27,268 nucleotides of DNA from positions 1 through 27,268 of the IMG/VR virus record IMGVR_UViG_3300023112_000079, one strand, 5' to 3'. The notes below the pieces were generated by a model. That model had not been told where the DNA came from. It was given only the letters and a program-made list of their open reading frames with translations, and did not search any database. This document shows, piece after piece, positions 1 to 27,268 of this stretch (the first letter of the stretch is position 1; every line of letters begins with the position of its first letter). A program made the translations under genes and the position numbers. The DNA is from a virus.

Positions 1-503
1 TATCGGATATAGAGGCAATTCTTCCAGAGGACACATTGAGCCTTGTATTAAAGAATAATAAAGGAGGTTCTATATCAAAAGGGAAACTTTTCCTAAAAGC
101 TCTTTATAATTGTAAAGCAAAAGTAGATTTTATTGTTAAGGAATCCGCTATAAGTGCCGCAGCTTTTGTTTGGATGTGTATTCACATAGAGCAACTCAGA
201 GGGAATTTCAAAAACGTAACACTTAGTATTGACCCCAAGGAAGTTGTACTAATTTATCACAAACCTTTTCTTTTTGAAAACGGTGTTAGGCTCTACCTAG
301 AAGATGCTAAGAAGGATGCTAAGACTACAACTCGGATGAAAGAAGAGGTAGAACTCTTAGATACATGTTTCCACACTTTCCTTGACATGTTTCCTCATTT
401 AGAAATCAACCCAGAAAATGCCACAAAAGAAGACTATACCCGCGAAGAAATAAACACGCTATACCAGAATAATCACGATATACACATAACACTTAGAGGA
501 TAA
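1..503 (+). CDS. ClpP-like serine protease, 5' end outside window
   Basis: The frame is already open at position 3, so the start lies upstream and this is the C-terminal part (about 167 aa). It carries a ClpP/crotonase-fold signature: a glycine-rich NNKGGSIS strand-turn, then ESAISAAAF, which aligns with the GxAASM nucleophile elbow of ClpP and puts the nucleophile at the second Ser. About 35 residues later LIYHKP resembles the catalytic-His strand (MIHQP in ClpP). Phage members of this fold are often prohead maturation proteases, but no head genes are visible here, so the substrate is unknown. A non-catalytic ClpP-fold protein remains possible. The family call rests on these motifs only. Confidence 0.55.
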   Translation, partial: SDIEAILPEDTLSLVLKNNKGGSISKGKLFLKALYNCKAKVDFIVKESAISAAAFVWMCIHIEQLRGNFKNVTLSIDPKEVVLIYHKPFLFENGVRLYLEDAKKDAKTTTRMKEEVELLDTCFHTFLDMFPHLEINPENATKEDYTREEINTLYQNNHDIHITLRG

Positions 504-508
504 TTATA

Positions 509-688
509 ATGTTACTAGAAAAAATATTTAACTCCGATGACTTTGAAATGATGTGCTACTCAGGTTACACAGATGAAGAGGTTGTTAAAATTTTAGAAGA
601 TGCAAAAGCTGAGATGGAGGCTAACGGAGAAGTGGAAGTATTTAAAGCTCTAGAAGAACGCTTAAATAAGGTAAAAATCGCAATGTAA
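509..688 (+). CDS. small hypothetical protein, 59 aa
   Basis: ATG at 509 follows the preceding stop by 5 nt, with GAGG about 10 nt upstream. The product starts MLLEKIFNSDDFEMM and is acidic and predicted helical (repeated EE/KALEE segments), with no Cys motif and no membrane segment. I do not recognise a family. Its close coupling to the protease-like gene suggests co-translation. Confidence 0.5.
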   Translation: MLLEKIFNSDDFEMMCYSGYTDEEVVKILEDAKAEMEANGEVEVFKALEERLNKVKIAM

Positions 689-843
689 CAAGCCATTCAA
701 CATGACACCTTACAGTGGGTTGATTTCTGAGTTATGAGTAGAGTAAGTATACCTTTGGAGAAATTATTAACTTTAGAGGTGGAAGAGTAATGTGCAAGTT
801 ATTAGGGGCGTTAAAATAACCCTATCACAACACCCAAAAACAT

Positions 844-851
844 GATACAAT
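844..851 (+). promoter_or_regulatory. extended -10 promoter candidate
   Basis: TGATACAAT fits the TGnTATAAT extended -10 form. No good -35 box is seen 16-18 nt upstream. It would start a transcript near 858 that runs through the hairpins at 930-955 to the terminator at 1033-1070. Confidence 0.3.
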
Positions 852-1008
852 ACTCCATAGGATAATTTCTCCTCAAGCTTTTCTCCTATAGTTTCATAAT
901 ATTTCTCTCTTATTGTGGCTTATTAGTCATAGTGTGCGAACACTACCCGAAAGGGCATTCTTTAAGATAGATTATTGTCAGGGGTGGTGTCTTCTCCTTC
1001 GTCAACTT

Positions 1009-1017
1009 TGATATAAT
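1009..1017 (+). promoter_or_regulatory. extended -10 promoter candidate just before a terminator
   Basis: TGATATAAT is a strong extended -10 element without a clear -35. The expected start near 1024 is only about 10 nt before the terminator stem at 1033, so its transcript would be about 45 nt unless it reads through. Confidence 0.35.
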
Positions 1018-1032
1018 TTTATAGTCTATCGC

Positions 1033-1070
1033 AAACCCGCTATCATTCATTTGATAGCGGGTTTTCTTTT
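1033..1070 (+). terminator. intrinsic terminator
   Basis: A perfect 13-bp stem, 1033-1045 with 1052-1064, has a 6-nt TTCATT loop and runs into TTTTCTTTT. It closes the possible RNA upstream and separates the first two genes from the 1248-3603 gene group. Confidence 0.9.
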
Positions 1071-1093
1071 GCCTAGAGGAAAGTTTCTTTTAT

Positions 1094-1120
1094 CTAAAGG
1101 TTGCCTAAAGGTTGCCTAAT
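1094..1120 (+). repeat. tandem 11-bp repeat upstream of a promoter
   Basis: CTAAAGGTTGC occurs at 1094-1104 and again at 1105-1115, followed by a partial third copy (CTAATGG). The 11-bp period puts the copies on about the same helix face, just upstream of the promoter candidate at 1131-1159. An operator or activator site is possible. Confidence 0.5.
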
Positions 1121-1130
1121 GGAAATAAAG

Positions 1131-1159
1131 TTAACAAAATAACCTTTATTTAGTAATAA
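1131..1159 (+). promoter_or_regulatory. sigma70-like promoter candidate
   Basis: TTAACA (1131-1136), a 17-bp spacer and TAATAA (1154-1159) lie downstream of the terminator. They would drive the small-gene group beginning at 1248. Confidence 0.4.
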
Positions 1160-1247
1160 TGGGTAGACAAGGTAGAAGAGGTTTGCTAATATACATACCA
1201 AGTTGAACGAAGTAGTGGTAATAATAATTAATTAAGGAGAGAAACAA

Positions 1248-1424
1248 ATGTTTGAAACTGTAGAATACCTAATGGTAGTGCTATTAATCGTAATACCTAT
1301 TGACCTATTCTTTATAATCACAGGTTGTAGAGATAATAATAAAGGTAAAATCCTATTAGGGGTAATACTTATGATGGGGCAAGTACCTTATTTATATAAC
1401 TACCTTCACCTTTTATTCAATTAA
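1248..1424 (+). CDS. small two-helix membrane protein, 58 aa
   Basis: ATG at 1248 has a strong AAGGAGAGAAACAA leader. Two hydrophobic segments are visible: residues about 8-25 (LMVVLLIVIPIDLFFIIT) and about 34-53, separated by a short charged loop (CRDNNKGK). This suggests a small inner-membrane hairpin protein. Family unknown. It heads a group of small genes that all carry the same type of ribosome binding site. Confidence 0.6.
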   Translation: MFETVEYLMVVLLIVIPIDLFFIITGCRDNNKGKILLGVILMMGQVPYLYNYLHLLFN

Positions 1425-1438
1425 GGAGAGAGAAACAA

Positions 1439-1693
1439 ATGGGAATCTACAAACACTTTAAAGGTGGCTTCTACTTCAAGCTACTAAACGCACGAGACTG
1501 TGATAGCCTTAAAGAGTATGCTGTATACATATCCTTGCAGAAGAAAGGTTCGTTTGGTGTTGGTCAAGGTTGGTTAAGACTTTTAACACAATTCAATGAT
1601 GTTCATCCTGTTGCTAATGTGAAACGGCTTCGGAAGCTGTCCTTTGGTGAATCAGTGATGTTTTTGGTAGGGTTGAAGAAGTTTATTAAATAG
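1439..1693 (+). CDS. DUF1653-like small protein
   Basis: The 84-aa product begins GIYKHFKGGFYFKLLNARD, close to the typical DUF1653 opening (GxYxHFKGxxYxVLxxAxH). It continues with VYISLQ and GQGWLRLLTQF, matching the family's VYQALYG and WVRPLxMF positions. The C-terminal 30 residues are basic and not part of the usual domain. DUF1653 proteins are small beta-rich domains of unknown biochemical function. GAGAGAGAAACAA precedes the ATG. Confidence 0.6.
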   Translation: MGIYKHFKGGFYFKLLNARDCDSLKEYAVYISLQKKGSFGVGQGWLRLLTQFNDVHPVANVKRLRKLSFGESVMFLVGLKKFIK

Positions 1694-1702
1694 GAGAAAC
1701 AA

Positions 1703-1837
1703 ATGGGAAAAATTATATGTTCGGGAGTGCTTTGCCTCTCATTAGCTTTGTTAGCTTTTCATTACAGCAATACCTTATGTGGATTAGGAGCAATCATTGC
1801 CTTCTTCACTACACTTGATTCGATGGAGGGATTATGA
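1703..1837 (+). CDS. small membrane protein, 44 aa
   Basis: TAGGAGAAACAA precedes ATG 1703. The product (MGKIICSGVLCLSLALLAF...) is almost entirely hydrophobic, consistent with one long or two short membrane helices. Its TGA overlaps the next gene's start in ATGA (1834-1837), implying translational coupling. Function unknown. Confidence 0.55.
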   Translation: MGKIICSGVLCLSLALLAFHYSNTLCGLGAIIAFFTTLDSMEGL

Positions 1838-2046
1838 AATTTGGCATTGACAAAAACAAAGCAATCCGTATACTGGAACTCATAACTCTCACACAATCTG
1901 ACGAGCAAGACATGTGGGATAATAGTTCCGCAGTTGAAGAAGCTGAAAATCTTCTTAAAATGTTATTGGCTATTCCAGAAGATTGTGTTATGATCATGCT
2001 CACTGAGGAAGAGTATGAAATCATAAAGGATTATGAAGGGATGTAA
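1834..2046 (+). CDS. hypothetical protein, 70 aa
   Basis: It starts at the ATGA overlap with the preceding membrane-protein gene, with GGAGG about 5 nt upstream. The product is acidic and helical (MKFGIDKNKAIRILELITL..., ending YEIIKDYEGM), with no cysteine cluster and no membrane segment. No family recognised. Confidence 0.6.
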   Translation: MKFGIDKNKAIRILELITLTQSDEQDMWDNSSAVEEAENLLKMLLAIPEDCVMIMLTEEEYEIIKDYEGM

Positions 2047-2178
2047 ATGAGCTTAGGTTTAGGTAAGCCGTTGATTCCTATTGATATAGTAGGTTTGATA
2101 GGAAATGCTTATCAATTTAATTGGGTAAAACGATTTACATTTAGTAAGAATAGTTGTTATAATTATTATCCAGTCTGA
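2047..2178 (+). CDS. possible small protein, 43 aa
   Basis: ATG 2047 directly follows the previous stop, with only a weak GAAGGG upstream. The product MSLGLGKPLIPIDIVGLIGN... has one modest hydrophobic stretch and a Tyr/Asn-rich tail. A good promoter candidate (2134-2163) lies inside it, so this could be non-coding leader sequence instead. Confidence 0.35.
   Translation: MSLGLGKPLIPIDIVGLIGNAYQFNWVKRFTFSKNSCYNYYPV
2134..2163 (+). promoter_or_regulatory. sigma70-like promoter candidate
   Basis: TTTACA (2134-2139), an 18-bp spacer and a perfect TATAAT (2158-2163) lie about 25-110 nt upstream of the small genes at 2189 and 2278. They overlap the end of the questionable 2047-2178 frame. Confidence 0.5.
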
Positions 2179-2188
2179 GGAAAGAGTT

Positions 2189-2260
2189 ATGTTAGATGGG
2201 GCGATGTTTATATTTAGTGTGACAGTATTGGTGATGGAAACAATTTCACTTTTTAAATAA
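2189..2260 (+). CDS. possible membrane micropeptide, 23 aa
   Basis: GAGGAAAGAGTT precedes ATG 2189. The product is MLDGAMFIFSVTVLVMETIS plus three residues, a single hydrophobic helix. Length is the main reason for doubt. Good spacing from the ribosome binding site and the upstream TATAAT support it. Confidence 0.35.
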   Translation: MLDGAMFIFSVTVLVMETISLFK

Positions 2261-2277
2261 TGAATAAGGAGATAAAT

Positions 2278-2445
2278 ATGTTTGTATTGAAAACAGGTGA
2301 ATTTTACTATGTAGGTTATGACGATATTGCTTCAGAAGAGATTTACTCAAGTGGTAAAGGTATGGCAAAAGAGTTTAAATCTCTTGAAGAGTTTGATGAA
2401 TATGTTGACAAGCATAATTTAAACGGGTATGCTGTAGCTAAGTAA
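2278..2445 (+). CDS. hypothetical protein, 55 aa
   Basis: I start this at ATG 2278 because AAGGAGATAAAT sits at ideal spacing. An in-frame ATG at 2260 would place that ribosome binding site inside the gene. The product (MFVLKTGEFYYVGYDDI...) is small, acidic and mixed alpha/beta, rich in aromatic residues at the N-terminus. No family recognised. Confidence 0.6.
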   Translation: MFVLKTGEFYYVGYDDIASEEIYSSGKGMAKEFKSLEEFDEYVDKHNLNGYAVAK

Positions 2446-2546
2446 GCAGCATGTAGTAGAGTGGGAAGAAAAGAGTAAATGGTAAAGAGTAAAGCAGTAG
2501 CTCATAATAAATAAACAATTTAATTAATAATATAGGAGAAACAAAT

Positions 2547-2834
2547 ATGACAAACATTAAAGCAACGGTAAAAGCAAACGGTATGCGTGTAACTAAAGAT
2601 AACTTACAGGATATTATTGCTACTATGACAGAAGATGATAAAGATTATCTTTTGGTAAATCGTATCAGCATTATTAACCCGCTAACAGGTAAGATTGGTA
2701 AGCGCTTCAAACATTATTTTGAGGTTGTCAAAGGCTGCACACACGAACACACTGTACGTAACAGCTATGAACGCCGTAGTGGTGACAGCTACTTTACAGT
2801 ATGTAATTCATGTGGGAAGATGTGGTTTGAATAG
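2547..2834 (+). CDS. hypothetical protein with C-terminal zinc-ribbon-like motif
   Basis: TAGGAGAAACAAAT precedes ATG 2547 and the product is 95 aa. The N-terminal half is mixed helix/strand. The C-terminal part has C-T-H-E-H (about 64-68) and later CNSCGKMW (about 86-93), a C/H...CxxC arrangement that could bind zinc. Such single-ribbon phage proteins often bind nucleic acid or protein, but nothing here fixes the role. Confidence 0.6.
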   Translation: MTNIKATVKANGMRVTKDNLQDIIATMTEDDKDYLLVNRISIINPLTGKIGKRFKHYFEVVKGCTHEHTVRNSYERRSGDSYFTVCNSCGKMWFE

Positions 2835-2988
2835 TATAACAACATGGCAAATTCTTTGGATGATGATTGGTGTGTTGGCCTTAGTCAGCATCCCATTCAC
2901 ATTCGGTAACGGGACAACCTTTATACTATGTACACACTTTGGCATAATGAGTTGGTTTGCTGTAGGTACATGGCGGAAGTATATTTAG
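2827..2988 (+). CDS. small membrane protein, about 53 aa, start uncertain
   Basis: The gap between 2834 and 2998 holds a frame ending at 2988 that encodes two hydrophobic segments (WQILWMMIGVLALVSIPF and FILCTHFGIMSWFAVG) and a basic end (TWRKYI). TTG 2827, overlapping the preceding stop and preceded by GGGAAG, is one possible start. ATG 2860 would give 42 aa. The tail is followed at once by the next gene's GGAGAAG, as expected in this gene group. Other small membrane proteins sit alongside. Confidence 0.45.
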   Translation: MNSITTWQILWMMIGVLALVSIPFTFGNGTTFILCTHFGIMSWFAVGTWRKYI

Positions 2989-2997
2989 GAGAAGTTT

Positions 2998-3231
2998 ATG
3001 AGTAAACAAGTTGTAGTAAATAAAAATAGTATTAGCACATTGAGTTTATTGGGTGTAGTATTTGTAACACTTAAGCTGTGTGGAGTTATTAGTTGGTCAT
3101 GGTGGTGGGTGACAGCTCCATTTTGGGGATGGTCGGCTTTACTACTTGCAATCTTAGCAGGAGGTGGTTTGTTGTTCCTAGTAGCTCTTGCAGGTGCTTG
3201 GTGTATTGATACTTATCGTAAAATTAAATAA
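2998..3231 (+). CDS. small membrane protein (Fragile-X-F-like annotation group)
   Basis: The 77-aa product has two membrane segments: about 14-31 (LSLLGVVFVTLKLCGVI) and about 45-70. Between them is a Trp-rich loop, SWSWWWVTAPFWGWS. The WVTAPFWG sequence is one I associate with small phage membrane proteins often labelled 'transmembrane Fragile-X-F protein'. The biochemical role is unknown. AGGAGAAGTTT precedes the ATG. Confidence 0.65.
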   Translation: MSKQVVVNKNSISTLSLLGVVFVTLKLCGVISWSWWWVTAPFWGWSALLLAILAGGGLLFLVALAGAWCIDTYRKIK

Positions 3232-3240
3232 GGAGATATA

Positions 3241-3603
3241 ATGAAAGGTTACATTTTAAAGCAAAACGGTAAGAAGTTTTCAGTAGTGTGCAATGATGAA
3301 TATTGCCAAGTGGTGGTGAGTGTAGAAGGTGCTATTGAGGAAAAGACAAGCTTTCCAGTGGGGAGTTTGGATGACTTTGAGACAGTGAGTGAGTTTAAAG
3401 TTGATGTGGAGGAGGCTAGGGAGGGAGCACACCATCTAAATGTGAATGTTCTTAATAAGGAAACACTCTTAGATGCTCAGGAGAATCCAGATAAGTACCA
3501 TTCCCTAGTAGTGAGGTGCAGCGGTTATGCGATACGGTGGAATGCTTTTAATAAGGAGCAACAAGAAGATATCCTAGACAGAACGTTTACCACTAAGTTT
3601 TAA
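3241..3603 (+). CDS. hypothetical protein, 120 aa
   Basis: AAGGAGATATA precedes ATG 3241. The product is soluble and acidic, beta-rich at the N-terminus ([20 protein letters not shown]) with a more helical C-terminus. No catalytic motif or membrane segment is visible and no family is recognised. It is the last of the small-gene run begun at 1248 and is followed by an independent promoter for the homing endonuclease. Confidence 0.65.
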
Positions 3604-3630
3604 TGTTTACTGGATTTAACCTCCCAAGCA

Positions 3631-3639
3631 TGGTATAAT
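3631..3639 (+). promoter_or_regulatory. extended -10 promoter for the LAGLIDADG gene
   Basis: TGGTATAAT is a strong extended -10. No standard -35 is seen at 17 bp. The expected start near 3646 is about 20 nt before the gene, giving the endonuclease its own short-leader transcript. Confidence 0.5.
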
Positions 3640-3668
3640 TTGTATTACGAATTAGTGTACAGGAGGTT

Positions 3669-4817
3669 ATGTTGAATATAAAATTAGATTACTTGAACGG
3701 AGAGACATTACAGGGATTGAGTGTTAAGTATAAAGTACCTGAGGATGAAATCCCTACTCTACTGGGTGATACAGTAAAAGTTAAACCTAAAAGTGTAGAA
3801 GGTTTTCAATACGTATGTAGTGAGTATTTGAAGGGTGTTTCACCTAAGGATATTGCAAAGAGTGTTAATAGGACTACAGCAGCAATACTCCTTACTCTTA
3901 ATAGGTACGATCTTAGGAAACCAAAACCTACTGCATCGTTAACAGAAAAGCAAGTGTGTAGTGTGCTTGATCTTTACAGTAAAGGAGAGTCACTTACAGC
4001 AATAGGCAGGACAGTTGACAGAGATGTAGATACAATGCGTTATTATCTTAAACGTGAAGGTGTTTATGAACAGAAACACTTTGTAAATACGATGGAGGGG
4101 TCTTACGTGGATACTTTCGGGGATAAAGCAGAGGATTATTATTTTTATGGTTTTTGTTTAGCTGATGGGTCTGTGAGTAAAAACAGACTTATGATAGAGC
4201 TTAATGATAGGGATGAGGAGATATTGGAGAAATTCAGAGATCGCTACCATCCAAATGCAAAGATATGCCATAGAACTACAAGACCCTTAGCTTCCTTAAA
4301 CTTATGCACTAAGGCTTTTGTTGATAAAATAAGGGCAATGGGTCTAAGAGAAAACAAGAAAGCTTTAGGTGTTGAATTTATACCTGAGATTCTATACAGT
4401 AATAAAGAGTTTGCAGCAGCTTGCATACTAGGGTATATAGATGGGGATGGTTGGCAGAGTTTGGTAAAAAGTGTGTCCTATAGAGTAGGTATGACAGGAG
4501 AAGACCACACAATGCAGTTATTAAGGAAACTATACGATATTCACTTCAAGGAGGTTGTGTATTGTTATTCTCAACCAAAACCTACATATAGTAATCTAAT
4601 AATGAATCGACAATTAGGTACATTAAAGTTCTTAGACTATCTTTACTCTTGTACTGATATTTACTTAGAACGTAAACGTAAGAAATGGCTAAGCGCATTA
4701 GAGATGAAAATTACCTCTGGCAAAGCATTTACCCGAGTAACTAAAGAGGTGATAAATAATATGCTAAGTTTAACTGAGGAACAACGCGCTTATTTCCTTA
4801 GTAAAGTGCCAGAGTAA
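3669..4817 (+). CDS. LAGLIDADG homing endonuclease with N-terminal HTH repeats
   Basis: The 382-aa protein carries two LAGLIDADG motifs: FYGFCLADGS (about 159-168) and ILGYIDGDGW (about 253-262), each supplying one helix and one acidic metal ligand. Two apparent helix-turn-helix units precede them (about 58-82, SPKDIAKSVNRTTAAILLTL, and about 107-133, SLTAIGRTVDRDVDTMRYYL). It is a free-standing gene not inside an intron, with its own promoter. AGGAGG at 3661-3666 is only 2 nt from ATG 3669. TTG 3672, one codon later, has better spacing and may be the true start. Such enzymes cut intron- or gene-lacking alleles during mixed infection; the target here is unknown. Confidence 0.88.
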   Translation: MLNIKLDYLNGETLQGLSVKYKVPEDEIPTLLGDTVKVKPKSVEGFQYVCSEYLKGVSPKDIAKSVNRTTAAILLTLNRYDLRKPKPTASLTEKQVCSVLDLYSKGESLTAIGRTVDRDVDTMRYYLKREGVYEQKHFVNTMEGSYVDTFGDKAEDYYFYGFCLADGSVSKNRLMIELNDRDEEILEKFRDRYHPNAKICHRTTRPLASLNLCTKAFVDKIRAMGLRENKKALGVEFIPEILYSNKEFAAACILGYIDGDGWQSLVKSVSYRVGMTGEDHTMQLLRKLYDIHFKEVVYCYSQPKPTYSNLIMNRQLGTLKFLDYLYSCTDIYLERKRKKWLSALEMKITSGKAFTRVTKEVINNMLSLTEEQRAYFLSKVPE

Positions 4818-4840
4818 TGTAGGATTAGTAGTAAACAATT

Positions 4841-4884
4841 ACACGCTGTAGCAAGTAGACTCTGGTTTAACGGTTACAGCGTGT
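4841..4884 (+). repeat. 10-bp inverted repeat upstream of 4902 gene
   Basis: ACACGCTGTA (4841-4850) pairs perfectly with TACAGCGTGT (4875-4884) around a 24-nt loop. No T-run follows, so it is not a standard terminator. The stem ends 6 nt before the AAGGAG of the next gene and could protect the mRNA end or influence translation. Confidence 0.6.
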
Positions 4885-4901
4885 TTGTGAAAGGAGCAAT
4901 T

Positions 4902-5171
4902 ATGTCAGAGAAAGTATTTACATTTAAGTGTGACTGCGGTGATCCAACAGATGACCACGTTACTAAAGTTTGGATTGATAAAGAAGATGGTGATGTATGT
5001 ATTTACTCTTCATTAAACCATTATCTTCCTTGGTATAAGCGTGTGCTGCCGTCAATTAAATATTTGTTTGGGATTGATAATACGTTTATTCACTATAAGG
5101 AGACTTTCCAGAATGTGGGTGAGTTTAAAGCGCAAGTTAAAGAGATTGTTGATTATCTAGAGGAGGAGTAA
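4902..5171 (+). CDS. hypothetical protein, 89 aa
   Basis: Start chosen at ATG 4902, 5 nt after AAGGAG. A GTG-type start at 4881 would lie inside the hairpin. The product (MSEKVFTFKCDCGDPTDDH...) has a CxCG turn near the N-terminus, a beta-rich middle and an acidic helical tail (VGEFKAQVKEIVDYLEEE). No family recognised. It begins a three-gene group (to 5587) with touching ends just ahead of nrdD. Confidence 0.6.
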   Translation: MSEKVFTFKCDCGDPTDDHVTKVWIDKEDGDVCIYSSLNHYLPWYKRVLPSIKYLFGIDNTFIHYKETFQNVGEFKAQVKEIVDYLEEE

Positions 5172-5354
5172 ATGCCAGTTTATGATGCAGAGAAGAAAAA
5201 TATAACCGTTGAGGGAGAACACTATAACCACTTTAACGGAGGTGAAATTCTGGATGATATTGCCTGTGTATTGATCGGTTTTGATAGAGGAAACCTTTCG
5301 TTTCAAGATGCATGGTTGCGATTGAAATATTTACAAGATAATATGGGGAAATAA
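5172..5354 (+). CDS. hypothetical protein, 60 aa
   Basis: ATG 5172 directly follows the previous stop, with GAGGAGGAG immediately upstream. The small acidic product (MPVYDAEKKNITVEGEHYNH...) has no recognised motif. Its TAA overlaps the next ATG (TAATG), so these genes are translationally coupled. Confidence 0.6.
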   Translation: MPVYDAEKKNITVEGEHYNHFNGGEILDDIACVLIGFDRGNLSFQDAWLRLKYLQDNMGK

Positions 5355-5587
5355 TGTCACAAAATAAATGGCAAAACTTAACACAAGATGATATAGTAAA
5401 GTGCGCTCCAGAAGGTGCTATCTATTATCTTCCTACAACAGAGGATTTGTGGGGAGGGTATGTTAAAGGAGTGAAAGGGAGTTACTTGTTTAATAATGGC
5501 AGTGATGGAGGGGAAGATTGGATTCACTTGGATGATGATAAAGTGTTTGAATACGAAGATGATGTTGTAAGTTTAATTAAATTATAA
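5354..5587 (+). CDS. hypothetical protein, 77 aa
   Basis: It starts in a TAATG overlap. The product is acidic and aromatic (DLWGGYVKGVKGSYLFNNGS...), ending in an acidic stretch before VVSLIKL. It looks like a small beta-rich domain, but no family is recognised. It lies 11 nt before nrdD and is probably co-transcribed with it. Confidence 0.6.
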   Translation: MSQNKWQNLTQDDIVKCAPEGAIYYLPTTEDLWGGYVKGVKGSYLFNNGSDGGEDWIHLDDDKVFEYEDDVVSLIKL

Positions 5588-5598
5588 GGGGTAAGGGT

Positions 5599-6756
5599 TT
5601 GAAAGAAATTAATATGGATAATATTGTTGTACAAAAAAGAGATGGGCAGGAAACAGGTTTCAATGAGGATGTGATTGCATTTGCGATTGATAACGCGGCT
5701 GCGGATGTAGGTGAGCCTCTTGATGCACAAGAGCTTGCTGTAAAGGTGGTTAAACGTTTAAATGAAGGTGTTGTTAGTGTAGAGGAAATTCAGGATGCTT
5801 GTGTGCATGTGCTTATGGTGAGTAAGTATAAGAAAACAGCTGAAGCTTATATTAAGCACCGCAACGATAGAGATCAAGTACGGGAAGGTAAATCCCCTCT
5901 TTTAGAGGACATTGCAAGCTTCTTAGATGGAAGTGATGATGCTCACGCAAAAGAGAATAGTAACAAGAGTTCAGAACAGATAGTGGCACATCGAGACGCT
6001 GTTGCAGGTATACTAAGTAAGCATATGATGAAAACGATCTTTGATAAAGATGTCTATGAAGCGCACAAGAAAGGGGCAATACACGCACACGATGGCGACT
6101 ACCTAATCAGCAAAGGTATCCACAATTGCGGGGTTTATGACTTTGAGTATATGTTAGCTAACGGTGTTAAACTCGGTGACGTAGAAATTGAAACCCCTAA
6201 GTCTGTAGGTACTGCAGCAAATGTCTCTTGTCAGGTGCTTAGTAAAATATCTGGTTCTTCGTATGGTGGTCAGTCTATGCACGAATTTGACCAAGTGATG
6301 AAACCTTATGTAGAAAAGAGCTTGAAGAAGATTAAACTTGTTCAAGCTAAGTACAACTTACCAGAAGAATTTGTAGAAGAAACTTTAAGAAAAGACATCT
6401 ATGATGCTTGTCAAACATTTATTTATCAAATCCAAACCGTTACATCAAACAACGGGCAATCAAGTTTCGCAGCGATCAGCTTATCCTTATCAACAGATCC
6501 TATCTGTAAAATGGTTAAGGAGGAGTACCTAAAATGTCATATGCAAGGTATTGGGGAAGATCATAAAGTACCTATCTTCCCGAAAGTACTTTACTTTGTA
6601 GAGGAAGGTGTGAACCTTAACAAAGAGGATGTGAATTATTCCGAATTCCGTCTTGCATTGGAGTGTTCCTCTAAGATGATGTACCCTGACCTAATCATGG
6701 CACCTAATAATAGAAAAATGACTGGAGGTTCTGAGAATGTTGTAACATCAATGGGT
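5599..6756 (+). CDS. nrdD: anaerobic ribonucleoside-triphosphate reductase, exon 1
   Basis: Encodes residues 1-386 of class III ribonucleotide reductase, which makes dNTPs from NTPs without oxygen using a glycyl radical formed by NrdG. Residues about 8-95 form an ATP-cone regulatory domain (VQKRDGQETGFNEDVIAFAI...KYKKTAEAYIKHRN). HAHDGDYLISKGIHNCGVYD puts Cys177 where NrdD has its first active-site Cys. TTG 5599 is used because AAGGGG lies 7 nt upstream; ATG 5614 is an alternative. Coding ends ...VTSMG at 6756, and the apparent TGA stop at 6757 is the first base triplet of a group I intron. With exon 2 the protein is 698 aa, about the usual size. Confidence 0.93.
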
Positions 6757-7077
6757 TGAGATAGTAGCCCATTTAAAACGATATTAACGAGATTGGTAAT
6801 CTTGGGTAGTTAGAAATAACTGCTAACGGTGTATCCTCACAGCGATGTGATAGGTTTGGAAACAAATTGGAACGTAAGAGAGGCTAAGAGTTATTAACTT
6901 AAGCTAATACCGTGGCGAATGATTAAATTCATGGCTGTAGAGACTAATGTGTAATGAGTGTAGCACAGGTAAGGATGATTTAACCACATTCTGAAACGTA
7001 TCGCTCCTTAACAGGTAATGCTGATGGGGAAAATTTAGTCCGACACACTGAGAGAAGTGAAAGCTTCATGTGTGTAG
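6757..7077 (+). ncRNA. group I intron in nrdD, no internal ORF
   Basis: The 321-nt insert is bounded by textbook group I signals. P1 forms between exon AATGGGT (6750-6756, with the last A of the preceding codon) and GCCCATT (6767-6773), with the U-G pair at the 5' splice site. P7 forms between GACTA in the R element (6942-6946) and TAGTC in the S element (7036-7040). The intron ends in G7077, followed by TGC; 7078-7080 can pair with 6764-6766 as a short P10. Splicing restores a perfect NrdD frame (M-G-C-R-S-F). There is no ORF inside, so mobility would need an outside nuclease. Confidence 0.9.
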
Positions 7078-8016
7078 TGCAGAAGTTTTGTACCGAAGTA
7101 TATTGAAAATGGTAAAGAGAAAATGACAGCTAGGTTTAATCTTGGCGTAGCTACTGTATCTATTCCTTATGCTGCATTGACAGCGAAGCGAGATAATACA
7201 GATTTTTATGAGGAACTTGGTAAATTGTGTGACTTAGCTTATAGAGCAAACATGACACGTATAGACCGTATGAAAGGAACTAAAGCAAAGGTAAGTCCTA
7301 TCCTTTGGCAATATGGGGCTTTAGCAACATTAGAGCCAGAAGATACTATTGACCACTTATTCTACAATGGTAATGCAACAGCTTCTATCGGGTATGCAGG
7401 TTTATATGAAGCGCTTGAGATCCTCGGAAATACAAGTAAGGAACTTGGTATGGAGGTACTTAACTGCATAAAAGACAAAACCGTTGAGTACACAAAAGAA
7501 ACAAACATCACGTTCAGCCCCTATGGATCTCCATTAGAATCGGGTTGCCTACGTTTTGCAGAGTGTTTGAAGAAAGAGTTTAAAGATTTGTGGGATTTTG
7601 ATAGAAAATTCGTAACTAACTCTTTCCACAGACCAGTGTTCTCTGATATTGACATGTTAGAGAAATTCGATTGGGAAGGTGGTTACTATATGATTAGTTC
7701 AGGTGGTAATGTTAATAATATAGAATTACCTAATATGGCTAATAATCTGGATGGGTTTGAAGGTGTTGTCAAAGCTGCTTACGATAAAGTTAATTACCTT
7801 ATCTGTAATCAGCCCATAGACAAATGCTTTGAATGTGGATTCAGCGGCGAATTTGAAGCGCTTGAAGATGGATATCACTGCCCTGATTGTGGCAATAATA
7901 ATCCAGACACTGCAAACTGTACTCGAAGAGTTAGTGGTTATATACACGATGCGCTTGCTCGTCCCGCTAATGATGGGAAGTATGAGGAACAAAGTGTACG
8001 GTTTAAGAATGTTTAA
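7078..8016 (+). CDS. nrdD: anaerobic ribonucleoside-triphosphate reductase, exon 2
   Basis: Encodes residues 387-698. The first codon is Cys387 of MGCRSF. Its spacing from Cys177 (210 residues) matches the two active-site Cys of known NrdD proteins (79 and 290 in T4, 175 and 392 in E. coli, from memory), so Cys387 is probably the thiyl-radical Cys. A zinc site follows: CFEC (636-639) and CPDC (654-657). The glycyl-radical motif is RRVSGY with Gly673, followed by ARPANDGKYEE. An internal ATG at 7123 could be mistaken for a gene start, but it lies within exon 2. Confidence 0.92.
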   Translation, partial: CRSFVPKYIENGKEKMTARFNLGVATVSIPYAALTAKRDNTDFYEELGKLCDLAYRANMTRIDRMKGTKAKVSPILWQYGALATLEPEDTIDHLFYNGNATASIGYAGLYEALEILGNTSKELGMEVLNCIKDKTVEYTKETNITFSPYGSPLESGCLRFAECLKKEFKDLWDFDRKFVTNSFHRPVFSDIDMLEKFDWEGGYYMISSGGNVNNIELPNMANNLDGFEGVVKAAYDKVNYLICNQPIDKCFECGFSGEFEALEDGYHCPDCGNNNPDTANCTRRVSGYIHDALARPANDGKYEEQSVRFKNV

Positions 8017-8026
8017 GTGAAAATAA

Positions 8027-8046
8027 GGAGGTGTGTACACACCTCC
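8027..8046 (+). repeat. perfect 20-bp palindrome between nrdD and nrdG
   Basis: GGAGGTGTGTACACACCTCC is perfectly self-complementary, 11 nt after the nrdD stop and just before the nrdG ribosome binding site (8050-8056). As RNA it gives an 8-bp stem with a GTAC loop. It could be an operator, an mRNA-processing hairpin or a nuclease site. No T-run follows. Confidence 0.8.
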
Positions 8047-8062
8047 AATAAAGGAGAATATT

Positions 8063-8524
8063 TTGAGATACCTAAATTATGTGAGAGCAGATGTATTAAA
8101 TGGAGAAGGTTTAAGAAACGTACTATGGTTGAGTGGATGCAGCCACAATTGTAAAGGGTGTTTTTCACCACATAGCCATAACCCTCAGAATGGAGAGCTT
8201 GTAACACAAGAATTCACGGATAAAATCTTAGATGACCTAAACAAACCATTCATCAGCGGGATCACGGTCAGCGGAGGTGACAGCTTCCACAAAGCTAACT
8301 ACGAAGACCTACTGTTACTTTTACAACGTATAAAAGAAGAACAGCCTGAAAAGGACATATGGGCGTATACAGGGTACACTTTAGAACAATTACAATCTGA
8401 TGAAAAACGTAAAAGACTTTTACCTTACATTGACACACTTGTAGACGGTCGATTCGTAGAGGAAAAGAAAGATTTGACGTTGAAGTGGGTAGGTAGCTCA
8501 AATCAGAGGGTGATTAAGTTGTAG
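8063..8524 (+). CDS. nrdG: anaerobic RNR activating protein (radical SAM)
   Basis: Uses SAM and a 4Fe-4S cluster to put the glycyl radical on NrdD. TTG 8063 is chosen because AAGGAG lies 6 nt upstream and the product then starts MRYLNYVRADVLNGEG, like known NrdG N-termini. An upstream GTG at 8033 lies inside the palindrome. The cluster motif is CSHNCKGC (Cys26, Cys30, Cys33), followed by GITVSGGDSF (SAM binding) and WAYTGYTLEQL. It has 153 aa, close to T4 NrdG. It lies directly after nrdD as usual. Confidence 0.93.
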   Translation: MRYLNYVRADVLNGEGLRNVLWLSGCSHNCKGCFSPHSHNPQNGELVTQEFTDKILDDLNKPFISGITVSGGDSFHKANYEDLLLLLQRIKEEQPEKDIWAYTGYTLEQLQSDEKRKRLLPYIDTLVDGRFVEEKKDLTLKWVGSSNQRVIKL

Positions 8525-8541
8525 TTAAGCACTCTCCTGTA

Positions 8542-8570
8542 TTGCATACATAAAATATCCTTGTTATAAT
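8542..8570 (+). promoter_or_regulatory. sigma70-like promoter for the HNH gene
   Basis: TTGCAT (8542-8547), a 17-bp spacer and TATAAT (8565-8570), 32 nt before ATG 8602. It gives the homing endonuclease transcription independent of nrdDG. Confidence 0.75.
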
Positions 8571-8601
8571 AGAACTACATTCACAAAAAGAGGGTTAAAT
8601 T

Positions 8602-9723
8602 ATGGCATCACGCTTCACAGGTAATATTGAAAAGGTAGATATAAAAGAGCAAATGGTACTTATAGATGGTTCAAACTCGGATTATATCACGCCATCTGGT
8701 ACAGTATACAAGCTATATAATAACGGGAAGTATTATAAGAAATTGAGTCACATTAATCATCACAATGGTTACGTTTATATAGGAATAACCTTCCATTGTT
8801 TTGGTGAAAAACCTGTTAATAAGAATAGGAGATTGCACGTACTTCTTGCTAAAGCTTTTATACCAAGAGTAGAAGGATGTGATATTGTAGGTCATCTAGA
8901 TAATGTAAAACATAATTATACTTTAGATAACCTTTATTGGACTACAACAAAAGATAATAGCCAAAAGGCTGTTGATGACGGGTTATCTGTAAATGATATA
9001 GGTATCCATGACAGCCAGAGTATCCATGTAGGTGTTTACCTTAATACAGGAAAGCTTGTAGCTGTTTATGGGTCTATTGGTGAAGCTGGAAGGTTCATTG
9101 AAGGCACAGATAACTCAAGTATTCAAAAAGTCTTGGACAATGGAGCTACCACTTCAATAAAAGGTTACTTATATAGGAGTATAACTAAAGAATTCTACAA
9201 CGAAAATTCAGAACTACAGTTTCTGGAACTAACAACCACTAAGATAAATAAAGTACGTACAAATATAAAAGTAGAGCCTTTGACAGGAGGAGTCTACATT
9301 TTCTCTTCCCAAAAAGCTGCGGGGCTGGCTATTAACCTCCTGCAAGCTAATATATCGAGAGCATTAAAAACAGGGGAAAGTTTACATGGATGGGTGTTCT
9401 CTAGGACGGAGCAATCTACGACAGATGAAAAGAACAGTCGTATTCCTAAGATAAAGATACTATCTGCAAACGATAGTATACAAGTAGGGTGTGTGTTAGA
9501 AAGTAATAACTATGGTAAATTTGAGGTTATAGCTTTTGAGAGTTACAAGAAGATAAAGATAAAATTCTTGGAGACTGGGTACGAAAGATGGACAAAAGGG
9601 CAAACTGCAAAGATGGGTAAGATTAAAGATCCTCTGGCACCTCATTGCCTATCTAAAAGTAGAAGACATGATCATAGAAACCAATACACAATCTCGAACT
9701 CAATATCCATCTCCCAAAACTAA
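8602..9723 (+). CDS. HNH homing endonuclease with NUMOD1 repeats
   Basis: The 373-aa protein has an HNH core at about 78-123: LHVLLAKAFIP, then VGHLDNVKHNYTLDNLYWTT with the His and Asn ligands, then KDNSQKA. Two NUMOD1-like DNA-recognition repeats follow (about 145-198, SIGEAGRFIEG...GYLYR; about 222-275, FSSQKAAGLAI...GWVFSR). A C-terminal module (about 290-350) contains NNYGKFEVIAF and a TGYERW turn, common in phage HNH enzymes. It has its own promoter. Sitting about 520 bp downstream of nrdD exon 2, it is the natural candidate to mobilise the ORF-less nrdD intron. Confidence 0.85.
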   Translation: MASRFTGNIEKVDIKEQMVLIDGSNSDYITPSGTVYKLYNNGKYYKKLSHINHHNGYVYIGITFHCFGEKPVNKNRRLHVLLAKAFIPRVEGCDIVGHLDNVKHNYTLDNLYWTTTKDNSQKAVDDGLSVNDIGIHDSQSIHVGVYLNTGKLVAVYGSIGEAGRFIEGTDNSSIQKVLDNGATTSIKGYLYRSITKEFYNENSELQFLELTTTKINKVRTNIKVEPLTGGVYIFSSQKAAGLAINLLQANISRALKTGESLHGWVFSRTEQSTTDEKNSRIPKIKILSANDSIQVGCVLESNNYGKFEVIAFESYKKIKIKFLETGYERWTKGQTAKMGKIKDPLAPHCLSKSRRHDHRNQYTISNSISISQN

Positions 9724-9738
9724 ACATAAGGAACCTCT

Positions 9739-9900
9739 ATGAAATTAAAACCTTGTGAAAAGTGTGGTTGCATTGGAATACACGCCTGTATTGGTGTGAA
9801 GTTTTATCCTTCCGAAGATGAAATCTCTAGACAAAATAAGCAATTATCTGCGCTGAGTGATAAGCTTATAGAGCTAAAGGAATCAGTTGCACAAAATTAA
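9739..9900 (+). CDS. small zinc-finger-like protein, 53 aa
   Basis: AAGGAACCTCT precedes ATG 9739. The N-terminus MKLKPCEKCGCIGIHACIGV has four closely spaced Cys (CxxCxC...C) plus a His that could bind a metal. The rest is a charged helix (QNKQLSALSDKLIELKESVA). No family recognised. The Cys pattern and ribosome binding site support a real gene. Confidence 0.55.
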   Translation: MKLKPCEKCGCIGIHACIGVKFYPSEDEISRQNKQLSALSDKLIELKESVAQN

Positions 9901-9920
9901 TCTCAATTAAGGAGAAAACT

Positions 9921-10169
9921 ATGACAACAAGTTATGAATACTTTAAAAGAATACTAATAGATGAATATGATTATGAGAAGGAAGTTGAAAAGTACAATGA
10001 TTTTATAGCCTCTTGTAAGGATGGTGATATCATATGTCGAAGCCAACCGAAGACATTGGAAACACGTCTTATCATCCTTGAGCAAATACGTTATGCGGAA
10101 GAGAATCCGATACCAAAGGGAGTGAAGCATGAGAAAGTGGTAGTAGACCCTTTAGTATTTAATGGATAA
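9921..10169 (+). CDS. hypothetical protein, 82 aa
   Basis: AAGGAGAAAACT precedes ATG 9921. The acidic helical product (MTTSYEYFKRILIDEYDYEK...) contains two Cys but no recognisable motif. It is followed by a terminator, ending the HNH transcription unit. Confidence 0.6.
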   Translation: MTTSYEYFKRILIDEYDYEKEVEKYNDFIASCKDGDIICRSQPKTLETRLIILEQIRYAEENPIPKGVKHEKVVVDPLVFNG

Positions 10170-10205
10170 CCACCTGCACAAAATTAATTAGTATTTATTT
10201 CAAAT

Positions 10206-10235
10206 AACCTCTTGCTTCGGCGGGGGTTTTCTTTT
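10206..10235 (+). terminator. intrinsic terminator with TTCG loop
   Basis: The stem 10206-10215 / 10220-10228 (9 pairs, one bulged T, some G-U) is closed by a TTCG loop and followed by TTTTCTTTT. It shares sequence with the promoter at 10212-10240, whose -35 box lies in the stem-loop. Confidence 0.75.
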
Positions 10236-10240
10236 ATACT
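10212..10240 (+). promoter_or_regulatory. promoter overlapping a terminator
   Basis: TTGCTT (10212-10217), a 17-bp spacer and TATACT (10235-10240). The sequence ATTGAAATC begins 7 nt after the -10, exactly as at the promoters 12874-12901 and 19631-19658. It would drive 10280 onward. Confidence 0.6.
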
Positions 10241-10279
10241 CTGTTTATTGAAATCACAAAGACACTTTAGGAGAATAAT

Positions 10280-10447
10280 ATGGACAAAGTTAAAAGAGAT
10301 TTAATAATTCAAAACTCAAAAGACGCGGTTTGGATTACACTAATACCGAGTTTAGCTCTTTGTTTTTGGATACCTTCGGTACTTTTACTCCCAGTTGTAG
10401 TATTTGCAAGACACATGGATATGAAACGGTTTTTAAACAAACTTTAA
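10280..10447 (+). CDS. small membrane protein, 55 aa
   Basis: AGGAGAATA precedes ATG 10280. A basic N-terminus (MDKVKRDLIIQNSKDAVW) leads into one long hydrophobic hairpin (ITLIPSLALCFWIPSVLLLP, then VVVFA) and a basic end (RHMDMKRFLNKL), typical of a small inner-membrane protein. The next gene's AAGGAG overlaps its stop. Function unknown. Confidence 0.6.
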   Translation: MDKVKRDLIIQNSKDAVWITLIPSLALCFWIPSVLLLPVVVFARHMDMKRFLNKL

Positions 10448-10459
10448 GGAGAAACCCCA

Positions 10460-10744
10460 ATGCAAAAATGGAAACACCGCTGCAACATAAAACAGCACCT
10501 AACAGACGATGAGACTTGGCTAGGTATCACCCTCGCAGCAAACAACATTGCCAAAGAGTTACGCCTTCTACCTAAGCACCTCTTTGATGATTATACCTTT
10601 TCAGATGATGTAGGGTTCCTTGAAGGTGTACATGTTGAAGATGAGGAAGTTTACGATTGTGAGCAAGATTTACTATACGAAGTTGATTTTCGTTTGAATA
10701 GTGTGTATGATTTCGCTGACTATGAGAAGATTTGGTTAGGATAA
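10460..10744 (+). CDS. hypothetical protein, 94 aa
   Basis: AAGGAGAAACCCCA precedes ATG 10460. The product has a basic N-terminus (MQKWKHRCNIKQHL) and a strongly acidic C-terminal half (VEDEEVYDCEQDLLYEVDF). No membrane segment or enzymatic motif is seen and no family is recognised. Its acidic character would suit an inhibitor or DNA mimic, but that is speculation. Confidence 0.6.
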   Translation: MQKWKHRCNIKQHLTDDETWLGITLAANNIAKELRLLPKHLFDDYTFSDDVGFLEGVHVEDEEVYDCEQDLLYEVDFRLNSVYDFADYEKIWLG

Positions 10745-10764
10745 TAGAGTAAGGAGAAACAATT

Positions 10765-11019
10765 ATGATTTACACAGGACATCCACTAGCAGACCGCATC
10801 TTCAACTTCGAGATGACAAACGCTGATGCAGAAGCACTATTTCAACAATTGACAGCTGGTTATACACAACACCTCACATCCTCTATGAAGTGGCTTGTTA
10901 AGGGCAATGAAGAAATGGTTGATTATAGTAATGCTTTGGCAGAGGAGAACTTACGTTTAGTTGAGCTTGTTATGGCAGGGATGAGTGATAAAGTGGTAGC
11001 TGATGATAGCATTAAATAA
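10765..11019 (+). CDS. hypothetical protein, 84 aa
   Basis: AAGGAGAAACAATT precedes ATG 10765. The product (MIYTGHPLADRIFNFEMTNA...) is predicted mostly helical, with a central amphipathic helix (LAEENLRLVELVMAGMSDKV). No family recognised. Confidence 0.6.
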   Translation: MIYTGHPLADRIFNFEMTNADAEALFQQLTAGYTQHLTSSMKWLVKGNEEMVDYSNALAEENLRLVELVMAGMSDKVVADDSIK

Positions 11020-11082
11020 CACTTGTTTTAGTGACATTTATAGCTTATAGTGTGTTTAACAAATTAATAAAGGAGAAATAAA

Positions 11083-11436
11083 ATGAAAACAAAGTATAGC
11101 TTCCTAAAAGTATTACGTGATCAGTGGAGTTGGAAAGGTACGCGAGAGAGCTTGGGTATTAGTGGATTTATTGCCGTTGTGTTAGCTTTACTCTACTTTT
11201 ACTCAGGAAATATTACCGACAATACCACAGGTGAGGTAATCGAGCAAAGTATTACAGGACATTGGCATCTCTTGTTAACTCTGCTTGTGGTAATATTTCT
11301 ATGGGTGGAGTTTATGTATAACATTATAAAACTATTGATCCTAGGCAGTGCTTTAGCTTTTGTCACATACTACGCCAATAAAGGTGAAGAGAAAGCTGTT
11401 GAAATGTATGAAGAAGCTTTAACTTGGAGAAAATAA
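11083..11436 (+). CDS. membrane protein with about three helices, 117 aa
   Basis: AAGGAGAAATAAA precedes ATG 11083. Hydrophobic segments lie at about 26-41 (ISGFIAVVLALLYFYS), about 61-77 (HLLLTLLVVIFLWVEF) and about 80-96 (IIKLLILGSALAFVTYY). The basic N-terminus is probably cytoplasmic and the tail is charged (KGEEKAVEMYEEALTWRK). Function unknown. Confidence 0.65.
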   Translation: MKTKYSFLKVLRDQWSWKGTRESLGISGFIAVVLALLYFYSGNITDNTTGEVIEQSITGHWHLLLTLLVVIFLWVEFMYNIIKLLILGSALAFVTYYANKGEEKAVEMYEEALTWRK

Positions 11437-11443
11437 TCTGACA

Positions 11444-11578
11444 ATGGTGTTTGAACAACACACCACCTCAGAACGCCGTCAGCAGCCCTCTCAAGAGGAT
11501 AAAGCTCTTGGCAATACAATAACCTCACTTGAGAGGAAAGATGGTGATTGTTGGTGTAAGGAGCTTGATAAAGTTTAA
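11444..11578 (+). CDS. possible small protein, 44 aa
   Basis: ATG 11444 opens a 44-codon frame (MVFEQHTTSERRQQPSQEDK...) in the stretch before the tRNA promoter. The GGAG is 13 nt away, farther than usual. Its RQQPS codons (11477-11492) are an exact 16-bp repeat also found at 16462-16477, in the frame of another tiny ORF. The same DNA can form stems (CCTC-TCAA-GAGG, and CCTCTCAAG with a distant CTTGAGAGG), so an RNA role is an alternative. Confidence 0.35.
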   Translation: MVFEQHTTSERRQQPSQEDKALGNTITSLERKDGDCWCKELDKV

Positions 11579-11597
11579 TATAATACTTAAAATACTC

Positions 11598-11626
11598 TTG
11601 TCAAAAGTGTTTATTCTTGATACAAT
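11598..11626 (+). promoter_or_regulatory. strong promoter for the tRNA and giant ncRNA transcript
   Basis: TTGTCA (11598-11603), a 17-bp spacer and TACAAT (11621-11626). The predicted start near 11633 is about 9 nt before the first tRNA. No other terminator is evident before 12780, so one transcript of about 1.2 kb is expected. Confidence 0.75.
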
Positions 11627-11641
11627 AGATACTTACAATAG

Positions 11642-11714
11642 GCAGGTATGATGTAACAGGATAGCATCCAAGTCTTCTAAACTTGTTGTTAGAGTTCAAA
11701 TCTCTATACCTGTA
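11642..11714 (+). tRNA. tRNA-Arg (TCT)
   Basis: The full cloverleaf folds by hand. The acceptor is GCAGGTA with TACCTGT (G-U at the end). The D stem is ATGT/GCAT with GG in the loop. The anticodon stem CAAGT/ACTTG closes loop CTTCTAA (anticodon TCT). The T stem is TAGAG/CTCTA with loop TTCAAAT. CCA is not encoded: the discriminator A is followed by C and then the next tRNA. It reads AGA, frequent in these AT-rich genes but rare in many gammaproteobacterial hosts. Confidence 0.9.
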
Positions 11715-11715
11715 C

Positions 11716-11792
11716 GGCCCTTTAGCTTAATTGGTTAAAGCAGCAAGCTCATAACTTGAAGAGTCTCGGATCATTTCCGAGAAGGGCCACCA
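11716..11792 (+). tRNA. tRNA with CAT anticodon, probably tRNA-Ile2
   Basis: The acceptor is GGCCCTT/AAGGGCC with an encoded ACCA end. The D stem is GCTT/AAGC with TTGGTT in the loop, the anticodon loop is CTCATAA, and the T stem is CTCGG/CCGAG with an atypical ATCATTT loop. The acceptor and D-arm sequence (GGCCCxTTAGCTxA) resemble E. coli tRNA-Ile2, whose CAT is modified to lysidine to read AUA, more than elongator tRNA-Met (GGCTACG). It is not initiator-like. It starts one base after the end of tRNA-Arg. Confidence 0.88.
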
Positions 11793-12779
11793 ATGTTCGT
11801 GCGAGTTATTAGTTATCTCCACGTTAAATGTTAAAAACTTCCAAACTAAACTTGACCAACTTTAGCACCCAAACACATTAAGATGTGGGTGAAACGGTTT
11901 CTACAAACACCTTTAAAATGGTGAACACCTACTTAGGAGGAATACCCTCTTTCTGAAAGAGTAGGTTATAACTATAACCGAATGGTATCCCCTTCATGGA
12001 AACATGGAGCAGCACGTAGTGGTGCGGAGGTTGTCTAAGGAGCAATCTTGAAGAATACACACTTTACAGCAACACGACTTTCCCTTCTCCCACGCTGGCA
12101 TTACGACCACTGGGGTTGGGCGCTGTGAAGTGTAATGAGAATCTTTGAGATAAGGTTCAAAAAGTCATTGATGGTAAAGGTACTACCTGCGGTTAAGACT
12201 TTAAAAAAGAGAAACTCGTACCCGTTCTGTTAGTTGACGACTATACATAAACACTACGTGAAGGTGTTAAATACAATAAGATCATAGAAGTGAAACTCGC
12301 ATAACAGTTAAATCTGTCAGAAATTCTATGTGTGGTAAGGTTGCGAGCACCTAGTTCAATTCTAGGTATTGTGTTCTATAGAAAAGTCCGTATGCGTCCT
12401 CCTCTCAACGATGACAGCGTATTAAGGTGATAAAAACTCTACCGTCCCTTATTGAGCAATACACGTTAAAATGTGCATGGCGGTAAGGTTGAGTTCTTTC
12501 CTATTACAGGAAATATAAGCTGTAACAAGGTTGTTGTCCGAGACATGTAAAAGTTTTAATTACGGCTTTTTACTGAAGCTAGTTGTCTGTTTCTCTCCTG
12601 TCTAAGACTGTTTATCTTTGTCACAGTGATATTCTTCAACATAAAGCATATGTAGAGCTAGTAGAGATTCCTCTGAGACAGTTAATGTTGTTTCAAGCCT
12701 CTACATTAGCAAACTTGGATTGGGTACAGGAACGGCTTCCTACCAATCTACCTTTTAATTAGGTTAGCCGATATATAGT
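11793..12779 (+). ncRNA. giant structured ncRNA, GOLLD/ROOL-like candidate
   Basis: About 990 nt without a protein gene, between tRNAs and a terminator, with many mutually consistent stems. CACAT/ATGTG with a TAAG loop (11874-11887). CACC/GGTG (11908-11923). CTTCATG/CATGGAG with a GAAA tetraloop (11992-12009). A 12-bp stem 12059-12070/12123-12134 with one G-U. CATAGAA/TTCTATG (12283/12324) crossing CTCGCA/TGCGAG (12296/12342) as a pseudoknot. A T-arm-like hairpin CCTAG-TTCAATT-CTAGG (12350-12366). AACTC-TACCG with CGGTA-AGGTT-GAGTT (12435-12444/12481-12495). TGTAGAG/CTCTACA (12651/12699). Size, phage context and position directly behind tRNAs match GOLLD RNA (about 800-1000 nt) or ROOL. The family cannot be confirmed by eye. 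Confidence 0.65.
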
Positions 12780-12815
12780 AACCCCTGATCATTAATTTGG
12801 TCAGGGGTTTTCTTT
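12780..12815 (+). terminator. intrinsic terminator of the tRNA-ncRNA unit
   Basis: AACCCCTGA (12780-12788) pairs with TCAGGGGTT (12801-12809), extended by a T-G and a C-G pair around an 8-nt loop, then TTTTCTTTT. The sequence after it (AAAGTTTCTTT at 12826) is also found after the terminator at 1033-1070. Confidence 0.9.
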
Positions 12816-12873
12816 TATCTGAAATAAAGTTTCTTTAACCTAAAACTAAATTTAAAATAACTTACATTCTTTG

Positions 12874-12901
12874 TTGACTCTGTATGTGAGAAGGGTATAG
12901 T
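12874..12901 (+). promoter_or_regulatory. sigma70-like promoter for cca
   Basis: TTGACT (12874-12879), a 16-bp spacer and TATAGT (12896-12901). ATTGAAAATGATTA starts 7 nt after the -10 (12908), nearly identical to the start region at 19665 and like 10247. Confidence 0.7.
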
Positions 12902-12931
12902 AGGCGTATTGAAAATGATTAAGGAGAAATT

Positions 12932-14239
12932 ATGACTATTAAATACTATCTTGTTGGCGGTGCTTGTAGAGACATCTTAATGGGAAATACCCCAAAAGAT
13001 TATGACTTTGTTGTAGTTGGTGCAAAAGTCTCTGACTTTGAGTATCTGGAACAAGTTGGTAAGGATTTCCCTGTGTTTTTAGAACCTACCTATAAGTGGG
13101 AATTAGCATTAGCACGTACTGAACGTAAAACTGGTAGGGGTTATAACGGATTTTCTTGTGATGTTAATAATGTTACTTTGGAAGAAGATTTATCAAGACG
13201 TGATCTAACCTTGAACTCAATCGCTATTGAAGTGGATTGGGAAACCTCATTACTATTAGGAGAACCTGTAACTGTGGGGACATGGATTGATCCTTTCAGT
13301 GGACGACAAGATATCAAAGATAAGGTCTTGTCACATACAACAGATGCTTTTGCAGAAGACCCTGTTAGAGTGCTTCGTGTTGCACGTTTTCTTTCAAGAT
13401 TTGGTGATGAATGGGAAGTTGACTACTACACATGTAAACTCATAGCTAATATGTTTATGTATGGAGCACTAAAAGAACTTGTTCCCGAAAGAATTTGGCT
13501 TGAGGTTAGTAAATCCCTCTCAGGAAAAACACCTAGTATATTCTTTGAATTTTTAAGATCAGTTGATATGTTTGAAGAGGTTGAAAGTATGAGAGACACT
13601 TCTCAACGATTAGCCCATCATCCAGAAGGAGATGTATGGAAACATTGCCAGCTTGTAATGGACTACGCAGCCAAAACTTACAATGATCCTGAAATAACTT
13701 TTGCAAGTTTTACTCATGATTTTGGCAAAAGTATATCTCACGAGAAATACAGTAACAGCCACGGGCACGAGAAAGAAGGTTTACAACCTATCAACGATTT
13801 CTGTGACAGGTATAAAGTTCCTAACCGTTATCGTGAACTTGCCCTATTAGTTTGTGAAAATCATACACGAATTCACGGATGTATGTCTCGTGGGTCAAAC
13901 GATTGGATGCGCCCAAAATCGATTTACAAGCTCTTCGAATCAACATCAGCACTTACTAAACCTGAACGCTTCGAGAAGATACTAAAAGCTTGTATTGCCG
14001 ATGCAAGAGGTCGTGGAGCTACACCTGAACAAATTAGGGCGTTTGAAGCAAAGCCTTACCCACAAGCTGAGTATTTACGTGAATGCCTACAAGCTGTAAT
14101 CGCTTTAGACACCAAAGCAATTTCTTCTGAACTACTTGCAAAAGGTAAGAAAGGGTGTATGATAGGCGAACAAATAAGAGTTGCACGTATCGATGCTATT
14201 CGTACTGTAACAAATAAATGGAAACTTAAGGAGAAATAA
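12932..14239 (+). CDS. cca: CCA-adding enzyme (tRNA nucleotidyltransferase)
   Basis: Adds or repairs the 3' CCA of tRNAs. The 435-aa protein aligns along its length with E. coli Cca: YLVGGACRD (6-14), catalytic carboxylates in DYDFVVVG (Asp23, Asp25), GKDFPVFL, ALARTERK (59-66), RRDLTLNSIA (89-98), EDPVRVLRVARF and PERIWLE. It also keeps the gammaproteobacterial C-terminal HD domain: HHPEGDVWKH (229-238) and THDFGK (His262-Asp263). A small insertion lies around 101-118. AAGGAGAAATT precedes the ATG. It is next to the tRNA cluster, where tRNA-Arg lacks CCA, which explains its use. This domain order suggests a gammaproteobacterial origin. Confidence 0.95.
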   Translation: MTIKYYLVGGACRDILMGNTPKDYDFVVVGAKVSDFEYLEQVGKDFPVFLEPTYKWELALARTERKTGRGYNGFSCDVNNVTLEEDLSRRDLTLNSIAIEVDWETSLLLGEPVTVGTWIDPFSGRQDIKDKVLSHTTDAFAEDPVRVLRVARFLSRFGDEWEVDYYTCKLIANMFMYGALKELVPERIWLEVSKSLSGKTPSIFFEFLRSVDMFEEVESMRDTSQRLAHHPEGDVWKHCQLVMDYAAKTYNDPEITFASFTHDFGKSISHEKYSNSHGHEKEGLQPINDFCDRYKVPNRYRELALLVCENHTRIHGCMSRGSNDWMRPKSIYKLFESTSALTKPERFEKILKACIADARGRGATPEQIRAFEAKPYPQAEYLRECLQAVIALDTKAISSELLAKGKKGCMIGEQIRVARIDAIRTVTNKWKLKEK

Positions 14240-14241
14240 TT

Positions 14242-14706
14242 ATGGAACAAAAACTAAGAGCTTACTTTTTCAATAATATGTATTTGCAAGGTGCCCACAG
14301 CGGTATTCAGTCACAGCACTGCACTGCGGAATTGTTTGTAAAGTATCAGTGGTTAGACTCAGAGTGCCAAACCGATGAGTCAGATACAGAAATACTATAT
14401 GATTGGGCGCAGAACCACAAAACAACTATCGTATTAAATGGTGGTATGTCAGGCGATTTACAAGCCCTTGTAGAGTTATTTGAATCAAATGAGAATCCAT
14501 ACACTTGGGCATTCTTTAAGGAGACAGAGTATGCTTTGAATGGGGCTTTGACTAATGTAGGTATTATTTTACCTGAGAAGATTTACAATTATGATAAAGA
14601 TGTTGCTGCAAAAGAGGAATCAGAAGGTTGGGGTGCAATACCTGAACTAACTGGATATGAAATGAAAATTGTAGAAGCACTTCGTGGTAAACGGTTAATG
14701 AGTTAA
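14242..14706 (+). CDS. PTH2-like (peptidyl-tRNA hydrolase fold) protein
   Basis: The 154-aa product has the PTH2 outline: an N-terminal strand RAYFFNNMYL, a helix with GIQSQHCTAELF (like the GKxAAQxxHA helix), then TTIVLNGG with DLQALVELF (like KVVLKV...L..L), and FKETEYALNGALTNVGIILP (like DAGxTEVxxGTxTVLAIGP). The usual Lys and Asp positions look replaced, so activity is uncertain. It sits 2 nt after cca with AAGGAGAAATAATT upstream. Neighbouring tRNAs and cca favour a role in tRNA handling. The fold call is by eye from a weak pattern. Confidence 0.45.
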   Translation: MEQKLRAYFFNNMYLQGAHSGIQSQHCTAELFVKYQWLDSECQTDESDTEILYDWAQNHKTTIVLNGGMSGDLQALVELFESNENPYTWAFFKETEYALNGALTNVGIILPEKIYNYDKDVAAKEESEGWGAIPELTGYEMKIVEALRGKRLMS

Positions 14707-14715
14707 GGAGAGGAT

Positions 14716-15270
14716 ATGAGTTTTAATGAACATAAAGGCTTCATAAATCATATTCACGAACGCTCAGGTGGTTGTATAAACGTACCCTACTTCCTCAGGT
14801 GGACTGATCTTGAAGAAGAGATCACAACATTTCCTTTATGGACTGTTCACGGACAATTGGTAGGTTATCAGCAATATGATTGGAGAGCTTCCAAGCTAAG
14901 AAACAATGACACAAAAGGTAGGTACTTTACCTATCGTAATAAAAACATTCTTACAGTCTATGGATTGGAGTATATAGATAACCTCTTTACTTTGGATAAA
15001 CTTTACGTAACAGAGGGTATTTTCGATGCAATAAGTGTACGTAATACGGGACGAGCTTGTGTAGCTGTGTTATCAAATAATCCAAAACAATTACGGAATT
15101 GGTTTAGTAGTTTAAGTTGTAAAACAATTGCTGTTTGTGAGGGAGATAAGGCAGGAAGAATGCTTGCACGTAATTGTGACTCTGCTATTTACTTACCTAT
15201 AGGTGAGGATGCAAATAGCATGGAGATTACTCACCTAGATACAGCATTAAAAGGTGGCCTACATAAATAA
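14716..15270 (+). CDS. TOPRIM-domain protein (primase-like)
   Basis: The 184-aa protein has a TOPRIM core at about 95-160: LYVTEGIFDAISV supplies the conserved Glu100 and Asp104, and IAVCEGDKAGRMLA is the second metal motif, with Glu142 where DxD normally has Asp, then Asp144. The N-terminal part (RSGGCINVPYF, LWTVHGQLVGYQQYDW, KGRYFTYRN) resembles the region before TOPRIM in DnaG- and Twinkle-type primases. No zinc finger or helicase is attached. It may be a stand-alone primase-like or nuclease-type TOPRIM protein. AAGGAGAGGAT precedes the ATG. Confidence 0.75.
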   Translation: MSFNEHKGFINHIHERSGGCINVPYFLRWTDLEEEITTFPLWTVHGQLVGYQQYDWRASKLRNNDTKGRYFTYRNKNILTVYGLEYIDNLFTLDKLYVTEGIFDAISVRNTGRACVAVLSNNPKQLRNWFSSLSCKTIAVCEGDKAGRMLARNCDSAIYLPIGEDANSMEITHLDTALKGGLHK

Positions 15271-15334
15271 AACTAATGTAGCTTTAAATAAACAAAACCT
15301 AAAATAAACTTAAAACAACAATAAAGGGGAACAC

Positions 15335-16450
15335 ATGAAAAAGCAGTCACTACAACAATTGGCAAACAAAATCGAGAAAGCTTCTAAATCTTTACGTCAT
15401 GATAACGGATTATATTCTGCAAGTGCAGGAGAACATTATATATCCTTTGTGTGGTTAAGAGACCTGTATATGCAAACAGTAGATATTCCTAAAGAAGATT
15501 ACTTACAATCTTGGTCAACGTTCTTGGATTATGCTGTTACATGTGAAGATAAATATAAAAAGTTCACAACTATTATCGAAGAAGGTAGATCTGCAAAACC
15601 ATTTCATATTCGTTGGTGTACAAAAACAAATGATGAGATTGAACATGAATGGGGGCATCAACAAAATGACTCATGGGGTATGGCATTAATGGCAATAGCT
15701 GAGGAAGGGGAGGCGCTTTTACAAAATGAAGATTATAAGGAAGTTGTTAAGCTCATCCTACTAGCCTTAAATTCCTCTGAGTTTTGGACTGCGCAAGATT
15801 GTGGTGCATGGGAGGAAAACTTTGAACACCGTCAATCATCTATTGCATGTGCAGCTAGTGGTGTTTATGACATTGCACCTTATTACCCTGAGTTGTCAGA
15901 AATGACAAACCACATGATTGAAGAGTCAAAATGGGTCATTGAAGATTTCGGTACAAATGAAACACCAACTCGAAGTGCAGACCTTGCTCAATTGCATGGT
16001 GTGTGGTTTGGTGTGCCACGAAAGGTTATGTCGCTTAATCAAGGTAAGAAGATTATCCGTAATGTTGAGAAAAACCTTTTACGAAGAAACGGTGTTGCAC
16101 GTTACAAAAGAGATGAGTTTTATAATATCAATTTAAGGCTTACTCTTGATAAATACAATGGAGTGTTCAACCCTCAAGCAGAAGGTGAAATTGTTGGAGG
16201 TGAAGCCGAGTGGGTATTTGGCTTTCCAACCTTAATGCTTGCTCGTAAATCTTGTGGTATGGAAGTTCCTGAATATTACATTAAGCGTATGAAGGATATT
16301 GCTTTGCACAATAATGGTGTGATCCCTGAGTTGTACTATGCTAAAACTAATATTTGCAACGATAACCGCCCTCTCGGGTGGTCTTGTAACCTGTTTCGCA
16401 TTGTAATGACTGAATATCTCGAATTTGGCAAAATTACTCCACTTGCTTAA
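15335..16450 (+). CDS. GH15-like (glucoamylase / phosphorylase-kinase fold) protein
   Basis: The 371-aa protein looks like an (alpha/alpha)6-barrel glycosidase. ISFVWLRDLYMQ (36-47) matches the family's YxWxRD motif, GHQQNDSWGMAL (107-118) the QxDxxG motif, and CGAWEE (156-161) the general-acid LWEE motif, followed by HRQSSIACAASGV. GEAEWVFGFPTLMLA (about 289-303) could supply the second carboxylate. No signal peptide is seen, so it should act in the cytoplasm, perhaps on glycogen-type alpha-glucans. The true substrate is unknown. It is slightly shorter than typical GH15 enzymes. AAAGGGGAACAC precedes the ATG. Confidence 0.7.
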   Translation: MKKQSLQQLANKIEKASKSLRHDNGLYSASAGEHYISFVWLRDLYMQTVDIPKEDYLQSWSTFLDYAVTCEDKYKKFTTIIEEGRSAKPFHIRWCTKTNDEIEHEWGHQQNDSWGMALMAIAEEGEALLQNEDYKEVVKLILLALNSSEFWTAQDCGAWEENFEHRQSSIACAASGVYDIAPYYPELSEMTNHMIEESKWVIEDFGTNETPTRSADLAQLHGVWFGVPRKVMSLNQGKKIIRNVEKNLLRRNGVARYKRDEFYNINLRLTLDKYNGVFNPQAEGEIVGGEAEWVFGFPTLMLARKSCGMEVPEYYIKRMKDIALHNNGVIPELYYAKTNICNDNRPLGWSCNLFRIVMTEYLEFGKITPLA

Positions 16451-16461
16451 AATATAGGCTT

Positions 16462-16477
16462 CGTCAGCAGCCCTCTC
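16462..16477 (+). repeat. 16-bp dispersed repeat, second copy
   Basis: CGTCAGCAGCCCTCTC is identical to 11477-11492. In both places it follows shortly after a longer gene and is in frame with a tiny ORF (RQQPS). CCC/GGG complementarity just downstream suggests a small hairpin. Confidence 0.7.
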
Positions 16478-16488
16478 GCGGGTTTAAA

Positions 16489-16611
16489 ATGGGGCGTCTT
16501 GTGATTGTTCATCTTTACGTGAAAACTTGTCACAGGGCTACTACGGAACGATTTGAGGATATTGCGTGTAATTGTACAAATATTGAGCTGATTGATCATT
16601 GTTTTGCATAA
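16489..16611 (+). CDS. possible small protein, 40 aa
   Basis: ATG 16489 opens a 40-codon frame (MGRLVIVHLYVKTCHRATTE...) in the gap after the GH15-like gene. There is no convincing ribosome binding site. The frame is open upstream through the 16-bp repeat but has no start codon there, which would fit a decayed copy of a gene related to 11444-11578. No family recognised. Confidence 0.25.
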   Translation: MGRLVIVHLYVKTCHRATTERFEDIACNCTNIELIDHCFA

Positions 16612-16646
16612 ATTGTAACTATTTTCGGAAATTATAGAGAAATTGG

Positions 16647-16675
16647 TTGTAATGTTAGAGTGGAGAGTTTATAAT
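16647..16675 (+). promoter_or_regulatory. sigma70-like promoter candidate
   Basis: TTGTAA (16647-16652), a 17-bp spacer and a perfect TATAAT (16670-16675), 30 nt before ATG 16706. Confidence 0.6.
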
Positions 16676-16705
16676 CTCTGCAAGTTAAATAATTAAGGAG
16701 AGGTA

Positions 16706-17008
16706 ATGAATACAACACTAGATGAACTAACACCGTTTGAGGCACAATCAGCTGTAATGAAATATGTTTCGTGTCACCCTGAGATTATAACAATACTCGT
16801 TGATGTTGCTCAAAAAGCTACAGAGGCTAAAACCAGATTGTTGCACGAGCAGATACAAACTATGGCAGGTAATCATATGTTCTTGGCTGATGTGTTGAAT
16901 AATAGTGAAGATGGTCTGAAGGATAAGCTTGTAACTAAGTATCAGTCGGTGGAGTGTGCAAGTTTTAATAATAAATCCATTTTAGATTTGATTGATAAGC
17001 TTAAATAA
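16706..17008 (+). CDS. hypothetical protein, 100 aa
   Basis: AAGGAGAGGTA precedes ATG 16706. The product is predicted mostly helical (MNTTLDELTPFEAQSAVMKY..., ending ILDLIDKLK) and no family is recognised. It has its own promoter and lies just ahead of the NAD+ salvage genes, which have a separate promoter, so a link to them is not implied. Confidence 0.65.
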   Translation: MNTTLDELTPFEAQSAVMKYVSCHPEIITILVDVAQKATEAKTRLLHEQIQTMAGNHMFLADVLNNSEDGLKDKLVTKYQSVECASFNNKSILDLIDKLK

Positions 17009-17012
17009 AGTA

Positions 17013-17040
17013 TTGCGTTTGAAAGTGGTTTAGGTATAAT
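17013..17040 (+). promoter_or_regulatory. sigma70-like promoter for the NAD+ salvage genes
   Basis: TTGCGT (17013-17018), a 16-bp spacer and TATAAT (17035-17040), 29 nt before ATG 17070. No terminator separates the two NAD genes, so it probably drives both. Confidence 0.65.
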
Positions 17041-17069
17041 GATTGTAAATTAAATAAAGGAGAGAGAAA

Positions 17070-18077
17070 ATGAGTAAGAAAAAATTAGCAGTGGTGATTG
17101 GACGTTTCCAACCGTTCCATAATCAACATTTGTATTTAGTAGAAGAGGCTCTTAAACATGCTGAGAAGGTTTTGATTGTTGTTGGTAGTATTAATCAACC
17201 ACGTACACCTAAGAATCCATTCACTTTTGAAGAACGTAAGTGTATGCTCAGATACGCTCTAATAGGAAGTAAAGATTCTGTCTCTGTTGTAGGTGTAGAG
17301 GATTACGTCCATGACTCTGATTGGAAACAAAGCGTACAAGATATTGTTTCATCAGATAGTAATGACATTGTGTTAGTTGGTCATTCCAAGGACGAGTCAA
17401 GTTATTATCTTAATCTATTCCCAGAGTGGGATTTTAAAGAGGTGGCTGCTGTAGAAGATTTAAGCTCTACTGATATAAGAGATGAGTGGTTTCTGGATGA
17501 GGGTATCTCTACAGATGTCCCTTGTAACGTAGCTAACTTTATGGACAATACTATGTTCACAAAATCTTGGTTTGGAGAAGTACAGACGCAAGCGGTACAT
17601 AATAAACGTGAGTTAGATAAATTAACCAAAGGTTACCCTTATCCTAAATCACTCAATGTGTGTGCAGCGGATGCATTAGTATCTTGTTATGGAAAACACT
17701 TGCTTATCAAACGTAAAGAAAATCCATACAAAGGTTGTTGGGCGTTGGCTGGCGGTCACAAAGATTCAAATGAAACCTTCTTACAATGTGCTTTACGTGA
17801 ACTGGAGGAGGAGACTTCACTCGCCCTTACAGAAGATGATATGCTTCAAGATAAAATGTTCGACAAGCCAAAACGTGACCCTGTATGCACAAAAGTTAGT
17901 ATGTGTCATTGGTTTGGTATACCTAATTTTAAATATGAGAATGGCTCCCTTCCAGAGGTAACTCCAAAAGACGATGCTGTAGAAGCTAAATGGTTTACAA
18001 CAGATGAATTAGTTGATATGAAAGGTGAGATTGCTTTCGACCATTACGAAATGCTTACACACTTTTTAGACTTATAA
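17070..18077 (+). CDS. bifunctional NMN adenylyltransferase / Nudix hydrolase
   Basis: Joins NMN and ATP to give NAD+, with a C-terminal Nudix domain. The 335-aa protein begins AVVIGRFQPFHNQH (8-20), the NadM nucleotidyltransferase signature with its HxxH-type turn. SSTDIR (132-137) matches the conserved ISxTxIR motif. The Nudix box runs 229-251: Gly229, Glu235, RELEEE (243-248), with Ser250 in place of the usual Gly. The architecture is that of Synechocystis slr0787 and vibriophage KVP40 NatV. It lies 15 nt before the NAMPT gene, forming a two-step nicotinamide-to-NAD+ pathway. The Nudix part may clear ADP-ribose. Confidence 0.92.
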   Translation: MSKKKLAVVIGRFQPFHNQHLYLVEEALKHAEKVLIVVGSINQPRTPKNPFTFEERKCMLRYALIGSKDSVSVVGVEDYVHDSDWKQSVQDIVSSDSNDIVLVGHSKDESSYYLNLFPEWDFKEVAAVEDLSSTDIRDEWFLDEGISTDVPCNVANFMDNTMFTKSWFGEVQTQAVHNKRELDKLTKGYPYPKSLNVCAADALVSCYGKHLLIKRKENPYKGCWALAGGHKDSNETFLQCALRELEEETSLALTEDDMLQDKMFDKPKRDPVCTKVSMCHWFGIPNFKYENGSLPEVTPKDDAVEAKWFTTDELVDMKGEIAFDHYEMLTHFLDL

Positions 18078-18092
18078 TAAAGGAGAAATAAT

Positions 18093-19493
18093 ATGAAAGA
18101 TTTATTAAACACAAACTTATGCCTGATGACAGATGGTTATAAATTATCCCACTGGTTACAGTTTCCAGAGGGTATGACAAAATCTTTTTACTACATTGAG
18201 AGTCGTGGTGGTAAATTCGATAAGATACAAACAGCTGGTGTACATTACCTAACTTACATTCTTGAGAAAGGTGTTACTATCGCAGAGGTTGAAGAGGCTA
18301 AGGAAATCTTTGATGACTATATTGGTGAAGGTATCTTCAATTATGACGGTTGGATGTCTATTGCTAAAGACTTGAAAGGAAAGCTGCCGATTAAAGTGCG
18401 ATCTGTTCCAGAAGGAGTCGTTGTCCCTACTAAGAGTGTTGTTTCCACTTTTGAGACAGAAGAGGGTTACGGATGGTTAGCAGGTTACTTAGAAACGCTT
18501 GCATTACGTTGCTATTGGTATGCATCTACTGTTGCAACAATCTCTTATGAATCCAAGCTTACTTTGCAAAAAGCGTTGAATGACTCAGCTGATATGACAG
18601 AAGATGATATGAAGATTTGTCTATCCTATCGACTACATGATTTTGGGGCTAGAGGTGTATCTTCTGGTGAGAGTGCTGCTATTGGTGGTTTGTCTCACAT
18701 GTATAATTTCGAGGGTACGGATACTTTAGAGGCAGTTCAATTAGCTCGTAAGTTATTTAAAGCGAAAGCTGGTGCTTCAATACCTGCTAGAGAGCACAGT
18801 ACAACAACTTGTTATTTACGAGAAGGAGAATATAGTGCGTTTATGAATTCGGTAGATAACTTTGGAGGGGGTACGTTTGCAGTTGTTATCGATTCCTACT
18901 CAACCAAAAATGCACTGGAATGGTTACTAACAAATGAAGACTTTCTTGATAAGCTGACAGAGCAAGGTGGGACTTGTGTATTAAGACCCGATTCTGGAAG
19001 TCCAATAGATATGGTTATGCTATGTCTTAACACGGCTTGGAAAAAGGTAGGTGGAACTATTAATAGTAAAGGTTTTAAAGTTCTAGACTCACGTTTTCGT
19101 GTTATCCAAGGGGATGGCGTTGACGGAGAGGAAATTAAACGCATCACAGAATGGGCAGTTTATGGAAATAAATTCTCTCAAGAAAATTTCCTATATGGAA
19201 TGGGTGGAGGCTTATTGCAACATTGTGATCGTGATTGGGGACGATGGGCAATGAAGTGTTCAGCTATGGAAGTAAATGGTGAATGGCGTGGTGTATTTAA
19301 ATCCCCTGAGACAGACCCTACAAAAACTTCTAAAGCTGGACGCTTGGACTTGGTTTTAGAAGAAGGTGTTTATGTCAATAAGGTGTTGGGTGATACAGAA
19401 GACTCTTTTGATAACACTGCAATGGTAACAGTTTTCGATTCAGGTGAACGATTAAATCTGCTGACTTTAGATGAGATCCGAAACAACAGTTAA
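18093..19493 (+). CDS. nadV: nicotinamide phosphoribosyltransferase
   Basis: Makes NMN from nicotinamide and PRPP. The 466-aa protein has all main NAMPT landmarks: DGYKLSHWLQFP (14-25), FYYIESRGG, HDFGARGVSSGESA (182-195), Asp210 in EGTDTLEAV, IPAREHST (230-237) with the catalytic His, VIDSYS (265-270), RPDSGSP (298-304) and QGDGVD (339-344). Its length is normal. AAGGAGAAATAAT precedes the ATG. With the preceding NMN adenylyltransferase it forms the pathway described as phage NARP2, which restores NAD+ after depletion by defence systems. Confidence 0.95.
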   Translation: MKDLLNTNLCLMTDGYKLSHWLQFPEGMTKSFYYIESRGGKFDKIQTAGVHYLTYILEKGVTIAEVEEAKEIFDDYIGEGIFNYDGWMSIAKDLKGKLPIKVRSVPEGVVVPTKSVVSTFETEEGYGWLAGYLETLALRCYWYASTVATISYESKLTLQKALNDSADMTEDDMKICLSYRLHDFGARGVSSGESAAIGGLSHMYNFEGTDTLEAVQLARKLFKAKAGASIPAREHSTTTCYLREGEYSAFMNSVDNFGGGTFAVVIDSYSTKNALEWLLTNEDFLDKLTEQGGTCVLRPDSGSPIDMVMLCLNTAWKKVGGTINSKGFKVLDSRFRVIQGDGVDGEEIKRITEWAVYGNKFSQENFLYGMGGGLLQHCDRDWGRWAMKCSAMEVNGEWRGVFKSPETDPTKTSKAGRLDLVLEEGVYVNKVLGDTEDSFDNTAMVTVFDSGERLNLLTLDEIRNNS

Positions 19494-19506
19494 ATAATAA
19501 TAACCT

Positions 19507-19540
19507 AAACCTCCCTACATTTCGGTGTTCGGAGGTTTTC
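19507..19540 (+). terminator. intrinsic terminator after nadV
   Basis: AAACCTCC (19507-19514) pairs with GGAGGTTT (19531-19538) around a loop that can add ACA/TGT pairs, followed by TTTTC. It ends the NAD+ salvage unit. Confidence 0.75.
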
Positions 19541-19630
19541 TTGTTCCCACGATATGGTTTTATTGCACCTACGGCTCAAGTTTTCCCCTCTCTACAAGTA
19601 AATTAATTTCAACAAATCTCTCTTTTCCTA

Positions 19631-19658
19631 TTGCTTTCGTGTTTAAAGAGTTTATACT
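19631..19658 (+). promoter_or_regulatory. sigma70-like promoter
   Basis: TTGCTT (19631-19636), a 16-bp spacer and TATACT (19653-19658). ATTGAAATTGATTA begins 7 nt after the -10, as at the promoters ending 10240 and 12901. Drives the 19699-21177 genes. Confidence 0.65.
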
Positions 19659-19698
19659 GTGTGTATTGAAATTGATTACGTCACTAAGGAGAAACAAA

Positions 19699-20250
19699 AT
19701 GAACGCAATTAAAGTTAGACTATTAAACAACGGTACTTACGATGGATTTGAAGATGTCACATTCCCTGTGGAAGTGGATGCTTATGATATAGAAGACTCT
19801 GTTGTGAAAGTACCTTATAAAGAATTACTCCGCATTGGTGGAAGTAAGGAGTATTTTAGTGGTTATGGTAATGAGACAACACTCCCCTTCCATTTGCTAA
19901 CAGAGTGTGAGAAGGTTGTAGATGGTGGTAGCGCTATAAAAGTACCAAGTATCGCTCAGAACACCCTTACAAAAGCACCAATTATTTGGAACGCCACCTC
20001 TCCTCTCGAAGTAGGGATGCTTGTTACTCAAGGTGTGATTAAGCTTTTAGGTGTTAATGGTGACAAAGATGAAGTTGCAGTTGTTGAGAAAGACGGCTGT
20101 ATTAATATGTACTGGCTAGACGCATTAGAGCACATTAAAACTGAGGAAGAATTGATGCGTGGTAAAGTAGTTGCCTTTGTTAACGATAATCGTCATACTA
20201 CGACAAGTAAGTTAGTTGATGTGTTGATTGAAGGTGGGTTTAAATTATGA
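19699..20250 (+). CDS. hypothetical protein, 183 aa
   Basis: Start taken at ATG 19699 because AAGGAGAAACAAA precedes it. The frame is open upstream but that part is promoter and terminator DNA. The product (MNAIKVRLLNNGTYDGFEDV...) is beta-rich and soluble, with a central segment NTLTKAPIIWNATS and an end VDVLIEGGFKL. No enzymatic motif is visible and no family is recognised. Its last codons overlap the next gene (ATGA at 20247). Confidence 0.65.
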   Translation: MNAIKVRLLNNGTYDGFEDVTFPVEVDAYDIEDSVVKVPYKELLRIGGSKEYFSGYGNETTLPFHLLTECEKVVDGGSAIKVPSIAQNTLTKAPIIWNATSPLEVGMLVTQGVIKLLGVNGDKDEVAVVEKDGCINMYWLDALEHIKTEEELMRGKVVAFVNDNRHTTTSKLVDVLIEGGFKL

Positions 20251-20675
20251 AAGTATTTGAAAGTTTGGATGAATTAAAGAACAGTGTTTTTACTATTTTT
20301 CAAGACGATGCTGATTGTGAAAAAGAGTTTCATGGGCAGACACCGTTAGTAGAAAACGACCCTGAAATGTGGGAGGTAGGTGATGACCTTATGGAGCAGA
20401 TGTGGGATATGTATATGATACTTAAAGATAGTGATATTGAGTTAAAGATAATAATTAGCGAATGTACCACATCAGATTGTGTTGCTGAAGTTCTGTGGGA
20501 TAACAATCTTGTGTATAAGAAACCTTTTGTCAAACATGGCTTTGGTGGTGTTGAGGAAGTTCTTAGCTTAATATGGTTTAAGTCTAGAGAGGATTTCTAT
20601 GATAGAGAGGCGATAGACACGCTCTTTAAAGATTTAGAGATTGAGGTTGAAGAAATCTATGAACGAATATTGTAA
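20247..20675 (+). CDS. hypothetical acidic protein, 142 aa
   Basis: ATG 20247 overlaps the preceding stop. The product is very acidic (FQDDADCEKEF, VENDPEMWEVGDDLMEQMWD, DLEIEVEEIYERIL), with a beta-strand middle. Neither a membrane segment nor a known motif is seen. A strongly acidic small phage protein could mimic DNA, but that is only a thought. Confidence 0.6.
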   Translation: MKVFESLDELKNSVFTIFQDDADCEKEFHGQTPLVENDPEMWEVGDDLMEQMWDMYMILKDSDIELKIIISECTTSDCVAEVLWDNNLVYKKPFVKHGFGGVEEVLSLIWFKSREDFYDREAIDTLFKDLEIEVEEIYERIL

Positions 20676-20724
20676 GGGTTGTGAAGAGGTTGAAGTTGTT
20701 ACTAAAGAGGGATAGAGGTGAAGT

Positions 20725-20925
20725 ATGCTAACAATAATTAAACAACTAATAGAAAACCCTTATAAACGCTTGTACGCAGGTTTAAGGAGTTACACTACAG
20801 AAGACTTGACAGAAGTTAAGAGTTTTATGGATAAGTATAAAATTAAGTACAAACACAAGACGCATTATGATAATGGATTGAAACTTCCTTATAATGGTGT
20901 GTTGCATATTAATGTAAGGGGTTAG
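20725..20925 (+). CDS. hypothetical basic protein, 66 aa
   Basis: GAGGTGAAGT precedes ATG 20725. The product (MLTIIKQLIENPYKRLYAGL...) is Lys/Tyr-rich, with TTEDLTEVKSFMDKYKIKYK suggesting an amphipathic helix. No family recognised. Confidence 0.55.
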   Translation: MLTIIKQLIENPYKRLYAGLRSYTTEDLTEVKSFMDKYKIKYKHKTHYDNGLKLPYNGVLHINVRG

Positions 20926-20928
20926 GTT

Positions 20929-21177
20929 ATGAAAAACACTTACGTGCTAAGAGTTAAAGGTAAAACAAGAGGGCATATCTTCTATGACTACTTGGAGGAT
21001 ACTTTTGAAGATGGTGTGTATTTAGGCTGTAGGTCTATAGGTTGTGAAAAGATGAAATACGCTAACGAGTTTTATTCCTCAGAGGAGGCTAAAGAGTTCA
21101 AGGAAGAGTATGATAAAGATGATAATTTTGATATTGTAGGTTATGGGCAAGCTGAAGAGGAATATTGTAGGAATTGA
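20929..21177 (+). CDS. hypothetical protein, 82 aa
   Basis: ATG 20929 is 3 nt after the previous stop, with AAGGGG upstream. The product (MKNTYVLRVKGKTRGHIFYD...) is acidic, with FYSSEEAKEFKEEYDKDDNF in the C-terminal half and three Cys. No family recognised. It is the last gene before the iteron region. Confidence 0.6.
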   Translation: MKNTYVLRVKGKTRGHIFYDYLEDTFEDGVYLGCRSIGCEKMKYANEFYSSEEAKEFKEEYDKDDNFDIVGYGQAEEEYCRN

Positions 21178-21187
21178 GGGGGTAGTG

Positions 21188-21559
21188 GTTCAATATAGTG
21201 AACCAGTCTTTAATATATTTCCTTTTAAACAATTAAAAGATTTAAACAATCATATACTAACTAAGAAGTTCAAGAGACTTCAAGACTAATACTTAAAAGG
21301 TAGGACTTAAAAGGTGACAACGTAATGTAATGAAGTGATACCTTATATTATAATCATAAAAGTTATATTTAATGTTTAATATTAAAGTTACTTAGTCTTT
21401 AGGTCTTGTCCTTTTTAATATAGTGATTATTTTAATTCTTTTAATATAATACTAATATAATAGTGTACTCTATATTGAACCACCCTTGCTCACTATAGTG
21501 ACCCACTTAGCGGATCAATTAGTTGAGCCACTACCTGCACAATATATTGAACCACTATA
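21188..21559 (+). repeat. iteron-like repeats in a gene-free AT-rich region (possible origin or operator)
   Basis: There is no credible gene from 21178 to 21648. Four copies of TGANCCAC occur at 21476 (TGAACCAC), 21499 (TGACCCAC), 21524 (TGAGCCAC) and 21548 (TGAACCAC), at 23, 25 and 24 bp spacing, each preceded by an AT-rich TATA(G/T)T-like stretch. A fifth, TGAACCAG at 21199, is part of the inverted repeat GGTTCA-N6-TGAACC (21188-21205). The 21250-21470 interval between them is extremely AT-rich, like an unwinding region. RHH and winged-helix genes follow directly. A replication origin or a transcription control block both fit. Confidence 0.6.
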
Positions 21560-21587
21560 AAGAAACCTTTTAATATTACCAATAAAC

Positions 21588-21616
21588 TTGCTTATAGACA
21601 AGAAAACTGGTATAAT
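21588..21616 (+). promoter_or_regulatory. sigma70-like promoter with extended -10
   Basis: TTGCTT (21588-21593), a 17-bp spacer and TATAAT (21611-21616) with TGG just before it. It lies about 33 bp after the last iteron and 33 nt before ATG 21649. Confidence 0.75.
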
Positions 21617-21648
21617 TTAATATCAACTAATACTTAGGAGATTGGAAT

Positions 21649-21840
21649 ATGGAAAACAAAGTAGATTGGGTAGAAGCAACATTCTTAGCTGACAGGCTAT
21701 CTAAAGGCTTGTTGACATCTGATGCTATGAGTCAACGTTTGTGTAAGAGTTTAAAGCAAGGTGATGAACAATCTTACCTTACAATGAAAGTTGCACAAGC
21801 TATGGTACAATTCAACAAGAAGAGTGGAGGTAAGTCTTAA
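21649..21840 (+). CDS. hypothetical protein, 63 aa
   Basis: AGGAGATTGGAAT precedes ATG 21649. The product is a small helical protein (MENKVDWVEATFLADRLSKG..., NKKSGGKS). Its stop overlaps the next ATG (TAATG). It is the first gene behind the iterons. No family recognised. Confidence 0.6.
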   Translation: MENKVDWVEATFLADRLSKGLLTSDAMSQRLCKSLKQGDEQSYLTMKVAQAMVQFNKKSGGKS

Positions 21841-22046
21841 TGAAAATTAACTTCTCTCGTGAAACTTACGAAACACTCTTGTCCGAGGCTACAGAACAAA
21901 ATTTATCTATAGCTGCACTTATCACAACAATAGTAGAAACACACCAATCAAACAAAGACTCTCACAAAGGAGTAACAAATGGCACAACAATTAGAAAAGG
22001 GTTTCTTACAGATCCCTGTAGACGTATTAACAACAACAAAAATTAA
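21840..22046 (+). CDS. ribbon-helix-helix-like DNA-binding protein, 68 aa
   Basis: ATG 21840 overlaps the previous stop. Residues 1-37 (MKINFSRETYETLLSEATEQ, then NLSIAALITTIVETH) show the RHH pattern: a short strand, helix A with ETYETLLSEA, a turn, and helix B. RHH dimers are often autoregulators or partition/replication control proteins. The C-terminal 22 codons run out of frame into the next gene, an unusually long 68-nt overlap, so the tail may be incidental. The iterons upstream are a natural binding target to test. Confidence 0.6.
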   Translation: MKINFSRETYETLLSEATEQNLSIAALITTIVETHQSNKDSHKGVTNGTTIRKGFLTDPCRRINNNKN

Positions 22047-22464
22047 TGGTAAGTTATTTGGCTTTGCTGAAAAGGCTGTTTATTCTTATTTACTAAATTG
22101 GAGTAAGAGTAAAGATAAGGTATTTCCATCAACAAGATTCATGTGCGAGAAACTAGGTATAGGTAGTAGGAATAGCCTGACTAAGTACTTGGATAAACTG
22201 GTATGTCATAACCTACTAACTATTAACAAGACTAAAGGTAAATCCTCAGAGTATACTGTTTTAGGTCTTGATGGAGCAACATTAGATAAACCTAAAAGAG
22301 AGTCTTTAGTTAGAGGTACCAATCAAGATGTGAGTAGGGTTGATAAGGTTGTTAAGCCTGTACCAAAACCAGAGGTAACAACCCAATTTAATAATTTTCA
22401 AGAATATGATCAAGAGGTTTCACTTGATAATTGGGATGAAGATATGGATGGAGTGCCATTTTAA
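21979..22464 (+). CDS. winged-helix protein, replication-initiator-like
   Basis: AAAGGAGTAACAA precedes ATG 21979. The 161-aa product has a winged-helix N-terminal domain (about 10-95): FLQIPVDVLTTTKINGKLFG, AVYSYLLNWSKSK, FPSTRFMCEKLGIGSRNSLTKYLDKL (helix-turn-helix), LLTINKTKGKSSEYTV (wing). This layout is common in phage and plasmid replication initiators. The tail is linker-like and acidic (EDMDGVPF), as in proteins that contact a helicase or SSB. The iterons lie about 430 bp upstream. A transcription regulator is the alternative. Confidence 0.65.
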   Translation: MAQQLEKGFLQIPVDVLTTTKINGKLFGFAEKAVYSYLLNWSKSKDKVFPSTRFMCEKLGIGSRNSLTKYLDKLVCHNLLTINKTKGKSSEYTVLGLDGATLDKPKRESLVRGTNQDVSRVDKVVKPVPKPEVTTQFNNFQEYDQEVSLDNWDEDMDGVPF

Positions 22465-22475
22465 GGAGTAGTGTT

Positions 22476-23135
22476 ATGCCAAACAGCGAGTTAAGAAGTA
22501 AATATGTAGATTGGTACAATAGGAATCTTATTAAGTTAGAACACTCTTACTTAGAGTCTTTCACAAAGTACCTGATAGATAACCCCAATTACGGTATTAA
22601 ATATAGTGGCGGGGATGATGGTACCAAGTTTTATACAATAGACAACACTTTCGAGGTTTATACCTACATAGGTTCGAAGAGGGTGTATGGGTTATGCCCT
22701 ATCTTCACACAAGGTATGGGGACTGATGGAGCCGAGATCAAACTACCCAACACAACATTTAATAGATTAATAAAGGAAATCAAAGCTACTGTTTATACGG
22801 GCATGTCTAAGTACAGATTATCCAGTGAGGAAGGTGTCTATGTGTACGTGCAAGAGCTAAAAAGTCATGAAGGTGATGCCATTAAATATGGGGTTGCTGG
22901 TAACACTAAAGTGCGTATGAAAACCCAAAGTGATATAAGTCAGTTCTCACACGAGATACTGTATGAAGTTTGCTTACCTAGTAGAAAAGATGCCCTCGCA
23001 CTAGAGCGCGATATAAGAAGTATGTTCGGTGGCTACTACGTTGAGAAAGCATGGATGCCAGATGGCTACACAGAAACCTTATCCTATGAACTTAAGGATG
23101 AAGTGATTGATTATATTAAGTCTGTAACTAAATAA
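22476..23135 (+). CDS. GIY-YIG-superfamily (T5orf172/MUG113-like) nuclease
   Basis: The 219-aa protein carries a C-terminal domain (about 120-201) of T5orf172 type: GVYVYVQEL (first strand), IKYGVAGNTKVRMKTQ (136-151, with the conserved Arg), ALALERDIRSMF with a conserved Glu (Glu177), then DGYTET (196-201). The N-terminal 110 residues are not recognised. Such proteins are often selfish or defence-related phage nucleases, and a free-standing homing role is plausible. AAGGAGTAGTGTT precedes the ATG. Confidence 0.6.
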   Translation: MPNSELRSKYVDWYNRNLIKLEHSYLESFTKYLIDNPNYGIKYSGGDDGTKFYTIDNTFEVYTYIGSKRVYGLCPIFTQGMGTDGAEIKLPNTTFNRLIKEIKATVYTGMSKYRLSSEEGVYVYVQELKSHEGDAIKYGVAGNTKVRMKTQSDISQFSHEILYEVCLPSRKDALALERDIRSMFGGYYVEKAWMPDGYTETLSYELKDEVIDYIKSVTK

Positions 23136-23142
23136 ACACCAC

Positions 23143-23171
23143 TTGACGCAACTCTCTCCATCCACTACAAT
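23143..23171 (+). promoter_or_regulatory. promoter overlapped by operator-like repeats
   Basis: TTGACG (23143-23148), a 17-bp spacer and TACAAT (23166-23171). The spacer contains one arm of the AGAGAGTTGC repeat, suggesting repressor control. The nearest downstream gene is the methyltransferase. Confidence 0.65.
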
Positions 23172-23224
23172 ATCACTGACATTTGGCACGACACTGATAT
23201 TGTCAGAGAGTTGCAGAGAGTTGC
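23148..23224 (+). repeat. nested inverted and tandem repeats upstream of the methyltransferase
   Basis: GCAACTCTCT (23148-23157) is the reverse complement of AGAGAGTTGC, which occurs twice in tandem (23205-23214, 23215-23224). Nested inside, CAATATCA (23168-23175) pairs with TGATATTG (23195-23202). The arrangement looks like multi-site operator DNA. The transcript could also fold into a long hairpin. Confidence 0.7.
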
Positions 23225-23277
23225 TAAACCCCCCTCCCACCAACAGCCCCACCACAACGCGAAAGCTAAATAAACAC

Positions 23278-23306
23278 TTGACGCAGGTGGTGGTGTTGTG
23301 TATAGT
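23278..23306 (+). promoter_or_regulatory. second promoter, adjacent to the methyltransferase
   Basis: TTGACG (23278-23283), a 17-bp spacer and TATAGT (23301-23306). CTAAATAAACAC and CTTGACGCA flanking the -35 copy the DNA around the 23143 promoter, so the two promoters look like a duplication about 135 bp apart. Confidence 0.65.
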
Positions 23307-23333
23307 AAGGGTTAATTAATTTAAGGAGGTAGT

Positions 23334-24161
23334 ATGAAAGACAGTATAACAGCATTATCATTATTCTCTGGTATAGGAGGTGTAGATTTAGCTTTTGAGG
23401 CTGTAGGTGTTGAAACTGTAGCTGTATGTGACGTAGACCCTTTTTGCCAAGAGACACTACAAAGACATTTTACAGAAAGTGTTTTACACAAAGATATTAA
23501 AGATTTAGATGGGGGGTTATACGAAGGTGTGGATATTCTAATAACTACACCGCCATGTCAACCAGTAAGTGTAGCAGGAAAAAGAAAAGGAGATGAAGAT
23601 GGAAGATGGTTGTGGGAAGAAAGTTTACGAATTGTCAGAGAGTCAAAACCCGTTTTCGTATTTGGAGAGAACGTTAAAGGACTCCTTACAAAAGGTATCG
23701 AAGGTATCACAAGTGACCTTGAAGGAGAGGGTTACGAAGTCAGGACATACCTACTTGCAGCTTCGGACTGTGGAGCCATTCATCAAAGAGAACGTGTATT
23801 CATCGTTGGATTTAAAGATTGGAGATCGATACCCGACACCTCAGGCAATGGATGCAATGGGCGCAAGAGGTTTACCAGCAATGCACAGACTAATGAACGG
23901 ACAGAGGAAGGGGAGAAAGAAACACAATGCACTAAAAGATGTAGCGGTGTTCGGACTGTACTACCATTCAGACATCAAGATAAGCAATGGGCAACTATCC
24001 CCTTTGTTCGTGGAGTGGATGATGGGTTTCCCGAAAAACTGGACAAACCTTGTAAACAAAGAATAAAAGCATTAGGTAATAGTGTAGTTCCTCAACAGGC
24101 ATTACCTTTTGCAGAGGGTATTGTTACGTTTTTAAAGGAAGTGTACTACAAGGAGAAATAA
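23334..24161 (+). CDS. C5-cytosine DNA methyltransferase (Dcm family)
   Basis: The 275-aa protein has the C5-methyltransferase motifs in order: LSLFSGIGGVDLAF (9-22, SAM binding), VCDVDPFC, TTPPCQPVSVAGKRKG (71-86, catalytic Cys75), FGENV (110-114), QRERVFIVG (151-159) and KALGNSVVPQQ (245-255). Transfer is from SAM to cytosine, and self-protection or epigenetic control is likely. The recognition part (about 160-240) is short, very polar and looks frame-shifted. The +1-offset frame over 23821-24066 encodes segments typical of other phage methyltransferases (see findings). AAGGAGGTAGT precedes the ATG. Confidence 0.9.
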   Translation: MKDSITALSLFSGIGGVDLAFEAVGVETVAVCDVDPFCQETLQRHFTESVLHKDIKDLDGGLYEGVDILITTPPCQPVSVAGKRKGDEDGRWLWEESLRIVRESKPVFVFGENVKGLLTKGIEGITSDLEGEGYEVRTYLLAASDCGAIHQRERVFIVGFKDWRSIPDTSGNGCNGRKRFTSNAQTNERTEEGEKETQCTKRCSGVRTVLPFRHQDKQWATIPFVRGVDDGFPEKLDKPCKQRIKALGNSVVPQQALPFAEGIVTFLKEVYYKEK

Positions 24162-24379
24162 TGAAAACACTTTACACAATAACATGGTACGACCACAAAC
24201 AACATTACGCTGTTGCATCAGATCCAACTACACTACATTGCTTATGCTCTTACCTTGACAAATCTTCTCACGTAACGCAATGGTGTGTTGAGAATCTTGG
24301 AGAAGCTGAGTTTCCTTTCTATCAAGAGAAGCTTTGGAAGAAGTTGAAGATGAATTTTAATGAATGGGTGTTTGATTAG
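24161..24379 (+). CDS. hypothetical protein, 72 aa
   Basis: AAGGAGAAATA precedes ATG 24161, which overlaps the methyltransferase stop (TAATG). The product (MKTLYTITWYDHKQHYAVAS...) is small and aromatic-rich, ending KMNFNEWVFD. No family recognised. Coupling to the methyltransferase gene suggests shared expression. Confidence 0.6.
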   Translation: MKTLYTITWYDHKQHYAVASDPTTLHCLCSYLDKSSHVTQWCVENLGEAEFPFYQEKLWKKLKMNFNEWVFD

Positions 24380-24388
24380 GAGAAGCTT

Positions 24389-24610
24389 ATGATATGTCCA
24401 GTATGTGAGAATGGTGAGTTACTTTCCCGTACAAGTTATAACGCTGTCAAATACAGAGGTGAGGAAACTGAAATCCCTGCACACTACAGTGAGTGTAACT
24501 CTTGTGGTAGTGATGTAGCCACGTCTAAGCAAACACGAGTTAATAAGAAATTGATGCTTGAGTTTAAAGAAAGTGTTGATGAATTAATAATTAAAGGAGA
24601 GATAAAATGA
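24389..24610 (+). CDS. YgiT/MqsA-type zinc-finger protein
   Basis: The 73-aa product begins MICPVCENGELLSRTSYNAV, followed by YRGEETEIPAHYSECNSCGS. The two CxxC pairs around a Y-x-G strand are the N-terminal zinc domain of MqsA (YgiT) antitoxins. The C-terminal DNA-binding HTH of MqsA is missing, leaving only a helical tail (LMLEFKESVDELIIKGEIK). AGGAGAAGCTT precedes the ATG. It could neutralise a host MqsR-like toxin or simply be a zinc protein. No toxin gene is adjacent. Confidence 0.65.
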   Translation: MICPVCENGELLSRTSYNAVKYRGEETEIPAHYSECNSCGSDVATSKQTRVNKKLMLEFKESVDELIIKGEIK

Positions 24611-24819
24611 ACAAAGAATCTTGGACAGAAAACTGGACTATGGATGATGCAGTGCTATTCACATTCCTGTGTAATATTTACAAACGGTGTGATAAGGTTG
24701 AAAGTAATCACTACCCTTCTTCAACCGTATTAAGTTTTGAAATAAGTGGAGAATATATTACTTTTACAGTACCTAATAAGGTTTTAGACGCAGTTAAGAT
24801 TAAGTTAGAGGAGAAATAA
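24607..24819 (+). CDS. hypothetical protein, 70 aa
   Basis: ATG 24607 overlaps the preceding TGA (ATGA), with AAAGGAGAGATAAA upstream. The product (MNKESWTENWTMDDAVLFTF...) is soluble and mixed alpha/beta. No motif recognised. Confidence 0.6.
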   Translation: MNKESWTENWTMDDAVLFTFLCNIYKRCDKVESNHYPSSTVLSFEISGEYITFTVPNKVLDAVKIKLEEK

Positions 24820-24820
24820 A

Positions 24821-25207
24821 ATGACAACAGAAATAATAGCACTACTCGTAGCGTTCCAGATAAAGCATTTCTTATGCGATTATCCGTTACAAACACAATA
24901 TATGTTACGGAAAGGTCAGCGGAAAGGTTGGGTTAAGCCTTTGATTGAACATGTTAGCTGCCACTATGTATTTACAGGGTTTATTGCCCTCATATACACT
25001 TATATTACAAGCGGCACTCCCAGTTTAATACTGCTTGTAATGTTGCTAGATTTTGTAGTACATTTCACAGTGGATCGCATCAAATCTCATCCTGACTTAG
25101 GTGGTAAGTTTGAGAACACATCTCCTAAGTTTTGGTGGTGTTTAGGAGCAGACCAGATGTGCCACCATTTAACGCATTATGTTATTATTTGGATTTTGGT
25201 TAGTTAA
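24821..25207 (+). CDS. DUF3307 membrane protein
   Basis: GAGGAGAAATAAA precedes ATG 24821. The 128-aa product has the DUF3307 pattern: IIALLVAFQIKHFLCDYPLQ at the N-terminus, HVSCHYVFTGFIALIYTY, LLVMLLDFVVHFTVDRIKSH and a C-terminal DQMCHHLTHYVIIWIL. Four membrane helices with buried His/Asp (HFxxDYxLQ, HxxxD, DQxxHxxTH) define the family. Function is unknown; phage copies are common. Confidence 0.85.
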   Translation: MTTEIIALLVAFQIKHFLCDYPLQTQYMLRKGQRKGWVKPLIEHVSCHYVFTGFIALIYTYITSGTPSLILLVMLLDFVVHFTVDRIKSHPDLGGKFENTSPKFWWCLGADQMCHHLTHYVIIWILVS

Positions 25208-25219
25208 AGATAATTAAAG

Positions 25220-25254
25220 AAACTCCTTGCATTAGTTTATAAGGAGTTTATACT
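25220..25254 (+). promoter_or_regulatory. promoter within an inverted repeat (terminator-promoter overlap)
   Basis: AAACTCCTT (25220-25228) pairs with AAGGAGTTT (25241-25249). TTGCAT (25227-25232), a 16-bp spacer and TATACT (25249-25254) overlap it. TGAAATTGA follows (25258). It ends or insulates the DUF3307 unit and starts the 25285 unit. Confidence 0.55.
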
Positions 25255-25284
25255 ATGTGAAATTGAATAATTAAAGGAGAAACA

Positions 25285-25431
25285 ATGAAAACATTAAAAA
25301 TTGCAGAAACAATAACACTTTCCGAGGAGGAGTCTATTGCTTTCGTAGAGGCGTTAGAGAAGCCAGTTGAAGTTAATAAGAAGTTGTTGGAAGCAGGTAA
25401 GAGGTATAAGGGGGTTGAGGATGGAGAGTAA
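25285..25431 (+). CDS. DUF1778 antitoxin tail-like peptide, 48 aa
   Basis: AAAGGAGAAACA precedes ATG 25285. After MKTLKIAET the sequence ITLSEEESIAFVEALEKP and then VEVNKKLLEAGKRYKG follows the pattern of the C-terminal toxin-binding tail of DUF1778 antitoxins (TacA/KacA/AtaR class: LSxEDxxAFxEALxNPPxPNxxLxxAxxR). The N-terminal ribbon-helix-helix DNA-binding domain is missing, so only the part that wraps GNAT toxins is present. No GNAT toxin is adjacent. It may neutralise a host toxin. It overlaps the gp47-like gene by 11 nt. Confidence 0.6.
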   Translation: MKTLKIAETITLSEEESIAFVEALEKPVEVNKKLLEAGKRYKGVEDGE

Positions 25432-26590
25432 AAGTTTAGGAGAGAAGGTTGGAATTGTAGGTGATCTTCACCTCGGCTGTAAAGGGGGGTCTATAGCCTT
25501 TGCTGAATTCCAGCAAAACTACATCATGGAGATGTTAGATTATTATCACTCCATCCAAGTAGACATAATTATACAATTAGGTGACTACGTTGATATAAGA
25601 CGTTCAATCACAGGGGAGCTGGTACATTGGTTATCAAATACATTTATACCTAAGTTAGCAGAATATGGGATGACTTGGATACAGCTGGCAGGGAATCACT
25701 CTCAAGTAAGGCTATCCTCAAACGAACTAACGTGGGATCAACTTTTAGAAGATTTAGCTGTAGTTTATGGAAATTCTTGCGTAAAGGCTATAACGTCACC
25801 TACTGACATTAATATCAACGGTCTTGATCTGTGCTGTCTACCTTGGATCAATCCAAATACACATGATTTGACTGTTGAACATATTGAGAAGTCTGAAGCA
25901 ACTATTTGCTTGGGGCACTTTGAGTTGTCCAATATGTACTTGCTAAAAGGTGCGCTTAGTAAGCATGAAACTATTGATAAAAAACATTTAGCTAAGTTTG
26001 AGCAGACGATTAGTGGTCATTACCACACTAGCAGTAGTAGTGGTAACATTTTTTATACTGGAACTCCTTACGCCTTAAATTTCGGGGAATGGGAAGAACC
26101 TGCTGAGAATGGTATTTATAGCCTCGATACCTTGACGCAGAAATTAGAGTTCATCCCAAACAAACCAAACCAAAGCATGTTTACCGAAATCAACTACAAT
26201 TACCAAGAAATAGCATCTTCTCGCAAGGGTAAACTCTGGAATGACGTAGATTATCTTGAAAACGAACTTAACCTCAAGGACAAGATAATACGTGTCATCA
26301 TAACAGATAGTTCAAATAAATCGCACTATGCTAAATTTATAAAAGCCTTGCGTAGCGTCCAATGCATCAACTATACAATTATAGACACAACTCAATCTAT
26401 CGAGCTTGAGACTGAGGAAGTAGATGCTAATGATTTCAAAGTTAGTCCAATAGAAATACTACTTGATAAAATCAACACCATTGAGTATAGTGATTGTGAT
26501 GCTGATGATAAAGAAATTCGTTACGAAGCTATTGGCAATAAACTTAAGAGTGTGTATAATCGTTGCCAAGAAGAATCTAATTTGGTCTAA
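25421..26590 (+). CDS. gp47/SbcD-like recombination endonuclease subunit
   Basis: Metallophosphatase subunit of the gp46-gp47 (SbcCD/Rad50-Mre11) complex that resects DNA ends for recombination-dependent replication. Start at ATG 25421, inside the preceding gene's end; an in-frame ATG further upstream would lie inside that gene. The 389-aa protein shows VGDLHLG (13-19), QLGDYVD, LAGNHSQ, LGHFELS and SGHYHT, the five metal-binding motifs in order. AAGGAGAAGAT and the gp46-like gene follow, as in T4-type phages. Confidence 0.92.
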   Translation: MESKSLGEKVGIVGDLHLGCKGGSIAFAEFQQNYIMEMLDYYHSIQVDIIIQLGDYVDIRRSITGELVHWLSNTFIPKLAEYGMTWIQLAGNHSQVRLSSNELTWDQLLEDLAVVYGNSCVKAITSPTDININGLDLCCLPWINPNTHDLTVEHIEKSEATICLGHFELSNMYLLKGALSKHETIDKKHLAKFEQTISGHYHTSSSSGNIFYTGTPYALNFGEWEEPAENGIYSLDTLTQKLEFIPNKPNQSMFTEINYNYQEIASSRKGKLWNDVDYLENELNLKDKIIRVIITDSSNKSHYAKFIKALRSVQCINYTIIDTTQSIELETEEVDANDFKVSPIEILLDKINTIEYSDCDADDKEIRYEAIGNKLKSVYNRCQEESNLV

Positions 26591-26599
26591 GGAGAAGAT

Positions 26600-27268
26600 A
26601 TGAGCATTAAAAACACACCACTCAACTCAAAGTTAACACTTATCAAAGCAACGTGTAAGAATTTCCGTAGTATTGGTGATGAGGTTGTTGAGATTAATTA
26701 TGCTGAACACAGTAATTTGCTTGTGTCGAGTGAGAATAACGGTAACGGGAAAAGTTCACTATATCTTTATTTACCCTATTTTGCGATCACTGGTGCTTCC
26801 TACAAGGCAGGGGATAGTGTCGATAGTCTGATTAACACCGCTACAGGTAAGAATCTTGTTGTTACATTGGAGTTCGCCTCAGCAGGGAAGTTCTTCAAAG
26901 TTGAACGTACTCGTAAACCTAATGCTTTAAATTTATACCAACTTATCGGTGATGAATATATTGAGATTCCTAACCTACCTGTTGCATCTAAAGGACGTCA
27001 ACAACTGTTGTACACTTTAATGAACCTTGATGCTAAGACAGCTGTAAGTACTCTTGAGAATTCTGTATTACTTGGAAGTAAGTTTAACGGTTTTCTCGGC
27101 TTAAGCACACCAGAAAGAAGGGAACTTATCGAAACTGTAATGGATTTAGGTATATTTTCATCGCTTAACAAAGAAACTAAAGCTTTACGTGGAGGTTTGA
27201 TTGTTGAACAGAAACAACTCTTAACTGACATTACAAATCTTGAGTTAAAAGAAGCTCTAGCTGCACAA
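26600..27268 (+). CDS. gp46/SbcC-like ATPase subunit, 3' end outside window
   Basis: The frame is open from ATG 26600 to the window end (223 codons). The N-terminus (LTLIKATCKNFRSIGDEVVE) is the usual SbcC/Rad50 opening. Walker A is SENNGNGKSS (43-52), then LPYFAITGASYKAGDSVDSL and a FERVRxxxP-like segment, FKVERTRKP. VSTLENSVLLGSKFNGFLGL and TPERRELIETVMDLG match the signature before the coiled coil. It is the ATPase partner of the gp47-like protein directly upstream. Confidence 0.92.
   Translation, partial: MSIKNTPLNSKLTLIKATCKNFRSIGDEVVEINYAEHSNLLVSSENNGNGKSSLYLYLPYFAITGASYKAGDSVDSLINTATGKNLVVTLEFASAGKFFKVERTRKPNALNLYQLIGDEYIEIPNLPVASKGRQQLLYTLMNLDAKTAVSTLENSVLLGSKFNGFLGLSTPERRELIETVMDLGIFSSLNKETKALRGGLIVEQKQLLTDITNLELKEALAAQ

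What the first reader, a model, noticed from the sequence alone, without database searches (positions are those of the whole stretch)
11598..12815. Phage-encoded giant ncRNA of GOLLD/ROOL type behind two tRNAs
Seen: a strong promoter, two tRNAs, then about 990 nt with no protein gene but many stable stems, a GAAA tetraloop, a crossing pseudoknot (12283/12324 with 12296/12342), a T-arm-like hairpin and a final terminator. The module GGTAAGGTTG occurs at 12333 and 12482, each closing a stem, suggesting internal repetition. Known: GOLLD and ROOL RNAs are very large, live in phages and prophages, and often sit beside tRNAs; recent structures show them as multimeric RNA cages. Inference: this is a member or a new relative of that class, possibly in a gammaproteobacterial phage.
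Basis: partly seen in the sequence, partly recalled or inferred. Interest (0 to 1): 0.9.

Follow-up and report, generated by a model that had tools for sequence, protein, structure and literature searches.

The report
Mosaic giant phage RNA beside tRNAs
Behind two tRNA genes this bacterial virus carries a roughly 1,000-letter RNA that codes for no protein and appears to be pieced together from small folded RNA parts that other phages keep in their introns and between their tRNA genes; it belongs with a little-studied set of giant phage RNAs, one of which is the most abundant transcript of the cholera phage ICP1.

Summary
In detail: two tRNAs (Arg, Met) are followed by about 1.02 kb without a protein gene, ending in a strong terminator. 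The locus is nevertheless a real structured RNA. Three profiles built without the window hit it on the + strand: the P9-P9.2 end of phage group I introns (11982-12054, E 1e-13) without the intron core; module B (12520-12565, E 2e-8), which sits in giant RNAs of Shewanella and Vibrio phages and in T4- and T5-like phages; and module C (12714-12773, E 1e-9), a covarying motif with a likely pseudoknot, found in phage tRNA arrays. Rfam finds no GOLLD, ROOL, tmRNA or intron. Phages related by their CCA-adding enzyme carry 1-2 kb noncoding regions beside tRNAs built from modules in varying order; one domain covaries strongly (16 of 32 pairs). Vibrio phage ICP1's most abundant transcript, a published ~800-nt ncRNA of unknown function, shares modules with that set. 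I read the window RNA as a mosaic giant phage ncRNA, analogous to but not a member of GOLLD/ROOL. It lacks the main Vibrio domain; its function is only inferred.

The parts
11598..11626 (+). sigma70-like promoter (TTGTCA-17-TACAAT, extended -10) before the tRNAs
   Evidence: consensus scan only; not above chance by count
11642..11715 (+). tRNA-Arg (anticodon TCT), CCA not encoded
   Evidence: ARAGORN, Rfam 56.6 bits; sequence
11716..11792 (+). tRNA-Met (anticodon CAT), CCA encoded
   Evidence: ARAGORN, Rfam 62.6 bits; sequence
11793..12815 (+). body of the putative giant noncoding RNA (about 1.02 kb), from the tRNA-Met 3' end to the terminator; both ends inferred
   Evidence: ORF-free on both strands; three independent RNA modules inside, same strand
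11982..12054 (+). module A: like the P9-P9.1-P9.2 3' end of phage group I introns; intron core not detected upstream
   Evidence: nhmmer profile of phage introns, positions 124-196 of 201 only, 44.4 bits, E 1.4e-13; blastn 77% to intron 3' ends; context of other copies
12349..12367 (+). T-arm-like hairpin with UUCAAUU loop
   Evidence: sequence; listed as stem-loop; not tested for covariation
12509..12569 (+). module B, shared with noncoding regions of Shewanella, Vibrio, Aeromonas and T4-like phages
   Evidence: 93% over 42 nt to phage KASIA, E 2e-8 in 2.3 Gb; profile without the window E 1.9e-8
12714..12773 (+). module C: helix P1, hairpin P1a with CGGC loop, hairpin P2, then UUAGCCGA whose GCCG can pair with the loop
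   Evidence: CM 71 bits with the window among its training rows; profile without the window E 1.4e-9; P1 paired in all sequences with compensatory changes in 6 of 6 pairs
12780..12815 (+). intrinsic terminator (12-bp stem 12780-12809, T-rich tail)
   Evidence: a similar terminator and tail recurs at 1034-1098
12932..14239 (+). CCA-adding tRNA nucleotidyltransferase gene next to the RNA (context, not part of it)
   Evidence: Pfam PolyA_pol head domain; 57% identity to the Shewanella phage 1/4 enzyme

Best explanation
The region most likely encodes a large structured noncoding RNA of about 1 kb, transcribed with the two upstream tRNAs from one promoter and ended by the terminator at 12780-12815. 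Cleavage at the tRNA-Met 3' end would release it (inferred). It is a mosaic: a group I intron P9-P9.2 domain without the catalytic core, module B shared with giant RNAs of related and unrelated phages, and module C with a likely pseudoknot before the terminator, joined by sequence of its own. It belongs with a set of tRNA-adjacent 1-2 kb phage RNAs in marine vibrio and shewanella phages, built from modules in varying order; the ICP1 ncRNA is the member shown to be transcribed. Most likely mode of action (inferred, weakly supported): an abundant, compactly folded, perhaps self-assembling structural RNA made during infection and tied to the phage's own tRNA supply (tRNAs plus CCA-adding enzyme), working like GOLLD/ROOL rather than coding, splicing or acting as a cis leader.
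For: Three profiles that exclude the window hit this 1-kb stretch on the + strand as their only significant hits in 27 kb: A E 1.4e-13, B 1.9e-8, C 1.4e-9. Module C keeps P1 with compensatory changes in 6 of 6 pairs; CM members score 67-82 bits and the next match 12.6. Relatives of the adjacent CCA enzyme carry ORF-poor gaps beside tRNAs that share 50-600 nt modules in different order. In one such domain 16 of 32 pairs have double compensatory changes (0 of 500 shuffles). The ICP1 ncRNA, published as that phage's most abundant transcript (PMC7567579), shares modules with R16F, eugene, 11895-B1, Shewanella 1/4 and G001.
Against: No transcript data for this phage. Outside modules A-C (about 200 of 1020 nt) no homologue of the window RNA was found, so most of it has no covariation test. 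The best-supported Vibrio domain (model R2) is absent from the window, so the link to ICP1 runs through intermediates sharing module B, not directly. Fold energies are unremarkable. Nothing tests assembly, abundance or a tRNA-related role.
Confidence: 0.62

Rival explanations
1. The region is a tRNA-array spacer with several small independent RNAs (module B, module C and others), cut out separately by tRNA-processing enzymes, rather than one giant RNA.
For: Modules B and C occur singly between tRNAs in T5-like AhSzw-1 and in T-even STP4-a and CkP1, and C in large tRNA arrays. Phage T4 makes small stable RNAs C and D in its tRNA cluster (annotation).
Against: Here the modules lie in one 1-kb stretch with no tRNA between them and one terminator; the ICP1 relative is seen as one ~800-nt transcript.
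Confidence: 0.2
2. The 5' third is the relic of a group I intron and the rest is decaying noncoding sequence without function.
For: Module A matches intron 3' ends. Rfam can miss divergent phage introns: a likely one in the window's own nrdD is not found.
Against: The profile's core positions 1-123 give no hit and no interrupted gene flanks the region (upstream is an intact tRNA); modules B and C are conserved, C with covariation.
Confidence: 0.1
3. It is a highly divergent GOLLD or ROOL RNA that the Rfam models miss.
For: Same setting: phage, tRNA neighbourhood, 0.8-1 kb, T-loop-like hairpin. GOLLD has a poorly conserved 5' half (PMC12286853).
Against: No hit at E <= 5 in a permissive scan of this stretch nor in 23 relatives; the conserved 3' part here is module C, which gave no Rfam match in any of its carriers scanned.
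Confidence: 0.05

Closest known systems
ICP1 ~800-nt ncRNA (Vibrio phage ICP1, gap gp139-gp140; PMC7567579)
   Same: Large ORF-less phage RNA with its own terminator, part of a pool of modules also found in Shewanella 1/4, G001, R16F, eugene and 11895-B1; the window shares module B with Shewanella 1/4 and KASIA.
   Different: ICP1 has no tRNAs; blastn finds no shared segment with the window apart from the terminator tail.
GOLLD RNA (RF02032)
   Same: Giant, phage-encoded, near tRNAs, function unknown (PMC12286853).
   Different: No Rfam match.
ROOL RNA (RF03087)
   Same: Large phage/prophage RNA near tRNA islands (PMC12286853).
   Different: No Rfam match.
Phage group I introns (RF00028)
   Same: Window 11982-12054 resembles their P9-P9.2 3' end.
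   Different: No core, no flanking exons, no Rfam hit.

Membership tests
GOLLD (RF02032) | match to the Rfam covariance model | tested here: not met
   the search had no positive control
GOLLD (RF02032) | phage-encoded, near tRNAs, 800 nt or more | tested here: met
   shared by several phage RNAs, so not diagnostic
GOLLD (RF02032) | 14-mer RNA cage | not testable with these tools
   needs purified RNA and cryo-EM
ROOL (RF03087) | match to the Rfam covariance model | tested here: not met
   the search had no positive control
ROOL (RF03087) | multimeric RNA cage | not testable with these tools
   needs purified RNA and cryo-EM
Group I intron | catalytic core (P3-P8, P7 with G-binding site) | tested here: not met
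   no RF00028 hit at E <= 10; intron profile matches only positions 124-196. Rfam also missed a likely divergent intron in nrdD, so this is not absolute
Group I intron | interrupts a gene (flanking exons) | tested here: not met
   upstream neighbour is an intact tRNA-Met, downstream a terminator
tmRNA | ARAGORN/Rfam tmRNA match | tested here: not met
Mosaic tRNA-adjacent giant RNAs of Vibrio/Shewanella phages | large ORF-free region beside tRNAs in a phage of the same CCA-enzyme group | tested here: met
Mosaic tRNA-adjacent giant RNAs of Vibrio/Shewanella phages | module B present | tested here: met
Vibrio subgroup with domain E (model R2) | domain E present | tested here: not met
   so not filed in that subgroup

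The most novel reading that the evidence does not exclude
Giant phage RNAs evolve by shuffling autonomous RNA domains: the 3' domain of a self-splicing intron and pseudoknotted modules from tRNA-array spacers were joined into one large functional RNA, giving a new class of GOLLD/ROOL-like phage RNAs that includes the top transcript of ICP1.
Probability: 0.45. Interest if true: 0.85.

Novelty: new variant of a known kind. Interest (0 to 1): 0.7.

Why it matters
Giant phage RNAs such as GOLLD and ROOL form cages but have no known role. A further, unrelated set beside tRNAs, some in cultured phages, would show that phages made such RNAs repeatedly. ICP1, Shewanella 1/4 and several vibrio phages are cultured, so deletion and structure experiments are possible now. 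The modules suggest that large RNAs can grow by domain shuffling, including capture of a ribozyme's outer domain, and module C is a covarying phage RNA motif that has no Rfam family in release 15.

Tried and rejected
GOLLD, ROOL, OLE, tmRNA, RNase P: no Rfam hit. Group I intron: 3' domain only. Terminator similarity 12771-12830 to phages 1.063.O and 1.084.O: rejected as RNA homology because the same terminator tail recurs at window 1034-1098 and a scan for it gave only terminators. T4 stable RNAs C and D: no similarity to the window. Module B structure: alternative foldings, alignment too small to decide. Domain E in the window: absent. Module C pattern in genome contigs: 63 hits, about what chance gives by my own estimate; only the Proteus copy has the structure, and 1 of 296 genomes of its order, the Proteus itself, has it. 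Exact pattern for the Vibrio D-domain core: no IMG/VR hit. The Proteus stretch in plasmids: no hit. A first folding script timed out.

Full report
Setting. The window is an IMG/VR-type virus record of 27,268 bases. Its CCA-adding enzyme (12932-14239) is closest to those of one IMG/VR contig (59%, L019/G001), Shewanella phages 1/4 and 1/40 (57%) and Vibrio phages such as 11895-B1, 496E54-1 and eugene 12A10.

Observation. tRNA-Arg(TCT) and tRNA-Met(CAT) at 11642-11792 are real. From 11437 to 12931 no ORF of 60 aa or more exists on either strand, the longest such gap in the window. A terminator with a 12-bp stem lies at 12780-12809. The crossing helices, T-arm-like hairpin and repeated 10-mer exist as described, but the crossing helices and the repeat are at chance level in shuffles, and fold energies are mostly ordinary.

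Known families. Rfam 15 at gathering scores gives only the two tRNAs. The permissive scan to E = 5 gives no GOLLD, ROOL, OLE, tmRNA, RNase P or intron. The GOLLD and ROOL models give nothing in the window or in 23 related records (both warn that no positive control rang).

Module A, 11982-12054. blastn hits cluster at the 3' ends of phage group I introns. A profile built from such introns hits the window at 11982-12054 with 44.4 bits, E 1.4e-13, using profile positions 124-196 of 201 only; nothing matches the core part 1-123. Six of seven further copies in IMG/VR sit directly behind intron-like sequence with the ATAGTC-type P7 strand. So the window holds an intron-like P9-P9.2 domain without a detectable core. 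Caution: Rfam also misses a probable divergent intron in this phage's own nrdD.

Module B, 12509-12569. 93% over 42 nt to a noncoding gap between terminase and portal genes of Shewanella phage KASIA (E 2e-8 in 2.3 Gb), 80% to the noncoding stretch behind tRNA-Gly and tRNA-Arg in Shewanella phages 1/4 and 1/40. A profile without the window hits it at E 1.9e-8 and also finds the module in F100, 1.187.O, 1.063.O, RYC, K470, 496E54-1, AhSzw-1 and e11/2 (most of these are training rows). In AhSzw-1 it lies between tRNAs. Its secondary structure is not settled.

Module C, 12714-12773. It was first seen by blastn in the tRNA clusters of T-even phages STP4-a and CkP1. A pattern scan added IMG/VR contigs and a Proteus alimentorum locus. 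P1 is paired in 48 of 48 cells of eight sequences and all six P1 pairs have changes on both sides. Caveat: members found by pattern were recognised partly by their P1 helix; the window, STP4-a and CkP1 were not, and the window and CkP1 already differ by compensatory changes. Three members lie among tRNA genes (L061, L062, L065). The invariant CGGC loop can pair with GCCG in UUAGCCGA; this pairing never varies, so it is not tested (the pseudoknot columns entered were off by two and should be ignored). A profile without the window hits it at E 1.4e-9. No Rfam family matched it in its carriers L005, L007, L009, L012, L016, L061, L062, L065 or L086.

The wider set. Noncoding gaps beside tRNAs in related phages share 50-600 nt segments in different order. 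Vibrio phage 1.187.O even has the same order tRNA-Arg, tRNA-Met, then 1.6 kb without a gene. One 130-nt domain shared by eight Vibrio phages has 16 of 32 pairs with double compensatory changes, 0 of 500 shuffles reaching that, and far above slid controls. Its model also finds G001 at 27 bits, but nothing significant in the window. Vibrio phage ICP1's most abundant transcript, an ~800-nt ncRNA whose authors compared it with GOLLD and ROOL in length (PMC7567579), shares segments with R16F, eugene, 11895-B1, Shewanella 1/4 and G001. I found no statement in the papers searched that connects these RNAs; that library is open-access only.

Reading. Shown: a tRNA-adjacent noncoding stretch holding three independently conserved RNA modules on one strand. 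Supported: mosaic relation to giant RNAs of related phages, one of them transcribed at high level. Inferred: one transcript, release at the tRNA-Met end, abundance, structural or self-assembling role. The adjacent CCA-adding enzyme, and the lack of an encoded CCA in tRNA-Arg, suggest but do not show a tie to tRNA supply.

Noticed in passing
window 5599-8016: nrdD is split by about 365 nt (near 6757-7120) with a P7-like GACTAA..TTAGTC, at about the same codon as the Vequintavirus nrdD intron; likely a divergent group I intron that Rfam misses at E <= 1.
   Followed up: partly
window 1034-1098 and 12780-12844: The terminator and its tail recur at 75% identity within the window and in related phages: a repeated terminator-associated element.
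   Followed up: partly
L086 6674-6733 (-): Module C in a short noncoding stretch of Proteus alimentorum, just before a terminator, on a contig with TraC- and TrbI-like conjugation genes.
   Followed up: partly
L059 584-627, 976-1059, 1451-1537: tRNA-array spacers of T5-like Aeromonas phage AhSzw-1 hold three different modules shared with giant RNAs of other phages.
   Followed up: partly
L005 2890-3204 and L016 2890-3190: STP4-a and CkP1 share an unannotated ~290-nt noncoding stretch, 82% identical, inside their tRNA clusters; module C is part of it.
   Followed up: no
window 11437-11597: Noncoding stretch upstream of the promoter with a long CCTCTCAAG..CTTGAGAGG stem (z about -2.7); role unknown.
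   Followed up: no
window 15335-16450: Phage gene with a weak glycosyl hydrolase family 15 match (E 2e-5).
   Followed up: no

Follow-up and report, generated by a model that had tools for sequence, protein, structure and literature searches.

A phage-encoded 48-residue protein resembling the detached C-terminal tail of DUF1778 antitoxins is a candidate mimic directed against GNAT toxins

The GNAT toxins linked to DUF1778 antitoxins such as TacA, AtaR and KacA stop translation by acetylating aminoacyl-tRNA (PMC9177977, PMC5959882). According to data on KacA and TacA summarised in PMC9431474, the antitoxins of this family are mostly specific for their cognate toxins. In the literature that we found there is no demonstration that DUF1778-linked GNAT toxins serve as anti-phage defence. 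The use of solo antitoxins as phage counter-defence does have a precedent (PMC11481870). Both the DarG mimic directed against DarTG in V. cholerae (PMC11481870) and TifA, directed against ToxIN (PMC10853763), are toxin-less phage genes that block the toxin of a host toxin–antitoxin (TA) system. A phage TacA without a toxin has also been reported, the “Tac antitoxin peptide” encoded by ORF106 of Synechococcus phage S-CREM1, for which a role in countering host TA systems is proposed (PMC9964418). Among the phage antitoxin mimics in the literature found, none is the bare tail of a DUF1778 antitoxin. That the toxin-binding half of an antitoxin can suffice without its DNA-binding domain is known from MqsA, residues 1–76 of which are by themselves enough to protect cells from MqsR, although this fragment does not bind DNA (Brown et al. 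2009; PMC2791442).

Here we describe a gene from an incomplete linear virus record of 27,268 bp, the whole of which is referred to as the window (Table 1). The gene consists of 48 codons followed by TAA, and its product is MKTLKIAETITLSEEESIAFVEALEKPVEVNKKLLEAGKRYKGVEDGE. An earlier note, made from the letters alone, had taken these codons for the C-terminal tail of a DUF1778 antitoxin and nothing more, and profile searches bear this out. The Pfam model PF08681 (TacA1, formerly DUF1778; curated cut-off 21 bits) matches residues 2–42 over model positions 39–79 of 80, with a score of 28.6 bits (E 1.4e-6), and in a six-frame search of the record the tail was the sole TacA1 match (E 1.4e-7). The similarity anticipated by the note was also found with an HMM built from nine full-length antitoxins of plasmid, genome and phage loci, from which the window sequence was excluded; it scored the tail at 41.8 bits over positions 50–86 of 90. 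With the same HMM the maximum among 20,000 shuffles of the tail peptide was 11.1 bits, and the runner-up frame of the window reached 7.6 bits. A chance or compositional match is ruled out by these shuffles together with the register of the alignment. The toxin-binding C-terminal tail is common to TacA, AtaR, KacA (PF08681) and the window protein; the alignment is gapless over residues 7–43, and the L, AL, P, N and A conserved in cellular tails are kept (L12, A23, L24, P27, N31 and A37).

Table 1. Positions of the tail gene and of other features in the 27,268-bp window.
Feature	Position	Strand	Evidence or remark
Short glycyl-radical protein	3241-3603		
Anaerobic ribonucleotide reductase-like frames, apparently insertion-split, then NrdG-like gene	5599-8524	+	
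Two tRNA genes, Arg-TCT and Met-CAT	11642-11792		
CCA-adding-type tRNA nucleotidyltransferase	12932-14239	+	Vibrio and Shewanella phage relatives
NMNAT-Nudix and NAMPT, NAD salvage genes	17070-19493	+	
MqsA N-terminal zinc domain (toxin-binding half) without HTH, 73 aa	24389..24610	+	PF15731
DUF3307 membrane protein	24821..25207	+	PF11750 38.4 bits; between the two antitoxin-like genes
Hairpin AAACTCCTTGCATTAGTTTATAAGGAGTTT	25220..25249	+	Within 77-nt gap 5' of tail gene; without T-run
Shine-Dalgarno-like AAAGGAG	25273..25279	+	5 nt upstream of tail ATG; read from sequence
Solo TacA/DUF1778 C-terminal (toxin-binding) tail, 48 aa	25285..25431	+	Pfam, window-free HMM, AlphaFold2
gp47/SbcD-like metallophosphoesterase	25421..26590	+	Metallophos 35.6 bits; tblastn to SbcD-like proteins of 2365 phage records

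A profile made from six plasmid antitoxins and the 48-aa window peptide was searched against the PDB. At E ≤ 1 it returned the DUF1778 antitoxins 1y9b, AtaR (6gtq, 6ajm and 6ajn), KacA (5zgn) and 7zg5, as well as 7ak9_C, a chain of 36 residues deposited under the name “ABC transporter”, and nothing else. We take 7ak9_C to be a TacA tail peptide. Both this chain and 6gtq_C (46 aa) consist of a DUF1778 tail alone, without the RHH part, and the two are said to have been crystallised with their toxins, reportedly by Jurenas in 2019 and Grabe in 2021. Staphylococcal protein A repeats, which came up in a plain phmmer search of the PDB at 4–5 bits per repeat, were gone with the profile search. AlphaFold2 predicts helices at residues 14–25 and 32–42 of the tail, with a pLDDT of about 83–90 there. 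Foldseek gave no matches of the 48-aa model in the PDB, so short a model being an uninformative query.

Unlike the TacA, AtaR and KacA modules, the window tail is phage-borne, lacks the RHH domain for DNA binding and dimerisation, and has no adjacent GNAT toxin, its flanking genes being DUF3307 and gp47. Positions 1–37 of the TacA1 model are unmatched, and no RHH half was found in any of the six frames of the window, which rules out a frameshifted full-length antitoxin. For ORF 21840–22046, which has an RHH-like look, Pfam found nothing. A profile of seven DUF1778-linked GNAT toxins likewise detected no toxin of this type in the 27,268-bp fragment. The claim that the tail stands without an RHH part and without a toxin gene is thus upheld, for the fragment rather than for the whole phage. 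The record being incomplete, the tail could be the antitoxin of a GNAT toxin of the phage's own that is encoded outside the 27-kb fragment, and complete DUF1778–GNAT pairs are known in phage records (Escherichia phage Cyrano). We regard such a split module as very unlikely, since the cellular DUF1778 genes examined mostly adjoin their toxin, and since the toxin profile found no DUF1778-type GNAT toxin in BcepSaruman, BDU-MI-1, vB_CoeS_P1, Vibrio 2.275.O (a record labelled partial, which the search covered) or a 39-kb IMG/VR contig, whose tails are described below.

A tblastn search of plasmids with the tail returned almost exclusively DUF1778 antitoxins. At six of six annotated plasmid antitoxin loci inspected (V. 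parahaemolyticus, V. fluvialis, Aeromonas, Synechocystis, Xanthomonas and V. harveyi) a GNAT gene lies directly downstream, and the stretch AFVEALEKPV is an exact match between the tail and a Vibrio fluvialis plasmid antitoxin. The best relatives in GTDB are a Photorhabdus antitoxin, with 51% over residues 10–44, and a Chroococcus antitoxin that is followed by a GNAT gene. At the DNA level the window is related mainly to phages of Vibrio, and a host among the Vibrionaceae is therefore likely; the host bacteria are probably marine and Vibrio-like. The targets of the tail would most likely be the GNAT toxins of the Vibrio/Aeromonas/Photorhabdus branch of DUF1778. Queries with gp47 and the tail found no close relatives of the window phage in IMG/VR, and a DUF3307 query found three distant loci, each without a tail. 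The degenerate pattern PPxPN gave one full-length antitoxin in IMG/VR, the remainder being out of frame or unrelated.

RHH-less tails were found in several other phages. Burkholderia phage BcepSaruman encodes one as a protein of 48 aa, BcepSaruman_199, which matches TacA1 positions 44–78 with 29.0 bits and is 85% identical to the tail of BcepSauron. Further tails are encoded by Bradyrhizobium phage BDU-MI-1 (85 aa, 23.5 bits), the 39-kb IMG/VR contig (51 aa, 22.3 bits), Vibrio 2.275.O (22.1 bits, within a 296-aa protein with an unrelated N-terminus) and Yersinia GN1 (ORF73, 62 aa, 21.8 bits). In the phage tails over the Pfam cut-off the TacA1 match begins at position 37–45 of 80. Weaker matches that are still above shuffle level came from vB_CoeS_P1, with a gene of 46 aa, and from Vibrio phage 1.187.O, with a tail-like gene of 49 aa (L076:795-944); the latter gene sits between those for tRNA-Arg and tRNA-Met. 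ORF106 of S-CREM1 (L071:664-942), published as “TacA”, matches TacA1 positions 45–68 only, below the Pfam cut-off, and is therefore tail-only as well, without the RHH domain. It differs from the window peptide in being 92 aa long with an unrelated N-terminus, and the missing RHH half is not described in the passages of the S-CREM1 paper that were consulted (PMC9964418). Tail-like motifs that are not above shuffle level were seen in Pseudotevenvirus gp97, Serratia 2050HW_164, cyanophage B23 gp41 and a 110-aa protein of vB_CoeS_P1, and a small phage ORF (L061:751-1083) ends in a weak TacA-tail-like motif.

Among 143 gammaproteobacterial genomes, 51 of the 53 TacA1 matches include RHH positions and two are tail-only, a contrast with the phages that is suggestive but gives no estimate of frequency, because the phages were partly found with tail queries (ascertainment bias). 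One bacterial 106-aa protein (L063:2447-2767), which has no RHH domain, contains both a TacA tail and a weak MazE-like match. The two tail-only matches, together with a frameshifted copy in Halomonas, demonstrate that tail-only or broken copies exist in bacterial genomes, and the window ORF could similarly be a decaying remnant, a functionless tail left over from a DUF1778–GNAT locus that the phage once acquired. We hold this to be quite unlikely, since the ORF is intact, has a good Shine-Dalgarno sequence and is tightly packed against gp47, the RHH half has left no trace in any frame, and several unrelated phages show the same boundary. Furthermore, dN/dS is low, about 0.30, for the tail gene of the BcepSaruman/BcepSauron pair and similar for its neighbours, the numbers being small (6 synonymous and 7 non-synonymous changes).

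The window also encodes part of a second antitoxin, about 0.7 kb upstream of the tail gene. This protein matches PF15731 with 33.2 bits (cut-off 30) over model positions 1–71 of 131, where it ends, so that the HTH part is missing. Its four Cys align with the zinc ligands Cys3, Cys6, Cys37 and Cys40 of MqsA (numbering of PMC2791442), and phmmer gives a weak alignment with E. coli MqsA (3hi2/3ga8; E 0.03). No MqsR was found in the 27,268-bp window. The protein spans the same part as the isolated MqsA N-domain, which was laboratory-made in PMC2791442 whereas the window version is natural; compared with the TacA tail, the MqsA N-domain has a different fold and a different toxin, MqsR. Two unrelated antitoxins, both as toxin-binding domains only, are present within about 1 kb, and nothing else in the context of the tail gene speaks as strongly for a role against toxins. 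The DUF3307 protein belongs to PHROG 2470, “moron, auxiliary metabolic gene and host takeover”. A 123-aa protein of Alishewanella phage Slickus01 (L074:1033-1404) aligns weakly with the same half of MqsA, and a small phage ORF (L074:1418-1636) adjoins an MqsA-like fragment. In one bacterial genome a 58-aa tail-only TacA homologue (L062:2455-2631) lies next to genes for an MqsA-like protein and for a tRNA nucleotidyltransferase of the CCA type.

Downstream, the end of the tail gene and the start of the gp47/SbcD-like gene share 11 nt, as read from the sequence, and the two genes may be translationally coupled through this overlap. It could also indicate that the peptide is an adaptor that binds a GNAT-fold protein other than a toxin, or some other host or phage protein, for example as a gp46–gp47 accessory or a takeover factor. 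Similar motifs do form part of larger phage proteins whose N-termini are unrelated, such as the one in Vibrio 2.275.O, and weak tail-like motifs are present in Pseudotevenvirus gp97-like proteins. Nevertheless we consider an adaptor unlikely, since the known partner of the tail module is a GNAT toxin, and the tails of other phages are surrounded by small genes of unrelated kinds or flanked by genes for tRNAs. A role as a subunit of the gp46–gp47 complex, the alternative that the earlier note had named, is disfavoured because gp55 of Vibrio phage K469 directly precedes the SbcD homologue with no tail gene there, and because the tails of other phages are not located beside annotated SbcC/SbcD.

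In view of the toxin-binding module, the recurrence of RHH-less tails in unrelated phages and the MqsA N-domain nearby, the tail most likely serves to silence a GNAT toxin. The 48-aa protein is probably an antitoxin mimic with which the phage binds a GNAT toxin of its host and silences it. Since the same tail, likewise detached, is found in large phages that are unrelated, such tails probably disarm a bacterial toxin that stops translation. The tail peptide would be produced during infection and would fold into a pair of short helices against the GNAT toxin of the host, as the tail of the cognate antitoxin does. The bound toxin would be kept from acetylating aminoacyl-tRNA, and translation of phage proteins would go on. 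As the RHH half is missing, the tail should be unable to dimerise or to bind the host operator, and would thus be a toxin sink only, leaving the host TA operon untouched. This scheme, predicted from sequence comparison, presupposes that the phage expresses the tail, that the tail binds and neutralises a GNAT toxin, and that a target toxin is present in the host. The range of targets may be narrow, because antitoxins of the family neutralise non-cognate toxins to a limited extent (PMC9431474).

Phage antitoxin mimics are already known, and the bare DUF1778 tail would be a further one: phage genes surround it, the fragment contains neither a GNAT toxin nor MqsR, and it resembles the toxin-binding part of an antitoxin. 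The DarG mimic and TifA aim at toxins other than the GNAT target proposed here. TacA tails in several phage lineages, and the MqsA zinc domain and TacA tail in the window, lead us to the more tentative suggestion that large phages might repeatedly and independently carry type II antitoxins cut down to the toxin-binding module, with the DNA-binding domain removed. These would form a general and largely unannotated class of counter-defence peptides of 45–90 aa, which neutralise toxins without repressing the host TA operon or depending on it. If the reading of the tail is true, phages deploy the smallest usable part of an antitoxin against GNAT toxins that block translation, and this would suggest that DUF1778–GNAT modules matter against phages. 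The 48-aa tail of BcepSaruman, whose host is Burkholderia cenocepacia, makes the idea directly testable; E. coli has already been used to express TacT_Bce, a GNAT toxin of B. cenocepacia that acetylates Gly-tRNA (PMC9177977). It would also provide a search rule for tiny phage ORFs, namely the toxin-binding part of an antitoxin present, the DNA-binding part absent and the toxin absent.

NAD salvage genes like those of the window serve phages against defences that deplete NAD. The 30-nt hairpin upstream of the tail gene is not a classical terminator and carries AAGGAG in its 3' arm. It has a folding energy of -11.7 kcal/mol (z -1.95) and occurs once in the window.
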